Position numbers and translations under genes: made by a program
Part shown: one piece after another, positions 1-64,000 of the stretch
Layout: the number at the start of each line of letters is the position of its first letter
Numbering within the stretch: position 1 is the first letter of the stretch
Notes under the pieces: model-generated
The model's input: the letters and a program-made list of their open reading frames with translations, nothing else
Database searches by the model: none
What the model was told of the DNA's origin: nothing
Assembly (NCBI GenBank): GCA_018402565.1
Contig: JAGYIQ010000001.1
Location: forward strand, 806,001 to 870,000
DNA: 64,000 nucleotides
Direction: 5' to 3'
DNA from: Pirellulaceae bacterium
Lineage (GTDB): Bacteria; Planctomycetota; Planctomycetia; Pirellulales; Pirellulaceae

Positions 1-46
1 TCAAGTCGCCCTACCGGCGGTTACACAAGTCAGAAGCAGGGGGACT

Positions 47-475
47 CTACGGCAAGACGATGCTGGACTTGGCCGGGCCATCGTCCGGCGGCAGCTGCAA
101 ACCGCTGCCCGTGGTGGACGGGGGATCCGGCGTCTGCACGTACAGAATTCGCAATTGGGCCAAGACCTCCGTCAACATCTGCTGCTCGTCGGCCGTCAGG
201 TTGCCTTGCGTCTTCTCCTCCAAGACCCCCAACATATCGATCAGATGTTGCGCCAAGGGCTTGAAGATCATTGCCTTGCCGGTGTTCTGGTCGGGGATCT
301 GGCCCAACGCCGACAAAATCTGCATCGCCAGGGTGTTGATCAGCAATGGAATCGACGCGGGCGGAAAGCCCATATCCTCTTCGCTCGGCTCGCCAGTCCC
401 CGCCGCGGCCGCTTCCTTTTCGGCTTGGGCGCGCGACTTCCATTCGTCGTCGACATGCAGCGATTTATCATCCAT
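47..475 (-). CDS. DUF1844 domain protein
   Basis: The product has 142 residues and is a small soluble protein of the DUF1844 family. Family members share the pattern 'FPxAS..LI..LA.Q.L.ALG.IPD..TGK' followed by 'L..H.IDML..LEEKT.GNLT..E', and both halves are visible here. Function is not known. I start at the ATG at 475 because the upstream in-frame extension (to 661) is a repetitive Pro/Arg/Leu stretch made by a tandem repeat. An AGCAGGA ribosome site precedes 475. The neighbouring HAD gene lies upstream on the same strand. Family call is firm; role is open. Confidence 0.85.
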   Translation of the reverse strand: MDDKSLHVDDEWKSRAQAEKEAAAAGTGEPSEEDMGFPPASIPLLINTLAMQILSALGQIPDQNTGKAMIFKPLAQHLIDMLGVLEEKTQGNLTADEQQMLTEVLAQLRILYVQTPDPPSTTGSGLQLPPDDGPAKSSIVLP

Positions 476-570
476 CGAATCGGATCCTGCTCTGAGAGGG
501 ACAAGTCTGGGGCGGAACAATGCCGAAGCCCGAGCGGCCGTTCCCCGAGCAAATCGCAGAGGGCGGAGCA

Positions 571-618
571 GCAATCGGGGCGGCAATCGGGGCGGCAATC
601 TGGCCGCCAATCGGGGCG
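571..618. repeat. 12-bp tandem repeat upstream of the DUF1844 gene
   Basis: Three to four copies of a GGGGCGGCAATC-like unit lie between the DUF1844 start and the HAD gene; the last copy is degenerate and partly inverted. It is one of many unrelated short arrays at gene borders in this window. Confidence 0.75.
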
Positions 619-676
619 AAAGCCATGACGGTAAAAACGGTCCGCCATGCAGCCCCCGCATTGTATCGCCTGAGGC

Positions 677-1357
677 TCAATCCAGGTAGGGCCGCAGCAA
701 GGAGATTCCTTGGCTCAGATCGGCGCACACGACATCGGCCCCGACAGCCGTCAGTTCCTCCGCGGTCGACCCGCCTGTGGTCACGGCGATGGTCTTGGCT
801 GCGATGGCCCGACCGCAGGTAACGTCGTGGATCGTGTCGCCCACCACAATGACGGACTGGGGGCAAAAGCGATCCTGCAAGTGCTGCTGGGCGGCCGCTG
901 CAGCCTCGCGGGCCACATCATCGCGATGGGCGTGACGGTCCCCGTAGCCGCCAAAGCGAAAAAAATCCCACAGTCGGGTGTGGACCAGCTTCGTTTTGGC
1001 CCCCCGCTGGACGTTACCGGTCAGCAGCCCCAGCTCGACGTGGGGCTGGGCCTGGAGCCACCCCAGCAGCTCGCCAACCCCCGGCAATACGGTCGCCGGT
1101 TGCTGCTGTAGGTTTTGCTCCAGTTCCCGCAGGTACTGGGCGACAAAATCGTCAAAGTCGGCATCGGTCAGCTCACGCCCCTCCGCGGCGAACAACTCGG
1201 TCAAGATCCCTCGATCCGTGCGGCCATGCAGACGCAACTCGATCGAGCGGGGCCGGGCAAACACTCGTTCGTACACCGTATCGATGGCTCGCCCGCCCGC
1301 GCGTTGTGAGAGCAAAAGCGTGCCGTCGATATCAAACAAAATGGTCGTCTTTTTCAT
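677..1357 (-). CDS. HAD-superfamily phosphatase (phosphoglycolate phosphatase-like)
   Basis: A cytosolic hydrolase of 226 residues. The N-terminus carries HAD motif I (DIDGTLL), with the nucleophile Asp and the acid/base Asp two residues later. A helical cap region follows (HGRTDRGI, then a Glu/Leu/Gln-rich stretch). Motif II lies in GLLTGN and motif IV in VIVVGDTIHDV, ending in the usual small loop. This layout matches subfamily I phosphatases of the Gph type, but the substrate cannot be told from sequence. I chose the ATG at 1357 because motif I should lie within about ten residues of the start. The 136-bp gap to the divergent gene at 1493 must hold both promoters. Confidence 0.85.
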   Translation of the reverse strand: MKKTTILFDIDGTLLLSQRAGGRAIDTVYERVFARPRSIELRLHGRTDRGILTELFAAEGRELTDADFDDFVAQYLRELEQNLQQQPATVLPGVGELLGWLQAQPHVELGLLTGNVQRGAKTKLVHTRLWDFFRFGGYGDRHAHRDDVAREAAAAAQQHLQDRFCPQSVIVVGDTIHDVTCGRAIAAKTIAVTTGGSTAEELTAVGADVVCADLSQGISLLRPYLD

Positions 1358-1492
1358 GGATCCGTTTCCTGACTTATGCCCGCTTTTGTCCCCAATGTTT
1401 GCCGCCTGAAGCACCCGCCATTCTGGCGTTGTTCCCTTAACGCAACCGCCGGCCTGAGCTACAATGAACCGGGGCCAGGGTGGAGGAGCAAC

Positions 1493-2314
1493 ATGTTATC
1501 CGCAGCCGAGTTGGAACAGTACACCCGTGAAGGGTTCGTGATCAAGCGTGGCTGGTTCTCGCCGGCCGAGGTATCGGCCTTGATTCGCTTTGCCCAGGAC
1601 GACCCGGAGATGTTGGCCCGAGTCACGGGGCGACTCGACAGCGAGGGCAATCAGACGAAACTCAGCCTGTGGGACGATCCCCCGCAGAACCTCTTCGGCT
1701 TTTTTGCTCGTTCGCGGCGACTGGTGGAGCCGGCCACGCAGTTGGTCGGCGAAGAAATCTATCACTACCACTCCAAATTGATGCTCAAAGAACCGCACAC
1801 GGGCGGCGCCTGGGAGTGGCACCAGGATTACGGCTACTGGTACAACTACGCCTGCCTGCGTCCGGCCATGATCAGCTGCCTCATCGCCTTGGATCGAGCC
1901 GACCGGGAAAACGGTTGCCTGCAGGTCCTGCCTGGCTCGCATGATTTGGGCCGGATCGACCATGGCAAGGTCGCTGGACAAACCGGAGCCGACATGGAGC
2001 GTGTCGACGTGCTGCTGGCTCGGCAGTCTCCCACCTATGTGGAGTGCGAACCGGGAGACGTGCTATTCTTCCACTGCAACTTGTTGCACCGCAGCGACGC
2101 CAACCGCAGTCCGCGTTCACGCTGGTCCTTGATTTGTTGCTACAACGCCCGCAGCAACAGCCCCTACAAGCCAGCCCGACATGCCGCCTACCAACCCCTG
2201 GAGTTGACCGACGAGTCTCGTATGGCGGCTGCGGTTCTCGAAATCGCCAACCGACCATCCCGGTCGGCACAAGACAAGTCCGTGCCCGCGACGGCCCCAC
2301 TGGCTAACCCCTAA
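1493..2314 (+). CDS. phytanoyl-CoA dioxygenase (PhyH) family protein
   Basis: A predicted Fe(II)/2-oxoglutarate oxygenase of 273 residues. It shows the PhyH signature: the iron-binding HxD as HQDYGYW, the distal His in the FFHCNLLHRSDAN block, and an Arg-rich segment after it (SPRSRWSLIC) that normally binds 2-oxoglutarate. The ATG at 1493 has a strong GGAGGAG ribosome site 6 bases upstream, so the longer frame from 1376 is not used. Planctomycetes carry many PhyH paralogues of unknown substrate, and none can be assigned here. It lies just upstream of the FHA-GAF-phosphatase gene with an 11-base gap, so co-transcription is likely. Confidence 0.87.
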   Translation: MLSAAELEQYTREGFVIKRGWFSPAEVSALIRFAQDDPEMLARVTGRLDSEGNQTKLSLWDDPPQNLFGFFARSRRLVEPATQLVGEEIYHYHSKLMLKEPHTGGAWEWHQDYGYWYNYACLRPAMISCLIALDRADRENGCLQVLPGSHDLGRIDHGKVAGQTGADMERVDVLLARQSPTYVECEPGDVLFFHCNLLHRSDANRSPRSRWSLICCYNARSNSPYKPARHAAYQPLELTDESRMAAAVLEIANRPSRSAQDKSVPATAPLANP

Positions 2315-2325
2315 CCCACGAACAA

Positions 2326-4071
2326 ATGATCCCCATGGCGTACTTGGTGAGCGAAGGCAGCGGTGGAAACTCCAAGCGTTTCCCCTTGGACAAAGAGGTG
2401 ATGGCAGTGGGACGACATCCCGATTGCCATATCGTTATCGAAGATTCCTCCGTCAGTCGGTTTCACTCGCAGATTTCCTTCGATGGCAACGACTACTTCT
2501 TAGAGGATCTGGACAGCCGTAACGGCACCTACCTCAACGACTCGCGTTTGCACCAACAGGTGGTCCTGCGGGACGGGGATCGCGTCCGCGTCTGCGACTT
2601 CTCGTTTGTATTCCGTGACCCGCGGTCGGAGGTCCTGACGACCCCGCGGGGCCTGACCGGTGTCCGCCGTGACTCGGTGGCCGGCGTAGCTGACGCCACC
2701 ATGATCGGCAACAACTTGGTGGTGTGGGACGAGGCCCCCGCGGAGGACGAGGGCTCGACCATCATGTCTCACATGGAGCTGGGCAACGCCTTGGATTCGC
2801 ACCGCTCGACCAAGGTGGACCCGACGCTCAAGCTGAACGCCTTGATGGAAATCACCCGCTCCCTGAGCGGCGCCATTTCGCTGGACAAGGTCGGCCCCAG
2901 CGTCTTGGACTGCTTGCTGCGGTTGTTCGCCAACGCCGATCGAGGCTTTATTGTGCTGCGGGAAGAGAAAAACTTCCGCGTAATCGCCGCCAAGACTCGG
3001 ACCGGCGTGTCCGAGCAGCAAATGCGATGCAGTCGCACGGTGTTTGAGCATGTCATGCAGACCAAGCAGGCGATCCTATCGGCAGATACCGCCGCGGATT
3101 CACGCTTTGATTCTTCGGCCAGTATCGTGGATATCGAGATCCGGTCGATGATGTGCGCCCCGCTGCTCAATGCCGAAGGACACGCCATCGGCATGCTGCA
3201 ATTGGACTCGATCCGCAAGTCAATCGCCTTCCGCGAAGAGGACCTGGAATTGCTGCTGATCGTCGCAATGCAGGCCGCCAACGCCATCGAAAAGGTGCAT
3301 CTGTTGCAGATGGAACTGTCACAGCAACAGCTACTGCACGACCTGAAGGTGGCCAACGAAGTGCAGAAGGCCATCCTGCCGCAAAAGCGACCGGAGCTGC
3401 CCGGCTATTTGTTCTACGATTTTTATCGCTCGGCCAATCAAGTCGGCGGCGACTACTACGATTACATCCCGCTGGCCGATGGCCGCTGGGCGATCACCGT
3501 GGCGGATGTGGCCGGTCACGGAGTGGCCTCGGCAATGCTGATGGCCAAATTCAGCACGGAGATCCGCTACGCCTTGGCCGATCACGCCCAACTGAGCGAT
3601 GTCGGACGCCAATTGAACCACGCGATCTTCAACTGGCACTTGGATCGCTACATCACCATGATCCTCTGTGTGCTCGATGCGTCTACCGGCGAGGTCCGCT
3701 TGATCAACGCCGGCCATCCCCCGGCCACCATCACGCGTCGTGGTCAATCGCCCGAGCTCCAAGATGTGACCCGCAACGGTTTCCCAATTGGCATGGTCGA
3801 TGAAGCCCATTATCAAGAAATGGTATTCCAATTGGCCCCCGGCGACTCGATTGTGATGTACACCGACGGATTGACCGAACAAGTCAATTTGGCGGATGAT
3901 TGTTATGGCAGTGCTCGCGTCCTGCGCGAAATCACTCGCTATGCAGAAAAAGGTGTCGAAGCCATCGGTAAGGGCGTGATTGCCGACCTGCGCATCCATT
4001 CGGAACGCGTTCCGCAAGCAGATGACTTGTGCCTCGTGTGTTTCGGCCGTACCACCACGAAGCTGGCATGA
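2326..4071 (+). CDS. FHA-GAF-SpoIIE (PP2C-type) serine phosphatase
   Basis: A signalling protein of 581 residues. An FHA phosphothreonine-binding domain occupies residues 5-98 (VGRHPDCHI, SVSRFHSQI, DLDSRNGTYLN). A GAF sensor domain lies at about 180-325. A short helical linker (MELSQQQLLHDLKVANEVQ) leads to a PP2C/SpoIIE catalytic domain at about 355-575. Metal-binding motifs are present: VGGDYYDY, VADVAGHGVASAM, NAGHPPA and YTDGLTEQ. By family it dephosphorylates a protein, commonly an anti-sigma antagonist, in response to a GAF ligand and FHA docking; the partner is not in this window. ATGs at 2326 and 2335 are both possible. Confidence 0.92.
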   Translation: MIPMAYLVSEGSGGNSKRFPLDKEVMAVGRHPDCHIVIEDSSVSRFHSQISFDGNDYFLEDLDSRNGTYLNDSRLHQQVVLRDGDRVRVCDFSFVFRDPRSEVLTTPRGLTGVRRDSVAGVADATMIGNNLVVWDEAPAEDEGSTIMSHMELGNALDSHRSTKVDPTLKLNALMEITRSLSGAISLDKVGPSVLDCLLRLFANADRGFIVLREEKNFRVIAAKTRTGVSEQQMRCSRTVFEHVMQTKQAILSADTAADSRFDSSASIVDIEIRSMMCAPLLNAEGHAIGMLQLDSIRKSIAFREEDLELLLIVAMQAANAIEKVHLLQMELSQQQLLHDLKVANEVQKAILPQKRPELPGYLFYDFYRSANQVGGDYYDYIPLADGRWAITVADVAGHGVASAMLMAKFSTEIRYALADHAQLSDVGRQLNHAIFNWHLDRYITMILCVLDASTGEVRLINAGHPPATITRRGQSPELQDVTRNGFPIGMVDEAHYQEMVFQLAPGDSIVMYTDGLTEQVNLADDCYGSARVLREITRYAEKGVEAIGKGVIADLRIHSERVPQADDLCLVCFGRTTTKLA

Positions 4072-4130
4072 ACCGGACCGAGCGTCAGCGGCAGTCTCGT
4101 TTTCTCCCCTCGCGACAAAGGTAACCTCCC

Positions 4131-5204
4131 ATGACGAATTCAGCTCAAGATCGACTCGCTCGAATATCGCTCCTGCTCTGCGCCTGGACGCTGATCGGCT
4201 TGGTGCCCAACCTCCACGCCCAACAAGAGGATGTCGCGACCCCGACCGAACTGGAGGTGCGGCGGGAAGTGAACCGACGATTGCAAGACCAAGCACTGGG
4301 CTTGGTCGCAGCGATCGAATATGTCGATAGCGTCTTGGACAAGTTTCCCACCGACAGCGAGTTGCACCTGATCGCCATCAGCCTGAACATGAACCACAGC
4401 CTGCGACTGACTGCTGAGGAAAAGTCGGCGGAGGCCGAGCCGTTTGTACGCCGCGCGCAAGTCCTAGCGACAGCGGTAGCCGCGGACCCAAAACACTTGG
4501 CCGTCGCTGACGAAATATTGGCGCAAGTGTTTTTCTCTGCCGCTCAATTGGATGCCGCCGCGTCGGAAGCAGCCGCCATGTATCAAAACCTGGATCAAGC
4601 CTTCCGCCTGGGCTTCGAGGATATCGATGCCCTGCGGACCGCTCCCCCGTTTGCCGCCTGGCAGGCAGACGGCACCTTTCTGAGCTACCTGGAGAAACAA
4701 CGCGGGCAAGTCGTCGATCGGATCGCTGTGCGAATTCGCCGCGAATTGTCGGTGTTCGAGTCGTTTGATTTTGACTTCAAGCTCGAGACCGTAGGCGGCC
4801 AACCGATCGCCAAAGCCGACTACCAGGGCAAGATCTTGGTTGTCGACGTGTGGGGGACATGGTGCCCACCCTGTCGACAAGAGCTGCCGCATTTTATCGC
4901 TCTGCAAGAGAAGTACGGCGAACGAGGCGTACAAATCGTTGGCTTGAATATTGAAAATGACGAAACCGCCGAATTGCAGACCGCACGCGTGCAGAATGCG
5001 ATCGAGGAATTCAAGATCAATTACCCATGCGCTTTGATCGATGACCCCTTCCTGAAGACCATCCCGGACTTCGAGGGGTTTCCGACCACGCTGTTTATCG
5101 ATCGTGGCGGCCGCGTGCGTTTGATAATGGCGGGCGCTCAATCGCTCAGCCGCTTGGAGACGGCCATCACGTTGCTGTTGGACGAGTCCCCTGCGGGCCA
5201 GTGA
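4131..5204 (+). CDS. exported TlpA-like thioredoxin with helical N-terminal domain
   Basis: A 357-residue protein with an N-terminal signal peptide (hydrophobic stretch LLLCAWTLIGLVPNLHA). About 180 helical residues without clear homology follow, then a C-terminal thioredoxin fold of the TlpA/ResA class. The redox site WCPPC is near residue 244, and the fold continues with GVQIVGLNIE and the cis-Pro context EGFPTTLFIDRGG. Such proteins reduce disulfides or support cytochrome c maturation outside the cytoplasm. The N-terminal part may bind a partner. It follows the phosphatase gene by 59 bases and precedes the MobA-like gene by 15, so a three-gene run is plausible. Confidence 0.88.
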   Translation: MTNSAQDRLARISLLLCAWTLIGLVPNLHAQQEDVATPTELEVRREVNRRLQDQALGLVAAIEYVDSVLDKFPTDSELHLIAISLNMNHSLRLTAEEKSAEAEPFVRRAQVLATAVAADPKHLAVADEILAQVFFSAAQLDAAASEAAAMYQNLDQAFRLGFEDIDALRTAPPFAAWQADGTFLSYLEKQRGQVVDRIAVRIRRELSVFESFDFDFKLETVGGQPIAKADYQGKILVVDVWGTWCPPCRQELPHFIALQEKYGERGVQIVGLNIENDETAELQTARVQNAIEEFKINYPCALIDDPFLKTIPDFEGFPTTLFIDRGGRVRLIMAGAQSLSRLETAITLLLDESPAGQ

Positions 5205-5219
5205 GGCACACCAACATCC

Positions 5220-5936
5220 ATGGAGCCTCAACCGACGCCAACCGCCGAAGCGACCGTTGATACTCACCGCTCTACGGCCGCATTGATTCTGTGCGGCGGA
5301 CGCAGTTCCCGCATGCAACAGGACAAAAACTTCATCACCTGGCGCGGCCGCAGCCTGCTCCTACATGTCGTCCATCAGGTTCAAACGGTTTGCTCCCGCG
5401 TGATCCTGGTGAAGTCCGCTCGCGATCAACCACTCCCGCCAGACTTGCGGCTCGATTCGCTCGAAGTTGTGGTAGATACATCGCCTTTGGCCGGCCCGGC
5501 CGCTGCCTTGGCTGCCGGTCTCGATCATTTGAATGCATCGTCGCTGTGCCTCAACAGACTACCGACGGAACACGACTCGAAGCCCTCCGAGACCCTGGTG
5601 TTTTTGTCCGGCAGCGACTCGCCCTGCCTCCGCCCCGCATGGGTCCACTGCCTGCTCGATCGCCTGCGGCAGTCCACCCATGCTTTGGCGGTCGTTCCGC
5701 GTTTGGCCGAAGATCCCGCGGCAGTGTTCCCCCTCTGCGCGGCCTACTCCAGTCGCAGCCAACCGTTGGTGGCCGACTACGTGCAACGCGGCGGGCGCAG
5801 CATGCGCGGTTTGCTGAAATGCCTACCGGTCCAGTGGCTCGAAGAGACGCAAATGAGACAGATTGACCCAGACCTACGCAGTTTAATCAACTTGAACACA
5901 CCAGCCGATCTGTCGGCCTTGGATCGACTCACTTGA
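5220..5936 (+). CDS. mobA: molybdenum cofactor guanylyltransferase (MobA-like)
   Basis: A 238-residue nucleotidyltransferase of the MobA type. The nucleotide-binding motif LCGGRSSRMQQDK is near residue 23 and a DxP-type metal motif appears in SGSDSPCL. MobA adds GMP to molybdopterin in the last step of molybdopterin guanine dinucleotide synthesis. The motif reads RMQQDK where RMGxDK is typical, so another NTP transferase activity is possible. A MoaD-like protein is encoded at 8905 on the same strand, which fits molybdopterin synthesis being active in this organism, although the two are not contiguous. Confidence 0.8.
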   Translation: MEPQPTPTAEATVDTHRSTAALILCGGRSSRMQQDKNFITWRGRSLLLHVVHQVQTVCSRVILVKSARDQPLPPDLRLDSLEVVVDTSPLAGPAAALAAGLDHLNASSLCLNRLPTEHDSKPSETLVFLSGSDSPCLRPAWVHCLLDRLRQSTHALAVVPRLAEDPAAVFPLCAAYSSRSQPLVADYVQRGGRSMRGLLKCLPVQWLEETQMRQIDPDLRSLINLNTPADLSALDRLT

Positions 5937-5968
5937 AGAGTAGCCGGAAGGCAGATGAGCGTAGCCAC

Positions 5969-7312
5969 CTATTGGTCGCGGCTCAAATCCAAGTTAGCAG
6001 GCGTATTGGCAGCGATCCACCACCGCATCCAGGCATCTTGATTGTTGCCAAAACGCTGGCCGGTGAACAGCTGCAACGTTTCGACTGCGGATAGGTTCTC
6101 TAACACAAACGTCTCATTGAGCTCCCGGCCACCGCCCCCAAAACCCGACACGTTGCCACCTACATTCGAGGCCCCGTCTTGGATCCGCGTCTTCAATGTG
6201 TAGGGAACTCGCAGCGATACGATCAAAGGTTCGATCCCAATCTTGACGTCGATCAGCCGGAGTCCCGTCGCCGCCCGTTCCAATCGCCGCTGGTTGCTCA
6301 ATGCCACCCCGCGGTCGGTCAACTTGCTGCGATCGCCCAACTTGTCGATATCCAACTCGGCGACGAGTCGCCGCGCGAGCTGGGGCTTGTGCTCCGGGCG
6401 ACGCCCCAACGTACGAATCGCTCGGTCCCGCCCTTCATCGTGGTCGCCCACGGTCATGTAATAATCCAACAACGCGTAGCTGGAAGCCAACGTCGGGATC
6501 CCACACAACGCTTCCAACAACCAATCGCGTTGTTCGATCGTCGGCGGCGATGGCTTGGTTTCGGTCAGGAACTCCACCAATGCATCTACGGATTCCGGAT
6601 CGCGAGTGTTCCGCAATCGCTCGATGGCCTGCTCGCGGCCACGCCCCGGACGACTGGCTTCCCGCAACCACAGTCGTAGGCTCTTTTTCCATTCCACTTG
6701 CTTGGCGTTGTACTCTTCAAGCGCCTGCGAAATCTCCACGATCTCAGGCAGGACCCAGGCATTGTTGACCTTGACTTTCCCCTGCCGCCGCTGCCATTCG
6801 TCGGGATCCTGCCAGTTGCCCCGAATGTTCTGATGCCCCAGCAAGCGGCGGGCCCCCTCGTGCTCCGAGTCCAGTTCCAGAACGATGCGGGCGTGCATCT
6901 CCGCTTCCCACTTGAGTTTTTTCTCGCGACACCAATCGGCCAAGGCCCACTGGCTGTCTACGGTCGGACCGACTTGTTCCAAGCGAGCGCGGTATTCGGG
7001 CAGATCCGTCGCCTCGGCCTTCCAGGTGCGAAACTGATCTCGCTGCAGGATCAACTTGCTGCCATCGGCCAAGGTCACCTCCAACTCCGCCGAATTCTGT
7101 GGCCCGGTCCGCTGCTCGACCACGCTGCCGTAAATCACGTGCCCGGAGCGGAGTACCACTTCATCCCGCCGCTGGAGTGCCGCGGCGGTGGTACCCGGCC
7201 GCGCTGGATTGACACCGGCCGCATCCTCCTGGCAGAACCCGACGGCGAATCCTCCCAGGAAAACCGTCGCTGCAACCAAAGAACTCATTAGGGTGACCGC
7301 GTTTCGAAACAT
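5969..7312 (-). CDS. exported protein of unknown function
   Basis: I do not recognise a named family. The 447-residue product begins with a signal peptide (MFRNAVTLMSSLVAATVFLGGFAVGFCQE). A short beta segment follows (VVLRSGHVIYGSVVEQ, with a matching LADGSKLILQRDQF), resembling the small N-terminal domains of many planctomycete exported proteins. The middle is helical and HEAT-like (RDPESVDALVEFLTE, AIRTLGRRP, ARRLVAEL). A glycine-rich segment lies near the C-terminus (VGGNVSGFGGGG). The ATG at 7312 puts the signal peptide at the very start, unlike the frame from 7336. It is convergent with the MobA-like gene. Confidence 0.7.
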   Translation of the reverse strand: MFRNAVTLMSSLVAATVFLGGFAVGFCQEDAAGVNPARPGTTAAALQRRDEVVLRSGHVIYGSVVEQRTGPQNSAELEVTLADGSKLILQRDQFRTWKAEATDLPEYRARLEQVGPTVDSQWALADWCREKKLKWEAEMHARIVLELDSEHEGARRLLGHQNIRGNWQDPDEWQRRQGKVKVNNAWVLPEIVEISQALEEYNAKQVEWKKSLRLWLREASRPGRGREQAIERLRNTRDPESVDALVEFLTETKPSPPTIEQRDWLLEALCGIPTLASSYALLDYYMTVGDHDEGRDRAIRTLGRRPEHKPQLARRLVAELDIDKLGDRSKLTDRGVALSNQRRLERAATGLRLIDVKIGIEPLIVSLRVPYTLKTRIQDGASNVGGNVSGFGGGGRELNETFVLENLSAVETLQLFTGQRFGNNQDAWMRWWIAANTPANLDLSRDQ

Positions 7313-7605
7313 CACGGGAGGCGACCTTTCAAGCAAATTTCCGTGGGAAAGTCGTGCCGTTTCCCCACGTCTCTCACAATTCTAGACTTCGGTTGCCCCG
7401 CAAGGCAAGGTTTTGCGTCGAATCGTTGAGAATTCTACCTGAATTCTTCGCGCCAGCCGCACTCGGTGGCCACGAACGGCGCGTTTCATGCGATTCGTGC
7501 GCAGATCCCACTGGACATTCTGCTCAAAATAACCTTCAATTGCCTGCGCAACCGCTGCCCGAGCACCCCGGACCCACCTGCCCGCCTCTTGCGAAACGCA
7601 CCTGT

Positions 7606-8421
7606 ATGGAAAATCAGGACAAGTCGACTGTCGAACCCTTGACCCAATCGGGAAAAGACGTCATCCAGTCGTTCGAAAACTTTGAACGTGGGCTGTGGGA
7701 ATTTTCAAAACTATTCTGGTTGTTTACTCTGCTGTTGCCGGTGGCGGTGACAGCGATTGCGGTTGCCTTGATCTTTCTAGTCCAAGGCCCCAATGCCGCT
7801 TACAAGTTTATTATTGCGGCAGTGGCGACGGCCACCGTGTTTGGACGGTTCATTATCCTGTTTGGTCAAACCCCCGATGCGGTGGTAGCCGACGTCGAGC
7901 AGGGCTCGTTTTGGCATCGCATGCTGCAAGAACTGGCCCAGGTCAGCTCGTTTGAGTTGTTCCTATTAGTGACGTACTTGGACTTGATCGTCGCCGCCTT
8001 TCTGGCCTTTCACCTAGGGTTTATTTTTCGCGTCCCCTACGTCGGTCCCAAAGTGGCGGATCTAATGGGCGACACGCAGACGCTGTTAAAAGAGCAGCCC
8101 TGGTTCAAACGAGCGTCGGTCCTGACCTTGATCATTTTTGTCATGTTTCCGACCTCGACCACCGGCAGTGTCGGCGGTTCCATTTTTGGCCGCCTCATCG
8201 GATTAAGTCGCCTCTTGACGTTCGGCTGTATTGCGGCGGGTAGCTTCTTTGGCAACGGCCTGATGTACCTGCTGGCTGAACAGATCAACAAGTACGTCGA
8301 CAAAGATGCTTGGTGGTTGAAACTGGCCGGAGTAGGTTTTTGCTTGGTGCTAGTGGTCTTCTTGGAACGTCGCTACCGCCACATGCAAAAAATGGCCAAG
8401 CTCCAGTCGGCAAAGGAATAG
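7606..8421 (+). CDS. multi-span membrane protein, possibly small multidrug export family
   Basis: A 271-residue integral membrane protein with about six hydrophobic segments. The first (LLLPVAVTAIAVALIFLVQG) starts near residue 45. The C-terminal half (IIFVMFPTSTTGSVGGSIFGRLIG, then GCIAAGSFFGNGLMYLLAEQ) has the look of the putative small multidrug export family (COG2426), but this is a recall-level match. The ATG at 7606 gives a soluble N-terminus rich in charged residues; the longer frame from 7354 runs through untypical sequence. It is followed three bases later by the cytidine deaminase gene, so the two are probably co-transcribed. Confidence 0.7.
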   Translation: MENQDKSTVEPLTQSGKDVIQSFENFERGLWEFSKLFWLFTLLLPVAVTAIAVALIFLVQGPNAAYKFIIAAVATATVFGRFIILFGQTPDAVVADVEQGSFWHRMLQELAQVSSFELFLLVTYLDLIVAAFLAFHLGFIFRVPYVGPKVADLMGDTQTLLKEQPWFKRASVLTLIIFVMFPTSTTGSVGGSIFGRLIGLSRLLTFGCIAAGSFFGNGLMYLLAEQINKYVDKDAWWLKLAGVGFCLVLVVFLERRYRHMQKMAKLQSAKE

Positions 8422-8424
8422 AGC

Positions 8425-8817
8425 GTGCCGTTGCCCGATCTGATTCAAGCGGCAGCCGAGGTGCGACAGCGGGCCTACGCTCCCTATTCCAAGTTTTTGG
8501 TTGGAGCCGCCATGGTTCTAGCCGGCAGCGACGATATCTTCGTGGGCTGCAACGTCGAAAACGCCTCATTTGGGCTGACGATTTGTGCCGAGCGGATGGC
8601 GGTCGGAGCGGCGGTGGCTCGCTACGACCTGCGACAGTACCCTCCCCAGCAAATGGTGGTCATGGCCCACCCGCTGGCGGCCCCTTGCGGAGCCTGCCGT
8701 CAATTTCTGTCAGAATTCTCGCTGGAACTTGAAGTCGTCTGTGTTGATGCCCTCGAACACCAACGGCGACAAATTTACAAGATATCTGACTTGCTGCCGA
8801 ATAACTTTCGTCTCTAA
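8425..8817 (+). CDS. cdd: cytidine deaminase
   Basis: A 130-residue enzyme that deaminates cytidine and deoxycytidine to uridine in pyrimidine salvage. The zinc site is complete: the CAE motif in LTICAERMAVGA, with the catalytic Glu, and the second pair of cysteines in PCGACRQFLSEF. The substrate-binding motif VGCNVENAS is also present. Length matches the homotetrameric class. The start is GTG at 8425, three bases after the stop of the membrane-protein gene. Confidence 0.95.
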   Translation: MPLPDLIQAAAEVRQRAYAPYSKFLVGAAMVLAGSDDIFVGCNVENASFGLTICAERMAVGAAVARYDLRQYPPQQMVVMAHPLAAPCGACRQFLSEFSLELEVVCVDALEHQRRQIYKISDLLPNNFRL

Positions 8818-8904
8818 CTGCCCGACTCGGCCCAGCCCAGCCCTGCCCAAAAACACCTGGGCCAGATACAATGGGACGTACGGCATTGACGAAAGGAACC
8901 TGAC

Positions 8905-9153
8905 ATGAAAGTCCCGGTCAAGCTGTTCGCCATGGTGCGAGAAGTGGCGGGCTACGATGAAATCACGCTGACGCTGTCGGAAGCCAGCCCAACCGTGGCG
9001 GAACTCCGCGCTGAACTCCTGCAGCAATACGCTGGACTGGCCGCCTTGTTGCCGTTCTGCCAAGTGGCCGTCAACCAAGAGATTGCCGGTGACGAGCAGG
9101 TCTTGCAAGCCCAGGACGAGGTGGCGATCCTGCCCCCGTTCAGCGGCGGCTAG
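8905..9153 (+). CDS. moaD: molybdopterin synthase sulfur carrier subunit MoaD
   Basis: An 82-residue ubiquitin-fold protein ending in the required C-terminal Gly-Gly (PPFSGG), where the thiocarboxylate is formed for transfer of sulfur to precursor Z. The core pattern (VKLFAMVREVAGYDEITL, PTVAELRAEL, AVNQE, DEVAILPPFSGG) is typical of MoaD. An AAAGGAAC ribosome site and a TACAAT -10-like box at 8867-8872 precede the start. MoaE, its partner, is not in the window. Confidence 0.92.
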   Translation: MKVPVKLFAMVREVAGYDEITLTLSEASPTVAELRAELLQQYAGLAALLPFCQVAVNQEIAGDEQVLQAQDEVAILPPFSGG

Positions 9154-9234
9154 CTCGGTGGAATACCCTGCTACTCCACACGCGGCATTCAGCTGGCACG
9201 CACCATTCCCTTTTTTGTGTGGAGTACCTCTCCC

Positions 9235-9822
9235 ATGACGGATCTGAGCCGTAGCCCCTTGCTGTTGGACGCGTCCACCAGCGCCCTGTTGGTAGTCGAT
9301 CTGCAGCAGCGACTGTTGCCGTTGATCCCCTCGGCCGCAGACATCACCGCTCGAGTCGGTTGGTTGATCGAGGCGGCCAAGTTATTCTCCGTGCCGGCGA
9401 TCGCCACTGAGCAGTACCCGCAAGGCTTGGGGGCGACCGTCCCCGAACTCAGCCAACGCCTGCCAACGGGGGCTCGGGAGAAACGCATGTTTAGCTGCCG
9501 TGAGTGCAGCGAGATTTTCCAGGCCTGGCAGGCCGAACGCCGACGGCAGGTTGTGGTGGTCGGGATCGAAACACACGTCTGCGTCCTACAGACCGTCCTC
9601 GACCTGTTGTCACTGGGTTTCGACTGTTATGTTGTAGTCGACGCCACCGGTTCACGACTGCGATTGGACCAACAGATGGCCCTCCAGCGAATGGAGATCA
9701 GCGGTGCGATGTTGACCACGACCGAATCCGTGCTGTTCGAGTGGTGCGTGGACAGCCGTCATCCGCATTTCAAACAAATCAGTCAATGGGTCAAGCAAGG
9801 GCTGACCCCCAGTCATTCGTAG
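9235..9822 (+). CDS. isochorismatase-family cysteine hydrolase
   Basis: A 195-residue hydrolase of the isochorismatase/nicotinamidase fold. The catalytic triad can be placed: Asp in [10 protein letters not shown], Lys in GAREKRMFS, and the nucleophile Cys in [14 protein letters not shown]. This is the hydrolase subfamily related to YcaC and many stand-alone isochorismatase-like enzymes; the substrate is unknown. The ATG at 9235 has a GGAG about 12 bases upstream. It ends 38 bases before hslV and may be transcribed with hslVU. Confidence 0.88.
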
Positions 9823-9860
9823 AACCCGCGGCGCGATTTCCAGAACCCAAGCGAACACCG

Positions 9861-10406
9861 ATGAGAAAACTAGAAATCCACGCAACCACGATCCTCTGTG
9901 TCAAAGGCGCCCAAGAAGTTGCCATCGGCGGCGACGGCCAAGTCACCTTGGGTGAGGCCGTGATGAAGGCCGACGCCATGAAAATCCGCAAGCTGTTGGA
10001 TGGACGCGTCCTCTGCGGATTCGCTGGCAGCAGTGCCGACGCCTTCGCCTTGCTGGAGCGGTTCGAGGAACGCTTGCGTGACTTCCCCCAAAATCTACCG
10101 CGAGCAGCCATCGAGTTGGCCAAACAGTGGCGGATGGATCGCGCCCTGCGGCAATTGCAGGCCATGCTGCTGACCAGCGATGGCCAACACGTGCTCTTGA
10201 TCAGCGGTACCGGGGATGTGATCCAGCCGACCGACGGCATCGCCGCCATCGGTTCCGGCGGCAACTACGCCTTGGCCGCCGCCCGCGCCCTGGTGGCTCA
10301 CAGCAGCCTGACACCCACCGAGATCGTCCAACAGAGCTTGAAGATCGCCGGTTCGATCGATATTTATACCAATCAGAACGTGACCGTAGAAACCCTCCGC
10401 TCCTGA
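9861..10406 (+). CDS. hslV: ATP-dependent protease peptidase subunit HslV
   Basis: A 181-residue N-terminal nucleophile peptidase of the HslUV proteasome-like machine. The active-site Thr is the first of the pair at residues 9-10 (ATTILCV). This implies removal of an eight-residue propeptide, MRKLEIHA, longer than the single Met of the E. coli protein. Family motifs follow: [30 protein letters not shown], and a Gly-rich [16 protein letters not shown]. It stands directly before hslU, separated by a 98-base gap that holds a small tandem repeat. Confidence 0.96.
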
Positions 10407-10426
10407 GCCGCGACCTGCCGCCAACT

Positions 10427-10477
10427 CGCCGTTACATCCGACCCGCCGTCACATCCGACCGGCCTTCACACCCGACA
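10427..10477. repeat. 17-bp tandem repeat between hslV and hslU
   Basis: Three tandem copies of a CGCCGTCACATCCGACC-like unit fill most of the gap between the two subunit genes. Copies differ at a few positions. No other function is visible. Confidence 0.75.
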
Positions 10478-10504
10478 CGCGTACCACCCTCAAAAGCCTG
10501 ACCC

Positions 10505-11944
10505 ATGACCGAAACCGCCACCACCACCGTCGCCGCCACAACCACCGCCACTCCCGACGACTTGACCCCGGCTCGCTTGGTCCAGTGGCTGGACCAATAC
10601 ATCATTGGCCAACAAGACGCCAAACGCAGTGTCGCGGTCGCCGTACGCAATCGATGGCGTCGACAACAACTGCCCGAACTGTTGCGACAGGAAATCAACC
10701 CCAAGAACATCCTCATGATCGGCCCGACCGGCGTCGGCAAAACCGAAATCGCTCGGCGTTTGGCCAAGATCACCAGTGCTCCCTTCATCAAGGTCGAAGC
10801 GACTAAGTTCACCGAAGTCGGCTACTATGGCCGCGACGTGGAAAGCATGATCCGCGAACTGGTGGAAAACGCCATTGTCTTGGTCAAAAAAGAACTGCAA
10901 GTCCAGAACGAAGCCGTGGCTCAAGCGCGCTGCGAAGAGCGGATCTTGGATCTGCTGTGCGGCCCCTGCACCCGCGATGCCGATGAACTGACCCCCGAAT
11001 CAGCGACGACAGACCCCACCACCGAAAGTGAATCCACCGAAGCGGGAACGACAACTACCGAGGTCGATCCGCTGACGACGCTGCGGCAGAAGATGCGGAC
11101 CAAATTGCGAGCCGGCAAGCTGGAAGATCGCACCGTCGAGTTCCGCGTCGAACAGAAATCCGCACCCATCATGTTCGGGCCGCTGGGCGGCGACAACATG
11201 GATCGCGACATGCAGTCCATGCTGGAGAAATTCATGCCTAAGTCATCAAAAACCAGAAAAACCACCATTAAAGAAGCTCGGCAAATCCTGTTCGAACAGG
11301 AATTCGAGAAGCTACTGGACGAAGATCAAGTCCACAGCGAGGCGATCGCCCGCGCCGAGAACCTGGGGATCATCTTCCTGGACGAAGTCGATAAACTGGT
11401 GGCCAGCGACAGCAAGGGAGCCGATGTGTCGCGGCAGGGCGTGCAACGCGATCTCTTACCGCTGGTCGAAGGGACCATTGTCAATACTCGCTACGGACAA
11501 GTCAAAACCGACCACATCCTGTTCATCGCCGCCGGTGCATTTCACAAGAACCAACCCAGCGACCTCATGCCCGAATTGCAGGGCCGGTTTCCCATCCGCG
11601 TCGAGCTGTCCAACTTGACCGAGGACGACTTTGTCCGCATTCTAGCCGAGCCCTCCAGCAGCCTGACCACGCAGTACGCCGCCCTGCTCAAGACCGAGAA
11701 CGTCGACTTGCAGTTTACAGAGGACGGCATGCGGACCATCGCTCGTCACGCCTTTCAACTCAACCAGACAACCCAGAACATCGGCGCTCGCCGCCTGCAC
11801 ACGCTGCTGGAGAAGGTCTTGGAGGACGTCAGCTTCGACGCGCCAGATCTCACCGGCCAGTCGGTCGTGGTTGACGCCGATTACATCAACGCACGACTGA
11901 AAGAACTACTGGCCGATCAAGACCTCAGTCGCTTCATCCTCTAG
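10505..11944 (+). CDS. hslU: ATP-dependent protease ATPase subunit HslU
   Basis: A 479-residue AAA+ unfoldase that feeds substrates to HslV. The N-terminal domain has YIIGQQDAKRSVAVA, Walker A is GPTGVGKTE (residues 73-81), Walker B is IFLDEVDKL (near 287), and the sensor/arginine region lies in the C-terminal third (QNIGARRLHTLLEKV). The C-terminus LSRFIL matches the tail that docks into HslV pockets. It differs from the E. coli protein by a Thr-rich N-terminal leader and a Thr/Glu/Ser-rich insert in the I-domain. Its stop codon lies inside the 167-bp inverted-repeat element that follows. Confidence 0.97.
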   Translation: MTETATTTVAATTTATPDDLTPARLVQWLDQYIIGQQDAKRSVAVAVRNRWRRQQLPELLRQEINPKNILMIGPTGVGKTEIARRLAKITSAPFIKVEATKFTEVGYYGRDVESMIRELVENAIVLVKKELQVQNEAVAQARCEERILDLLCGPCTRDADELTPESATTDPTTESESTEAGTTTTEVDPLTTLRQKMRTKLRAGKLEDRTVEFRVEQKSAPIMFGPLGGDNMDRDMQSMLEKFMPKSSKTRKTTIKEARQILFEQEFEKLLDEDQVHSEAIARAENLGIIFLDEVDKLVASDSKGADVSRQGVQRDLLPLVEGTIVNTRYGQVKTDHILFIAAGAFHKNQPSDLMPELQGRFPIRVELSNLTEDDFVRILAEPSSSLTTQYAALLKTENVDLQFTEDGMRTIARHAFQLNQTTQNIGARRLHTLLEKVLEDVSFDAPDLTGQSVVVDADYINARLKELLADQDLSRFIL

Positions 11945-12107
11945 TGCTTTGTCACAGCCAAAACTTGGCGTGTGGTAAACGGGCCAGGAGTCAATCGTGC
12001 GAAGCACCCGTAGGGCCGTTCCGGCAATTGACGCCTGCCCCCTTTACCACACACGTCTGACCCCTTTACCACACCGATCCCAAAACGAAACGCTGACAAA
12101 GCACTAG
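11941..12107. mobile_element. 167-bp element with 14-bp perfect terminal inverted repeats
   Basis: The ends are CTAGTGCTTTGTCA (11941-11954) and its exact reverse complement (12094-12107). The interior has a second inverted motif, GTGTGGTAAA on the left against two copies of TTTACCACAC on the right, and no coding frame. The outer CTAG is self-complementary and could be a target duplication or part of the repeat. It fills the whole gap between convergent hslU and the dioxygenase gene and provides the TAG stop of each. A non-autonomous transposon is the likeliest reading; a dedicated bidirectional terminator is the alternative. Confidence 0.65.
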
Positions 12108-12802
12108 GCGTCGGGCATCGTGATGTGGAAAGCGCCGTTCCAGGGCTCCGCAGCATCCGACGGCTTTTCGACCTGAATCGTGACCTGGTCGCGTTGCTTG
12201 GCGTCCAGTTGGCGATAGACGCCATCCTGAGCGTTCTCTGGGCCAAAATCGGAGAAGTAACACTGCGTGACCAACCGCGGACGCTGTGGACTATCGATAC
12301 GGTAATGGATGTGTCGTCCCGTACGGCCAGGGTATTTGCCCGGCACGATCGTCTTGAAGCTGTACCGGCCATCCTCGCCCGTGACGCTTCGCCCCCAAAA
12401 TTGGAAGTTATTGTCCAACAACAACGGATTGCTGTTGTCCCGCGAATGGTAATAGCGGCCCGAGGCACAGGCCTGCCAAATCTCGACCACCGAACCCGCC
12501 AACGGCTGACCCTTGCGATCGCGGACGACTCCGTGGACAACCATCGGCTGACCCTTGGCGAACTCGTGACCCGCCGCACGTTGCACCAAATCGCTGTCGT
12601 TGAACAATTGCTGCTCGATCGCCGTTTCTGGATAAAACGGCCCTTCCGTTTGGGTCGGCGTCACGGGCAACAGGTCGTCCGGCAACCACAGTCCGGTCGC
12701 CGCCATCCCCCAACCAGGCAGAGCCAACGTCAGCCCACCACTCAACACGCTGAGAAACCGACGGCGTTCAAACATCGAACCGTGAACCTGCGAGGTAGCC
12801 AT
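12104..12802 (-). CDS. exported intradiol ring-cleavage dioxygenase-like protein
   Basis: A 232-residue protein resembling protocatechuate 3,4-dioxygenase subunits. A twin-arginine type leader (ERRRFLSVLSGGLTLALPGWG) precedes the family opening TPTQTEGPFYPE. Expected iron ligands are two Tyr and two His; the RYYHSRD segment and GRHIHYRID hold candidates. The region AGSVVEIWQACASG is the conserved beta-sandwich core. Secreted intradiol-like proteins are common in planctomycetes and may act on lignin- or algal-derived aromatics, but the substrate is unproven. ATGs at 12802 and 12775 are both possible. Confidence 0.82.
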   Translation of the reverse strand: MATSQVHGSMFERRRFLSVLSGGLTLALPGWGMAATGLWLPDDLLPVTPTQTEGPFYPETAIEQQLFNDSDLVQRAAGHEFAKGQPMVVHGVVRDRKGQPLAGSVVEIWQACASGRYYHSRDNSNPLLLDNNFQFWGRSVTGEDGRYSFKTIVPGKYPGRTGRHIHYRIDSPQRPRLVTQCYFSDFGPENAQDGVYRQLDAKQRDQVTIQVEKPSDAAEPWNGAFHITMPDA

Positions 12803-13206
12803 GATCGACTCCGAGAGAAAAGACTGAATAGCCCGCCTTGACCAGAAAAAAACCCAACCAACGGGCCGGGTTCCAACCCGACCCAGCTTAACGGCCAGAC
12901 GGGTCTCGGTCAAGCAAATTGGCGGGGCCAACCCACGCTCGTCCGCCCCCCTCCAGCGAACTCGCGGCATTCTGCTAGCAGTCGGAGCGGATTGATCTTG
13001 GTCGGTCTTCTGGCCATTGCTATCGTCTGCCGACGGGCGTGTCCTCCCCAGCCGCATCCCTCAAGCGACTCCGGCGAGCGACTCAGCCGAGGCCTATGTA
13101 GACCCAATCCGCCACGGCCCGACGGTGAATTGGACCCCGAATCGCGTGTTGGAGCGTCCTCCGCCCAACCTGAGGGACCGCGTTTCGACCGGGGAGGAAA
13201 GAAATC
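12803..13206. other. divergent intergenic region
   Basis: About 400 bases between the divergent dioxygenase and glycosyltransferase genes. I see no RNA gene, repeat or convincing small frame. It must hold the two promoters; a GGGGAGGAAAG ribosome site ends it just before 13207. Confidence 0.6.
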
Positions 13207-14550
13207 ATGAAGCTCCTGAAGTCGCTCAAGTTTTGGAAGTCACAGAATCGTCCGCCGCGCCCGATCCACGCGGTCAATTTGGTGACGATCTCGCACGAGG
13301 CCTCGCGGACTGGCGCGCCGAAGATCATCGCCCAACTCCTGGAATACTTTAAACAAAACTATAATCTGAATCGATACACGATCCTGCACAATCCTGGGCC
13401 AATCTACCGCGAGTTTGGCTCGAGGTCGCATGTGACCTGCTTGAACCTCAAGCGACAAGCCTCGTGGAAGCTGAACTACCAACTGCAACGCTTTGTCAGT
13501 CGTTTGGATCGGCGCAAGCCGACGGTGGTCCTGTGCAACTCGATGGAGTCCCGGTTCATTGCCTGGGCCCTGCAGCGTTATCAACTGCCAACGGTCTATT
13601 TGGTACATGAACTGCCCTCCAGTTACTCGGCGGAGGACTATCAACGGGTTTACGACGCCAGCCAGAAGGTGATCTTCCCGGCCGAGATCGTACGACGCGC
13701 TGCCGAATCGCTCGCGCCCGTTCCACCAGACAAAGGCGTACTGCTGCCGCAAGGTTTGCTGGACGCCTCCTTTGGCACTCGATTCGATCGCTCGACCGCT
13801 CGGCGGGAAATCCGAGCGGAGTTGGGCCTGCCGGCCGATGCGATCGTGCTCTTGGGCTGTGGCACTTTGGACATGCGTAAAGGCATCGATCATTTTGCCA
13901 ATATCGCTCGCCAGTGGTACGCCACGCCACGGCCCGACGCGCGGCCGGTGCATTTTGTTTGGATCGGGGGAGGCTTCGCCGGGCGACATTCAACCAAACA
14001 CTTTATCGAACTGGACTTGAAGTACTCGCCAGCTCAGCCGTTCGTGCATTTTGTCGGCGAACGGGATAGCGTTGAAAAGTACTTCGTGGGAGGCGATGGC
14101 TTCCTGATGACTTCACGCGTCGACCCGTTCCCGTGTGTGATTCACGAAGCCATGGCGGCGGAGATCCCGATCATTGCCTTCGATCAAGCCGGCGGCGCGG
14201 CAGAGGCCGTTCGGACCGATGCCGGCTTTGTCCTGCCCTTCGGCGACTACGGCCAGGTAACACGCATCATCGAACGCGTGGTGGCCGATCCGCGGGCATT
14301 TGATGCCGTGCGTCAGGTAGCAGCCCAGCGCGTGCGGACCGAATATCGATTCGAAGACTATGCCGCAAAAGTGGCCTCCGTGTGTACCGAGGTCCTGCCG
14401 GCCTTGGCCGCTTGTCGTCGGGCCTCGGCAGCAGATACATCGCCCACGCCCAGCCTGCGAGCCACAGACGCTGATGCTGTACACACCCTGCCGCGGCCCC
14501 AGCTGCCCCCCCCATCCGCTGCCGCAGCTCAAACACGCCGCGCCGCCTAA
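13207..14550 (+). CDS. glycosyltransferase, GT4-like
   Basis: A 447-residue predicted GT-B glycosyltransferase. The C-terminal donor-binding half is well conserved: LLGCGTLDMRKGIDHF (phosphate loop region), HFVWIGGG, HFVGERDSVEKYF and the E-x7-E type motif in HEAMAAEIPIIAFDQAGGAAE. The N-terminal acceptor half has the TISHEASRTGAPKI opening seen in GT4 proteins. The last 40 residues are a low-complexity Ala/Pro/Arg tail. It stands alone, with no polysaccharide cluster around it, so the product cannot be inferred. A strong ribosome site supports the start. Confidence 0.86.
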   Translation: MKLLKSLKFWKSQNRPPRPIHAVNLVTISHEASRTGAPKIIAQLLEYFKQNYNLNRYTILHNPGPIYREFGSRSHVTCLNLKRQASWKLNYQLQRFVSRLDRRKPTVVLCNSMESRFIAWALQRYQLPTVYLVHELPSSYSAEDYQRVYDASQKVIFPAEIVRRAAESLAPVPPDKGVLLPQGLLDASFGTRFDRSTARREIRAELGLPADAIVLLGCGTLDMRKGIDHFANIARQWYATPRPDARPVHFVWIGGGFAGRHSTKHFIELDLKYSPAQPFVHFVGERDSVEKYFVGGDGFLMTSRVDPFPCVIHEAMAAEIPIIAFDQAGGAAEAVRTDAGFVLPFGDYGQVTRIIERVVADPRAFDAVRQVAAQRVRTEYRFEDYAAKVASVCTEVLPALAACRRASAADTSPTPSLRATDADAVHTLPRPQLPPPSAAAAQTRRAA

Positions 14551-14886
14551 AAGATCGTGCGCTGCCTGAATGATCCCGCGCTGGCCAAACACGGCGCTGG
14601 CCAAACACGGCGCTGGCCAAACACGATGCTGGTTAAACGGTGCTGGTTACACGGTGCTGGTTAAACGGTGCTGGTTAAACACGGCCGTGTTCAGATAGGT
14701 CGCGTTGCCAGGTCGTGACCGTCGACATCTGCTGCTCGCCGTCATAAATGACTCGGGCGGGGTTCTTAACGGCGACGGCAAGTTCGCGTATCTTAGAGCC
14801 CGTCCCCGCCGGGGATACTTCACAGCGAACGGCGATTTCCACCGGCTCGCGACGCCCGCCCCACCCTCGATTCAGACGATCCAGCG
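14551..14886. repeat. minisatellite and intergenic region before dapL
   Basis: From about 14578 to 14684 there are seven head-to-tail copies of a GCTGGCCAAACACG / GCTGGTTAAACG unit, changing in sequence and length (14-16 bp) along the array. The rest up to dapL shows nothing I can name and should hold the dapL promoter. Confidence 0.75.
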
Positions 14887-16122
14887 ATGGCCCAGATCAA
14901 CGACCACTTCCTCAAACTGCAAGCTGGCTACCTGTTCCCCGAAATCGGACGTCGCGTAGCGGCCTATGCCCAGGCCCACCCGCAGCACAAGATCATCCGC
15001 ATGGGCATTGGCGACGTGACCGAGCCGCTGCCGCCAGCCGTGATTCAAGCCATGCACGCAGCAGTGGATGAAATGGGGAGCCGCGAGTCCTTCCGTGGCT
15101 ACGGGCCGGAACAAGGCTATGAATTCTTACGCCAAGCCATCGCTCAACACGATTATGCCGCTCGGGGCTGCGCGATCTCGGCCGACGAAATCTTTGTGTC
15201 CGATGGATCAAAGTGCGACTGCGCAAATATCCTGGATATCTTCGGGGACAAGGTCCGCGTGGCGATCACCGATCCCGTCTATCCGGTCTATATCGATACC
15301 AATGTCATGGCCGGGCACACCGGGCCGATCGACGCCACAGGTCGTTACGCCGATGTCGAGTACCTGCCGGTCCGCGAAGAAAATAACTTCGAGGTCCCCC
15401 TGCCTCGCCAACCCGTCGATCTGATTTATCTGTGCTTCCCCAACAACCCCACCGGCATGGTCGCCTCAAGAGAGACCCTGACCGCGTGGGTCGAATACGC
15501 CCAGCAAACCGGGGCGGTCATCCTGTTCGATGCCGCCTACGAGGCCTACATCACGGATCCTTCGATCCCGCATTCGATCTACGAGATCCCCGGCGCCGAC
15601 AAGGTGGCAATCGAATTCCGCAGCTTCAGCAAGACGGCTGGCTTCACGGGGACCCGTTGCGCCTGGATCGTCGTCCCCCAAGCCCTGGAGGGCCGCGCCA
15701 GCAACGGCGACGCAGTCTCGCTCCATCGACTCTGGAGCCGCCGACACAGCACCAAGTTCAACGGCGTTCCCTACATCATCCAAAAAGGGGCCGAAGCAGT
15801 TTACAGCCCGGAGGGACAGGCTCAAGTTCGCGAACTCATCGCCTTCTATCTGGAAAACGCACGGCTGCTCCGCGAAGGCCTGTCGCAGCTGGGCTGGCGC
15901 TGCTTCGGAGCCGTCAACGCTCCCTACCTCTGGCTCAAAACCCCTGGCCAAACCACCAGCTGGGAGTTCTTCGACCAACTCCTCAGCCAAGCGCACGTCG
16001 TCGGAACCCCAGGCAGCGGCTTCGGACCCGCCGGCGAGGGCTACTTCCGCCTCAGTGCGTTCAACTCCCGTCAAAACACGGTGGAAGCCATCGCCCGAAT
16101 TCAAGATAAGTTTCGGAGCTAG
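14887..16122 (+). CDS. dapL: LL-diaminopimelate aminotransferase
   Basis: A 411-residue PLP enzyme that converts tetrahydrodipicolinate directly to LL-diaminopimelate, the short lysine route found in plants, chlamydiae and planctomycetes. Family marks include [37 protein letters not shown] and [10 protein letters not shown]. The PLP Lys is in [12 protein letters not shown] (Lys249). Length matches DapL. This is the expected enzyme for a planctomycete. The stop TAG at 16120-16122 is immediately followed by the target duplication of a 163-bp element. Confidence 0.96.
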
Positions 16123-16130
16123 GGGTAGCC

Positions 16131-16293
16131 GTAACCGTTCACGCCTCGTTGGGTGTCATGTAGCAAGTCGAGCTAACCGTCCGCTCGTTTGCGAGTCAAA
16201 GCAACTGGACAACGCTACCGGTTCGCCCCGAGAACCATCCGACTTGCGGAATGCACCAGCCCCAAGGATGACCTCCCACCCGTGAACGGTTAC
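16131..16293 (-). mobile_element. 163-bp IS66-like MITE, copy 1
   Basis: Terminal inverted repeats GTAACCGTTCACG are perfect at both ends. The flanking 8-mers GGGTAGCC (16123-16130) and GGGTAGCC (16294-16301) are identical, a clear target-site duplication. Orientation is opposite to copies 2-5. It fills the gap between convergent dapL and feoB, starting right after the dapL stop and ending a few bases before the feoB stop. IS66-family transposons have GTAA termini and 8-bp duplications, so this is probably a deletion derivative moved by an IS66 transposase encoded elsewhere. Confidence 0.88.
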
Positions 16294-16307
16294 GGGTAGC
16301 CCTGAGA

Positions 16308-18614
16308 TTAGAGCCACCACGTGCCAATTTGGTACGTCAGCAGAGCTCCCACATACGCTAGGACCGTCATGTAAACAAAGGACAAAATCGGCCACCAAAT
16401 GGACCGCGTTTCCTGGTAGATCACGGCCAAAGTCGAGGCGCACTGCGAGCACAGAGCGAAGAAGACCATGATGCTCAGGGCCACGGGGATCGTGAACACG
16501 GGCAGCCCAGAATCGGGCCAGGTCGCTTGCTTCAACGCCAGTTCCAAGTCGGCGACGTTTTCCTCCGGATCCTGGACCTCGTACAAAATACCCAAGGTTG
16601 TGACGATGACCTCACGGGCTGGGAACGACGCCAGGGCAGCGCAGCCGATCCGCCAATCCCAACCCAACGGGCGTACGACCGGTGCGATCCACTTGCCGGC
16701 CTGACCCAGGTAGCTGTGCTCCTGTCGTTGGGCCGTGATTTCTAGCTCCAAGCGGGCGATTTGTTCCTCCAGGGCAACGACCTGGGCGTCTGCTGGCGGT
16801 GGTGTCGCTACTAACTGGGACAACCAAGTCTCGAGCTGCTGTTCTTGCTCGACGAACATTGCGTCATTGCGTGGAAAATAGTTGGCGGCCCAAATCAAGA
16901 GCGTCAGGGCCATGATCACGGTTCCCGCTCGGACCACAAACTCCCACGATCGCTCTCCCGCTCGACGCAGCACATCCCACACTTGAGGAAACTGAAACTC
17001 AGGCAACTCCAACACAAACTCCGGCGAACCCTCGCGCCAAATCAACTTTTTCCAAATCGCCACAATCACCAACGCAACGACGACGCCCAGCAAGTACATG
17101 GCCAACAGGATCAGGGCCTTGGACCAGACTTGGCCAGGGAACAGGGTGCTGATCATCAAGGAATAGACCGGCAATCGAGCACTACAGCTCATCAACGGCG
17201 CAATCATGATCGTCAACAGACGATCCCGCGGTCGCTCGATGATTCGCGTCGCCATGATGCCGGGAATCGCGCAGGCGAAGGAACTCAGCAACGGCACAAA
17301 GCTCTTGCCGCTCAGGCCCAAAGGACTGAACACCCGATCCATCAAAAACGCCGCGCGAGCCATGTAGCCCGTGGATTCCAATAACCCGATGAACAGGAAC
17401 AACACAAAAATCTGCGGCAAGAACACCACAAAATTGCCCACGCCACCAATCACGCCCTCGCTCAGCAAATCGCGAAAGACTCCCGGGTCCATGACACTTT
17501 CAACAACCCCATTCATCCCGCTCAAGCCAGCGTCCACCCACGTCCCAGCCGGCTCTGCGACCTGAAACACCGCGAAAAACAGAGCGAACATGATCGCCAG
17601 AAAAAACAGGCCACCGAACACCCCATGAGTCAGATAGCTGTCCACCCGATCCATCAAAGACAGCCCCGCCGGACCAGTCGCCGCGGAACCAGCGCCAGCC
17701 GCGGACGAACCAGCCCCAGTCGCCGACGAACCAGCGTCAGTCGCCGTCGGACCAGACGCAGACGGACCAGACGCAGCCTGCGACACAGCCCCAACCGTCC
17801 GGAGCGTCGCATCGACCCAACCGTATCGGGAATCCGCTTCCAACGCCCCCAAATCCACGCCCTGCTGCAGCAACGATTGTCGAACTCGACCCGCTTGACC
17901 ATCATCCGGCAAGCTGGCGTCCAACGCGCGACGCAAAAGACGACCTACTGCTCGGGCGCGGCGCTCGCTCGACCGCTCGCACGACTCCGCCGGAACTCCT
18001 TCGACCGCCGAGCCGGCCGAGTCGACTTGGGCCAATGCCGCGTAGACCTCCGGTGGCAGCGGACGGTGCCCAGCAGCCCGCCAATCCCCCGCTGCCATCA
18101 TCTGACGCACCGCATCCAATTCCGCCTGCAACGCATCGATTCCCTGCCCCAGCGGCACATTCAAAGCCACCACCGGCACCCCCAACGCGCGTCCCAAGGC
18201 CGCCACATCCAGACGCTCGCCCCGTTGAACCAACAGATCGGACTTCGTCAGAGCCACGACCGTTGGCAACTGCAGCTCCAAGACCTGCGACAAAAGATAC
18301 AAATTGCGTCGCAAGTTGCTGGTGTCGACCACGCAAACGACGACCTCCGGCTCAACCCCAGCGACTTCACCCAGCAGGGCATCTCGCGTCACACGCTCAT
18401 CCGGCGATCGAGGCACCAAACTGTAGGAGCCCGGCAGGTCGACGACCTCCCAGGACCGCCCCTGCCAAATCGCAGTGCCCAATTTTTTCGAGACCGTGAC
18501 GCCCGGATAATTGGCGACCGACTGACGTTGACCCGTCAAGGCATTAAAGAGAGTCGACTTGCCGGTGTTCGGATTGCCAACCAATACGAACCGGAGGCCC
18601 GCTGGTGTGTTCAT
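16308..18614 (-). CDS. feoB: ferrous iron transporter FeoB
   Basis: A 768-residue inner-membrane Fe(II) uptake protein. The N-terminal G-protein domain has G1 GNPNTGKST (residues 13-21), the switch segment ANYPGVTV, G3 DLPGSY and G4 LTKSD. A Ser/Ala/Gly/Thr-rich linker near residues 285-320 is built from a short in-frame tandem repeat and is unusual for FeoB. The membrane half has two gate regions (SFACAIPGIMATR and SCSARLPVYSL), with the conserved Cys in each, and ends in FALCSQCASTLAVIYQE. It is preceded by feoA with a 34-base gap, forming feoAB. Confidence 0.97.
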   Translation of the reverse strand: MNTPAGLRFVLVGNPNTGKSTLFNALTGQRQSVANYPGVTVSKKLGTAIWQGRSWEVVDLPGSYSLVPRSPDERVTRDALLGEVAGVEPEVVVCVVDTSNLRRNLYLLSQVLELQLPTVVALTKSDLLVQRGERLDVAALGRALGVPVVALNVPLGQGIDALQAELDAVRQMMAAGDWRAAGHRPLPPEVYAALAQVDSAGSAVEGVPAESCERSSERRARAVGRLLRRALDASLPDDGQAGRVRQSLLQQGVDLGALEADSRYGWVDATLRTVGAVSQAASGPSASGPTATDAGSSATGAGSSAAGAGSAATGPAGLSLMDRVDSYLTHGVFGGLFFLAIMFALFFAVFQVAEPAGTWVDAGLSGMNGVVESVMDPGVFRDLLSEGVIGGVGNFVVFLPQIFVLFLFIGLLESTGYMARAAFLMDRVFSPLGLSGKSFVPLLSSFACAIPGIMATRIIERPRDRLLTIMIAPLMSCSARLPVYSLMISTLFPGQVWSKALILLAMYLLGVVVALVIVAIWKKLIWREGSPEFVLELPEFQFPQVWDVLRRAGERSWEFVVRAGTVIMALTLLIWAANYFPRNDAMFVEQEQQLETWLSQLVATPPPADAQVVALEEQIARLELEITAQRQEHSYLGQAGKWIAPVVRPLGWDWRIGCAALASFPAREVIVTTLGILYEVQDPEENVADLELALKQATWPDSGLPVFTIPVALSIMVFFALCSQCASTLAVIYQETRSIWWPILSFVYMTVLAYVGALLTYQIGTWWL

Positions 18615-18648
18615 TCGACGTGTCCTTGGGGAAAACCGGGCCCTTCGC

Positions 18649-18873
18649 CTAGCCGAGGGTCTTCACCACCACACAGGCACCGCACGGCCGCAAGCACAAT
18701 TTGCACTGATCCAATTTGACAATACACGGAGAGCCAGGACGGACCATCTGAACCGTACGCCCCGCCTGAAACCCCAGCTCACGCAGCCGCGCAACACTGG
18801 ACTCCACACCCGAAACCTCCACGATCTCGGCCGCCGCACCGGCTGGCAACTGCGCTAAATTCAGGAACGACAT
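18649..18873 (-). CDS. feoA: ferrous iron transport protein FeoA
   Basis: A 74-residue SH3-like protein that assists FeoB on the cytosolic face. The pattern LAQLPAGAAAEIVEV, RLRELGFQAGRTVQMVRPG, then a small Cys-containing C-terminal strand (KLCLRPCGACVVV) fits FeoA. I chose the ATG at 18873 from the normal family length. A Fur-like operator lies in its promoter 50-80 bases upstream, so repression by iron is likely for both genes. Confidence 0.92.
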   Translation of the reverse strand: MSFLNLAQLPAGAAAEIVEVSGVESSVARLRELGFQAGRTVQMVRPGSPCIVKLDQCKLCLRPCGACVVVKTLG

Positions 18874-18922
18874 CGATCCACCCATCCGCCAACACCCCCT
18901 CATCGCCCACATCTCTTATCGA

Positions 18923-18952
18923 AGTATACTGAGAATCGATCTCAATAAACAA
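18923..18952 (-). promoter_or_regulatory. feoAB promoter with overlapping Fur-like box
   Basis: On the minus strand, TTGTTT (18947-18952) and TATACT (18923-18928) form -35 and -10 boxes 18 bp apart. The spacer holds the palindrome TGAGAATCGATCTCA (18930-18944). It matches the Fur core TGATAATnATTATCA at 11 of 14 positions by eye. Position between the two boxes suits iron-dependent repression. Confidence 0.6.
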
Positions 18953-19090
18953 GAGCCCACCGGCCAAATTTCTCCAATTCTCAGTGCAGTCACCAAGGGG
19001 ACACTCGCAGTCACCAAGGGGACACTCGGGGAGACCCAATTTTGCCGGCCTAATTCAGAGCAATTGGCGTGCCCAGGAAGCATGGGGCGA

Positions 19091-19399
19091 TTAGCGAACC
19101 AAGACAAACACGGCAAGTGCAGCAGCAAGGGCAACCCGGGCAGAATCCCACAGTTGAGTGGCGCTGGTGGGGAGGTCCGCTCCGATCAGAGCGCTGACAC
19201 CAGCCAGAAGGAACGCGAGGACCGCCAAGCTGCGGTACGCGGTGGGCCCCCAGGTTTCCCCGGCGGCACTCCAATCGTGACCACTTCGGGACTTGGTTTG
19301 GTCGCGGGCCGTATCGGAGGCACTGGGCATGGAGGCACTGGGCATGGAGGCAATCCTGTAAATGGACGGTCCCGTGAAGCTGGCACGCGTCGAGGGCAA
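19091..19399 (-). CDS. possible small membrane protein
   Basis: A 102-residue frame whose C-terminal 50 residues form two hydrophobic segments (SLAVLAFLLAGVSALIGA and VALAAALAVFVLV) separated by a short loop. The first 30 residues are encoded by a small tandem repeat (ACTGGGCATGGAGGC, 19318-19345) and are doubtful, so the true start may be downstream. I do not recognise the protein. The membrane pattern is more regular than chance, but there is no further support. A second direct repeat, CAGTCACCAAGGGGACACT twice near 18983-19020, lies beyond it. Confidence 0.35.
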   Translation of the reverse strand: MPSTRASFTGPSIYRIASMPSASMPSASDTARDQTKSRSGHDWSAAGETWGPTAYRSLAVLAFLLAGVSALIGADLPTSATQLWDSARVALAAALAVFVLVR

Positions 19400-19551
19400 A
19401 CCGGCGGTTCGGGGCGTAACCTGCCGTCGGGCTCCTTGTCAGGAGGGGCGGATCGATTCTAATTCCCGGGTGTGTTTGACCAAAGCCCAATTGGCAGTGG
19501 CGTGTGGCTGCGGCCAACCGGCAGCCCCCCCCCAGCGGAGTTTCGCCTGGC

Positions 19552-20604
19552 ATGTCCTCGAATGTTGAAGAGTTTGGCTCGGGGCACGTGCTGGCGGACG
19601 GCAACTTCGACCCCCGCCTCGCCTGGGATTGGTCGGATTATCGTCGCCGAAGGGCCGAAATCGCCGGACGCTGGCGGGCCGACGGGCTGCGTTACTTTTC
19701 GCTGGGTTATTTCCTGCGAAACCTGTTCGGACAGCGGGTGCAAAAGGTCAGTATCGACGCGGGTTTAACTTGTCCCAATGTCGACGGGACCGTGGCCTTT
19801 GGTGGCTGCAATTTCTGCGACAACCGCAGCTTCAGCCCCTCGCGCCGGCTGCCGCGCCAGGACATCGCTGAACAGGTGGACAGCGGGATCCGCCTGCTGA
19901 AGCTGCGGTACCGGGTGGATAAGTTTATCGCCTATTTCCAGCCCGCCACCAACACCTACGCCGAGCCAGCGGACTTGCGCACGATGTACGAGATGGCCCT
20001 CAGTCATCCCCGTGTGTCTGGCTTGGCCGTGGGAACCCGCCCCGACTGCGTCCCCAGCGAAGTCATGGACGTGTTGGCCGAGTTCGCAGGCCGCACGCTA
20101 CTGTCGGTCGAATATGGCATGCAGACCATGCACGATCATTCGCTGGCCTGGATGAATCGAGGGCACGACCATGCGGCCACCGTTGATGCCGTGCAGCGAA
20201 GTCGCAACTTGCCGCTGGAGGTGTGCCTCCATATCATGCTCAGCCTGCCCACCGAGAACCGTGAGCAGATGTTGCAAACGGCGGAAGAAGTCGCGCGGCT
20301 GGGCGTCGATGCCGTCAAGATCCACAATCTCTACGTGGTCAAAAAGACACCATTGGCCCTGATGTGGGAGCAGGGCGACATCAAGCTGATGGACCGTGAC
20401 GAATACGTCGAAACCGTGGTGGATTTCATCGAACGCCTGCCGCCCGACATGGTCGTGGAACGCGTCAGCGGCGACGCACCGGGGGATTACTTCTTGGCCC
20501 CCACCTGGTGCCTGGACAAGCCCGGGATCCTGCAAGCCATCGACCAAGAATTCACCCGCCGAGATTCCTGGCAGGGCAAGCGGTTCGCCGGCCCACAGGC
20601 CTGA
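19552..20604 (+). CDS. radical SAM protein, TIGR01212 (YhcC-like) family
   Basis: A 350-residue radical SAM enzyme. The 4Fe-4S cluster Cys residues are arranged as C-x11-C-x2-C in CPNVDGTVAFGGCNFC, the spacing typical of TIGR01212 rather than the common Cx3Cx2C. Further family blocks: AYFQPATNTYA, GLAVGTRPDCVP, SVEYGMQTMHDHSL and VKIHNLYVVKKTPLA. Function of the family is unknown. The ATG at 19552 with GGAG upstream is preferred to 19504. Confidence 0.92.
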   Translation: MSSNVEEFGSGHVLADGNFDPRLAWDWSDYRRRRAEIAGRWRADGLRYFSLGYFLRNLFGQRVQKVSIDAGLTCPNVDGTVAFGGCNFCDNRSFSPSRRLPRQDIAEQVDSGIRLLKLRYRVDKFIAYFQPATNTYAEPADLRTMYEMALSHPRVSGLAVGTRPDCVPSEVMDVLAEFAGRTLLSVEYGMQTMHDHSLAWMNRGHDHAATVDAVQRSRNLPLEVCLHIMLSLPTENREQMLQTAEEVARLGVDAVKIHNLYVVKKTPLALMWEQGDIKLMDRDEYVETVVDFIERLPPDMVVERVSGDAPGDYFLAPTWCLDKPGILQAIDQEFTRRDSWQGKRFAGPQA

Positions 20605-20986
20605 GTTCCCCACCCGGCTCGGCTCCCATGCCCACCAAAACAGCCGTGCCCACCAAAAAATCGGTGCCCGCCAAAACACCTGTCCCGCCAAAACAACCGT
20701 TTGGCCAATATTTTTTAGGATTGTTGATCTGGTTTGACCACGAGGCTACACTGGGCCTCCGAGACGGCGGTGGGTACCAACGCAGGGTGAGTCCAACAGC
20801 GAGCTAACGTTCGAAGGGCCAGTGGCTTCGAAGGGCCAGTGGCTTTGAAGGGCCAGTGGCTTTGAAGGCACAGTGGCTTTGAAGGCACAGTGGCTTTGCT
20901 GGGACAGTGACGGGAACACGGGGTTGCAAGCGGGCCAGTGGGCGCGGTTGGGGGCGATTCCACTCTTCCTGAGGATTCTCGATTCC
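20605..20986. repeat. two minisatellites before the subtilase gene
   Basis: At 20630-20700 there are four copies of a GTGCCCACCAAAACA-like unit. At 20812-20900 there are six copies of a GGCCAGTGGCTTTGAA-like unit (about 16 bp). The remaining sequence shows no gene; it must carry the promoter of the following gene. Confidence 0.75.
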
Positions 20987-22894
20987 ATGTTGCACCTATG
21001 CTGGCCGAACTTGGCTGCTTTTCGCAATATTAATTATAATAACACAAAAAACAAAACAAAAGTACCCGCACCTAGCGAATTGATCTCGCGTGGCGGTTCC
21101 CCCAAACGATGGGCCGGCCGACTCCCCGCAATGGCGATGCTGGCGGCGTTGGCGTCGATTTTGGCGACCGATGCAACGTGGGCCAACGAGGGTGACCCAC
21201 CGGCGAGCTCGCAACTCAGCTTCTCCGCATGGAACGTAGACACGGTCAACAAGCTCTCGCCAGCGCCCGATACGATCGTCACCGGAACATTGCACATTTC
21301 TGGTTCTAGCAACGCGGGCACAAACGCTCGCATGGGGCTGAACATCAACCGGTACCTGGGGGCCGAACGTTTCTACAACGCGGGTTACACGGGCTCTCGA
21401 TCCATTGTGGCCAATATCGAAGCGGGGCACGCCAGCAACACGCACAACATTACAGCCCACCAAACGCAACGTATCACGGGTACCGATGCATTGGGGTCGA
21501 ATGACAGCCATGCTACCTCCGCGACCCACGCCATGTCCGGACGATTGGCCGGCAGTACCTATCCGAACAATTATTATGGCTTCGGGATTGCCCATGGAGC
21601 GGAAACCTGGTCGGGGGCAATCGCGACGGACTTTGGGAGCAACGGCAGCTTTAGCCTTACCAACAGCTCGACCGCCAGTGTCTACTCCACCGCGTTGCTG
21701 ACGGGAATCAACGGGCAAACGGCGGACGTGTTCAACAGCAGCTGGGGATTCACGGCACCCGATGGCAACCGCACGGTGACGATCGGGGTCGATGGGATGC
21801 TGTATCAATCAGGAGCAGTCGGAGTCGTATCGGCGGGCAACAGCGGCTCTGGCACGAACACCGTGGGAGGCATTGCGGCTGGCTACAACGCCATCAGCGT
21901 CGGCGCTCTGCGAGCCGACAATGACGCGATCCCCTACAATCGCATTTCAACGTTTTCCAGTCGAAGTCCCAACAGCTTCTTCGATGCTCAAACCAACCAG
22001 ACCATCACTAACGCACGAGCTGCAGTGGACATCGTCGCTCCGGGCCAAAATCTGACGCTGGCGACAGGCAACACGAATGCCACCGGCAGCAATCAGGCCG
22101 GCACCAGTTTCTCTGCCCCGATGGTGGCGGGTGGAGCGGGCTTGCTCGTCGACGCCGGTCGCGACTTGTACGCCGGCAACACTCGTGCTATCGATGGCCG
22201 AGTGGTTAAAGCGGTCCTACTCAACAGTGCCGACAAACTGCCGACTTGGAACAACGGGCAGACACTGCAAGAGGGCGTGATCCGCACGACACAGAGCTTG
22301 GACTATACCTTCGGTGCCGGGCGAATGAACCTGGACCAGGCCTTCGATCAGTACGTCCTGACGGCCGCCGGTGGCGCGGCTGGCACGACCGATGTCGCTG
22401 GCCTGTTGGGCGGCCAAGCCGCCAACGTGGGCTGGGATTTCGGGGAAGTCGCGCTCAATGGTTCCAACCAGTACTTCCTGGACCAAATGGTGGATGCCAA
22501 CACGGAGTTCAATGTCACGCTGAGTTGGTACATCGATAACGATCCCGGCAACCTGGGCAACTTCAATGGCAATGGCTACAACCGCTTCGCAAATTTGAAT
22601 CTGCGAATCTTTCAGTTCGACAACTTGGTGGACCGCAATGTGATCGGCACCATCGCGGAGTCGATCAGCCTTTACAACGCGGTCGAGCACCTATCGTTCA
22701 CGGTTGACGCAACCGCGTTTTTGGGGATCGAGGTGATTCATGCCGGCAATCACTGGAACTTCGACAACAACACCAGCGGCGAATTCTATGGGTTGGCTTG
22801 GAGCAGCACCGCGGTGCCGGAACCCTCCGCGGCTGTCCTGTTGCTCGTGGCCAGCGCGATCGCAGGCTTGCGTCGGCGTCAGCGGAGCCGATGA
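20987..22894 (+). CDS. exported S8 (subtilisin-like) peptidase with PEP-CTERM anchor
   Basis: A 635-residue secreted protein. A leader with a hydrophobic segment (MAMLAALASILATDATWA, near residues 49-66) precedes an S8 fold: H175 in the HATSATHAMSG motif, the oxyanion-hole Asn in VVSAGNSGSG, and S374 in GTSFSAPMVAG. The position expected to be the catalytic Asp (usual D-T/S-G) is Glu145 in NIEAGH. The C-terminus VPEPSAAVLLLVASAIAGLRRRQR is a PEP-CTERM sorting signal, implying export and processing by an exosortase. The gene overlaps the convergent plsC gene by 16 bases. A shorter start at about 21131 is possible. Confidence 0.88.
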   Translation: MLHLCWPNLAAFRNINYNNTKNKTKVPAPSELISRGGSPKRWAGRLPAMAMLAALASILATDATWANEGDPPASSQLSFSAWNVDTVNKLSPAPDTIVTGTLHISGSSNAGTNARMGLNINRYLGAERFYNAGYTGSRSIVANIEAGHASNTHNITAHQTQRITGTDALGSNDSHATSATHAMSGRLAGSTYPNNYYGFGIAHGAETWSGAIATDFGSNGSFSLTNSSTASVYSTALLTGINGQTADVFNSSWGFTAPDGNRTVTIGVDGMLYQSGAVGVVSAGNSGSGTNTVGGIAAGYNAISVGALRADNDAIPYNRISTFSSRSPNSFFDAQTNQTITNARAAVDIVAPGQNLTLATGNTNATGSNQAGTSFSAPMVAGGAGLLVDAGRDLYAGNTRAIDGRVVKAVLLNSADKLPTWNNGQTLQEGVIRTTQSLDYTFGAGRMNLDQAFDQYVLTAAGGAAGTTDVAGLLGGQAANVGWDFGEVALNGSNQYFLDQMVDANTEFNVTLSWYIDNDPGNLGNFNGNGYNRFANLNLRIFQFDNLVDRNVIGTIAESISLYNAVEHLSFTVDATAFLGIEVIHAGNHWNFDNNTSGEFYGLAWSSTAVPEPSAAVLLLVASAIAGLRRRQRSR

Positions 22895-23694
22895 GCGAGT
22901 TGCTCGTGAGCGGCGTTCCAACAGGCGGTGACTTCGCGGGTCAAGAGTTCGGTCAATTGATCGTCGTCCAGGGTCTGGACGACTTCAATGGGGATGGGTG
23001 GACCGACCACCACCTGCAGGGTCCAGGGTGCGGGAAACGACTTGCCCTTGGGCCAGGCCTCAAAAGCGCCCGCGATGGCCATCGGCAGGAGGGGCACCTT
23101 GGCTCGCCGAGCCAACAGCGCCAAGCCACCCTTGAACGGTTGCAACTGGCCGTCCTCCGTCCGTGTGCCCTCGGGGAATATGAGGACCTTCTCGCCGATC
23201 TTCAGCCGCTCGAGCGTCCTTTTCACACCCGCCAATCCCAATCCATCGCGTTGGATGGGAACCGCCCCCAGATACACGATCAGCTTGGCGAACAAGCCTT
23301 TGAACAGCGTGTCCCGCGCCAGATAGGTCATGGGGTCACGGCAGGCCAGCCCCACCAGGACGGGATCCAGATGCGATTGATGGTTGCAGCAAACCAACAT
23401 GCTTCCCGGGGGAATGTTTTGCCGGCCCGTGATCCGCAAGCGGAAATACAAGGCAAACAACAGTGACACGATCATATGCGAGCCGCGATAAAAAGCCCGG
23501 GCATGCCACGGCCGAGACGGCGGCAGTGTGCCTGAACTCCGCTGAGCCCCTCGACCAGCAACCCTCTCGACACCCCCGCCGTCGTTGCTCGCCGCCCCCG
23601 GCTTGCCCACGGCTGGAGTCGCCTCACTTGCGAGAGTAGCGGGGTTTGCATCACTGCTCGCTGGCTGACTGGGATCGTTGTGATTCATGACCAA
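22879..23694 (-). CDS. plsC: 1-acyl-sn-glycerol-3-phosphate acyltransferase family protein
   Basis: A 271-residue PlsC-type acyltransferase that places the second acyl chain on lysophosphatidate. The HX4D motif is NHQSHLD, the glycerophosphate-binding motif is IFPEGTRTEDG, and the PxxP-like block is VPLLPMAI. A hydrophobic membrane-associating segment precedes the first motif. The first 70 residues are low-complexity and Ala/Gly/Ser-rich, so the true start may be further in. Its 3' end overlaps the subtilase gene. Confidence 0.9.
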   Translation of the reverse strand: MVMNHNDPSQPASSDANPATLASEATPAVGKPGAASNDGGGVERVAGRGAQRSSGTLPPSRPWHARAFYRGSHMIVSLLFALYFRLRITGRQNIPPGSMLVCCNHQSHLDPVLVGLACRDPMTYLARDTLFKGLFAKLIVYLGAVPIQRDGLGLAGVKRTLERLKIGEKVLIFPEGTRTEDGQLQPFKGGLALLARRAKVPLLPMAIAGAFEAWPKGKSFPAPWTLQVVVGPPIPIEVVQTLDDDQLTELLTREVTACWNAAHEQLAHRLR

Positions 23695-23955
23695 GTTGTA
23701 ACCGCCGACGCTTCGTAGAACGCATCAAGGATGAACTGCTGGAGGTGAACGGTCACCCCAAAACTTTCATCCAGCAGTGGTGGTTGCGTTTTCCTGAGAC
23801 TCCGGGGGCAGTTTACTCAGGGGTGGTCACGTTAGCAACCGCTCGCCCTCGCTGGTATTTGTGCCTCCCGGCGAAATGCGTTACGAGAAAATCCCGCCTG
23901 ACGGCTCTCGGATCGTGGTCTGATTTTGGTGTCGGTGCGGTGCGCAAGTCGGATC
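23695..23955. other. intergenic, start of gene desert
   Basis: No frame or RNA gene that I can support. Just before the element at 23956, the sequence GCGCAAGTCGGAT resembles an internal motif of that element and may be a remnant of another copy. Confidence 0.4.
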
Positions 23956-24118
23956 TTAACCTTTCACGGGTGGGAGGTAATCCTCGGGGCTGGCGCATTC
24001 CGCAAGTCGGGTGTTTTTCGGGGCAAACCGGTAGCGTTCTCCAGTTGCTTTGACTCGCAAACGATCGTAGCGTTAACCCGACTTGCTGCATGGCACCCTA
24101 CGAGGCGTGAACGGTTAC
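23956..24118 (+). mobile_element. 163-bp IS66-like MITE, copy 2
   Basis: Same length as copies 1 and 4. The right terminal repeat is intact (CGTGAACGGTTAC), the left has two changes (TTAACCTTTCACG). No target duplication can be seen, so this copy is older or its flanks were rearranged. It lies at the left edge of the gene desert. Confidence 0.82.
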
Positions 24119-24763
24119 AGCAGTACTTGGAGCCGCCTACCGAGCGTTTCCCGGCAAATGTCGAGTACCGCCGCTTCCGTCGTGGCTCTGCCCGGCGGAG
24201 CGGCAACTGACGGCTACCAAACCCCCAAACCAACCAAAATGCGGCTCTCTGCCTCTTGGTCATACCGGCAAACCGTCGACAACGCCCACGACCATTCAAG
24301 CGTGTGGCGAGCAAAAGCCAACTTAAAGAGTGCAAGAACGGCTCGGGCCCGAGGCAACCTTGTCGCTAACCAACCCCAAGGAAAACTTCCGTTGCTGGTT
24401 ACCTCGTTAGTCGGGTGGAACACTAATCGACGCTAATCGTCACTAATCCAGAAAACCGGGGTCCCACAAGCCGGTAATGGCCGAAAAAACAACGCCAACC
24501 ATGCCAGTTCACAAAGATTTTGAGGCGGTTGGATTTCTCTGCGTGCTTCCCCCCTCTCACGGTTCACCTACCGACTGGGCCCGATAGCAAACGACGACCC
24601 TCTGCCTGGGCGTTGAGTAATGCAAGGCCTCACACTTACCAGTATCACGAACCAAAAACCCGGCACTCGATTGCCAGTCAATTCCTGTCTCCATCGTTCC
24701 AGCCGCGAGCACTCACTCCCGCCGACTCTCGCTCCAAAGTAAGCGTCGAACTGCCGGTCTACA
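24119..24763. other. gene desert, left part
   Basis: No supportable gene. A segment at 24173-24215 (CTTCCGTCGTGGCTCTGCC...) recurs in reverse complement at about 30728-30770, next to the other polypyrimidine array, so it belongs to the repeat complex of this island. Confidence 0.5.
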
Positions 24764-25007
24764 GCTGTCCCCACTCCTCTGCCCCCATTCCTCTATCCTC
24801 ATTCCTCTATCCTCTATCCTCTATCCTCATTCCTCTATCCTCATTCCTCATTCCTCATTCCCCATTCCCCATTCCCCATTCCCCTGCCCCCATTCCCCTG
24901 TCCCCATTCCTCTGTCCCCATTCCTCTGTCCCCATTCCCCTGTCCCCATTCCTCTGTCCTCATTCCCCTGTCCCCATTTCACCTCCAACCAGCAGAGGGC
25001 TGCTGGT
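24764..25007 (+). repeat. polypyrimidine minisatellite with CAGCAG/CTGCTG palindrome, left copy
   Basis: About 215 bases of CCTCTGTCCCCATTCC-type units on this strand, almost pure pyrimidine, end in the palindrome ACCAGCAGAGGGCTGCTGGT (24988-25007). The same composite occurs in reverse complement at 30806-30938. The frames it opens (Ser/Pro/Leu repeats) are not genes. Such a strand-asymmetric stretch can form triplex structures. Confidence 0.85.
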
Positions 25008-25074
25008 CGACATCCCCGCCCACCATCCCGGGCTTGTCCCGATAGAGGCATGACTGACCGGCTACCAGCCCACC

Positions 25075-27325
25075 CCAAATAATCAAAAAGAAGGCGTTTT
25101 GCCCCTTGGTCACATCGCCACCGTCGGCTTCATGCCGGCGGGGCGATGACTGACCGGCTACCGGCCCAGCCCACAATAATCAAAAAGAAGGCGTTTTGCC
25201 CCTTGGTCACACCGCCCCCGGTGGGTTTACCCCGCCGGAGCGAAAGTTTGGGTAGCTAGACCGCTCCCCAATAATCAAAAAGAAGGATCGTTGCCCCGTG
25301 GTCACACCGCCACCTTCGGCCTCGTGCCGATGGGGCGATGACTGACCGGCTACCAACGCCCCCCAATAATCAAAAAGAAGGATCGTTGCCCCTTGGTCAC
25401 ACCGCCAGAAACACTCTGCGGCAGAGCATTGCCTCGCGGTCACCGCCCAGCCGTGCAAACAACTCAAGCATCGCAGAACACACCTCCCCCAATTGCGGTC
25501 TCGGTGGAAGTTGAGCAGCTAAACCCGCGTCGCACTCGACCGCCCAAACCGCACGCCGTCGCCCTCTAGCCTGTCAAACTTTCGGTCCAACGACACAAGG
25601 TCATTGGGGCCGCTGGCATCGCTCGTCGTCCCGCACTCAGGCAGAGGGCGAATAGGGTACGGAGGGCGACCGCCTGAAGGCGGAACTACAAGCGGCGAGA
25701 CCTCGCTTCGGTGAGCCTTCGTTAGGCCGACTCTGACCGTCTCCATTGGTCACGTCTCGCGGCTAGAAGGCCCCGCTCGTAGTCCCGCTCTCCAGCAGAG
25801 GGCGCCATGGCGAAACTCCGCCAAATAACTGACCGGCTACCAGCCCAGCCCACAATAATCAAAAAGAAGGCGTTTTGCCCCTTGGTCACACCGCCCCCGG
25901 TGGGTTTACCCCGCCGGAGCGAAAGTTTGGGTAGCTAGACCGCCCCCAATAATCAAAAAGAAGGATCGTTGCCCCTTGGCCACATGCCACCTTCGGCCTC
26001 GTGCCGATGGGGCGATGACGACCGGCTACCAGCTCCCCCCCAATAATCAAAAAGAAGGCCCGTTGCCCCTTGGTCACATCGCCAGAAACACTCTGCGGTG
26101 AAACATCGTCTCGCGGCCACTCACCGCCATACCGTGTGTACAACTCCAAGCTACTCAGGCTACGCCTCCCCCAATTGCGGTCTCGGTCGAGGTTGAGCAG
26201 CTAAACCAACGTGGCACTCGACCGCCCAAACCGCACGCCGTCGCCCTCAGCCTGTCAACTTTCGGTCCAACGACACAAGGTCATTGGGGCCGCTGGCATC
26301 GCTCGTCATCCCGCTCTCAGGCATAGGGCGAATCGGGTATCGAGGGCGACCGCCTAAGGCGGAACACGAGCGGCGGGTCCTCGCTTCGGTGGGCCTTCGT
26401 TAGCCGGCCCTCAACGTTTCCATTAGTCACGATTTGCGACTGGACGGTCCCGCTCGTAGTCCCGCTCTCCAGCAGAGGGCGCCATGGCGAAACTCCGCCA
26501 AATGACTGACCGGCTACCAGCCCAGCCCACAATAATCAAAAAGAAGGCGTTTTGCCCCTTGGTCACACCGCCCCCGGTGGCTTTACTCCCGCCGGATGAA
26601 AGTTTGCAGCTAGAACGCTCCCCAGCAATAATAAAATCAAAGAAGGATCTTTGCCCCTTGGCCACACCGCCACCGTCGGCTTCATGCCGGCGGGGCGATG
26701 ACTGACCGGCTACCAGCTATCCCCACAACGATCAAAAAGAAGGCGTTTTGCCCCTTGGCCATACCGCTAGAAACACTCTGCGGTGAAACATCGCCCCGCG
26801 GCTACTTACCGCCATACCGTTTGTACAACTCCAAGCTACGCAGAACACGCCTCCCCCAATTGCGGTCTCGGTGGAGGTTGAGCAGCTAAACCAACGTCGC
26901 ACTCGACCGCCCAAACCGCACGCCGTCGCCCTCTAGCCTGTCAAACTTTCGGTCCAACGACACAAGGTCATTGGGGCCGCTGGCATCGCTCGTCATCCCG
27001 CTCTCAGGCATAGGGCGAATCGGGTATCGAGGGCGACCGCCTAAAGGCGGAACTACAAGCGGCGGGACCTCGCTTCGGTGAGCCTTCGTTAGGCCGGCCC
27101 TCAACGTTTCCATTGGTCACGTCTCCCGCCCAGGCGGCCGCTTGTAGTCCTGCCTTTGGCGGAGGGCGCCTTGGAGAAACTCCGCCAAATGACTGACCGG
27201 CTACCACACCTGCCCCACGGTCGCAAAGATGGAGCTTCGCCCTTGGCACACGGCGCGGGTTCACCTTGGGACCGAAAGTTTGGGCAGCGAGTACGCCCCC
27301 CACAACAATCAAAAGAAGGCCCGTT
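25075..27325 (+). repeat. short dispersed element, about 11 copies in plus orientation
   Basis: The core is CCCCAATAATCAAAAAGAAGG followed by a variable stretch of about 5-7 bases and GCCCCTTGGTCACACCGCC. Cores occur near 25084, 25181, 25275, 25371, 25860, 25954, 26048, 26537, 26636 (variant), 26733 and 27305 (variant). Between cores lie GATGACTGACCGGCTACCAG and imperfect palindromes such as GGTGGGTTTACCCCGCCGG. Five further copies in minus orientation lie at 30.4-31.1 kb. Spacing is about 95 bp inside clusters. No coding sense. Confidence 0.85.
25160..27205. repeat. threefold tandem repeat, unit about 683 bp
   Basis: Three consecutive units share the same succession of motifs. The landmark AATTGCGG falls at 25491, 26173 and 26858, giving periods of 682 and 685. 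The unit carries two to three short elements, then a diverged block with an inverted repeat around CCGCCTgaAGGCGG, and ends with CAGAGGGCGCCATGGCGAAACT. Units differ by substitutions and small indels, so amplification is not recent. Similar small frames in each copy are by-products. Confidence 0.85.
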
Positions 27326-28213
27326 GCCCTTGGCACCGGTCCCATGGGTTCACCCGTGGGACTGATCACGAGTTGCTCAACCTGCAATCTTCGTTCCTAA
27401 AAACACTCTGCCTTCCATCCCGTCGGCCTCTTGTGTCAGCCCTCCGGGCCTTCTGATCGTAGTGCCTCGTCGGCCTGCGGCTGACGCCACCGGCAGGGCA
27501 TGGTTTGGCCCTCCGGGCCTCACGGCAGCAGGCGACTGGTTCAGACGGGCAACTCGTGGCGAGTCGAGCTTGCATGCCAGGAGGAGGACTTGATAGACGC
27601 GATTCTGAGTCCCGGAAATTGACTTACTTCAATCCCCCTAAGACTTAAACCTGACGAAGACCACAATAACCAAGAACATTCCTTCAGGTCGCACCTCTCG
27701 CGGCCAATAAAAACGTCCTTTCAGCAGCGAGCCCAACCGCCTGCCTCGCTACCGGTCTGTCCTCAGCCCGTCCCGCTGACCAAAAACCACTGCCGCCCGT
27801 CGGCTCATCTGCTCTGTCACGCGAAACAGCCCCGTCTTCCGCCTCCCAATCTGACCGCTGGGGCTAAAATCGCCCTATCTTCGGTTGCGAACTCCATGCC
27901 AAACCGCGGTCGTCCGGCGGCAGCTCCGGGCCTAATCCTCAGAATCGGGGTTATTTACGGGGTATTCTTGAACGGAGTGACTTACTCGATGAACCGTTCG
28001 TATGCCAACCGGGGCTGGCGTAGTTGATGCCTCATGAAGTCCATGTTATTCCTGACTAAGTGAATCCTTGACTCATTCAGCAATGGATCGAATGCATCTG
28101 AAAATCGATGATCTTGGCCACTCGAACCTGCCTGCCCCTACCATGAACCAAAAACTACTAGGTACTTAGGACAATATGGGTAGGTACCGCATATCTTTTG
28201 TTATGGTACCTTT
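27326..28213. other. gene desert, unassigned
   Basis: About 900 bases without a supportable frame. The base composition is visibly lower in GC beyond about 27600 than in the flanking chromosome, as in the Rhs remnant that follows. No tRNA, integrase or insertion sequence was seen. Confidence 0.5.
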
Positions 28214-28804
28214 TTAAAACTCAGACCATAATCGCTCCCGGACAATCTTTAGGCGGTCCAGTACTAAGCTAACGTCAGTCACGTTGGTGTCAGTTACATC
28301 GCGTAATACGAAACCAAGTGCGACATTATCATCTACTTTCGAGTAAACCCGTGTTGAATGGCTGCACAACCGCCGTATCGTGCACTGGTCCACATCTTTG
28401 GCGAAAATCGGGTGGCCGATCAGCCGTAAAGTGGGTTTTCCCCTCGACAACCCATAGACAGGCATAAGCTGGAATCAAAATGGCAACAAACATGACGCCA
28501 TCGATTGTGTACAGCAATGGTTGACGATTAAGGTCAACATAGAACCCTCCCCCAGGACAGAGGGATCTTACAAAGTCTTGCCAGTCAAACATCTGAACAC
28601 CCCAATTCCAGGCTGGATCCGGTAGCCGTTCAGACGGTAGTGTCGGTCGACGGCAGGTGGATTGAGGAATGGCCCAACACCCGCGTTGGCACGCCAATTG
28701 CGAAAGCTGCACGTATACTTGTCGACGATATCACGCCACTTTTGTAACATTTGCATGTGACCACCACGCACGTTTGTAGCACCAACCTGATAAGGGCAGT
28801 TCAA
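28214..28804 (-). pseudogene. frameshifted frame downstream of the Rhs tip, possible immunity gene remnant
   Basis: Three overlapping frames on the minus strand (28804-28568, then 28712-28329, then 28465-28214) join into a plausible single protein if two frameshifts are allowed. The parts are QMLQKWRDIVDKYTCSFRN, then MFDWQDFVRSLCPGGGFYVD and DGVMFVAILIPAYACLWVVE, then LRLIGHPIFAKDVDQCTIRR and VLDRLKIVRERLWSEF. I do not recognise a family. Position right after an Rhs toxin end, same strand, low GC, suggests a decayed immunity gene; this is inference. Confidence 0.4.
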
Positions 28805-28923
28805 GTCTCATCGTTCCAGTCTGTATTTGGTCGACTGTATAAGGAGCCTCTAGTTTGCGTGACACCCTCAGATTCCACGTCAACCTCTTCGTGATCGCCG
28901 ATCTCAACTCCCAACTCCATTTT

Positions 28924-30259
28924 CTATCGCCATTTTAAAATCAATTCGATCAGCTGATCTTCCTTTCTTGCCAATTCCATCTTCGATTCGGTACCAACTG
29001 TAGCAATCCATCTGCCAATTTCTTTTCTCCTCAGACTCTCCAAATCAATGGGATCATTGCACCAAATCCGGCTTATATTTAGCCGATTCGCGTCGCCACA
29101 TGCCACTAGCCCAGCACGATGGATGAAATCGAAAAGAGTATCGGCGACCGTCATCCCGCTCGACGACCAAGTAAAAATGAGATTGAATGCCCGCATGGTG
29201 AGCTGAATTATTCCACGCTGCGCTAAGGCAGCTTTCAGAGCCGAAAGCTCTAACCACAATCCAAACTTCGCGACCAAGCGGATCGAGTTCCTTCGTGGAG
29301 AAATACCCCCGATACAAACTCATCCCATCCACATACCCCAGCGGATCTCTCGTCACAAACCCACCCGTCGCGGGATCGTACCACCGCGCCCGGAAGTGGT
29401 AGAGCCGCAAATCAGCATCCCATTCACGACCAGTGTACGTGTAACGATTGGCATAAGTGCTGCTCGTACGAACAGTGCCGTTGGCGGCGTAGATGCTAAG
29501 GGTGCCATAAGCGCTGTAGGTATATCGCTCGACCAGCGTCCCAGCCGCGTTGGTCAGCCCGACGATGGAATACTGTTGGTTGCGATGATAATAAAGTGCG
29601 TTGTCGCCGGTCGTCGGCAAAGTCGTAGTTGTACCTGTATGACGCAGGATCGGTTCGTCCACGTAGTCGTAGCCCAGGCAGTCCGCGTAGACGTAACGGT
29701 AGGTCGGTGAGGAGGTGACGGCCCCCCGAGCGTAATCAGCGATCACTTGTTGTCCCGCGTGAACGTAAACCACATTGCCACTGGAATGACTGCGGGCAAC
29801 TCGGCGCCCAAGTGCATCGTATTCAAACGTCACTTCCAAACTACCGGCTGAACCGTTGGTGTCAGCGCCGCGGAGTTGATTGTCGAAGTTCCAATCCAAG
29901 TTCAACGCGGGAGCAGATAAGGTGGCTGGTCGCGACGTTTGGTTGCCCTTCACGTCATAAGCCAGTGTCCCGGTACTGGCGCCTGTGAACCCTGTGAACT
30001 CGTGAGCATTGCTGTGGGTGCGATTCCAAGTCGAACCGGCACTGGTGAAGCTGTCCCAGTTCCCGACATCGGACAAAGTCCAAGCTTGGTTCATTGTTCC
30101 GTTGGTGCGATTCCAAGTCTGGAGTCTGTCCTCGTCATCGTAACCCGTGGCACCGGTCGAGAACCCAAAACCGGACATGGTATGGTTAAAAGTCACGGTA
30201 TCGCCCTTTTGGTCCTCGCGGCGGATCATCCGCCCGGCAGGATCGTAGGTAAACGTTCG
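28924..30259 (-). pseudogene. 5'-truncated Rhs/YD-repeat protein with variable C-terminal toxin region
   Basis: The frame begins abruptly at a YD-repeat (TFTYDPAGRM, near 30256) behind an in-frame stop at 30293, so the 5' part is missing. It continues with YD-type repeats (FEYDALGRRVARSHS) and the Rhs core signature LRLYHFRARWYDPATGGF, DPLGYVDGMSLY, ending in DPLG near 29272. The next 72 residues are a variable tip that stops at 29054. The neighbouring frame then continues sensibly (NDPIDLESLRRKEIGRW to LIELILKWR, stop at 28924), so a one-base frameshift near 29060 is likely. An orphan Rhs-CT fragment, probably non-functional; toxin type not recognised. Confidence 0.75.
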
Positions 30260-30379
30260 TGGGTTAGGGATAAGTCTGACCGGGGGTACGACTTAAGTTA
30301 TACCCACCGTCGGGGAGAAAAGCTACAGAAATCTGGGGCTCGGGAGCGTTTTTTTGGGGGCATGAGCATCAAGTCTCCG

Positions 30380-31075
30380 TGGCGCAGATGTGACCAAGAG
30401 GCGGAGTGCCTTCTTTTTGATATTGGGGGGATGGCGGTAGCTGGTCAGTCATGCCTCCACCGGGACAAGCCCGGAATGGTGGGCGGTGTGGCCAAGGGGC
30501 GGTGGGCCTTCTTTTTGGTAGTTGGGCGTAGCTGGTAGCCGGCCAGTCATCGCCCCATCGGCACGAGGCCGAAGGTGGCGATGTGGCCAAGAGGCAACGA
30601 GCCTTCTTTTTGAATATTGAGGGGCGTTCTCGCTGCCAAACTTTCGGTCCCACTGGCAAGCCAGTGGGGGCCGGTGTGGCCAAGGGGCAGAGTTCCTTCT
30701 TTTTAATTATTGGGGGGGGAGCTGGCAGCCGTCAGTTGCCGCTCCGCCGGGCAGAGCCACGACGGAAGCGGGGGTGGACCAGCTGCCCTTTGCTGGTTGG
30801 AGGTGGGATGAGGACAGGGGAATGGGGACAGAGGAATGAAGACAGGGGAATAGTGACAGAGGAATGAGGGACAGAGGAATGAGGACAGAGATAGACAGAG
30901 GAATGAGGACAGTTGTAGACCAGCAGTCCTCTGCTGGTCGGAGCTGAGAATCGCTTGTCGTATGTGCAAGCGGCTTGAACCAAGGGATTGGGTTGTGAAA
31001 TAAAAGCCGGGCACGTTCATTGGCGGTGTGACCAAGGGGCGAGTGCCTTCTTTTTGATTACTTGGGGGTTGCTGG
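30380..31075 (-). repeat. short dispersed element, five copies in minus orientation
   Basis: Reverse-complement copies of the core (GGTGTGGCCAAGGGGC..GCCTTCTTTTTGATTATTGGGG) occur near 30407, 30508, 30602, 30690 and 31046. They are interleaved with TGGTAGCTGGTCAGTCATGCC and with the hairpin TCCCACTGGCAAGCCAGTGGG (near 30648). They mirror the array at 25.1-27.3 kb across the Rhs remnant. Confidence 0.82.
30806..30938 (-). repeat. polypurine minisatellite with CAGCAG/CTGCTG palindrome, right copy
   Basis: Reverse-complement counterpart of 24764-25007: GAGGACAGAGGAATG-type units followed by ACCAGCAGTCCTCTGCTGGT (30919-30938). A related but imperfect CAGCTGCCCTTTGCTGG lies on its other side near 30779. 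Confidence 0.82.
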
Positions 31076-31103
31076 TAGCTGGTCAGTCATGCCCCCACCG
31101 GGA

Positions 31104-31245
31104 CAAAGGGCTGGTGGATTTTTCCAGACTCGCTCACGAAATTGCTGCCCGATTCAATGAAATCGGGCAAAAACACGGCGTTCGCGCCTCAATCGAAATG
31201 CTTGACGCATTCCGCTACGGAAAAATCAACTAGCCCAACAGGGGG
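31104..31245. repeat. dispersed repeat beginning GGGCTGGTGGATTTTTCC, copy 1
   Basis: A stretch of about 130 bases beginning GGGCTGGTGGATTTTTCCAGA and containing CTCAATCGAAATG recurs in shortened form at 60236-60333. Here one frame reads GLVDFSRLAHEIAARFNEIG and on to FRYGKIN, then stop. That is protein-like, but it has no start codon or ribosome site of its own. It may be a decayed gene end carried by a repeat. Confidence 0.5.
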
Positions 31246-31292
31246 GCTCCGAGGAAAAACAAGAGGCCCCAGTGTTTAAAGGGGGCCATAAT

Positions 31293-31365
31293 GGGCGTTA
31301 CTGGACTCGAACCAGTGACCTCCACGATGTCAACGTGGCGCTCTAGCCAACTGAGCTAAACGCCC
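31293..31365 (-). tRNA. tRNA-Val (anticodon GAC)
   Basis: 73 nt cloverleaf. Acceptor stem GGGCGTT pairs with AACGCCC, the anticodon stem CCACG/CGTGG encloses loop TTGACAT with anticodon GAC, and the T arm contains GGTTCGAGTCC. No CCA is encoded. It marks the right border of the repeat island. Confidence 0.95.
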
Positions 31366-31668
31366 TCAAAACGAGAGCTTCCCGGGCTTGTTTGGTGTAT
31401 CGGATCGGCCCCCCGATTCGAATGAGCAAAGTTTCGCGACCGATCGCCACTTCGTCAAGTCGGGGGGACGGGGGACTGGGCAAGAACCTAGGAGACGGCC
31501 CGCCGGGCCGCCGGGGGACCGGGAGCCGACAGGACGGTGGACCGGGCCGACGGAGGACGCCCGCCCGATGTTTAGGCCCGTCCTGTGGTTAGGCCACCCC
31601 GTGTTTAGGCCACCCGATGTTTAGGCCGTCCTGTGGCTAGGCCGTCCTGTGTTTAGGCCACCCCGTGG
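31366..31668. repeat. minisatellite region downstream of the helicase gene
   Basis: A GC-rich stretch without a gene. From about 31568 to 31675 there are six to seven copies of a GTGTTTAGGCCACCCC-like unit (15-17 bp). The array reaches the last codons of the helicase gene, whose C-terminus (GGKRLAA) is next to it. Confidence 0.7.
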
Positions 31669-33489
31669 CTAGGCCGCCAAACGCTTCCCGCCAGCACGCA
31701 ATTGAAACAGTCCCATGATTTCGTCCTTGGTCAGGCTGAGGTTCTGCGGGCCGTTGGTGGCCGAGAACAGTGTCTCGAACAGCTGGCGTTTTTCTTCCAA
31801 GATCATGTGAATCCGCTCTTCAATCGTCCGCTCGCTGGTCATCCGCGTGATGGTGACACTGCCGGCGGCCCCGATCCGATGGGCACGATTGATGGCCTGA
31901 TCCTCGATCGCTGGGTTCCACCAGCGGTCGAACAGAAAGACGTAGCGGCAGAACTGCAGGTTCAGGCCCACGCTGCCGGCCCCGTAGCTCATCAGCAGCA
32001 CGTGCTTGCTCGGGTCTTCTTTAAACTGCTTGAGGATCGGATCACGTTGCTTGGAGGGAATCCGACCATGGTACTCCAGTGGCCCGAAGCGTTCCAAAGT
32101 CGGACGCATCTGATCCACCGTCTTGACCCATTGGCTGAACACGATGGCCTTCTGACCGCTGGCGGCGACCTCTTCCATATCGGCCTCCAAGCGTTGTAGC
32201 TTGCTGCTGGCCCCAGTCACCGGATCAAAATTGCAGATCTGCTTGAGCCGCAACACCAACTGAAACACGTGTTGGATGGTCAACTCCTCGCCCATATCGC
32301 TGAGGCGGAGAATGCCTTTCTCTTCCGCCTCGCTATAGGTTTCCCATTGCTGGGGAGTCAGTTCCAGCAAGGCGTCGCGATACAGGCGTGGCGGCATGTC
32401 CTTCAGGACCAAGTCCTTCGTCCGCCGCAGGACGTAGTCGCCCACCTCGCGGGCCATGACCTCGATGGGCAAACCGGGCGGCAGGTAGCCGGGCAGCAGG
32501 AATTCGAAAATGCCATGCAGGTCGTTGACGCTGTTCTCGATTGGGGTACCCGTCAAAGCCCACGAACGTTGGCGGTTGATCTGGCGGATCGTCTTGGCCG
32601 TGCTGTTACTGCTGTTCTTGATCCGCTGAGCCTCGTCGAGGATCACCAGGTCGTATTGCTTATCTTCGCCCACGACTTCGCCTTGGTCACGCATCAACAA
32701 CTCGTAGTTGGCGATCTTGACGGGCGTGGCCTGCTGTTGCCACAGGAACGAACGCTTGTGCGTATCGCCCTCAACGATGCCCAGCGGGATTTCAGGCGCC
32801 CAGGCGGCAAATTCGCGTTGCCAGTTCGTCACCAATGGCTTGGGGCAGATCAGGAGCACGTTCTTGATGTGCCCCGCGTGCAACAACAGTCGCACCGCCG
32901 TGATCGCTTGCATGGTCTTGCCGAGCCCCATTTCATCGGCCAAAACCGCGGCCGCTCGTGGGAAGAGAAACGCCACCCCCTCCATCTGATGCTGAAACGG
33001 CTGAAACGGAAAATCCAGCGTCTGGCTGGAGAGCAACGACTCCAACGGCGGTTGCAGTAGGTAGTACAACCGATCCGTCCACTTGATCAGGTCCTTGGGC
33101 GGCTTGATCCGCGTCCGCGAGCGGGGGGCGGTCGATTCGTCCGCCACCTTCGCTGGATCGCGTGCTTCACCGTCCCGAGGTTTCGCGGGCACCGACCGAG
33201 CGACGACCGGCAACCAGTTCGGCGACTCGGGGAATACATGTGAAAACACGCGAGCCGTGGGCATGCGTCCGGCCAGACTGATGACGGCGGGAGCGTCGAA
33301 CCGCAGCGATTTGGCATCGATGGAAGTCGCAGCCGACCGTTCATCTTCTGCTGCCGCACCGTCACCGCTCAGCCTCAATTCGCGGTCATGCCACGACCAT
33401 GTCTCGATCTCCCAAGCCTGCTCCGCATCCCCGGGGGAAGGGCGATCGGTTCTCGAGGGGTCGGTCTCGCCACGAAAGAAATTCAGCAT
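31669..33489 (-). CDS. SNF2-family DNA-dependent ATPase/helicase
   Basis: A 606-residue SF2 translocase of the SNF2/RapA-like group. Motif I is DEMGLGKTMQAI, motif II is DEAQRIKN, motif III is LTGTPIENSVNDL, motif V is LMSYGAGSVGLNL and motif VI is QAINRAHRIGA. About 170 N-terminal residues of unknown role precede the ATPase core. No nuclease or methylase domain is attached. The start may be the ATG at 33489 or a TTG at 33501; the upstream gene ends at 33508, so the two are clearly one unit. Confidence 0.93.
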   Translation of the reverse strand: MLNFFRGETDPSRTDRPSPGDAEQAWEIETWSWHDRELRLSGDGAAAEDERSAATSIDAKSLRFDAPAVISLAGRMPTARVFSHVFPESPNWLPVVARSVPAKPRDGEARDPAKVADESTAPRSRTRIKPPKDLIKWTDRLYYLLQPPLESLLSSQTLDFPFQPFQHQMEGVAFLFPRAAAVLADEMGLGKTMQAITAVRLLLHAGHIKNVLLICPKPLVTNWQREFAAWAPEIPLGIVEGDTHKRSFLWQQQATPVKIANYELLMRDQGEVVGEDKQYDLVILDEAQRIKNSSNSTAKTIRQINRQRSWALTGTPIENSVNDLHGIFEFLLPGYLPPGLPIEVMAREVGDYVLRRTKDLVLKDMPPRLYRDALLELTPQQWETYSEAEEKGILRLSDMGEELTIQHVFQLVLRLKQICNFDPVTGASSKLQRLEADMEEVAASGQKAIVFSQWVKTVDQMRPTLERFGPLEYHGRIPSKQRDPILKQFKEDPSKHVLLMSYGAGSVGLNLQFCRYVFLFDRWWNPAIEDQAINRAHRIGAAGSVTITRMTSERTIEERIHMILEEKRQLFETLFSATNGPQNLSLTKDEIMGLFQLRAGGKRLAA

Positions 33490-33507
33490 CGGGTTTCTCA
33501 ATCTGGC

Positions 33508-34101
33508 TTAGGCCGCTCGCAGGGCAGCGTCTCGGGCTTCGGTCATGGCTTGTCGCACGCGGTCGAATGGCTCGGCCAGGTCATGTCGCGCCGTAAATTG
33601 AGTCAACGCCGCTTCGATCCAGCGGCGGGAATCGGCTGCCGAGTTGGTGTCGGGGGCCAGCAGCCACACCGTTTGGTCGCGGATCGTCAAAGTGTCCCAG
33701 GGCATCGGCGGCGCCGCGGGCGCCATTCCCACCGGTGGCAGGTCCACCGAATCGACCTCGGCGGCGGCACTCGCTGGGGCGGTCGGCGGCACAAACACCA
33801 TGGGCGTGTCGACATTGTCTGGCAACTGGGCGGTATCCCAGCAATCGGTCAGCAAAAGTTGCGGGACCGTCTTGGCCTTGTCCAGCAGGGCTCGGCCGAT
33901 CACTTGCCCGCAGACATGGGCCCGCAGGCTGGCCCCGTACAAAATGGCCTGCGTCCGCGAGACCTTGACCGGCAGCGTGCAATGGAACTCGAGCGGCCGA
34001 GCCAGTGTATTGAGTAAGAGCAGCCCTCCGCACAACCCCCAGCCGTCGAATTCAGTGCACGTCAAAAACCCGAGTTGTTCCACGCGGTGGCCTGCGCTCA
34101 T
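33508..34101 (-). CDS. unknown protein paired with the SNF2 helicase
   Basis: A 197-residue soluble protein that I do not recognise. The N-terminal half is compact and hydrophobic (CTEFDGWGLCGGLLLLNTLARPLEFHC, SRTQAILYGASLRAHVCGQVI). A Pro/Ala-rich linker at about 115-140 leads to a short C-terminal helical domain. Three to four Cys in the first half could bind metal or form a redox pair. It lies 6-18 bases upstream of the helicase gene on the same strand, so a shared job is likely; that is inference from context. Confidence 0.7.
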   Translation of the reverse strand: MSAGHRVEQLGFLTCTEFDGWGLCGGLLLLNTLARPLEFHCTLPVKVSRTQAILYGASLRAHVCGQVIGRALLDKAKTVPQLLLTDCWDTAQLPDNVDTPMVFVPPTAPASAAAEVDSVDLPPVGMAPAAPPMPWDTLTIRDQTVWLLAPDTNSAADSRRWIEAALTQFTARHDLAEPFDRVRQAMTEARDAALRAA

Positions 34102-34504
34102 GTCGCTCCTTCAGGGGGTCACGAACCGTCAAAAACCCTCGTCCCCGAGTTGGAGCGATGGGCGTAGGAGAGCATCGGCAGTCCGTTCGACGTGACTTTA
34201 GCTGGCAAATCCAGACGATACGATCGAAAAGTCGCGGCCTGAAATTTACCAAGTTTTCTCAAGTGCCAACCGATTTCTGCCGGCTGTCGACCATTTGGGA
34301 CACCCACCAGTGCCCGTAACCGACACAAGCGTTTCAAACCGACCCAAAAAGCTGCCCCAGGCCGGGTGTTGATTTTTGTACTTGCTCGACATCCGTTCCG
34401 CACCCTGACTATACTGAGGGATGTCGGGGGGCAAAACCACAACCATGCAACCGGTGCGAAAGTCGTCCCAGAGACGGCCCACGATCATCGGTCGGAGAAT
34501 ATCA
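34102..34504. other. divergent intergenic region with sigma70-like promoter
   Basis: About 400 bases between divergent genes. On the plus strand TCGACA (34386-34391) and TATACT (34410-34415), 18 bp apart, form a good promoter for the gene at 34505. Nothing else is recognised. Confidence 0.5.
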
Positions 34505-35002
34505 ATGAGTCACGATTCGCAGGATCCCTCGTCTCTTTATCGCTACAGCGTGACCGTCAATCCCGCGACGGCCGATTCGTATCAAGCGGCTCCTGCGGCG
34601 TCGCCCCAATCCCCGGAGCAAAACGCCTTGGTAGTTCGCGTCCTGCAACAAGTCTTGGAAACCCAGCGCCGCCAGGTCGAGTTGCTGGAGGAAATGAGCA
34701 AGCAGATGCAGGCGACGCAGCGCCAGCGTGCCAACGAGCTGCAGCAATGGAAGCAAGCCAACCCGCAATTGGCCAAGAGCTGCTGGGAGGCATCGCAGGC
34801 CCTGGGCCAAGTCCAAGCCGATTACCTGCGAACGATGACCACAGAGGTCGAATTCAACTCGGAAGATATGTTGGCCAGCGAATTTGTCTTGAATGAGTTT
34901 GTCGATCGATTTGGCCCGCGAATGGCTCATCTGAACAGCATCCTACAGGTCCTCGGCCAACTCAGTAGCCCGCCGACACCGCCGCCCAAAACGCCCAAGT
35001 AG
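34505..35002 (+). CDS. coiled-coil protein of unknown function
   Basis: A 165-residue acidic to neutral soluble protein. Residues 30-95 are Gln/Glu/Leu-rich and predicted to be a coiled coil (VLQQVLETQRRQVELLEEMSKQMQ and onward). A second helical segment ends near FVDRFGPRMAHLNSILQVLGQL, followed by a proline tail (SSPPTPPPKTPK). I do not recognise a family. The ATG at 34505 has CGGAGA upstream and a promoter at 34386-34415. Confidence 0.7.
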   Translation: MSHDSQDPSSLYRYSVTVNPATADSYQAAPAASPQSPEQNALVVRVLQQVLETQRRQVELLEEMSKQMQATQRQRANELQQWKQANPQLAKSCWEASQALGQVQADYLRTMTTEVEFNSEDMLASEFVLNEFVDRFGPRMAHLNSILQVLGQLSSPPTPPPKTPK

Positions 35003-35039
35003 ACGCTCGCAAAAACGCCAGGCACTGACTCTCGGGGAG

Positions 35040-35135
35040 CCGGCCCAACTGGTTGTACGGCCCATGCCGGTTGTACGGCGCCCACTGGTTGTTTTGCTCA
35101 CGCTGGTTGTACGGCCCCTCGGGTTGTTTGGCCAG
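35040..35135. repeat. GGTTGTACGGCCC minisatellite
   Basis: Five degenerate copies of a CTGGTTGTACGGCCC-like unit lie between the coiled-coil gene and the VWA gene. No gene in this gap. Confidence 0.7.
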
Positions 35136-35249
35136 TCGTGACACGACACATCGCGGTTGGTATGCTGGTGGAGAACCAGGCGACCTGTGGAGTCGTTGCC
35201 GCTGCGGGTCGGCTCGGCTGTGGTCGTCCCTGCTGCGAGCGGATGAAAC

Positions 35250-38200
35250 ATGACAAGTCTTGGGTTTGCGTCGCCTGGCTATCTCTGGTTGTGTGTGATT
35301 TTGCTGGGGTTCATCGCTTTGGCCTGGCGATCCCGCGCGGGTCTGACCGGTGCCCGTTATCTTCTCTCCCTTGGATTCCGCTTGGCACTGGCCATTTTGA
35401 TTGTCATGGCCCTGGCCGAGGCCCAGATGCGGCAGATCAATCCCAGCCTCTGTGTGGTGTATCTTTTGGACCAGAGCCAAAGTATCCCGGCCAAACAGCG
35501 GGTCGGCATGTTCGATTATGTGGTCCGGGACATCGAGCGTTTTCGCCGCGAAGATCAAGGCGATTTGGCAGGGGTGATCGTCTTTGGACGGACCGCGGCC
35601 ATGGAACTGCCGCCCTCGGCCGAGCCCTTGCGTTGGCAGGGTCGCCGCGAGGTGATCGTGCCCCAATTGGAGGAGGCCACCGATTTAGCCGCGGCGATGC
35701 GACTGGCTCAGACGACCTTCCCACCCGACGTGCCGCGACGAGTCGTCTTGGTCACCGATGGGAACGAAAATCGGGGCTCTGCCCGCGAGATGCTGGCCGA
35801 GTACCGACGCCAGGGGATCGGCGTCGATGTGGTGGCGATCCCCTTGGAACGCGAACCACGAGTCCTGATCGAGCGGCTGGTGATGCCCAACCGCGCCAAG
35901 CAGGACTCGATGATCGAGGCCAAGGTCGTGCTCAACAATCAATGGACCCCTGCGGCAACGGCCCCAGATTCCGTGGACGGAGCCAGCGAAAATTCTGGCA
36001 ATCCGACCACGGGCGGCAGCGTCAACGGCACGTTGCTGATCACGCGGAAGATCGGCGAGCAAGAGGTGGTGGTCGTATCACAGGAGGTAGAGTTGCCGGC
36101 CGGCAAGTCGGTCTTCAGCTTCCCGCACCGCTTGGATTTTGGCTCTGGCTTCTACAGTTACGAGGCCACGTTCAGTCCCGCCGACCCGGTGCTGCGGGCG
36201 CAGACATCGGCAGCACAGCGGCGGGTGTCCGCGTTTACCAATGTCGAAGGCCAAGGTCGAGTACTGCTGTTGGAGGACCCCAGTAGCCCGGGGCGCTTCG
36301 ATCTGTTGGCCAAGAGCCTACGGACAGCCGGCTTGTCCGTGGACGTCCAAGCCGACTTCACCACGCTGGGGTCATTCGCGGCCATGCAGAGCTACGACTC
36401 GATCGTCTTGGGCGATATCCCACGCGTTACCGCCTTGGACGACACACCGATGATCTCCGACCAACAGTTGGAGTTGCTGCTGCAGAATACCGAATTGGGC
36501 GGCGGGCTGGTGCTGCTGGGTGGCCCCAACAGTTTTGGGGCCGGCGGTTGGAGCAACACGCGGCTGGAGGAAGCTAGCCCGGTCAACTTTACGGTCAAGA
36601 ATTCCAAGGTAATGCCAGCCGGCGCCTTGATGTTGGTCGTTGATCGCTCCGGCTCCATGGAGGGCGACAAAATCGTGGCCGCGCGACAAGCGGCCATGGC
36701 CGCGATCCAAACCTTGAGCGAAAACGACTACGTCGGCGTGGTCGCCTTCGATACCCTGGCCACCTGGGCTGTCCCCTTCCAACAGATCGGTGGCCGCCGA
36801 GCCGTACTCAACGGGCTGGCTCGTCGGATCAGCGTCGGCGGCGGAACGGACATGTTCCCCGCCATGCAGAAGGGATTTGCAGCGTTGCGAACGATCGATG
36901 TCGGCGTCAAGCACATGATTGTCATGACCGACGGTTTGACTCCAACCGCGGAATTCGAGGCGCTGGTGCAACAGATGCGAAAAGAAGGCATTACGGTCTC
37001 GGGCGTCGCGGTGGGCGATGATGCCGACCGCAACTTGCTGCTCAAGATCTCGCAACTCGGCGGTGGCAAGTTCCACAACGTCACCAATTCCAAATTGGTA
37101 CCGCGGATTTTTATGAAAGAGGCGCTGCGGGTCACGCGACCCTTGCTGTTCGAGCGGGACCAACCGTTCCGTCCCCAATTGGTGCCCGGTCATGACGCGT
37201 TGGCTGGACTCAAAGACCCGTTGCCACCCATTCGCGGCTTCGTACTTACCGAACGAAAAAACAACCCCTTAGTCCAAGTCGGCGTGACCTCACCCCTGCC
37301 CGGGGACGACGACGTCAACACCATCTTTGCCTCTTGGAATTATGGCATCGGCCGCAGCGTCGTCGTCACAACCGACGCCGGCCAACGCTGGGCCACCGAG
37401 TGGCCAGAGTGGCAAGATTACGGCCGTTTTTACGAACAGATTATTCGATGGTCGATGCGACCGGGTGGCGATACCGGCGGCTTCAATCTGGCGGCACAAA
37501 TCGTCGACGGCACGCTGGAAGTCTCGTTGACCGGAACCAGCGACGCGGGGGAGCCGCTGAATTCCCTGGAGCCGCTGGGGATGGTCGTCACCCCCGACCA
37601 ACAGCTGCAACGACTGGAGTTCCAGCAATCGTCGCCAGGCCGCTATGCCGCGGAACTCCCCATCGAACTGCTGGGAAATCACTTTTTGACCGTTCGCCCC
37701 AGTGCTGAGTATCGGACGATTACCATCGGAGTCAGTGCGCCAGAGAATTTGGAGATTTTAGCCGAGGACACCAATTGGAACCTGCTCGAGACGCTCGTGG
37801 CGGCGCCGCCCGAAGGGGGCCCCGAGGGACAGCTCCGTCGCGCAGGCGTACTGGACGTTTCCTTGGTCAGCGAACTCGATGACGCGTTCCGCCGCACCTT
37901 GCCGCAGGTCTACGCCGTCAGCGATATCCGCAGCTTGTTGGTCGTCCTGGCGGCACTGACGTTGTTTCTCGATGTCGCCGTCCGTCGTCTGTCGGTCGAT
38001 GTCAGCGGACTCCGCGATTGGCTCCGCCAGACTTGGGGGCAACGTCGCGAACCCGAGGGAGCCGGCCAAACCGTTGCGCGGTTGAAGGCCAAAGTGGCGG
38101 AGGTTCGCCAAGATCAGGTCAATCTCCCGCTGGATGACAATGTTGTGGGATCGGTCGAGGAACTGCTCAGCGGGCCGCGGCCGCAATCGTCCGACCCACC

Positions 38201-38309
38201 TCGAGTCAATTCCCCCCCCCTGAGCGAATCGGGAGGCGTGAGTGAAGGCAGCGGCCCCAGTTACACGCAGCGACTGCTGGATGCCAAGCGACGCAGTCGC
38301 CAATCGTGA
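35250..38309 (+). CDS. large VWA-domain membrane protein
   Basis: A 1019-residue protein. Two transmembrane helices open it (LWLCVILLGFIALAW and FRLALAILIVMALAEA), then a VWA-like domain (VVYLLDQSQSIPAKQRV, LVTDGNENRG). A region resembling a glutamine amidotransferase fold lies near 400-440, and a second VWA domain has a full MIDAS motif DRSGSMEGDK (near residue 464) and the matching TDGLTP. A beta-rich part follows, then a further transmembrane helix near 895 (LLVVLAALTLFLDVAV) and a cytoplasmic tail. Planctomycetes carry several such proteins; they may act with MoxR ATPases, but none is nearby. Function unknown. Confidence 0.88.
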   Translation: MTSLGFASPGYLWLCVILLGFIALAWRSRAGLTGARYLLSLGFRLALAILIVMALAEAQMRQINPSLCVVYLLDQSQSIPAKQRVGMFDYVVRDIERFRREDQGDLAGVIVFGRTAAMELPPSAEPLRWQGRREVIVPQLEEATDLAAAMRLAQTTFPPDVPRRVVLVTDGNENRGSAREMLAEYRRQGIGVDVVAIPLEREPRVLIERLVMPNRAKQDSMIEAKVVLNNQWTPAATAPDSVDGASENSGNPTTGGSVNGTLLITRKIGEQEVVVVSQEVELPAGKSVFSFPHRLDFGSGFYSYEATFSPADPVLRAQTSAAQRRVSAFTNVEGQGRVLLLEDPSSPGRFDLLAKSLRTAGLSVDVQADFTTLGSFAAMQSYDSIVLGDIPRVTALDDTPMISDQQLELLLQNTELGGGLVLLGGPNSFGAGGWSNTRLEEASPVNFTVKNSKVMPAGALMLVVDRSGSMEGDKIVAARQAAMAAIQTLSENDYVGVVAFDTLATWAVPFQQIGGRRAVLNGLARRISVGGGTDMFPAMQKGFAALRTIDVGVKHMIVMTDGLTPTAEFEALVQQMRKEGITVSGVAVGDDADRNLLLKISQLGGGKFHNVTNSKLVPRIFMKEALRVTRPLLFERDQPFRPQLVPGHDALAGLKDPLPPIRGFVLTERKNNPLVQVGVTSPLPGDDDVNTIFASWNYGIGRSVVVTTDAGQRWATEWPEWQDYGRFYEQIIRWSMRPGGDTGGFNLAAQIVDGTLEVSLTGTSDAGEPLNSLEPLGMVVTPDQQLQRLEFQQSSPGRYAAELPIELLGNHFLTVRPSAEYRTITIGVSAPENLEILAEDTNWNLLETLVAAPPEGGPEGQLRRAGVLDVSLVSELDDAFRRTLPQVYAVSDIRSLLVVLAALTLFLDVAVRRLSVDVSGLRDWLRQTWGQRREPEGAGQTVARLKAKVAEVRQDQVNLPLDDNVVGSVEELLSGPRPQSSDPPRVNSPPLSESGGVSEGSGPSYTQRLLDAKRRSRQS

Positions 38310-38428
38310 TACGAAGTGGGTTTCAAGGGTCTTGTGTCGGTTTGGACTTATTGAGATTACTGCGAATCGACCGAGTTTTCATCGATTGCTTACTCGATCT
38401 GGTGACTGTTCATCCTCGTAGATTACTT
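38310..38428. other. gap after the VWA gene
   Basis: Short gap with no feature that I can name, ending at the third MITE copy. Confidence 0.4.
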
Positions 38429-38591
38429 GTAACCGTTCACGAGTGGGAGGTCATCCTTGGGGCGGGTGCATTCCGCAAGTCAGACGGTTCTCGGGGCAAA
38501 CCGGTAGCGTTGTCCAGTTGCTTTCACTCGCCAACAATCGTACGGTTAGCCCGACTTGCTGCATGACACCCTACGAGGCGTGAACGAAAAC
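38429..38591 (+). mobile_element. 163-bp IS66-like MITE, copy 3
   Basis: Full length with an intact left repeat (GTAACCGTTCACG). The right end reads CGTGAACGAAAAC, three substitutions from the consensus, and abuts the A-tract that forms the U-tail of the terminator for the RRM gene. No target duplication is seen. Confidence 0.82.
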
Positions 38592-38633
38592 AAAAAAACG
38601 ACCCACATCGGAGTCTATCCCGACGTGGGCCGT
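38592..38633 (-). terminator. Rho-independent terminator of the RRM gene
   Basis: On the minus strand the stem ACGGCCCACGTCGG pairs with CCGATGTGGGTCGT around a short ATAGACT loop and is followed by TTTTTTTG. It lies about 75 bases after the RRM stop codon. Confidence 0.85.
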
Positions 38634-38708
38634 TAATGATCGTGTTGCGTTGTGGACTTGACCGTGCCTTGCGACGGGGCCGAGTCAACGCATCAGATAA
38701 GTGGTCGA

Positions 38709-39101
38709 CTAGTAGCGATCGCGGTAGCCGCCGCCGGAGGCGTTGCCACCGTAGCTGGAGCGACCTTGATCCCCGCGACCTTGATCCCCGCGACCTTGAT
38801 CCCCGTAGCCCGCGTGACTGGGGCTGCGATAGCTGCCACCGCCACCACGCTCTTCGCGTGGCCGAGCTTCATTGACGGTCAGAGCGCGGCCGTTGAACTG
38901 CGCGTCGTGCAAGCCATCGATGGCTGCTTGAGCGTCCTGATCGGAGCCCATTTCGACAAAGCCGAAACCTTTGCTGCGACCGGTGTCGCGATCCATCACG
39001 ACTTGAGCGCTGCGTACGTCACCGTACGACAAGAACAACTCTTCCAAACCTGAACTGTCAACTTGGAAACTCAAGTTTCCACAATACAATTTCCGTCCCA
39101 T
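38709..39101 (-). CDS. RRM-type glycine-rich RNA-binding protein
   Basis: A 130-residue protein with one RNA recognition motif: RNP2 LYCGNL and RNP1 KGFGFVEM, with the aromatic residues in place. A Gly/Arg/Ser/Tyr-rich tail contains three exact GDQGR repeats encoded by a 15-bp tandem repeat (near 38759-38808). Such proteins are cold-induced RNA chaperones in cyanobacteria and are frequent in planctomycetes. The ATG at 39101 has TTGGAG upstream. A strong terminator follows. Confidence 0.92.
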   Translation of the reverse strand: MGRKLYCGNLSFQVDSSGLEELFLSYGDVRSAQVVMDRDTGRSKGFGFVEMGSDQDAQAAIDGLHDAQFNGRALTVNEARPREERGGGGSYRSPSHAGYGDQGRGDQGRGDQGRSSYGGNASGGGYRDRY

Positions 39102-39517
39102 AATAATCTCCAATGGATTGGGAGGATTTTTGGCTACCCGATTTTACTTTCTTAGCCAATTAGAAAGCGACTGACATGGCAGTCCACCAGAAGGCACGGA
39201 CGAAACTGAAAAACCGAACAGAACAACCAACCGGACAACACGCTATGGTCCAAATCCTTGGACCCACTTAAACTTTGAACCAAACAGAACTTTGGACCAA
39301 ACTACTCAGTATCTTGCGTCTCAACCCATTCATCAAACTATTCACAAGCCCAACGATCTCAGCAATCCATCAGCACCCAACAACTCAGGCAACCAAAAAT
39401 CTTGCGTCGTCGATCGTGGCAAGTTCCAAACTCATCTTTCCGACAGTGTCAGCATACGCGATGCTTGTGGATAAGTCAAGAGCTAAATTGCCAATTGAGC
39501 AAATGAGCTGATTTTCC
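39102..39517. other. intergenic region upstream of the RRM gene
   Basis: About 415 bases, visibly richer in A/T than the neighbourhood, with repeated CCAAAC/GGACC motifs. It must hold the RRM promoter and may contain a long 5' leader, as in cold-shock genes. No coding frame looks real. Confidence 0.5.
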
Positions 39518-39680
39518 GTAACCGTTCACGGGTGGGAGGTAATCCTTGGGGCTGGTGCATTCCGCAAGTCGGTTGGTTCTCGGGGTAAACCGATTGCGTT
39601 CTCCAGTTGCTTTTGCTCGCAAACAATCGACTGGTCAGCCCGACTTGCTGCATGACACCCTACGAGACGTGAACGGTTAC
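39518..39680 (+). mobile_element. 163-bp IS66-like MITE, copy 4
   Basis: Both terminal repeats GTAACCGTTCACG are intact. Flanks GATTTTCC (39510-39517) and GATTTACC (39681-39688) agree at seven of eight positions, a slightly decayed target duplication. The right terminal repeat contains the stop codon of the DUF1501 gene. Confidence 0.87.
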
Positions 39681-41137
39681 GATTTACCCTGCACAAAGAT
39701 CTCCCGCGCCGCCTGTCCTTTGCCATCTTCGGTCGCGTAGAACGGGCGTTGCTCCACCTCAAACGCAGTCTGCGGACTGATGCCCAGCGCCGTGAAGATC
39801 GTGGCATGCAAGTCCGTGACACTCAGTGGCTTGTCAATCGCCACAAACGGTCGTTGATCGGCCGAGGCACCATACAGTTGCCCACCTCGCACACCGCCGC
39901 CCCACATCACCACACAAGAAGCGCCCGTGAAGTGACGATGCTGGCCGTAATGCTTCATGGTTTGCAACGCCTCCACCGGTTCCGTCGTTTGATCGTTGGC
40001 GTTCGAGCCGGGCTTACCCTCCATGATCATGTCGCGACTGAATTCGCTGGCCAAGATCACCAGCGTGCGATTCAGTAGCCCACGGCTCTCCAAATCCAAG
40101 ATCAATTGAGCGATCGGTTGATCGATCTCTTGCTTCATGCGCTGCAGTGTCGTGTGACCGTCGGCATGCGTATCCCAATGCAAAAAGGGCACGTATTCGG
40201 TGGTGACTTCCACAAAGCGAGCGCCGTTTTCCACCAACCGACGAGCCAATAAACAGCCGCGTCCGAATCGACCTGTGTCGTACTTGGCGAAACTCTCGGC
40301 CGGCTCCAACGAGATATCAAACGCGGCGCGCTCGGGAGCACTCAACAACCGGTAGGCGTTCTCGATCGATCGCAACTGGGATTGATACTGGAAGTCACTC
40401 AAGTACTCACGCTGCGGCGACTGATCCACCAAGCGGCGAAACAACTTTTGGCGATTGGCGAATCGTCCCGCTTCCATCCCCTCCGGCGGACGCACCGACC
40501 GAGCGGCGTCTTCGGGGAAGGGCAGATTCAGCGGTCCATATTCGCTGCCAAAAAAACCGGCCGTGGTAAACGCCTTGAGTTCTTCTTGTTCACCCACCCC
40601 CTCCAAACGCTGGCCGATGTTGATAAAGGCGGGCATCACGGGATTCAGCGGCCCCAGGACCTTGGCCATCCAGGCACCGATGTGCGGACAGGCCACGGTC
40701 TGCGGCGGGACATAACCGGTGTGCCAATGGTATTGATGCCGCGAGTGCAAAATACTGCCCAAGTCCGGCAAGACATGTGAACGGATCAAGGTCGCTCGGT
40801 CCATGACTTGCGCGACGTGCTCCAATCCCGCCGTCAATTTGATGTTGTCGACCACCGAGTCGATGGCCGGGAAGGTGCTTTCGATCTCCGCCACCGGCGT
40901 TCCCACACGGAATGGGACATAACGCTTCGGATCAAAGGTATCGGGCGCTGCCATCCCACCCCCCATCCACAGCAAGATACATGAGTCCGCCGTAGCCACC
41001 GGATGCTCGATGGCTTGCCCATCCGCGGCCGACAACAATCGCGGTGCGCCCAAACCCAAGGTCGCCACCGACGCCGCCGTCAGCTGACGCAAAAATTGAC
41101 GACGTTGCTCAAATTCGGGTGCAGTTGGATCGAACAT
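39677..41137 (-). CDS. DUF1501 protein (Tat-exported sulfatase-like fold)
   Basis: A 486-residue exported protein typical of planctomycetes. A twin-arginine leader (RRQFLRQLTAASVATLGLGAPRLLSA) is followed by LLWMGGGMAAPDTFDPK, the alkaline-phosphatase-like opening of DUF1501. The blocks HSRHQYHWHTGY, HWDTHADG and LVILASEFSRD follow. It lies downstream of the DUF1549/1553 cytochrome gene, the usual partner; the pair is thought to act in an extracytoplasmic oxidative pathway, with substrate unknown. The last codons (GKS, stop) read into a MITE terminal repeat, which supplies the TAA. Confidence 0.93.
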   Translation of the reverse strand: MFDPTAPEFEQRRQFLRQLTAASVATLGLGAPRLLSAADGQAIEHPVATADSCILLWMGGGMAAPDTFDPKRYVPFRVGTPVAEIESTFPAIDSVVDNIKLTAGLEHVAQVMDRATLIRSHVLPDLGSILHSRHQYHWHTGYVPPQTVACPHIGAWMAKVLGPLNPVMPAFINIGQRLEGVGEQEELKAFTTAGFFGSEYGPLNLPFPEDAARSVRPPEGMEAGRFANRQKLFRRLVDQSPQREYLSDFQYQSQLRSIENAYRLLSAPERAAFDISLEPAESFAKYDTGRFGRGCLLARRLVENGARFVEVTTEYVPFLHWDTHADGHTTLQRMKQEIDQPIAQLILDLESRGLLNRTLVILASEFSRDMIMEGKPGSNANDQTTEPVEALQTMKHYGQHRHFTGASCVVMWGGGVRGGQLYGASADQRPFVAIDKPLSVTDLHATIFTALGISPQTAFEVEQRPFYATEDGKGQAAREIFVQGKS

Positions 41138-41211
41138 GACAACAGTTCCTCATAACGCTTGGGCAGGGATGGAAATGGCAGGCAGGTCAGTGGGTGACCC
41201 AACGTTGATCC

Positions 41212-43728
41212 TCAGCGGACGGTCTGGAACTCAGGCAACATGATCACGGCCCACAACAGATCGGCAATGTCTTGAGTCGACGGGACCGCGTCGCCCGACT
41301 CGGTCAACACCGCGAGTTCTTCGGCCGTTGGCTCGCGCGAGAGCCCATAGCGAAACACCCACCGCACCAAGTCAGTGGACGACTCCCAGGACTGTTGCTG
41401 CAGGCGACGGGCCCCGTGTTGCAAATAACCGTCCAACGTCTCGCCGATCGACAGATCGATGGCTTCCAAAGTAGTCAGTTCCTGCGGTCGCTCGGTCACG
41501 ATCTGATCACGATTGGGCCGTCCCAGAGAACGCATCAAAAAGTCGCTTTTCACCAAAGAGGCACGGGCGTGGGCCGCGATGCCCAATTGCCCCCGATCGA
41601 GCAACGCCTGAGCCAACGGTTCGACCCGTGGTGCCCAGATACCCGCGTGCTCCACCAGCGCGGCCGCCTGCCAAGGGCCTGCAACCGCGGGCGGAGTTGC
41701 CGCTCCGCTGGATTCCGCCTCGGTAACCGCTGCCCATTCCCAGCCTGAACCCGTGCCCCAGTTCTCCACCACGCCGGCGGAGTCAATCGTTCGCACGGCA
41801 CAGAACAAACCCGCTGGATTGGGCCCCGAGCCGCCATTGCGCCCGACGATCAGCAGTTCGTTCTGGCCGACCACCAATCCATCCAGTGACACCAAGTCCG
41901 GCGTCTCCCACTGCTGGCCCTGGCCAATTTTTTGTCCGTTCAGATACACTTGATAGCTATTGTCGCAACTGATCGCGGCCACCGACGTCACCGGCAGACT
42001 GGGCAACTCCCAGCGGTAGCGGAAGGCCACGGTCTCGCCGCCTGCACTTTGTGTGGCGTCGCTTTGGTTCCAGATCCAGTGGGCCGCCAGCGACGACGGT
42101 TGGCTCGGCCCACCCGGTAGCCGTCGTTGGATCGGGGCATCGATGGTGGTTGGCCCAGCCCCCGTGACCTGCCAAACCGCATCCAAGAACTGCTCCGCGG
42201 TCATTCGCTTGGCGCGGGGGCCAGCATAGCGATACTCGCCAGCGGTCGCGGTCTCAGCCACGGCCTCCACTTGGGACTGATAAGCTTGCGAGGTCACAAT
42301 CAACTGCATGGTCCGCTTCAAGTCGTAGCCGTGGTCCGCTAAATCCACGGCCAAATAATCCAACAAGTCCGCGTTCCACGGCGGCGATTGCATCGCATCG
42401 ACCGGATGCACGATCCCTCGCCCCATCAAGCGATGCCAGAGACGATTGACAATGGTACGCGTCAGACGCCCATTCTCGGGATGCGTCATCAGCCCCGCCA
42501 ACTGCTGCAACCGAGTCGCGCGGTCAGCCGTTGGATCGATCTGGCCCAACTCCGGAAACAACCACCCGGGCTGAGCCGTCTTGCCCAGCGGCTTGTCGCA
42601 ACGATGCAACTCCAGCGGCCGCTCGCTGTAAACCGCCGCCAGCGAAAAGGCCTCGTCCAATTTCCAACGATCGACAAAGCTGTCGTGGCACGAGGCACAC
42701 TTGAGATTGATGCCCAAAAACGTCTGCCCAATGCTTTGAGCGAATTGGATCTCGACGGTTTGCCCCGCGCTGACTTCACCACGCCAACGGATGCCGTTGA
42801 TGAACCCAGCACTGGCAGCGTTGGGAGGAGCCACCAGTTCGCGGACAAATTGGTCGAAGGGCATGTTGTCCAGCAAGGCTTGGTACAGCCAGGCGGTGAT
42901 CTGCGTGCGACCACCCGTTATAAAGCCCGTGCCGGTGTAGTCGTTGCGGAGCAGATCGTTCCAAAAGGTCAACCAATGTTCGGCATAGGCCACCTCATCG
43001 TCCAACAGTTGCTCGATCCAACGCTCGCGTTTGTCGTGACTCGGATCGCTCGAGAACTCCGCCCATTGTTCTGGCGTCGGCAATCGACCGACCAGATCCA
43101 AGGTCACGCGGCGGAGAAAGACCTCGTCCGAGATCCCGGCCGGCAACGGTTGCTGGCGTTCCCCCAGCTCGTGGTCCAACAAACGATCGATCGGGTGCGG
43201 TCGCTGGGGATCTCCCGCCGGCAGTTCTGGTCGCCTGGGTCGCAGCGGCGGCTCATAAGACGACGGCGCGAAACTGAACCCCGACTCCCACGGCAACCCT
43301 TGCTCGATCCAACGCTCGACCAAAGCCACCTGCTCGGCAGTTAACCCCGCCCCCTCGGGCGGCATGCGGTCCCCCGGATCGCTGGATGTCACGCGTCGGT
43401 GCAGCTCGCTGGCCGCCACATCCCGCAACACCACAGCGGGTCCCGAATCCCCACCGTTGAGCAACGTTTCCCGATCGTTGAGACTAAAGCCGCCTTCCTG
43501 CTGCGGACCACTGTGGCATTTGATGCAATGGGTCTTGAGAATCGGCACAATCTGGTGGGCGAAGTCGACGTCATCGGCTGGCGCCCCACAGACGGAGCCC
43601 GGCAGGCACAGCAGGGCCAAGCCCAGCCAGGATGCATGCGGCCAGAATTGGCTTGGGCGAAAGTAACTCACGGTTTGGCCTTCTCTGTCTGAGGGACTCC
43701 GCCGCGGGGCGGTGTCGAAATCTGCCAC
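41212..43728 (-). CDS. PSCyt1-DUF1549-DUF1553 cytochrome protein
   Basis: An 838-residue exported protein. A hydrophobic leader (WLGLALLCLPGSVCG) precedes a cytochrome-type domain with one haem motif CIKCH (residues 68-72) and a distal MPPEGAGL Met. DUF1549 follows (PIDRLLDHELGE, LRRVTLDLVGRLPTPEQW) with a second CASCH motif near NLKCASCHDSFVD. DUF1553 forms the C-terminal part (TRTIVNRLWHRLMGRGIVHP, FLDAVWQVTG). An inserted beta-domain at about 530-650 is atypical in position. It is the upstream partner of the DUF1501 gene with a 74-base gap. Confidence 0.93.
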   Translation of the reverse strand: MADFDTAPRRSPSDREGQTVSYFRPSQFWPHASWLGLALLCLPGSVCGAPADDVDFAHQIVPILKTHCIKCHSGPQQEGGFSLNDRETLLNGGDSGPAVVLRDVAASELHRRVTSSDPGDRMPPEGAGLTAEQVALVERWIEQGLPWESGFSFAPSSYEPPLRPRRPELPAGDPQRPHPIDRLLDHELGERQQPLPAGISDEVFLRRVTLDLVGRLPTPEQWAEFSSDPSHDKRERWIEQLLDDEVAYAEHWLTFWNDLLRNDYTGTGFITGGRTQITAWLYQALLDNMPFDQFVRELVAPPNAASAGFINGIRWRGEVSAGQTVEIQFAQSIGQTFLGINLKCASCHDSFVDRWKLDEAFSLAAVYSERPLELHRCDKPLGKTAQPGWLFPELGQIDPTADRATRLQQLAGLMTHPENGRLTRTIVNRLWHRLMGRGIVHPVDAMQSPPWNADLLDYLAVDLADHGYDLKRTMQLIVTSQAYQSQVEAVAETATAGEYRYAGPRAKRMTAEQFLDAVWQVTGAGPTTIDAPIQRRLPGGPSQPSSLAAHWIWNQSDATQSAGGETVAFRYRWELPSLPVTSVAAISCDNSYQVYLNGQKIGQGQQWETPDLVSLDGLVVGQNELLIVGRNGGSGPNPAGLFCAVRTIDSAGVVENWGTGSGWEWAAVTEAESSGAATPPAVAGPWQAAALVEHAGIWAPRVEPLAQALLDRGQLGIAAHARASLVKSDFLMRSLGRPNRDQIVTERPQELTTLEAIDLSIGETLDGYLQHGARRLQQQSWESSTDLVRWVFRYGLSREPTAEELAVLTESGDAVPSTQDIADLLWAVIMLPEFQTVR

Positions 43729-43915
43729 GCCCCAACCTCCGACCTATTCTACACGCAGCCGACGTGCGATAGCACCCGGTTGTGTTGACTGGCGGGAACC
43801 GGACGCCAACGCGTTCCGGCTAATTTGACTGGCGGGCACTTTAAGAACACCGGGCCGACGCCCTCCAGTAACTCCGGGGGCGGTTTGCGAGAAATAAAGA
43901 ATCAACTTAGCGAGT

Positions 43916-43988
43916 GGGCGTGCCAGAATTCGAATCTGGGACCTCATCGTTATCAGCGATGCGCTCTAACCAACTGAGCTACACGCCC
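43916..43988 (-). tRNA. tRNA-Ile (anticodon GAT)
   Basis: 73 nt cloverleaf with acceptor stem GGGCGTG/CACGCCC. The anticodon stem CATCG/CGATG encloses loop CTGATAA with anticodon GAT. The T arm carries GATTCGAATTC. No CCA encoded. It is a lone tRNA, not part of an rRNA operon. Confidence 0.95.
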
Positions 43989-44045
43989 AAGACCGTGTCC
44001 GGGGTGACAAAATATGGCAACTGCGGACCGATCTGTCAAGCCACC

Positions 44046-44576
44046 TCAGTTGAATAACAGCAGGCCGCCACCACTGCCGTCATTGGTCTCCCACTGCCGG
44101 CGGATCTCGCGTAAACCGTAGGTGCACAGGTCGAATCGCTCGCTCAGCCGCTGCAGGACCTCGGGCGAGGGGGTCTCGGTCTCCGTCTCGATCATGGCGG
44201 CAATGTGATACGATCGCCGACCCTGGCTGCAGAAGACCTCGAATTGCTGCAAATCCTCCGAGTCCTCGCCCCGCAGGGCTTCCGGGTAGACCCCCGCCCA
44301 AAACAGCGTGAAATCCCCGATATGCCGGTGGATTTCCCGCTTGGCATCCCCCAGTCGGTGGGCCGCTTCGGCCGCCATTTCCGTCAGCGTCAATACCGGG
44401 CGACCCGTGACGCTCCGCACCCGATGGACCACATCATTGCGGACAAACCGCACCAAGAGGTCCGCGATGTAGTCGACCATCGGCGGATCGACCACGCCCA
44501 GTTCCGTCAAAAAAGTGTTCTCGGTCAAACCAGCAAAGTACTGGTCGATCCGAGCCTTGGGAGTGAAGTCATTCAT
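44046..44576 (-). CDS. conserved-looking protein of unknown function
   Basis: A 176-residue soluble protein. The sequence is well behaved: MNDFTPKARIDQYFAGLTE, then a helical core (VDYIADLLVRFVRNDVVHRV, LTLTEMAAEAAHRLGDAKREIHRHIGDFTLFWAGVYPE) and a C-terminal helical region (VLQRLSERFDLCTYGLREIRRQW). I do not recognise a named domain. The ATG at 44576 has a GGAGGA ribosome site. It sits between tRNA-Ile and the cyclase gene on the same strand. Confidence 0.75.
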   Translation of the reverse strand: MNDFTPKARIDQYFAGLTENTFLTELGVVDPPMVDYIADLLVRFVRNDVVHRVRSVTGRPVLTLTEMAAEAAHRLGDAKREIHRHIGDFTLFWAGVYPEALRGEDSEDLQQFEVFCSQGRRSYHIAAMIETETETPSPEVLQRLSERFDLCTYGLREIRRQWETNDGSGGGLLLFN

Positions 44577-44756
44577 GACGAATCCTCCAAAAAATCGAAC
44601 CATGCCTTACCAACGTACCCCGTCGACCCCCAAACTCCCCTCCGGAGAGACCAGGAAAAGTCGTCGACCCAGGCCCGTGGCGACACCTTAGGGCCCTAGA
44701 TCAATTGTAGTCAATGCCAATACAAAGGTAAAATTAAAAAGCGAATTGAATTGAGG

Positions 44757-46628
44757 TTATTTCTGAGGCAGTCGGATTATGCCGTCCCAGTGGGGCGGAG
44801 CCTGGCGGTTGTGCTGGGTGATCAACATGGTCAGCATGTCCTTGGCCCGATCGGCGGCCGGGACTCGATGCAGACTCTCGTAGGCCGCTTCCCACTGGCC
44901 ATTTTGGAAGTGGGACAAACCGGCAGCAAAGGTCTCCAGGTCCTGATCCGTCAGGGGACTGGCGGGGTAGGGCGGCAGGACCTCACAAACTTCGACGGGC
45001 TCCAGCAAGCCGACGGGCAGTACTTTCCCCAGATGACGGATGCGAAACGGCTGCGGCGGTGGGTCCGGCTGTGGTTCCTGCCCCAGTTGTGGTTGATCCG
45101 GTTCGATTTGCTCCGGCGCCTGTTGGAGTTCGTGTTGTTCCAGCTCCAGGGACCGGGCCGTGGCTCCGTCGATCAGGATGCTGGTGCCGAGTTGGCGGTT
45201 CATGGTCTCCAAGCGAGCGGCCAAGTTGACCACCGGGCCGAAGGCAGTGACCTTGACCTGATCTTGGGTGCCAATTTGCCCCGCCACGGCGATGCCGGAA
45301 GCAATGCCCAGCCCCAGTTGAAAGCCGTGGAGCGGACTGAGCGGATCGGCGGACATGTCGCGAAACTGTCGGTGGATGTCGATCGCCGTTTGACAGGCGC
45401 GGCGCACCCGATCGGCCTGGGGCAGTGGCCAACCCCAGAAGCCCATGGTGGCATCGCCATGAAAATCGCCCACGACCCCGCGTTGTTTGAGGATGTGACG
45501 AGTGGTGACTCCGAGGGCCTCGCTGACCCGTTGCAACAGTTGCAACAAGTCATGCGCCATCCGCTGGCTGGCGGCAGAAAAACCGCGCAAGTCACAAAAC
45601 AGGATCGAGACCTCACACTCTCGCGGCCGGAACAATTCCTCTGGTGTGGTATCCTGCAATGCATCCAAAACCACCGGCGAGAAAAACGAACGCAGGCTGG
45701 CTTGGCGATTCTGCAGGTGCCGCAGGCTGAGCAAGCTGCCGAGAATATTCGCGACCAACTCGGCGTACTTGATGTCCTCCTGCAAGTTGCTGGCGATCGT
45801 ATCCGGCGCGTCGGCCTGTTGCTGCATCGGCAACGTCCCGCTGATGTACAACACCAGCGTTTGATTGCCGACGGGCGGCAGCGGGCAGGCAAAGGCCCAG
45901 TCCTGCGCGGCTCGCAGTAACGTCATCTCCGTCGCCGGACTATCGCCTTCCCAGATGTGCAACACCGTTTGCTGTTTGTTGGCGGCCGAACGGAGCAGAC
46001 GTTGGCTGGGTAAAAAATCGCCCTCTTGGTTCAAGCGACGATCCCAGTGCAAGACCTTGATATCCAGCCCCTCGGCGGTGGCTTTAGTCGAGCCCGCCGG
46101 TCCGGCGACCGTCACCACCGCGGCACTGGCGGCTTGCACGATTCCCCCGAACAACACATTCAACACACGGATGAACAACTCTTGATCCGTGGCGGCGTCT
46201 TGGATCATGGCGGGCAACTCCGTCACAATCGCCAGCCGTCGCTCGGCATCGCGGAACCGAATCTCCCCCAAGCGTTGCCGACTGAAGAGTTGCTCGCGCG
46301 TCGGATCAGGCATCTGCAGCGTGGCATCGACCTGCGACTGCGTGAGCGTGAACGTCGTCCGACCAATGACAAAATGCTGCCCAGGCGTCAGTTCGCACTG
46401 TTCGACCGCGGATCCACGGAAGAAAATCGGATTCGTAGCACTGGGGAGACGAGTGACACGCAGCGATTCACCGTTCCAGTACAGTTCGGCATGCCGCCGC
46501 GAAATCTGTGTATCCCAGGGTACCGACCACTGGCACTGTTGTCGCCCCATCAGCACCGCCTGGCCGCGTTGTAGCGGGCGACGCCAGCGGCCGGGGCCAT
46601 CGTCGGCTTGAGCGATTAAGTCGGCCAT
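44757..46628 (-). CDS. FHA-GAF-class III adenylate/guanylate cyclase
   Basis: A 623-residue signalling protein. An FHA-like domain occupies the first 110 residues (DTQISRRHAELYWNGESL), GAF spans about 150-330, and a class III nucleotide cyclase domain lies at about 355-545. The cyclase metal-binding Asp pair (ILFCDLRGFS and DFHGDATMGFWG) and the transition-state Asn and Arg in VNLAARLE are present, so it should be active. A Pro/Gln-rich linker leads to a short helical, TPR-like C-terminus (LSHFQNGQWEAAYESLHRV). ATP versus GTP preference cannot be decided. The start at 46628 avoids a Cys/Arg-rich N-terminal extension to 46934. Confidence 0.9.
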   Translation of the reverse strand: MADLIAQADDGPGRWRRPLQRGQAVLMGRQQCQWSVPWDTQISRRHAELYWNGESLRVTRLPSATNPIFFRGSAVEQCELTPGQHFVIGRTTFTLTQSQVDATLQMPDPTREQLFSRQRLGEIRFRDAERRLAIVTELPAMIQDAATDQELFIRVLNVLFGGIVQAASAAVVTVAGPAGSTKATAEGLDIKVLHWDRRLNQEGDFLPSQRLLRSAANKQQTVLHIWEGDSPATEMTLLRAAQDWAFACPLPPVGNQTLVLYISGTLPMQQQADAPDTIASNLQEDIKYAELVANILGSLLSLRHLQNRQASLRSFFSPVVLDALQDTTPEELFRPRECEVSILFCDLRGFSAASQRMAHDLLQLLQRVSEALGVTTRHILKQRGVVGDFHGDATMGFWGWPLPQADRVRRACQTAIDIHRQFRDMSADPLSPLHGFQLGLGIASGIAVAGQIGTQDQVKVTAFGPVVNLAARLETMNRQLGTSILIDGATARSLELEQHELQQAPEQIEPDQPQLGQEPQPDPPPQPFRIRHLGKVLPVGLLEPVEVCEVLPPYPASPLTDQDLETFAAGLSHFQNGQWEAAYESLHRVPAADRAKDMLTMLITQHNRQAPPHWDGIIRLPQK

Positions 46629-46831
46629 GAGAGTGGAGCATCCATTCTGAAACAATGCGTTCGGGGCGTGAGGTGCGGTTGGCTCTTGGGCTTGTGGAAT
46701 CTCGGCCGGCAGGGCATGCTGGAGAGGGTCAGGGGCCAATCTCGCCCAGGGAGAACACGTTGACAACGTGGTTCCAATCCGCAGGCTGCTCGAGCTGTGG
46801 GTTCGCGTGGTCCTCGGACTTGTTCTCTTAT

Positions 46832-46893
46832 CCCGATCACTGGCCCGATCACAAGTACGATCACAAGTACGATTACTGGCCCGAACACAAGTA
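46832..46893. repeat. GATCACAAGTAC minisatellite between divergent genes
   Basis: Four to five degenerate copies of CCCGATCACAAGTAC / TGGCCCGATCAC. It lies in the promoter gap between the cyclase and MscK-like genes and creates repetitive His/Asp/Lys/Tyr codons in the frame that I exclude from the channel gene. Confidence 0.7.
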
Positions 46894-46906
46894 CGTCGAA
46901 GCTCGC

Positions 46907-49900
46907 ATGTTCCCACAGAACTCCACACGCTCACCGAACGCTACGTACCGGAGTCGCTCGATTGGCTCGATCCAGGCACCGCCCCTCTCGCCATTCCAGC
47001 TGAGCGGTCGCGTTCGCTGGCTCTGGCTGGCGTTCGTATTGTATAGCCTGCCACTTCTCACGCCAACGGCGACCCACGCCACAGCGAGCCTGGTTTGGCC
47101 TGGTGAGTCGAGGGGTGCCGTGCGTGGATCAAGCCTGCCTGTGTTGGCAACGGTGCAAGATCCCCAGTTGCCAAATGTCGTACCCGCTGCGACACAAGAC
47201 ACACCACCCGCCGGCGCGGCAGTTGGCCCCGTCGTTCCCGCTGGGAGCACGCCCCCGCCCACCACTGCCACGCGGCTGACGCAGGACGACTTGAAGGCCC
47301 AAAGCGAGGCTGCTTTGGCGTCCAATTTGGATGAGGAGACGAAGAAGAAGGTCCAAGACTGGTACAAATCGGCTGCGGAGCGTTTGAGTCGCTTGGAGGC
47401 CTTGCCGCAATTGGCGGCGGACCTGCAACAGCGCCTGGCGACGGCGGACCAGCGGGCCGAACAATGGCGATCGGCTGGACAGTTGAGCGTTGAACCCGCC
47501 CGATTCGACCTGACCACTTCAACACTGGCCGACATGCAAAAGGAGGCCGCCGACACGGAGGCTCAGATTCGCCAGTGGAAAGAGCGAATCGCCGCTCTGG
47601 ATACCGAGCGAGTCGCCTTGGTCGATCGACGACGCGACATCACGACTCGGATTACCTCGCTGCCAGAACGGTTGACGGAGGCCAAAAATCAACTACAGGC
47701 ACCGGCCCCCGAGGGCGAACCACCAATCGTGACTCAGGCCCGTCGTACGGCTATGCAAGCGGAGGTCGCCTTGTGGGAAGCCGAGCTGCCGGTCCTGAAC
47801 TTAGAACGCGACTACATCGACGGCGAAATCTCGCGTGACATTCTGCGATTGGAACGCGACTCGTTGACGGCCAAAATCGACATGGAGACACGCTGGCTCC
47901 AACAGGTGACTGAGGCCGTCAATTTGAAACGCGAACAAGAAGCGCAGCGGGCCCTGGCAGAGGCTGAATTGCAGCGAGCCTCCGTACCACTGCCCTTGAA
48001 GACCTTGGCCGACGAGATCGCCGAATTGGCACTGGAGCAAAAGGCCTTGTCCGAGCGACTGTCGGCTCAGCAATCGCAGAAGGACAAAGTCTCGGAGCAG
48101 CTAAAAAAATTACGCGACCAATTCGATTCGTCCCAGCAAAAAGTTCGCTCCGTCGGCTTGACCTCCACCATCGGATTTTTACTCCGCAAGCAACGGGGCG
48201 ACATTCCAACCGCTACCGAGTTGAACAAACTGCGTTTGGTACCGGGACGCATCAGCGATGTCCAGTTGCAGTTGTTGCAAGTGGATGATCAACGCAATGA
48301 ACTCATCTTGTTTGACAACCTAGCCTTGCAGCTCTTGAACCTGACTGCGGAGCAACGCGAACGCTCCTCCAGTGAACGATTTTTGATCCAAGAAGCGACC
48401 GATCTCTTGAAGGCCAAACGCGAGTCGCTGGACAATCTGCATCGCAATCTCGATGCCTACTTCAACATGTTGGTCGAGACCGATACAGCCGTGGTCCAAC
48501 TGACCGAACTGTCCAGCAATTATCGCAACTACATCGACGAACGTATCCTCTGGATCCCCAGTAGCCGTCCGCTATTTCGCTATTTTGATATCAGGGCGAT
48601 CGACCGCTGGTTGTTTGAACCGGAGTTGTGGCAACAGTTCGGTGCGGCACTGATCGGCGACTTCATGAGCGAGTGGATTTGGTGGCTGTTGTTTGGGACA
48701 CTCTGGTTTACCACCAAAGTCCAGGGCTACCATTGGCGGCGAGAAATCGTCAGCCTGGCGCGGGAAACCAGCAGTGGGACCTGCTCCAGTTTCCGACCGA
48801 CGTTTCGAGCACTCTTCTATACGATCATGATCTCGCTACCCTGGCCGGCGCTGCTCTGGTTCCTGGGATGGCGAGTCGATGCGGTGGTCAATCTGACGGG
48901 GGATGCGCTGCGTTCCAGCATGGAGATCCAGGGCTTGGGCAAGGGCTTGGCGGCCGCCGGCCTGGGCCTACTGCCGCTGGAATGCCTACGGAATCTCTGC
49001 CGCGACTCGGGCTTGGGGATGGCCCACTTCGGCTGGAGCGCCATGACGCTGCGGTCGGTTGGCAGACTGCTGCGAGTAGTGATCTTCGTCGGCCTGCCGT
49101 TGGTGTTCCTGACCACCGCCCTCCACTGGGTCGACCCCGTCCTCGGTGACGACCTGTTGGAACGCCTCTGCTTTCTGGTCGCATGTGCGGTGTTTTTGTT
49201 GGCTGCCTATCGCACCTTTGAACCCACCCAAGGCTTGTTGCGAAATTATTACAGTCGCCATCAGGGCGGTTGGGCCGAGCGTTTGCGCTACCTGTGGTTT
49301 ACCTTGGGCTGCCTGACTCCCATCACTTTGGCGCTCCTGACAATGGTGGGTTATTATTACTCTGCCTACCAGTTATCGTTGCGGTTGTACGCAATGTTTT
49401 GGTTGGTGATCGGCCTGATGGTCGGCAGCGAATTGATCGCACGCTGGATCCTAGTGCAGCGGCGACGCGTCTTGATCGAACAGGCCAAACAACGCCGAGC
49501 ACAAGCGGCCGCCGCGGTGACCACCACCGAAGCGATCAGCCACCCCGTCGATGCGGATGTGGCCGTCGCAGCGGCCGTCGATTCCCAAAAAGACTGGCAA
49601 GAAAAGCTAGCCCAGCAAACCAAACAATCGCAAAACCTACTCACCAGCGTGGTGGTGATGATCGCGATCGTGGGCAGTTGGCTGATCTGGGCGGATGTCA
49701 TCCCAGCCCTGCGGGTGGTCTATCAACAGAACCTCTGGACCATCGTCGAGACCGTGTCGGTGGCCAATGGAACCAACGCCGGCGAGGGCCCGATCACCAA
49801 GGAGGTGGTCCGAGCGATCACGCCGACCGATCTGTTGCAGGCTCTGTTGGTGCTACTCATGACATTTGTCATCTTCCGGAATCTCCCCGGCTTGATCGAC

Positions 49901-50686
49901 ATTCTGATCCTGAACCAATTGCCTATCGATGCATCATCCCGCAATGCAATCGCCGCTGTGCTCAGCTACCTTGTGATCGTGATCGGGACCATTTGGTCCG
50001 CTCGCTGCGTCGGTGTCTATTGGACGCAGGTCCAGTGGCTGGTCACGGCCTTAACTTTCGGCTTGGCGTTCGGGCTCCAAGAGATCTTTGCCAACTTTGT
50101 CTCGGGCATGATCATCTTGTTCGAACGACCCGTTCGCGTCGGAGACGTCGTCACTGTCGATGGGGTCACGGGAGTGGTGACTCAAACTCGAGCACGAGCC
50201 ACGACGATTCGCGACTTCGACCTGAAAGAACTGTTGGTGCCGAACAAGGAGTTCATCACCGGCCGAGTCTTGAATTGGACCCTGAGTGACGAGGTGACTC
50301 GCTTGGTGCTACCGGTCGGAATTGCCTACGGCAGTGACGTGGTACTGGCCAGTCGCTTGTTGTTGGAAGCCACTCAGAACCACCCGCAGGTCATGGCCGA
50401 CCCCGCCCCATCAGTCACGTTTGAAGCCTTCGGCGACAGCGCCCTGAATTTGGTCGTCCGAGCCTACGTCGCCAAATTGGGTGACCGATTGCGTGTCACC
50501 CACGAGCTGTTGACCCAGTACACCGTCACCTTGGACGCCCACCGAATCGAGATCCCCTTTCCGCAACGCGACCTCCACATTCGCACTCTGCCCAGCAACT
50601 GGAACGATCCGCCTAGACGCCAAACACCCATGGGATCAGCCACTGAGTCAACACCACAGTTACCGCCAGAGCCGGGACGTTCATGA
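46907..50686 (+). CDS. MscK/MscS-type mechanosensitive channel
   Basis: A 1259-residue inner-membrane channel of the large MscK (KefA) class. A signal sequence (WLWLAFVLYSLPLLTPTATHA) is followed by about 400 residues of periplasmic coiled coil, rich in Gln/Glu/Arg. Several transmembrane helices lie from about 590 to 1130. The MscS core follows: pore helix AFGLQEIFANFVSGMIILFERPV, then VGDVVTVDGVTGVV, FDLKELLVPNKEFITGRVLNW, and a C-terminal beta/alpha domain ending in IPFPQRDLHIRT. The ATG at 46907 places the signal near the N-terminus. The last 74 bases overlap the convergent transporter gene. Confidence 0.93.
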   Translation: MFPQNSTRSPNATYRSRSIGSIQAPPLSPFQLSGRVRWLWLAFVLYSLPLLTPTATHATASLVWPGESRGAVRGSSLPVLATVQDPQLPNVVPAATQDTPPAGAAVGPVVPAGSTPPPTTATRLTQDDLKAQSEAALASNLDEETKKKVQDWYKSAAERLSRLEALPQLAADLQQRLATADQRAEQWRSAGQLSVEPARFDLTTSTLADMQKEAADTEAQIRQWKERIAALDTERVALVDRRRDITTRITSLPERLTEAKNQLQAPAPEGEPPIVTQARRTAMQAEVALWEAELPVLNLERDYIDGEISRDILRLERDSLTAKIDMETRWLQQVTEAVNLKREQEAQRALAEAELQRASVPLPLKTLADEIAELALEQKALSERLSAQQSQKDKVSEQLKKLRDQFDSSQQKVRSVGLTSTIGFLLRKQRGDIPTATELNKLRLVPGRISDVQLQLLQVDDQRNELILFDNLALQLLNLTAEQRERSSSERFLIQEATDLLKAKRESLDNLHRNLDAYFNMLVETDTAVVQLTELSSNYRNYIDERILWIPSSRPLFRYFDIRAIDRWLFEPELWQQFGAALIGDFMSEWIWWLLFGTLWFTTKVQGYHWRREIVSLARETSSGTCSSFRPTFRALFYTIMISLPWPALLWFLGWRVDAVVNLTGDALRSSMEIQGLGKGLAAAGLGLLPLECLRNLCRDSGLGMAHFGWSAMTLRSVGRLLRVVIFVGLPLVFLTTALHWVDPVLGDDLLERLCFLVACAVFLLAAYRTFEPTQGLLRNYYSRHQGGWAERLRYLWFTLGCLTPITLALLTMVGYYYSAYQLSLRLYAMFWLVIGLMVGSELIARWILVQRRRVLIEQAKQRRAQAAAAVTTTEAISHPVDADVAVAAAVDSQKDWQEKLAQQTKQSQNLLTSVVVMIAIVGSWLIWADVIPALRVVYQQNLWTIVETVSVANGTNAGEGPITKEVVRAITPTDLLQALLVLLMTFVIFRNLPGLIDILILNQLPIDASSRNAIAAVLSYLVIVIGTIWSARCVGVYWTQVQWLVTALTFGLAFGLQEIFANFVSGMIILFERPVRVGDVVTVDGVTGVVTQTRARATTIRDFDLKELLVPNKEFITGRVLNWTLSDEVTRLVLPVGIAYGSDVVLASRLLLEATQNHPQVMADPAPSVTFEAFGDSALNLVVRAYVAKLGDRLRVTHELLTQYTVTLDAHRIEIPFPQRDLHIRTLPSNWNDPPRRQTPMGSATESTPQLPPEPGRS

Positions 50687-52097
50687 CCAAGCCCGCCACA
50701 AACATCTCACCCACCGTGATCTTGCCGCTACCAAACACGATCGCGTTGGGCGGTGTCGCCATCGGCAACATAAACGCACAACTGCTGACCAAAGTCGCCG
50801 GAATCGTCAGGTACAACGGATGAACTTGCAAGGCCGTCGCGATGCCAATCAGGACCGGCAACAAGACGCCTACCAAGGCCACGTTACTCATCACTTCAGT
50901 CAACAATAACGCCAGACCCACCAGGAACAACAGCACCAGCCAATAGGGCCAAGTCACGGGCATGGCCCCCGCCAACGCATCAATCACCCCCGAGCGACTC
51001 AGGGCCTCCGCCAGACACAATCCTCCGCCAAACAACAACAAGATGCCCCACGGCAAACGAGTCGTCACATCCCATGTCAACAACGTCTGGCGGTAGTTGC
51101 GATCGGCCGGAAGCACAAACAGCAGCACCACCGCCAACAACGCGATCAAGGTATCGGTCAACCCGAGGCTGGGCCAAATCCACAAGAGTGTGTCCTTGCC
51201 GATCCACAGCCCCGCCGTCAAGGCGAATACCCCCAGCATCATGCCGTCGCCAAACTTCATGCCACCCAAGCTCGCTCGCTGCTCGTCAATCATTTTCTGC
51301 GCATGCAACATCGGCCGAGCGGTCAATGGAAACAACAAGAAGACCAACACCACGTAAGTGATGGCAAACAGGATCACCGCCACCGGCGTGCCAATTAACA
51401 TCCATCGCCCAAACGAGATGGGGAAGTTCAATCGCTCTTGCATCATGCCAGCAAAGACAATGTTGGGCGGCGTCCCGATCAATGTGGCCATCCCCCCAAT
51501 ATTCGCCGCAAAGGCGATGCCCAGAAGCAAGGCCACCGCAAAACGATGCCCCTCACGCCGATCCAACCGCTCTTGCAGCAAGTCCAGCACCGACAGGGCC
51601 ATCGGCAACATCATCACAGCCGTGGCGGTATTGCTGATCCACATACTCAACACCGCGGTCGACAGCATGAACCCCAACACCAAACGCCGCGGTGACAGCC
51701 CCGTCCAACGGATGATCAACAATGCAATCCGCAAATGCAAACGGTACCGTTCCAGCCCCAAGGCCAGAATAAAGCCGCCAAAGAATAAGTAAACGATCGA
51801 ATTCCCGTAATGCACGGCCGTTTCGTTCGGCGTCATCACGCGGAGTGGCGGAAAGAGCAGCATCGGCAAAAGTGCGGTGACCGCCAACGGCACGGCTTCC
51901 GAGATCCACCAGATCAGCATCCAAGCCGCCACCGCCAACACCTGGCTGGCCATCATGCCTTCTTCAGCCGTCGCAAAAAAACGAGCCAGCGGTTGAAAAT
52001 AATACAAAACAATAAATACAACCGGACCGAGCCACTGGCCGAACAGTTTCCATCCCGTCATGTCTGTGTCACCATCGCCGCTGAGAGACGCGTCCAT
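50613..52097 (-). CDS. DASS/SLC13-family sodium:anion symporter
   Basis: A 494-residue membrane protein with about 11-12 transmembrane segments. The family signature blocks are present: the Ser-Asn-Thr motif in MWISNTATAVMMLP, the matching IGGMATLIGTPPNIVFAG loop, and the second repeat TEVMSNVALVGVLLPVL with CAFMLPMATPPNAIVFGSG. Members import di- and tricarboxylates or sulfate with sodium; which one is not clear. Its 3' end lies inside the MscK-like gene on the other strand. Confidence 0.92.
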   Translation of the reverse strand: MDASLSGDGDTDMTGWKLFGQWLGPVVFIVLYYFQPLARFFATAEEGMMASQVLAVAAWMLIWWISEAVPLAVTALLPMLLFPPLRVMTPNETAVHYGNSIVYLFFGGFILALGLERYRLHLRIALLIIRWTGLSPRRLVLGFMLSTAVLSMWISNTATAVMMLPMALSVLDLLQERLDRREGHRFAVALLLGIAFAANIGGMATLIGTPPNIVFAGMMQERLNFPISFGRWMLIGTPVAVILFAITYVVLVFLLFPLTARPMLHAQKMIDEQRASLGGMKFGDGMMLGVFALTAGLWIGKDTLLWIWPSLGLTDTLIALLAVVLLFVLPADRNYRQTLLTWDVTTRLPWGILLLFGGGLCLAEALSRSGVIDALAGAMPVTWPYWLVLLFLVGLALLLTEVMSNVALVGVLLPVLIGIATALQVHPLYLTIPATLVSSCAFMLPMATPPNAIVFGSGKITVGEMFVAGLVMNVPALAVTVVLTQWLIPWVFGV

Positions 52098-52157
52098 CGA
52101 AACCGACCTGGCTCCGTTCCAAGTCTCAGTTTAACCGATCGCCAACCAAAAAACGAA

Positions 52158-52286
52158 GTAACCGTTCACGGGTGGGAGGTAATCCTCGGGGCAAACCGGT
52201 AGCGTTCTCCAGCTGCTTGTACTCGCAAACGATCGTACGGTTAGCCCGACTTGCTGCATGACACCCTACGAGGCATGAACGGTTAC
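52158..52286 (+). mobile_element. IS66-like MITE, copy 5 (129 bp, internal deletion)
   Basis: Both terminal repeats GTAACCGTTCACG are intact, and the flanks AAAACGAA (52150-52157) and AAAACGAA (52287-52294) form a perfect 8-bp target duplication. A 34-base segment is missing between two CTCGGGGC direct repeats that are separate in full-length copies. The duplicated 8-mer is part of the U-tract and stem foot of the neighbouring terminator. Confidence 0.9.
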
Positions 52287-52324
52287 AAAACGAAAGGCCG
52301 AGCCCCGACGGGCCCGACCTTTCG
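52287..52324 (-). terminator. Rho-independent terminator of the DUF1573 gene
   Basis: On the minus strand the stem CGAAAGGTCGGGCCC pairs with GGGCTCGGCCTTTCG around a GTCG loop, followed by TTTTG. It lies about 30 bases after the stop codon. The T-run is the copy of the target site duplicated by the adjacent MITE. Confidence 0.85.
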
Positions 52325-52357
52325 TTATCAGGGGATTCACGAATCAGCCGGAACGCG

Positions 52358-53404
52358 TTAGCGGCCGGTCTGCACCTCGATCACCAACCGCACATTGGCC
52401 GTGGGTTGCTGCGGGTGGTTGGTCGTCAGTTTCAAAATATGCTCGGTGCGACCCTCGTTCAAACCCTCGGCCTTGATCTCCAATTGGTGCACCTTCCGCT
52501 TCTCACCGTCCAACTTGATCGATACCGGGCAGCTCTCACATTGGTAGTCGATGATCTGGAAGTCACTGCCCGAGGCCATCAGCAGTTTTTCAATGGCGGT
52601 CGAACCCTCCGAGACCGTCAATTCAATCACGTCTTTGAATCGAATCGGCTGGACAATGTTGGCCGATAACGACACGGGAAACGACGTCAAATTCTTGTCA
52701 TTGGTGTAGACGGTGATCACGTCCTGGATCTGACCCAAGGCATGGCCCTGAGGAATCGTCGCCTCCAATTCATACTCAACCCGGCCGTTCTGGCGAACCA
52801 ACTCGTTGATCTTGAACTCCATGCCAGGCTGCTCGCACTTCACGTCCGTGACTTTCCAATCGCTCCGTCCCGCATACAGAATCTTGACTTTGGCTGTCGC
52901 GCCGTCCGCTGCCAACACGCCCGGCATTTCCACCGATTCCGGGTGCAAGACGACGTCCTGACGAATAAAGCCATCCACCTTCAGCAAGGCGGTGCCGTAG
53001 CTGTTCCCCTTCTTCAGCGAGACATTGAGCGTCGCCCCGCGTTGTCCCGAAAACAACTTGGTCTGGTACTTGGCGATGACCTGGCCCTCTTCCCCGGGTT
53101 GGATCAACTTTTGCGGCACCTCCGGCTTGGTGCAAGTGCACGAGGCCGTCACGCTCATGATCTCGATCGGTTGATCCGACTCGTTCTTAAAGCTGAACAC
53201 GTGCTCGGCCTTGGCCGCCCGAGCCACCGTGCCGAAACTGTGGCTGGTCTCGGCAAACAGCGACTGAGCCCAACTCTGCGTCGCCGCCGCCGGCTTGTAG
53301 CTGTAATTCCGCACCGCACCGCGTTGGCCACAAGCCTCACCCGGGACCAACAACCATTGGCAGCCAACCGCCAATACCACTCCGAGCTTCAATGTCAATT
53401 TCAC
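52358..53404 (-). CDS. exported DUF1573 protein
   Basis: A 348-residue protein with a signal peptide (KLTLKLGVVLAVGCQWLLVPGEACG). The DUF1573 domain spans about 50-150: FGTVARAAKAEHVFSFKN, IMSVTASCTCTKPEV and GEEGQVIAKYQT. Further Ig-like beta domains follow. Such proteins are common in planctomycete and Bacteroidetes exported sets; the role is unknown. The start is GTG at 53404, preceded by AGGGG, and puts the signal at the N-terminus; the frame to 53482 would bury it. A terminator follows. Confidence 0.85.
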   Translation of the reverse strand: MKLTLKLGVVLAVGCQWLLVPGEACGQRGAVRNYSYKPAAATQSWAQSLFAETSHSFGTVARAAKAEHVFSFKNESDQPIEIMSVTASCTCTKPEVPQKLIQPGEEGQVIAKYQTKLFSGQRGATLNVSLKKGNSYGTALLKVDGFIRQDVVLHPESVEMPGVLAADGATAKVKILYAGRSDWKVTDVKCEQPGMEFKINELVRQNGRVEYELEATIPQGHALGQIQDVITVYTNDKNLTSFPVSLSANIVQPIRFKDVIELTVSEGSTAIEKLLMASGSDFQIIDYQCESCPVSIKLDGEKRKVHQLEIKAEGLNEGRTEHILKLTTNHPQQPTANVRLVIEVQTGR

Positions 53405-54009
53405 GATCGATCCCCTGCGTTTGGTTGAAACATGTTGTTTGAGTTGCACTCCACAAGTACCGGACACTTGGTCCGTCGACACTTGCGTTGCCGCTCCGGT
53501 TTGTCACGATTGGGACTTCCCAGCCACACGCCCAACTCGCGCCGCCGACAATGACCCAGGCCAAATTCTCGAGCGACTCGCAAGCAGGACGGCGTATTCT
53601 GCGCGTCGCCCAACGCCCGTCTCACAAAATTCTCGCACGGGCTCACATATTTTCCAGCCCAAGCCGCTCCAATCGGCTTCATCCACCTAGTTTGCCAAAC
53701 GTCGCTAGCTGCAATTTAACACAGCTCCCCCTCAGCCCGAAAGGCCAATTTGAGACTTTTTTTCCATTGACAGCATCCAGGTCCAACCCGCTACTCCCAC
53801 CGCCGTAACGTCGGCCATACAAGTTGAAACTCAGCCCAAGCATCGGAGATCGACCCAATCACTGGAAATGAGCCCGGTAGAGCCCGGAAGAGCCTGAAGT
53901 CGAGCCGGAAGAGCCTGAAGTCGAGCCGGCAGAGCCTGAAGTGCCAGAAGTCGAGCCGGCAGCGCCTGAAGTCTGCCCGGAAGAAACAATTGACCGAAGA
54001 AGAAAATAA
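53405..54009. repeat. intergenic region with 20-bp minisatellite
   Basis: About 600 bases without a gene. From about 53868 to 53990 there are six degenerate copies of an AGAGCCTGAAGTCGAGCCGG-like unit. The rest shows nothing that I can name; the DUF1573 promoter should lie near 53420-53600. Confidence 0.65.
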
Positions 54010-54082
54010 GCCAGCGATGGGAGTCGAACCCATAACCCCCGCATTACGAATGCGGTGCTCTGCCAATTGAAGCTACGCTGGC
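54010..54082 (-). tRNA. tRNA-Thr (anticodon CGT)
   Basis: 73 nt. Acceptor stem GCCAGCG/CGCTGGC, anticodon stem CCGCA/TGCGG with loop TTCGTAA and anticodon CGT, T arm GGGTTCGACTCCC. The D arm reads GCTTCAATTGGCAGAGC, slightly longer than usual. No CCA encoded. Confidence 0.93.
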
Positions 54083-54254
54083 AAATGTCGCAACACCAAG
54101 CCACCGGGCGAAAACAACGCCAGTGACTCGCTGCGCCGCGGCGAACAAAATTGAGCTCCCGCTCCCGTAGAATGTAGCAAATCCCGCTGCCGTCGTCCAG
54201 AGACACCGCCGAGAGTTTTTACCCACAGGCCCTGAAGCCGACCCAAGCGGCCAA

Positions 54255-54294
54255 CCCCAGCCAGTCGACCCCAGCCAGTCGACCCCAGCCAGTC
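54255..54294. repeat. 14-bp tandem repeat before the PVC cytochrome stop
   Basis: Three copies of CCCCAGCCAGTCGA immediately beyond the 3' end of the gene at 54303. No other feature in this 220-base gap. Confidence 0.75.
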
Positions 54295-54302
54295 AGCGGG
54301 CA

Positions 54303-57300
54303 TCATTGCTCCAACAAGTACACCATCAACCCCAACAAGGTCGTGTCGCTGTAGCTGTGAGCAATGTCGTTCGGCATCAAGGACTGGGGCGTCATCCGCC
54401 GCTCCTCGATCTGGGACACCGGGACCGTCCGAGCCTTCCCCTGCGGATCGGTCAATTGGACGGCCGCTTCGTCCTCGGCCTGCACCAGCCCGACCAAGAT
54501 CTGCCCGTTGTCCAACAACAGCACCTGCGAACGAAACGCATGGTCCACGTTCTGGTTGGGCAGCAAAACGTCCTCCAACACCCGCTCCAGACCCCGCCGA
54601 TGGATGCCGTCCAATTGGGGCCCGACCACAGCTCCCTGACCCGCCAACTGATGACAGGCGGCGCAATCCCGTTGGAACACTTGCTGCCCCAATCGCTTCC
54701 ACTCCACCAACTCGCCGCCGCTCAGTTGCTCTTGTGCCAATTCCGTATCACGCGGCAACGCCGCCGCCGCCAAGGCTTGACCATTTCTCAGCTGCTCCAA
54801 CCAGGGCTGGAAGCGGGTACTGGCTGCCGCTGCTCGCTCCCGCCAGGCCTCGTCGGTCGGCGGAACGTCGGCCAGCAACCGCTCGACTCGCGTCCACCAG
54901 CGACCGTTCTCAGCCACTTTCACTTGCTGCTGAATCCCGGGGTCGTTGAAGCAGTCGACCGCCAAATGCCCGCTCTCGGCCCATCCCAACACCCGTTCGA
55001 ACACGGCCGCTTCATTGGTCGCCGCCCGCACCAACAGGCGTTGCTGGCGAGCGTTGAGTTGCGGCAGCCAATCGCGGAGGTACGAGTACGAATTGCCATG
55101 TCGCAAATTGGGATCGTCGGGCGGGTCCAGCAAGTCGAGCTGCCCGGAAAGTGCGATGACGCTGGCCAAGACTTGCTTGATTTCCGGGTGCAAGTCCTCC
55201 CGCATCAAGTCCTCCGCGAACGCTCGACCAAACCCCTGTCCCCGCAGGTCGGCCAAGGTCCGAGCGACCAACAACCGATCGTCCGGGCTCAGTCCACCCG
55301 GTCCCAACAACAACGCCTGCAGGCTGGAATCCGCGTCCTGCAAACGGAACCGAGCCACGACACGACAGAGCGATTGCACGTACTCCGACAACTGCCCGGG
55401 AGACCATTGCGGGACCGCCAACGCCGACACGCTGAACTCGCCAACCGCCAACCAGGCGTACGCCCCGGCCGTGTCCCCGTCCTGGATCTCGACGGTCGCC
55501 AGTTGCCCTTCCCACGCCTCCAAGTCCCATTCGATCCACTGGGCCAGATCGTTCCGCGGCGGAAAGGCCGTTTGGATCACCTCGCCGCTCTCCAAACGCA
55601 GCTGAACCTGGTTCAATTCATGCGCCCCTTGATCCGGGAAACCCCGATGCCCCGCCAGAGCGAAGCGCAACTTAGCGGGCAAGCGAAACTCCTGACTCCG
55701 CAGGATGCCCGTCCGCGTCTCGCCGGCCGGCAACGAAGAGAGCATGGCGACGTTGCGATTTTGACCAGCCGCCGAACCCGGCCCAACCGAGTCGCCGGCC
55801 ACGGGCCGCCACTGCACCTGCCAGGCCTGCTCGTTGGCGGCGGGAGCCTGCCGCCCATCCAGGCGGACGGCCTGCCAGGGCACGGGCTTTTCAGCCAGCT
55901 CGCGCAGCGCTTGTTGCACCAGCCCATTGGCCCACTGCCAGACCGGCGGCGGCGTCGCTTGACCACTGCGACTCAAGCCCTCACCGACCGCCATCAGCAA
56001 TTCCCACTGAGCCGGCAGGTTCTCCGGGTGCTGGGATTGAATCAGCCCGACCAACTCCCCGGCACGGTCCGTCGGCAGGTGCTTGGCAATGTGCTGGATC
56101 ATCAGCCCCGCCGATTCGTCCCGCCGTCCCGGTTCCGCCAAATAATCGATCAGAAAATCGGCCGCCTCGCGACTGGGCACGGCCAACATGACGGCGGCCA
56201 AGGTCCGCTGCCGCTCCGAGCTCAGCTCCGACTGTTTGATCCACCGCCAACAAGCGGCTCGCCGCTCGGCCAGCTCGTCCACACCACCGGTCGACGGAGC
56301 GGCGGGAACTCCGCGACCACTTTCGCTGCTCGCGGCCGCTGGTCCAAGCAGCGTCTCCTTCAAGGCAACCCGAGCGGCATGGATCACCACCGGGTCACGA
56401 CCGCTGTCGGCCGCCGCCAACTCGAGCAAACTCGGCAAGTTCTGCTCCGAGCCCCACCGACCGGCCGCGTCGATCGCCGCCTGCAAGACACGCGGCTCCG
56501 AGTCGGACAGCCCCGCCGCCAAGCGTTGCTGGAAGTCGGCTGCGGACAATGACAACCGCGGGCCACGTCCCGCCGGTTCGGGCCCAGAAGTCCCGCCGGG
56601 CCAAGCCTCGCTCAGGGCCCGCTGCACATGGGCGCGCACCAGCGGCGGAGCTGCCACCATGGAGGACGATTCGACCGCGGCCGACCAAGCCACAGGATCC
56701 ACCCGGAGCAAACACCACAAACTCGCCACCTGAGCCGCCACCGAATCGTTCTCAACGGCTGCCGCTCCCAGCCTCTGCTGACAGAACTCGACCACCGCGG
56801 CTCGATCGATCGTCCCAGCCTCCACGCGAGCCACAACTTCGTTGACGGCGGCCAGCCGCGTCCGCACCACCGGATGTTCAAACATCGCGACCAACTGCTC
56901 CAGCGGACTGCTGGCGGTCACGCTTGGGGCAGCCGCTGCCAACGCCGTCGACTCGACTGTCGCGTCCCGCAAACGCCAGACCCGACCGCGATCGCGATCG
57001 CGACCCGGGTGCTGCAAGGGTACCTCGTAATGGCCGATGATCCGGTTGTAGAAGTCCCCGACATACAAGCCGCCGTCAGGCCCTTGAATCAAACTCACCG
57101 GACGAAACCAGGGATCGGACGTGGCCAACAGATCGGGCTGCTCAATGGCCTGGGCGTAGGCCCCTTGCCACTCCAGGCGATTGCGATTGATCCGACTGGT
57201 CATCACGTTCCCGGAGACCAACTGACCGGCGTAAGCGGCGGGAAAGTTCAGGGCCGCCAAGACTTCGACACCGGCGATGGCCGTCGAACCGTGGAAGTGT

Positions 57301-58277
57301 TCCATCATCGAGGGGGCGAACCCCAGGCCATCGTGCGGCGCGCCGAAACTGGGGTAATACGCCCCACGCATGACTTGGGTCAGAGGCTTGCTATGACAAT
57401 CGGCCGTGAACAGTGTGAACCAATCATCGCAGGCCATGCCGTACGGGTTCACCTGGCCGTACGACACGTGCTCGATGCGACTGCCGTCGGGGCGGAAGCG
57501 ATACACATTGCCGCTGTTCATCGTGACTCGATGGCCATCTGCACCCGCCACCACCGACCGATTGGCAAAGCCATGACAGGCGTACACCCAACCGTCAAAT
57601 CCTTGAATGAACGAATTGTTCATCCCATGCGTGTCGCGTGAACAATCGAAGGGACCCAAGATCCGCTGTCGCTGGTCGCAGACGCCATCGCCGTCCGTGT
57701 CGGAAAAACGAGAAATATAAGGAATATCGAACACCAAACAATCATCGCCCAATGGCAGAATGCCGATGGGAATGTTCAGATTGTCAGCAAACACGGTGTG
57801 CTTATCAAAGGAGCCGTCGCGGTTCGTGTCCTCCAAGATCACAATCCGATCGCGGCCTTGGCCCTCGGCTGCAGGATACGGGTACTCGATGGTGCAGGTC
57901 ACCCACAGCCGACCTCGCACATCAAACGCCATATTCAGCGGCTTCTGGATCACTGGTTCGGCCGCGATCAAGTCCACGGCCAGGCCGGGTAGGGGAGTGA
58001 AGCTTTGGAGTTGGTCCAGCGGCGCCAGCGGCTCGGTGCTGCGGACGTTTTCCGCGAAGGGATCTTGCGCCGCCGCGGTTGCCGCGGCTCCGAGCATCAC
58101 CAGCCCCAGACCCGCCAGCAGGGCCAGCCAGAGGCCCGCCGGCAGGACAAGCCAGAGGCCCGCCGGCAGAGCCAGCCTGAGGCGCAGGCGTACCGGCGGC
58201 CAAGCCGGCGGATTGGCCTTCCGCCGCGGGGAAATCTTGGCATGGTGCCCTTCGGAGCGGTGATCGTTGCGACTCAT
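54303..58277 (-). CDS. PVC-type haem-binding protein (membrane-bound dehydrogenase, HEAT, cytochrome c)
   Basis: A 1324-residue exported protein. The leader contains three near-identical 8-residue units (LALPAGLW, LVLPAGLW, LALLAGLG) encoded by a 24-bp tandem repeat. An N-terminal beta-propeller of the membrane-bound dehydrogenase type follows (AFDVRGRLWVTCTIEYPYP, VFDIPYISRFSDTDGDGVCDQ, GPDGGLYVGDFYNR). A long HEAT-like helical region and a C-terminal cytochrome c domain with haem motif CAACH (near residue 1205) complete it. Such proteins are thought to oxidise sugars in planctomycetes. The ATG at 58277 overlaps the upstream stop as ATGA, so translation is coupled. Confidence 0.92.
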   Translation of the reverse strand: MSRNDHRSEGHHAKISPRRKANPPAWPPVRLRLRLALPAGLWLVLPAGLWLALLAGLGLVMLGAAATAAAQDPFAENVRSTEPLAPLDQLQSFTPLPGLAVDLIAAEPVIQKPLNMAFDVRGRLWVTCTIEYPYPAAEGQGRDRIVILEDTNRDGSFDKHTVFADNLNIPIGILPLGDDCLVFDIPYISRFSDTDGDGVCDQRQRILGPFDCSRDTHGMNNSFIQGFDGWVYACHGFANRSVVAGADGHRVTMNSGNVYRFRPDGSRIEHVSYGQVNPYGMACDDWFTLFTADCHSKPLTQVMRGAYYPSFGAPHDGLGFAPSMMEHFHGSTAIAGVEVLAALNFPAAYAGQLVSGNVMTSRINRNRLEWQGAYAQAIEQPDLLATSDPWFRPVSLIQGPDGGLYVGDFYNRIIGHYEVPLQHPGRDRDRGRVWRLRDATVESTALAAAAPSVTASSPLEQLVAMFEHPVVRTRLAAVNEVVARVEAGTIDRAAVVEFCQQRLGAAAVENDSVAAQVASLWCLLRVDPVAWSAAVESSSMVAAPPLVRAHVQRALSEAWPGGTSGPEPAGRGPRLSLSAADFQQRLAAGLSDSEPRVLQAAIDAAGRWGSEQNLPSLLELAAADSGRDPVVIHAARVALKETLLGPAAASSESGRGVPAAPSTGGVDELAERRAACWRWIKQSELSSERQRTLAAVMLAVPSREAADFLIDYLAEPGRRDESAGLMIQHIAKHLPTDRAGELVGLIQSQHPENLPAQWELLMAVGEGLSRSGQATPPPVWQWANGLVQQALRELAEKPVPWQAVRLDGRQAPAANEQAWQVQWRPVAGDSVGPGSAAGQNRNVAMLSSLPAGETRTGILRSQEFRLPAKLRFALAGHRGFPDQGAHELNQVQLRLESGEVIQTAFPPRNDLAQWIEWDLEAWEGQLATVEIQDGDTAGAYAWLAVGEFSVSALAVPQWSPGQLSEYVQSLCRVVARFRLQDADSSLQALLLGPGGLSPDDRLLVARTLADLRGQGFGRAFAEDLMREDLHPEIKQVLASVIALSGQLDLLDPPDDPNLRHGNSYSYLRDWLPQLNARQQRLLVRAATNEAAVFERVLGWAESGHLAVDCFNDPGIQQQVKVAENGRWWTRVERLLADVPPTDEAWRERAAAASTRFQPWLEQLRNGQALAAAALPRDTELAQEQLSGGELVEWKRLGQQVFQRDCAACHQLAGQGAVVGPQLDGIHRRGLERVLEDVLLPNQNVDHAFRSQVLLLDNGQILVGLVQAEDEAAVQLTDPQGKARTVPVSQIEERRMTPQSLMPNDIAHSYSDTTLLGLMVYLLEQ

Positions 58278-58753
58278 GGCTCGTTGTCCTCTCCTGTCGA
58301 TTCTTGCCCGATGAAGCGGCCCTCGCGATCGAACTGTTCCTGCAACCAAGCTTGGCCAACGCCGAGAATCGAGGCCATAAACTCTTCGTTCGAAAAGTAA
58401 GTGGCCTGTTCCTGCGAATCGACAAAGCCCAACTCGTGCAGTTCGCTCTCGACTCGTTCCAGTGAAAATCGACGCTCGACCTGCTTGAGCAAGGCATGCA
58501 GCTCTTCGTGATGCAAGCCGACGTGCAAGGTCTCCCAGTTACCGATCATGTGTCCGGGGTTGTTCTTGAGAATCAACCAGCGGCAGTAGCCTGCGATGCG
58601 ATGCAGCCCCATCAGGCACGCGCCCACGGCTGACAGCAGCAGCAGGCGATCCCGATCGGGCAATTTGTGTCGCTTCCAAAACAAAAACGCCAACCGCAAG
58701 TACGAGGTCAGCGTGTTGATCGACATGTTGTTCAGGCTCATGCCGTCTATCAT
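58274..58753 (-). CDS. small protein translationally coupled to the PVC cytochrome
   Basis: A 159-residue protein that I do not recognise. It is mostly helical, with SLNNMSINTLTSYLRLAFLFWKRHK, DRDRLLLLSAVGACLMGLHRIAGYCRW, then FSLERVESELHELGFVDSQEQATYFSNEEFMASILGVGQAWLQEQF. The last part resembles short regulatory or chaperone-like helical pairs. It has no signal peptide. Its TGA overlaps the ATG of the 1324-residue cytochrome gene, implying stoichiometric production or a role in its making. ATG at 58753 or 58741; the upstream frame to 59053 runs through REP-like repeats and is not used. Confidence 0.7.
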   Translation of the reverse strand: MIDGMSLNNMSINTLTSYLRLAFLFWKRHKLPDRDRLLLLSAVGACLMGLHRIAGYCRWLILKNNPGHMIGNWETLHVGLHHEELHALLKQVERRFSLERVESELHELGFVDSQEQATYFSNEEFMASILGVGQAWLQEQFDREGRFIGQESTGEDNEP

Positions 58754-58904
58754 GGCCAGACAACGGCCAAGAATCAACCGATGTACCCGGCACGAGGTCA
58801 GTTTCTGTCGCCCACGGGTTTCTGGGTCTAAACCGGTTGCTTGGCCCCGTCTCGCCCCGAGTGGACAGCGAGCACAGCCCAGCCCACAGGCTCCGTCCCT
58901 CCGC

Positions 58905-59010
58905 CCCCGCCGGTTCATACCGGTGGGAGCGAAAGTCTGGGACAGCGAGAAACAGTACAGCCCGCGAGCTGTCGACTGTCCCCGCCCCCGCCGGTTTACC
59001 GGTAGAATGC
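58905..59010 (-). repeat. REP-like palindromes downstream of the transposase gene
   Basis: Two units in reverse orientation to those at 59.9 kb: CGCCGGTTCATACCGGTGGG near 58910, followed by AGCGAAAGTCTGGGACAGCGAG, and CCGCCGGTTTACCGGTAG near 58988. Together with the array upstream, they bracket the gene at 59066-59863. Confidence 0.75.
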
Positions 59011-59065
59011 CGCAAGATTTGGCAGCGCGAGGCCTTGCTCGTCCCGCGTCCAAGCTGTAGCCACA

Positions 59066-59863
59066 CTACCTCCGCACCGCCCCCATGTCGTACTCGCCAA
59101 ACGTCCCCACGTAATAGCTGGGGCGTAACACGGGTTGCTGGCCAAACGCAAAGGCGATGTTATTCATAAACCCCAACGCAATCGTCTCCGGAGATTCTTC
59201 CACATTCCCCCGTAGCGTTATGTGCACGTGGTCGGGCATGACCGAGATACTGCCCAGCCAGTAGTCCTTCTTCAGAGCGTTTTTCTCACATAACTGTTTG
59301 ATTCGATTCAACGACACCTCGTCTACGAAACGTTCGCGGTGTTCGGTGACAAGCACCAAATGCAAGTCGTACCAATAGCGACCTCGGTTCGTCGCCGTCG
59401 GCTCCCTCAAACTCACGTAGTCGTTCACGTGCGTGTACCGTGCGATCAGTTCCGCAAACCGAGGGTCGATGAATTGCGCTTTCGCGACTTGATTCGCGAT
59501 GTAACCTTCCACCTCTTCGCGTTTGTTTTCGCCCAACGAGCGAAAGGCCACTTTGCGGCTGAATTCGATCCGCGTCCCAGCGATCCTCAAGGCGTATTGG
59601 AGCCGTGCTTTGACTCGGGCAGTGAAAAGGGTCGGAGCCACGGTGGGAAGGACACTGCACGTGAACTGGAGCTGATCGGGATGCCAAAGCTTCTCAAGCA
59701 GTCGTATGCCGTCCGCTTCCCAGGTACTCGACAAGGTGTCGAAGAAGCATGTATCGGGTTGGGTAGGGAATGAACCGGTGGACGGCCAGCCCGTCCAAGT
59801 GTACCGCAGTTTGAAAGACGGAGAGTCGATGTTGTCCGGTCGGTAAAGAGGCGTAGGAGTCAA
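59066..59863 (-). CDS. Y1 (IS200-like/RAYT) transposase with N-terminal extension
   Basis: A 265-residue protein whose C-terminal 110 residues match the HUH single-strand transposase fold. The opening strand is YDLHLVLVTEHRERF, the metal-binding HxH is in SVMPDHVHITL, and the catalytic Tyr candidate lies in PSYYVGTFGEYDM. The N-terminal 150 residues are helical and not part of the usual domain. No IS200/IS605 ends or TnpB are nearby, but REP-like palindromes flank the gene in inverted orientation, as for REP-associated tyrosine transposases. Those enzymes cut and join REP DNA and are thought to spread REPs. Confidence 0.82.
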   Translation of the reverse strand: MTPTPLYRPDNIDSPSFKLRYTWTGWPSTGSFPTQPDTCFFDTLSSTWEADGIRLLEKLWHPDQLQFTCSVLPTVAPTLFTARVKARLQYALRIAGTRIEFSRKVAFRSLGENKREEVEGYIANQVAKAQFIDPRFAELIARYTHVNDYVSLREPTATNRGRYWYDLHLVLVTEHRERFVDEVSLNRIKQLCEKNALKKDYWLGSISVMPDHVHITLRGNVEESPETIALGFMNNIAFAFGQQPVLRPSYYVGTFGEYDMGAVRR

Positions 59864-59912
59864 TGTGAGTTACTCCGAAATTGACGAACGGGTTCGGTTT
59901 GATGACGCCAAT

Positions 59913-60240
59913 ACTACCAAACTTGCGCTCCCACCGGTAAACCGGCGGGGGCGGAGCGGACGCCGTGCTGTGTGCGGCCACGTCGTGCTCGCTGCCAAAC
60001 TTGCGCTCCCACCGGTGAACCGGCGGGGGGCGGTGGGGCCGCGTTCGTGGGTGACGCGTGTCTCGCTGCCAAACTTGCGCTCCCACCGGTGAACCGGCGG
60101 GGGCGGATTGGGCCGTGTTCGTGGGTGACGCGTTCTCGCTGTCAAACTTGCGCCCCCACCGGTGAACCGGCGGGGGCGGACGGGCCGTGTGTGTGGGTGA
60201 CGCGTTCTCGCTGTGAAACTTGCGCCCCCACCGGTGAAGG
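59913..60240 (+). repeat. tandem REP-like array upstream of the transposase gene
   Basis: Five units of about 73 bp begin near 59915, 59990, 60063, 60137 and 60209. Each has GCTGCCAAACTTGCGCTCCC, then the palindrome CCCACCGGTGAACCGGCGGG, then a G-rich tail and GTGGGTGACGCGTTCTC. The fifth is cut after CCCACCGGTGAA, where another dispersed repeat begins. A sixth, isolated palindrome (CACCGGTAAACCAGCGGGG) is near 60369. Confidence 0.88.
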
Positions 60241-60333
60241 GCTGGTTGATTTTTCCAGACATGCTCGCGAAACGGCCGCCCAACTCAAGAAAGTCGTGCG
60301 ATAGCGAGGCGTTTCCGACTCAATCGAAATGTG
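60236..60333. repeat. dispersed repeat beginning GGGCTGGTTGATTTTTCC, copy 2
   Basis: A shorter relative of 31104-31245: it begins GGGCTGGTTGATTTTTCCAGA and ends near TCAATCGAAATG. In the matching frame it reads GLVDFSRHARETAAQLKKVV before a stop. It interrupts the last REP-like unit. Confidence 0.5.
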
Positions 60334-60540
60334 AAACGCCCAGCCCACAAGCACGGTGTCTCCGCCCCTCACCGGTAAACCAGCGGGGGGCGGAGGGGGC
60401 GCGTCTGGCAACTGCCCCTACTTCTGCGTTCACGCCTTGTGGTAAACTATGAACTGGCCTGGCTGCGGGCGGCCCGACCACTCGGCGTCCGATCGCGGGC
60501 CGAGGCTCGGGCTCCAGTGCCGGGAACTTTGAGAAGCGAG

Positions 60541-61707
60541 ATGAACGTGAGTAAAGCAAACACCGCCACGCGGGATGGCCAGGCAGAGTCCTCCTCGGAT
60601 GCTGGGCAGCACAACGGACTGGAGATGGGCCCGGAGGCCGCTCTGAGCGATACCGCGGCCGCAGAAACGGGCTATTCCACCGGAATTGACGGACCAGGAG
60701 ACTCGGGCGGCCATTCCCGCGACGTCTGGGTGGGTTTCGACCTGGGCGGCACCAAAATGTACGCGGTCGTCTTCGATGAAAATCTCAAACCCCTGGCCAA
60801 GGCTCGGAAAAAGACCAAAGGCTTCGAGGGCATGGAGCAAGGACTCAAACGCGTGCACGGCGTGATCCAAGAAGCCCTGGACGAAGCGGGGGTCGTGCCC
60901 AGTCAGATCGCGGGGATTGGTATCGGTTGCCCGGGACCGCTGAACTTCGACAAGGGACTGATGCTCGAGGCCCCGAATCTGGGTTGGAAAAACGTGCCGA
61001 TCCGCAAGTCGCTCGAGACGGCCTTCGGCTGCCCCACGATTATCATGAACGACGTGGACGCCGGTGTTTACGGCGAATGGTGTTTTGGGGCGGGTCGCGG
61101 GTCCCGCTGCTTGGTCGGCATCTTCCCCGGCACCGGGGTGGGCGGCGGCTGTGTCTACCACGGGCAAATCCTGCAGGGAGCCAATCACAGCTGCATGGAA
61201 ATTGGTCACATTCCCTTGATCAGCGACAGCCTGCCCGACGGCTGTGGCAATGTGGGGACTCTGGAGGCCATCTGCAGTCGCTTGGCCATCGCCGCCGGCG
61301 CAGCCCAAGCCGCCTACCGCGGGCAAGCCCCCTGGTTGCAGAAAAAAGTAGGTACGGACCTGTCCAAGATTCGCTCCGGGGTGCTGAAAGAAGCCGTGGA
61401 AAACGGTGACGAGGTCGTCAAGAACTTGATCCTCGAAGCCGCCAACTACTTGGGCTTGGGCATCGTAACCATGGTCCACCTCCTCAGCCCGGAGATGGTG
61501 GTGATCGGTGGCGGCCTGGCCGAAGCCTTCCCCAAGCTGCTGGTCAAGAACGCCGAAGACTACGCCAAGGGACGGGTCATGCCCGCCTTCGCCGGCTCGT
61601 TCAAGGTCGCGTTGGCCAAATTGGGCGACGAGAGCGGCGTCACCGGCGCCGCCGCTTGGGCCAAACGGGTCGTCGAGTCCAAACACGGGATCAATCCGCT
61701 GTTTTAG
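60541..61707 (+). CDS. ROK-family sugar kinase (glucokinase-like)
   Basis: A 388-residue kinase. After about 60 low-complexity residues comes the phosphate motif VGFDLGGTKMYAVVFDENL. The sugar-binding region GIGIGCPGPLN, the catalytic Asp in IIMNDVDAGVYGE, PGTGVGGGCVYHG and EIGHIPL follow. The zinc motif that normally reads CxCGxxGCxE is DGCGNVGTLE, so only one of three cysteines remains. Glucose is the likeliest substrate, unproven. ATG at 60541 is preferred to 60439. It precedes an exported sugar isomerase-like protein on the same strand. Confidence 0.88.
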   Translation: MNVSKANTATRDGQAESSSDAGQHNGLEMGPEAALSDTAAAETGYSTGIDGPGDSGGHSRDVWVGFDLGGTKMYAVVFDENLKPLAKARKKTKGFEGMEQGLKRVHGVIQEALDEAGVVPSQIAGIGIGCPGPLNFDKGLMLEAPNLGWKNVPIRKSLETAFGCPTIIMNDVDAGVYGEWCFGAGRGSRCLVGIFPGTGVGGGCVYHGQILQGANHSCMEIGHIPLISDSLPDGCGNVGTLEAICSRLAIAAGAAQAAYRGQAPWLQKKVGTDLSKIRSGVLKEAVENGDEVVKNLILEAANYLGLGIVTMVHLLSPEMVVIGGGLAEAFPKLLVKNAEDYAKGRVMPAFAGSFKVALAKLGDESGVTGAAAWAKRVVESKHGINPLF

Positions 61708-61765
61708 GCCCACGCTGACACGGCCAGACCGTGGGATCGGCCAGTGAAACCCCACCGATTCCCAC

Positions 61766-61793
61766 TTGCGGAACAAATTTTCACAGTAATACT
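61766..61793 (+). promoter_or_regulatory. candidate sigma70-like promoter
   Basis: TTGCGG (61766-61771) and AATACT (61788-61793), 16 bp apart, lie about 110 bases before the gene at 61904. The interval is A/T-rich. Moderate support only. Confidence 0.35.
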
Positions 61794-61903
61794 AGCAGAC
61801 TGGGGGTCAGAGGGGCCCCACGACAGCACGCACGCGACAGGTCGCCCGAGTCGCACCGTTATCTTTAACTTTCACAAAACACAACATAATCAGGAGCCAG
61901 GCA

Positions 61904-62848
61904 ATGCCCAGTCCTATCAATCGTCGAATCTTCTTGCAGTCCGCCGTCGCTGGTGCCGCCGGGGCTTCTGTAGCCCTCGGGACCCACAGCCTGTTCGCCG
62001 CCGGGTCGGTAAACCCCGCCGCCCTGCCGTTCGACATCTCATTGGCCCAGTGGTCGCTGCACAAGGCCCTATTCGCCAAAAAAATCGACCATTTGGATTT
62101 TGCCAAAGTCACGAAAGAAGAGTTCGGGATCCACGCCGTCGAATACGTGAATCAGTTCTTCAAGGACAAAGCCGAGGACGCCGCCTACTTGGGTGACATG
62201 AACAAGCGAGCCGAGGATCTGGGTGTAAAACAGTTGCTGATCATGATCGACGGCGAAGGCAACTTGGGCGATGCCACTTTGGCCAAGCGGATGGAGGCAG
62301 TGAAGCGGCACTATAAATGGATCGAAGCCGCCAAGACGCTGGGCTGCCACAGCATTCGCGTCAACGCCGCCAGCAGCGGTAGCTACGAAGATCAAGTCCA
62401 CCGCGCCGCCGATGGACTCCGCAGCCTGTCCGAATACGCCAAAGAAGCTGGCCTGAATGTGATCGTCGAGAACCACGGCGGACTCAGCTCCAACGGCCAA
62501 TGGCTGGCCTCGGTCATCGAGAAGGTCGGGATGGACAATTGCGGCACCCTGCCCGACTTCGGCAACTTCAACATGGGCGGCGGTCAACATTACGATCGCT
62601 ACCAAGGCATCCAAGAATTGATGCCCTTTGCCAAGGGTGTCAGTGCCAAGTCGCACGACTTTGACGACAATGGCAACGAGATTCACACCGACTACGTTCG
62701 CATGATGAAGATCGTTCTGGATGCTGGCTACCGTGGCTTTGTCGGCATCGAATACGAGGGTGGCAAGATCGACGAGTACGCCGGTATCCACGCCACCAAA
62801 AAATTGCTCGAACGCGTCCGCGAACAACTGGCCGCTGACTACGCTTAA
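61904..62848 (+). CDS. Tat-exported sugar phosphate isomerase/epimerase-like protein
   Basis: A 314-residue TIM-barrel protein of the xylose isomerase-like (AP endonuclease 2) superfamily. A twin-arginine leader is present ([21 protein letters not shown], then HSLFAAG). Metal-ligand candidates of the barrel follow: [12 protein letters not shown] (Glu), [10 protein letters not shown] (Asp), [11 protein letters not shown] and [10 protein letters not shown] (final Glu). Planctomycetes have many exported paralogues; the substrate is not known. AGGAG lies 11 bases before the ATG. Confidence 0.9.
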
Positions 62849-62910
62849 AGCCTGAGCCTTGGCGGCGGCGCCTGGCTGGCGTTTCGCGACCGAGCGGTTA
62901 ACGTGTGCTT

Positions 62911-63014
62911 TGCCACTGGGTCGTGCCACTGGGTCGTGCCACTGAGCCGTGTCACTGAGCCGTGTCACTGGGCTGTGTCACTGGGCTGTGTCACTGAGCC
63001 GTGTCACTGGGTCG
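62911..63014 (+). repeat. 13-bp minisatellite, eight copies
   Basis: Eight exact-length head-to-tail units of TGCCACTGGGTCG / TGTCACTGAGCCG / TGTCACTGGGCTG, in register from 62911 to 63014. Variants alternate in pairs. It fills the gap between the isomerase-like gene and the gene at 63082. Confidence 0.92.
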
Positions 63015-63081
63015 GCGTCTGTGGCATGCGATGCGATCGGGTCGACCGGGGCGTCCCTGGCTTGCAGCACAGGAGCGAAGC

Positions 63082-64000
63082 GTGCCTAATTTGGGTTGGC
63101 TGTCGGCAGCGACGATCGGTCGTGATCGGTCTCGTTGCACGCGTTCCAGGACGCTCGTGCTGAGCGTCTCTCTGCTGTTTGTAGTCGCCACACCAGGATT
63201 TCTGCACGCGGTTTGCGGTTTAGAGGCGGCCCTATGGCAATTGCGTCGCGAAGCATTGCGAACGCAGAACGCGGACTACTCATTCTCCGGCCTGCCCTCG
63301 CAGGTCCGGCTCGGAATTCGAGCCCAGGGAGTTTGCTCGGCGTGTCACTTGGCTTCGTTTGGCGGTCCGCGCAACGAACTGGGGACGGCCTTAAACACCC
63401 TGCTCACGCTCAGTGATCGACAGGATGCGATACGCCAGCGTGACTTGGGACGGCGGATGCTGGATTTGCCCGTTGACCCCACGTTGCCCGACTCACCTAC
63501 GTTCGGGCAGTGGTTCGGCAGTGGCCAACCGCTCGCGGCCGACTCCGTGAATTCCGCATCTGCCGAGGACACTCCGCCCTCGCGGGCTCGCGCTGAGCGA
63601 TTGGATCTGGACGAGGCCGAACGCCGGGTGCGTGAAGTGGAGGCCGAATCGCGGTTCGGAATCTTGCAGATTGAGCGTGCCTCCGAGTTGTCGGCCGATG
63701 TTGCGTCGGTACTGGCCCGATTCCGCGGGGAGGCCTTGATACTGGATGTCCACCGGATGTCGGTGGAAGTGGCCGCAGCATTGGCACGCAGCGAGGCCGA
63801 GACCTTGTGGCTGCCGACAGTGACTGCCGTTTCCGATGAAGTGGCAGCGGAGCTAGCGCGATTCCCCGGTCGGTTGGTGATGACGGGGCTGGCCTCTTTG
63901 GACTCGGTGACGCTGGCCGAAAAACTGGCGGCCAATTCCCGCGCCCTGTCGCTGCCCTACCTGCAAGAGATTGGGCCAGAAGTCGCTCAAGCCCTGGCGC
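63082..64000 (+). CDS. exported cytochrome c-type protein with leucine-rich repeats (runs off the window)
   Basis: An open frame of at least 306 residues, starting at GTG 63082 behind AGGAGCGAAG and continuing past 64000. A hydrophobic leader (TLVLSVSLLFVVATPGFLHA) is followed by one haem motif, CSACH, in RAQGVCSACHLASFGG (near residue 83). From about residue 210, leucine-rich-like units appear: FRGEALILDVHRMSVEVAAALARS, ETLWLPTVTAVSDEVAAELARF, RLVMTGLASLDSVTLAEKLAAN, RALSLPYLQEIGPEVAQALA. Such repeats are common in large planctomycete proteins. The C-terminus is unknown. Confidence 0.82.
   Translation, partial: MPNLGWLSAATIGRDRSRCTRSRTLVLSVSLLFVVATPGFLHAVCGLEAALWQLRREALRTQNADYSFSGLPSQVRLGIRAQGVCSACHLASFGGPRNELGTALNTLLTLSDRQDAIRQRDLGRRMLDLPVDPTLPDSPTFGQWFGSGQPLAADSVNSASAEDTPPSRARAERLDLDEAERRVREVEAESRFGILQIERASELSADVASVLARFRGEALILDVHRMSVEVAAALARSEAETLWLPTVTAVSDEVAAELARFPGRLVMTGLASLDSVTLAEKLAANSRALSLPYLQEIGPEVAQALA

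Follow-up and report, generated by a model that had tools for sequence, protein, structure and literature searches.

Our analysis revealed that the transposase encoded between two inverted arrays of REP hairpins in this planctomycete genome consists of two fused IS200-type Y1 domains with complementary decay. A REP-bounded single-strand transposon (REPtron) with such fused, complementary Y1 lobes is, in our judgement, quite probably the best explanation of the gene and its surroundings. The window, i.e., the whole stretch of 64,000 bases that was analysed (G000:C1:806001-870000), belongs to a genome of 7.18 Mb in 223 contigs, estimated as 93.5% complete. The features on which the argument is based are the following:

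59066..59863, minus strand: single-chain double-Y1 transposase gene, 265 aa, TTG start
59453..59821, minus strand: N-lobe (aa ~15-137), a decayed Y1 domain without HUH that keeps Tyr121 and Gln125
59069..59404, minus strand: C-lobe (aa 154-265), Y1 domain with His212 and His214
59489..59503, minus strand: Tyr121-Gln125 codons, Y-x3-Q motif, invariant in 36/36
59222..59230, minus strand: His212-His214 codons, HUH motif, invariant in 36/36
59917..59954, plus strand: REP 1, adjoining the gene start, head gene-ward; the mobile unit has its shared edge at the outer foot of this REP
59988..60033, plus strand: REP 2
60062..60106, plus strand: REP 3
60135..60179, plus strand: REP 4
60207..60238, plus strand: REP 5, cut after half of the hairpin
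58982..59030, minus strand: inverted REP adjoining the gene end, head gene-ward and partly decayed
58899..58940, minus strand: second inverted REP, head gene-ward
60338..60397, unstranded: outlying degenerate REP, headless; palindrome at 60368-60387 with 2 mismatches
58790..60437, unstranded: approximate insert, lacking from the orthologous site in the sister species, with edges accurate to some tens of bases

The original prediction of a transposase gene between inverted arrays of REP hairpins was borne out, since REPs lie on both sides of the Y1 gene. It had counted five tandem units of about 73 bp on one side; beside the gene start we found four whole units and a fifth that is cut after half of its hairpin, with plus-strand unit starts at 59910, 59988, 60062, 60135 and ~60207 (the cut one) and a spacing of 78, 74, 73 and 72 bases. 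The two inverse units that it reported on the other side, beside the gene end, are indeed present. Each REP unit is composed of a head, CTCGCTGCCAAACTT, that is predicted to be unpaired, a foot that pairs with the 3' GGGGGCGG side, and an apical hairpin, and the heads face the gene from both sides. The left neighbour of the unit (58308-58780) is conserved, with 78% DNA identity in the sister species; the ORF 58274-59053 that runs over this stretch gave no Pfam match above the cut-off.

Comparison of the window protein with Pfam matched only its C-terminal half, to Y1_Tnp (2.7e-10). Its NCBIfam scores were 42.8 bits for transpos_IS200 (cut-off 55, not reached) and 12.9 bits for REP_Tyr_transpos (cut-off 80, not reached). 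The prediction of a RAYT-like element in a planctomycete thus holds for the REP/RAYT-like layout, while the protein itself is nearer to the IS200 transposases. When a profile of the family was searched against the PDB, IS200 types were matched at 3e-19 and 2e-18 and TnpA_REP at 0.11. All 32 relatives tested match transpos_IS200 (best 1.1e-33), and 14/32 match REP_Tyr_transpos at E<=0.01 (best 2.7e-6).

What had been described as a long extra N-terminal domain is instead a second Y1 domain, the source of the catalytic Tyr and Gln. The N-half profile matches eight structures of IS200/IS608/ISDra2 type with E-values from 7e-11 to 3e-6, and in the three alignments shown Tyr121 and Gln125 fall on the catalytic YIEEQ/YIENQ. 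At a lenient E<=1, 31 of 32 N-halves (31 from loci or the window and one from the own genome) match Y1_Tnp, the best at 4e-9; the N-half of the window protein alone gave no Pfam match even at this threshold. Pfam found two Y1 stretches in 6/8 relatives scanned. Across the 36 aligned proteins Tyr121, Gln125, His212, His214, Lys85, Gly111, His168 and Pro225 are invariant, H-x-H occurs in none within the N-lobe stretch aa 40-115, and Y-x3-Q occurs in none after aa 250. The five clade-3 proteins have Trp in place of Gln near the end of the C-lobe, and four of these (4/36) keep a Tyr there.

Structure prediction agreed with this division. The C-lobe of the model superposed on TnpA, in its best rows with Z 9.9 and rmsd 1.6-1.8 over 112-113 residues. 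Residue 265, at the very end of this lobe, is aligned with residue 126 in 6/8 IS608 entries listed (with 129 in another, the alignment ending at 256 in the remaining one) and with residue 131 in 4/4 ISDra2 entries listed, so that the C-lobe ends one residue short of the IS608 Tyr127, as numbered in the available text of PMC5934647, and of the ISDra2 Tyr132 named in the PDB title. The N-terminal region modelled alone likewise matched IS200-type structures, with Z 9.7-11.4 against 7.2 for the next unrelated fold, and is therefore not an extra domain of another kind. Among the 15 IS200-type rows for this lobe, 6 reach at least residue 119, and the other 9 end at 111-113, at least 7 residues before Tyr121; residue 120 was placed on ISDra2 residue 131 (two rows) and on IS608 residue 126 (one row). 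TnpA_REP 4er8 stood low in the VIA-align lists (Z 5.1 and 6.6), a position that alone excludes nothing. AF2 modelled the whole protein with pLDDT 92 and pTM 0.90, and the Tyr region (aa 111-139), with pLDDT 57-59 in the lobe alone, rose to 76-91 in the whole protein; these values fit a Tyr region that would pack on the C-lobe.

According to the available text of PMC5934647, the IS608 active site is built in trans: one chain contributes Tyr127 and Gln131, its partner His64 and His66. Since the N-lobe has the Tyr and Gln and the C-lobe the HUH, as in the IS608 trans site, each lobe holds one half of such a site, and we infer that together they may form one IS608-type trans active site within one chain. 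Judged by motif and profile, the protein is IS200-like (Y-x3-Q), not a classical RAYT (Y--NP). No tandem or single-chain Y1 transposase was described in the available text of the literature that was searched.

A scan of species genomes identified 43 relatives in Planctomycetota, Verrucomicrobiota, Kiritimatiellota, Lentisphaerota, Armatimonadota, Sumerlaeota and Auribacterota, as well as in delta- and gammaproteobacterial bins. Within the phylum the family is patchy, occurring in 5/294 genomes including the own one. The alignment of 36 proteins consists of 32 of the 43 loci and four own-genome proteins, and the 11 omitted loci are partial or frameshifted (L097, L098, L121, L123, L126-L131 and L133). 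The tree divides into clade 3 (5 rows, 100/100), clade 2 (9 rows, 95/88) and the rest (22 rows, 83/93, drawn open), with the window gene and L094 as a pair (100/99). Among plasmids, 25 records matched, none with 80% coverage; among viral contigs there were four pattern matches, none of them a relative.

The inverted layout is general in this family. Inverted similarity of at least 17 between the 500-base flanks was detected at 33/38 genes, compared with 4/52 shifted control places at the same loci; this set comprises 36 of the 43 loci and five own-genome genes minus the short-flank L098, L118 and L122, and the threshold, below which 5/38 flank pairs remain, was picked after viewing the sequences. 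Flanks of up to 450 bases around 41 genes contain 174 hairpins, against 19 after one shuffle each. By a head motif that was also picked after viewing the sequences, 58 of the hairpin heads point gene-ward, 26 away and 6 both ways, with no head in 84.

The window palindrome, CCCACCGGTNAACCGGCGGG, is unlike the REP palindromes of gamma-proteobacteria. It recurs elsewhere in the genome, with 16 exact matches in 7.18 Mb (reversed control 0) that sit in the window, at C1:619-633 kb, on C2 and on C160. When one mismatch was allowed, 18 matches were counted here, and in the other 293 genomes of the phylum there was one in each of two and none in 291; the reversed palindrome also gave one match each in two phylum genomes, so the palindrome stands at background there and is not equally abundant in genomes that lack the gene. 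Its co-occurrence with the gene was found in part: three copies occur in the sister species, a Planctomycetaceae bin, whose gene (L094, 88% identity) is the closest, but this is only 1 of 36 genomes with relatives, the count having taken in the genomes of 36 of the 43 loci. The head CAAACTTNCGSTCC occurs 180 times in the own genome (control 0) and 1-3 times in 41/293 other genomes, which is the level of the reversed control (up to 4). It was not found in G061, G114, G130 and G039, all of which have gene matches, and is thus not universal; REPs at genes that are the same as or near-identical to those in G061, G114 and G130 bear other heads (L100, L117 and L134). Chance as the source of the REPs is ruled out by the genome-wide counts together with the inverted layout. 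Folding energies of single REPs compared with shuffles gave z -0.95 for each of the window and B types and z -2.4 to -3.3 for three others; since the window and B types fold no better than shuffles, folding energy alone is no proof.

A protein search of the genome identified five places including the window gene. The paralogue on C160 has 98% identity to the window gene, the one on C57 (64%) lies amid CCCAACGGGACGAGCCCGTTGGG, the one at C1:872866 (58%) lies amid CCGGCCAGACRAGCTGG and CCTGCCGGRTGAACCGGCAGG, and C112:1027477 is a broken clade-2 gene with an internal stop. The REPs of the window, C57 and C1:872k have an AACTT head in common despite their differing hairpins; the C57 head, GGGAACTT, falls outside the pattern by which CAAACTTNCGSTCC was counted. 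All eight occurrences of the C57 palindrome (<=1 mismatch) lie ~0.6 kb or less from the C57 gene. Among 97 relatives, it was found in addition to these eight in one other genome, G367, where six copies with one mismatch lie inside a MITE-like repeat, with no gene relative within the 97 kb examined there. This repeat (L150-L155) measures ~275 bases, has the termini GACACTTCTCGCTAATCGCC and contains several REP-like hairpins in alternating orientation; six copies were seen, one of them shortened at an end, with apparent target duplications of ~8 bases at several by eye. A clade-3 double-Y1 protein is encoded at C158:36 kb, where the hairpins have another kind of head. It corresponds to L076:8738-9604 (288 aa), and its REP-like flank repeats carry the head AGCGAGAAGCCTAA. 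C180 (L077 ~9894-10600) has a similar copy, for which the ATG/GTG/TTG ORF starts inside the protein.

The whole unit occupies different places in the two sister species. In the sister species (G294), the homologue of window 58308-58780 and a ROK-type gene are separated by ~83 bases that contain neither a REP nor a gene. There the unit lies between moxR-type and DUF58-type genes (named by eye) that are 1.6 kb apart, and in the own genome 13 bases separate these two genes. All A palindromes that the sister species has, three in number, are on a contig other than that of its empty site, C120, at positions that fit L094. The window, C160 and L094 copies have a common left edge at the outer REP foot and diverge beyond it, where the window and C160 have weakly similar REP-spacer-like sequence and L094 has other sequence. 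Between C160 and L094 the match (88%) runs from one REP to the other, over 968 bases. These changes of site are seen in metagenome bins, and rearrangement could have moved the unit.

The flanks of the C160 copy are 99.8-99.9% identical to C1:618754-619745 and C1:625767-632752, and its gene differs from the window gene at 13/798 bases. That C160 is a recent copy of the window gene is doubtful, since the genes differ to this extent despite the near-identical flanks, which points to a strain variant with an older copy or to an assembly chimera. C160 (L069) and C1:618754-632752 (L070/L071) are near-identical alleles that differ between the same two REPs; between these, C160 has the transposase unit and C1 has 6 kb with desuccinylase-like and cytochrome-c-peroxidase-like genes (named by eye).

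In the available text of PMC6006769, Quentin et al. (2018) divide TnpA_Y1 proteins into classes, with Y---Q in class 1 and Y--NP in class 2, which includes RAYT types, and report that a few unexpectedly long proteins were dropped as fusions or annotation errors. None of the classes in Table 1 of that text fits the window protein. With IS200/IS605 TnpA (IS608, ISDra2; subclass 1.1) it has in common the Y1 fold, DHVH and Y-x3-Q, hairpin ends with the head 5' of the foot, and a trans site between two Y1 domains, shown for IS608 and probable here. The Y1_Tnp fold with HUH of subclass 1.1 is present, but the Y-x3-Q after the HUH in a protein of ~150 aa is not, the motif being in the N-lobe, before the HUH. 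IS200/IS605 TnpA is a homodimer with two sites, and here one chain would have one composite site. Unlike in those elements, the ends are inverted, the REPs are dispersed and gene copies are few, and no tnpB was noticed among the neighbouring ORFs of the window.

The RAYT/TnpA_REP REPtrons (class 2, E. coli type) resemble our element in that inverted REPs bracket the gene and are also dispersed in the genome, gene types are paired with their own REP types, and a 5' head lies outside the hairpin. In contrast, our proteins have two lobes and lack Y--NP, with Y-x3-Q in 36/36. The head at the foot is CAAACTT-like instead of GTAG; GTAG- or CGTC-tagged REPs have been reported previously in Planctomycetes, in the available text of PMC3733652. 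Moreover, REPtrons are reported to be immobile as a unit, unlike this one, which lies at different sites in sister species with reciprocal empty sites. Class 3 (Planctomycetes, Acidobacteria and Proteobacteria) is likewise planctomycete and REPtron-like, with atypical hairpins and Gln in the Y motif. In the available text of PMC6006769, however, it has 178 aa, NHVH, YV[VI]x-E-Q and a CnGA foot, none of which we found; our protein has 265 aa, DHVH, a Y-x3-Q before the HUH in the chain, and other heads. Our verdict is that the element works like a RAYT/REPtron and like IS608 and is a full member of neither, the RAYT-like working being indicated by paralogues that lie amid their own palindromes, three with the common AACTT head.

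The architecture of the REP-bounded transposon is well supported, and for its catalysis, specificity and transposition route we infer the following course. The two lobes would fold like the IS608 TnpA dimer and form a composite site in which one lobe provides the nucleophile and a metal ligand and the other provides the HUH. The enzyme would bind the REP hairpin and head in single-stranded DNA, probably on the lagging-strand template, and cut at the outer foot via a 5'-phosphotyrosine. The strand would be rejoined elsewhere, so that a single REP or a pair of them moves in some cases and the whole REP-gene-REP unit in others, each paralogue being matched to its own palindrome. One site per chain, compared with two in IS608, would count against this course as regards the cutting of both ends. 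It also appears somewhat likely that REP/RAYT-like systems had an independent origin here from IS200-type transposases, by fusion of two Y1 domains, in which complementary loss turned a two-site homodimer into a one-site chain that co-diverges with its REPs, occurs in PVC bacteria and beyond, and still moves the whole REPtron.

A less probable reading, to which we assign a minor share, is that the protein is a domesticated RAYT-like processor of REPs for the host, the unit being immobile and its places differing by rearrangement or by homologous recombination between REPs. The few copies per REP type would agree with this, as would the purifying selection on the gene (dN 0.063, dS 0.41 between window and sister gene) and the C160/C1 difference between two REPs, where recombination could act. 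Classical RAYTs are described as single-copy and vertically inherited in the available text of PMC8049555, and classical REPtrons as not transposing as a unit in that of PMC6006769 and PMC8049555. Against it, the empty alleles at both reciprocal sites show no REP by eye, so that none was there to recombine; three copies in three contexts have the same REP-bounded left edge; and the family is patchy in the phylum yet occurs in bins of several phyla.

That the protein is a catalytically dead binder of REP hairpins, a regulator with no full site in either lobe, is very improbable: each lobe alone does lack half of the active site, but the four catalytic residues are kept in 36/36 proteins over deep divergence, as a composite trans site needs, and in a protein that only binds nothing would favour their conservation. 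We consider it still more improbable that a classical RAYT (TnpA_REP) acquired an unrelated N-terminal domain. The REP layout and the 14/32 matches to REP_Tyr_transpos would suit such an origin, which is contradicted by the Y1 nature of the N-lobe and by the profile scores, all 32 relatives matching transpos_IS200; in addition, Y-x3-Q takes the place of Y--NP (class motifs as in the available Table 1 of PMC6006769) and is missing from the C-lobe.

Neither the way in which REPs spread nor the ability of RAYTs to move themselves is settled, described RAYTs being taken as domesticated and immobile, and a REP-bounded unit found at different places in two sister species bears on the self-movement. 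The single chain provides a ready-made test of the trans site of HUH transposases, in which mutations are placed in one chain and mixed dimers are not needed. Several pairs of paralogue and palindrome in one genome could allow hairpin specificity to be read from natural variants.

The looser relatives predicted in the 25-31 kb island of the window are real, comprising seven places with heads and more or less decayed hairpins (25249, 25566, 25928, 26613, 26933, 27281 and 30629), among which a second head type, GTAGCYGGYCAGTCATCGCCCC, is interspersed. An orphan REP family, B, has the same head as the window family and 53 places with no mismatch to CCCACGGGTNAACCCGNGGG, including L083-L088 and window 27341; within ~20 kb of its REPs no Y1 place was found in the 93.5%-complete assembly. 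REP mosaics at window 25000-27350 and 30400-31150, in which CAAACTT and GTAGC-CAGTCATC heads alternate, are built of ~97-base units and ~680-base higher-order repeats. The GTAGC-CAGTCATC head has 105 genome-wide matches at <=2 mismatches and resembles REPs around clade-2 genes; the sole clade-2 copy found here is the broken C112:1027477, and no such head was seen close to it. Tandem arrays adjoin the REP mosaics at window 24726-25019 and 31562-31689, with units of ~14 and ~16 bases, respectively.
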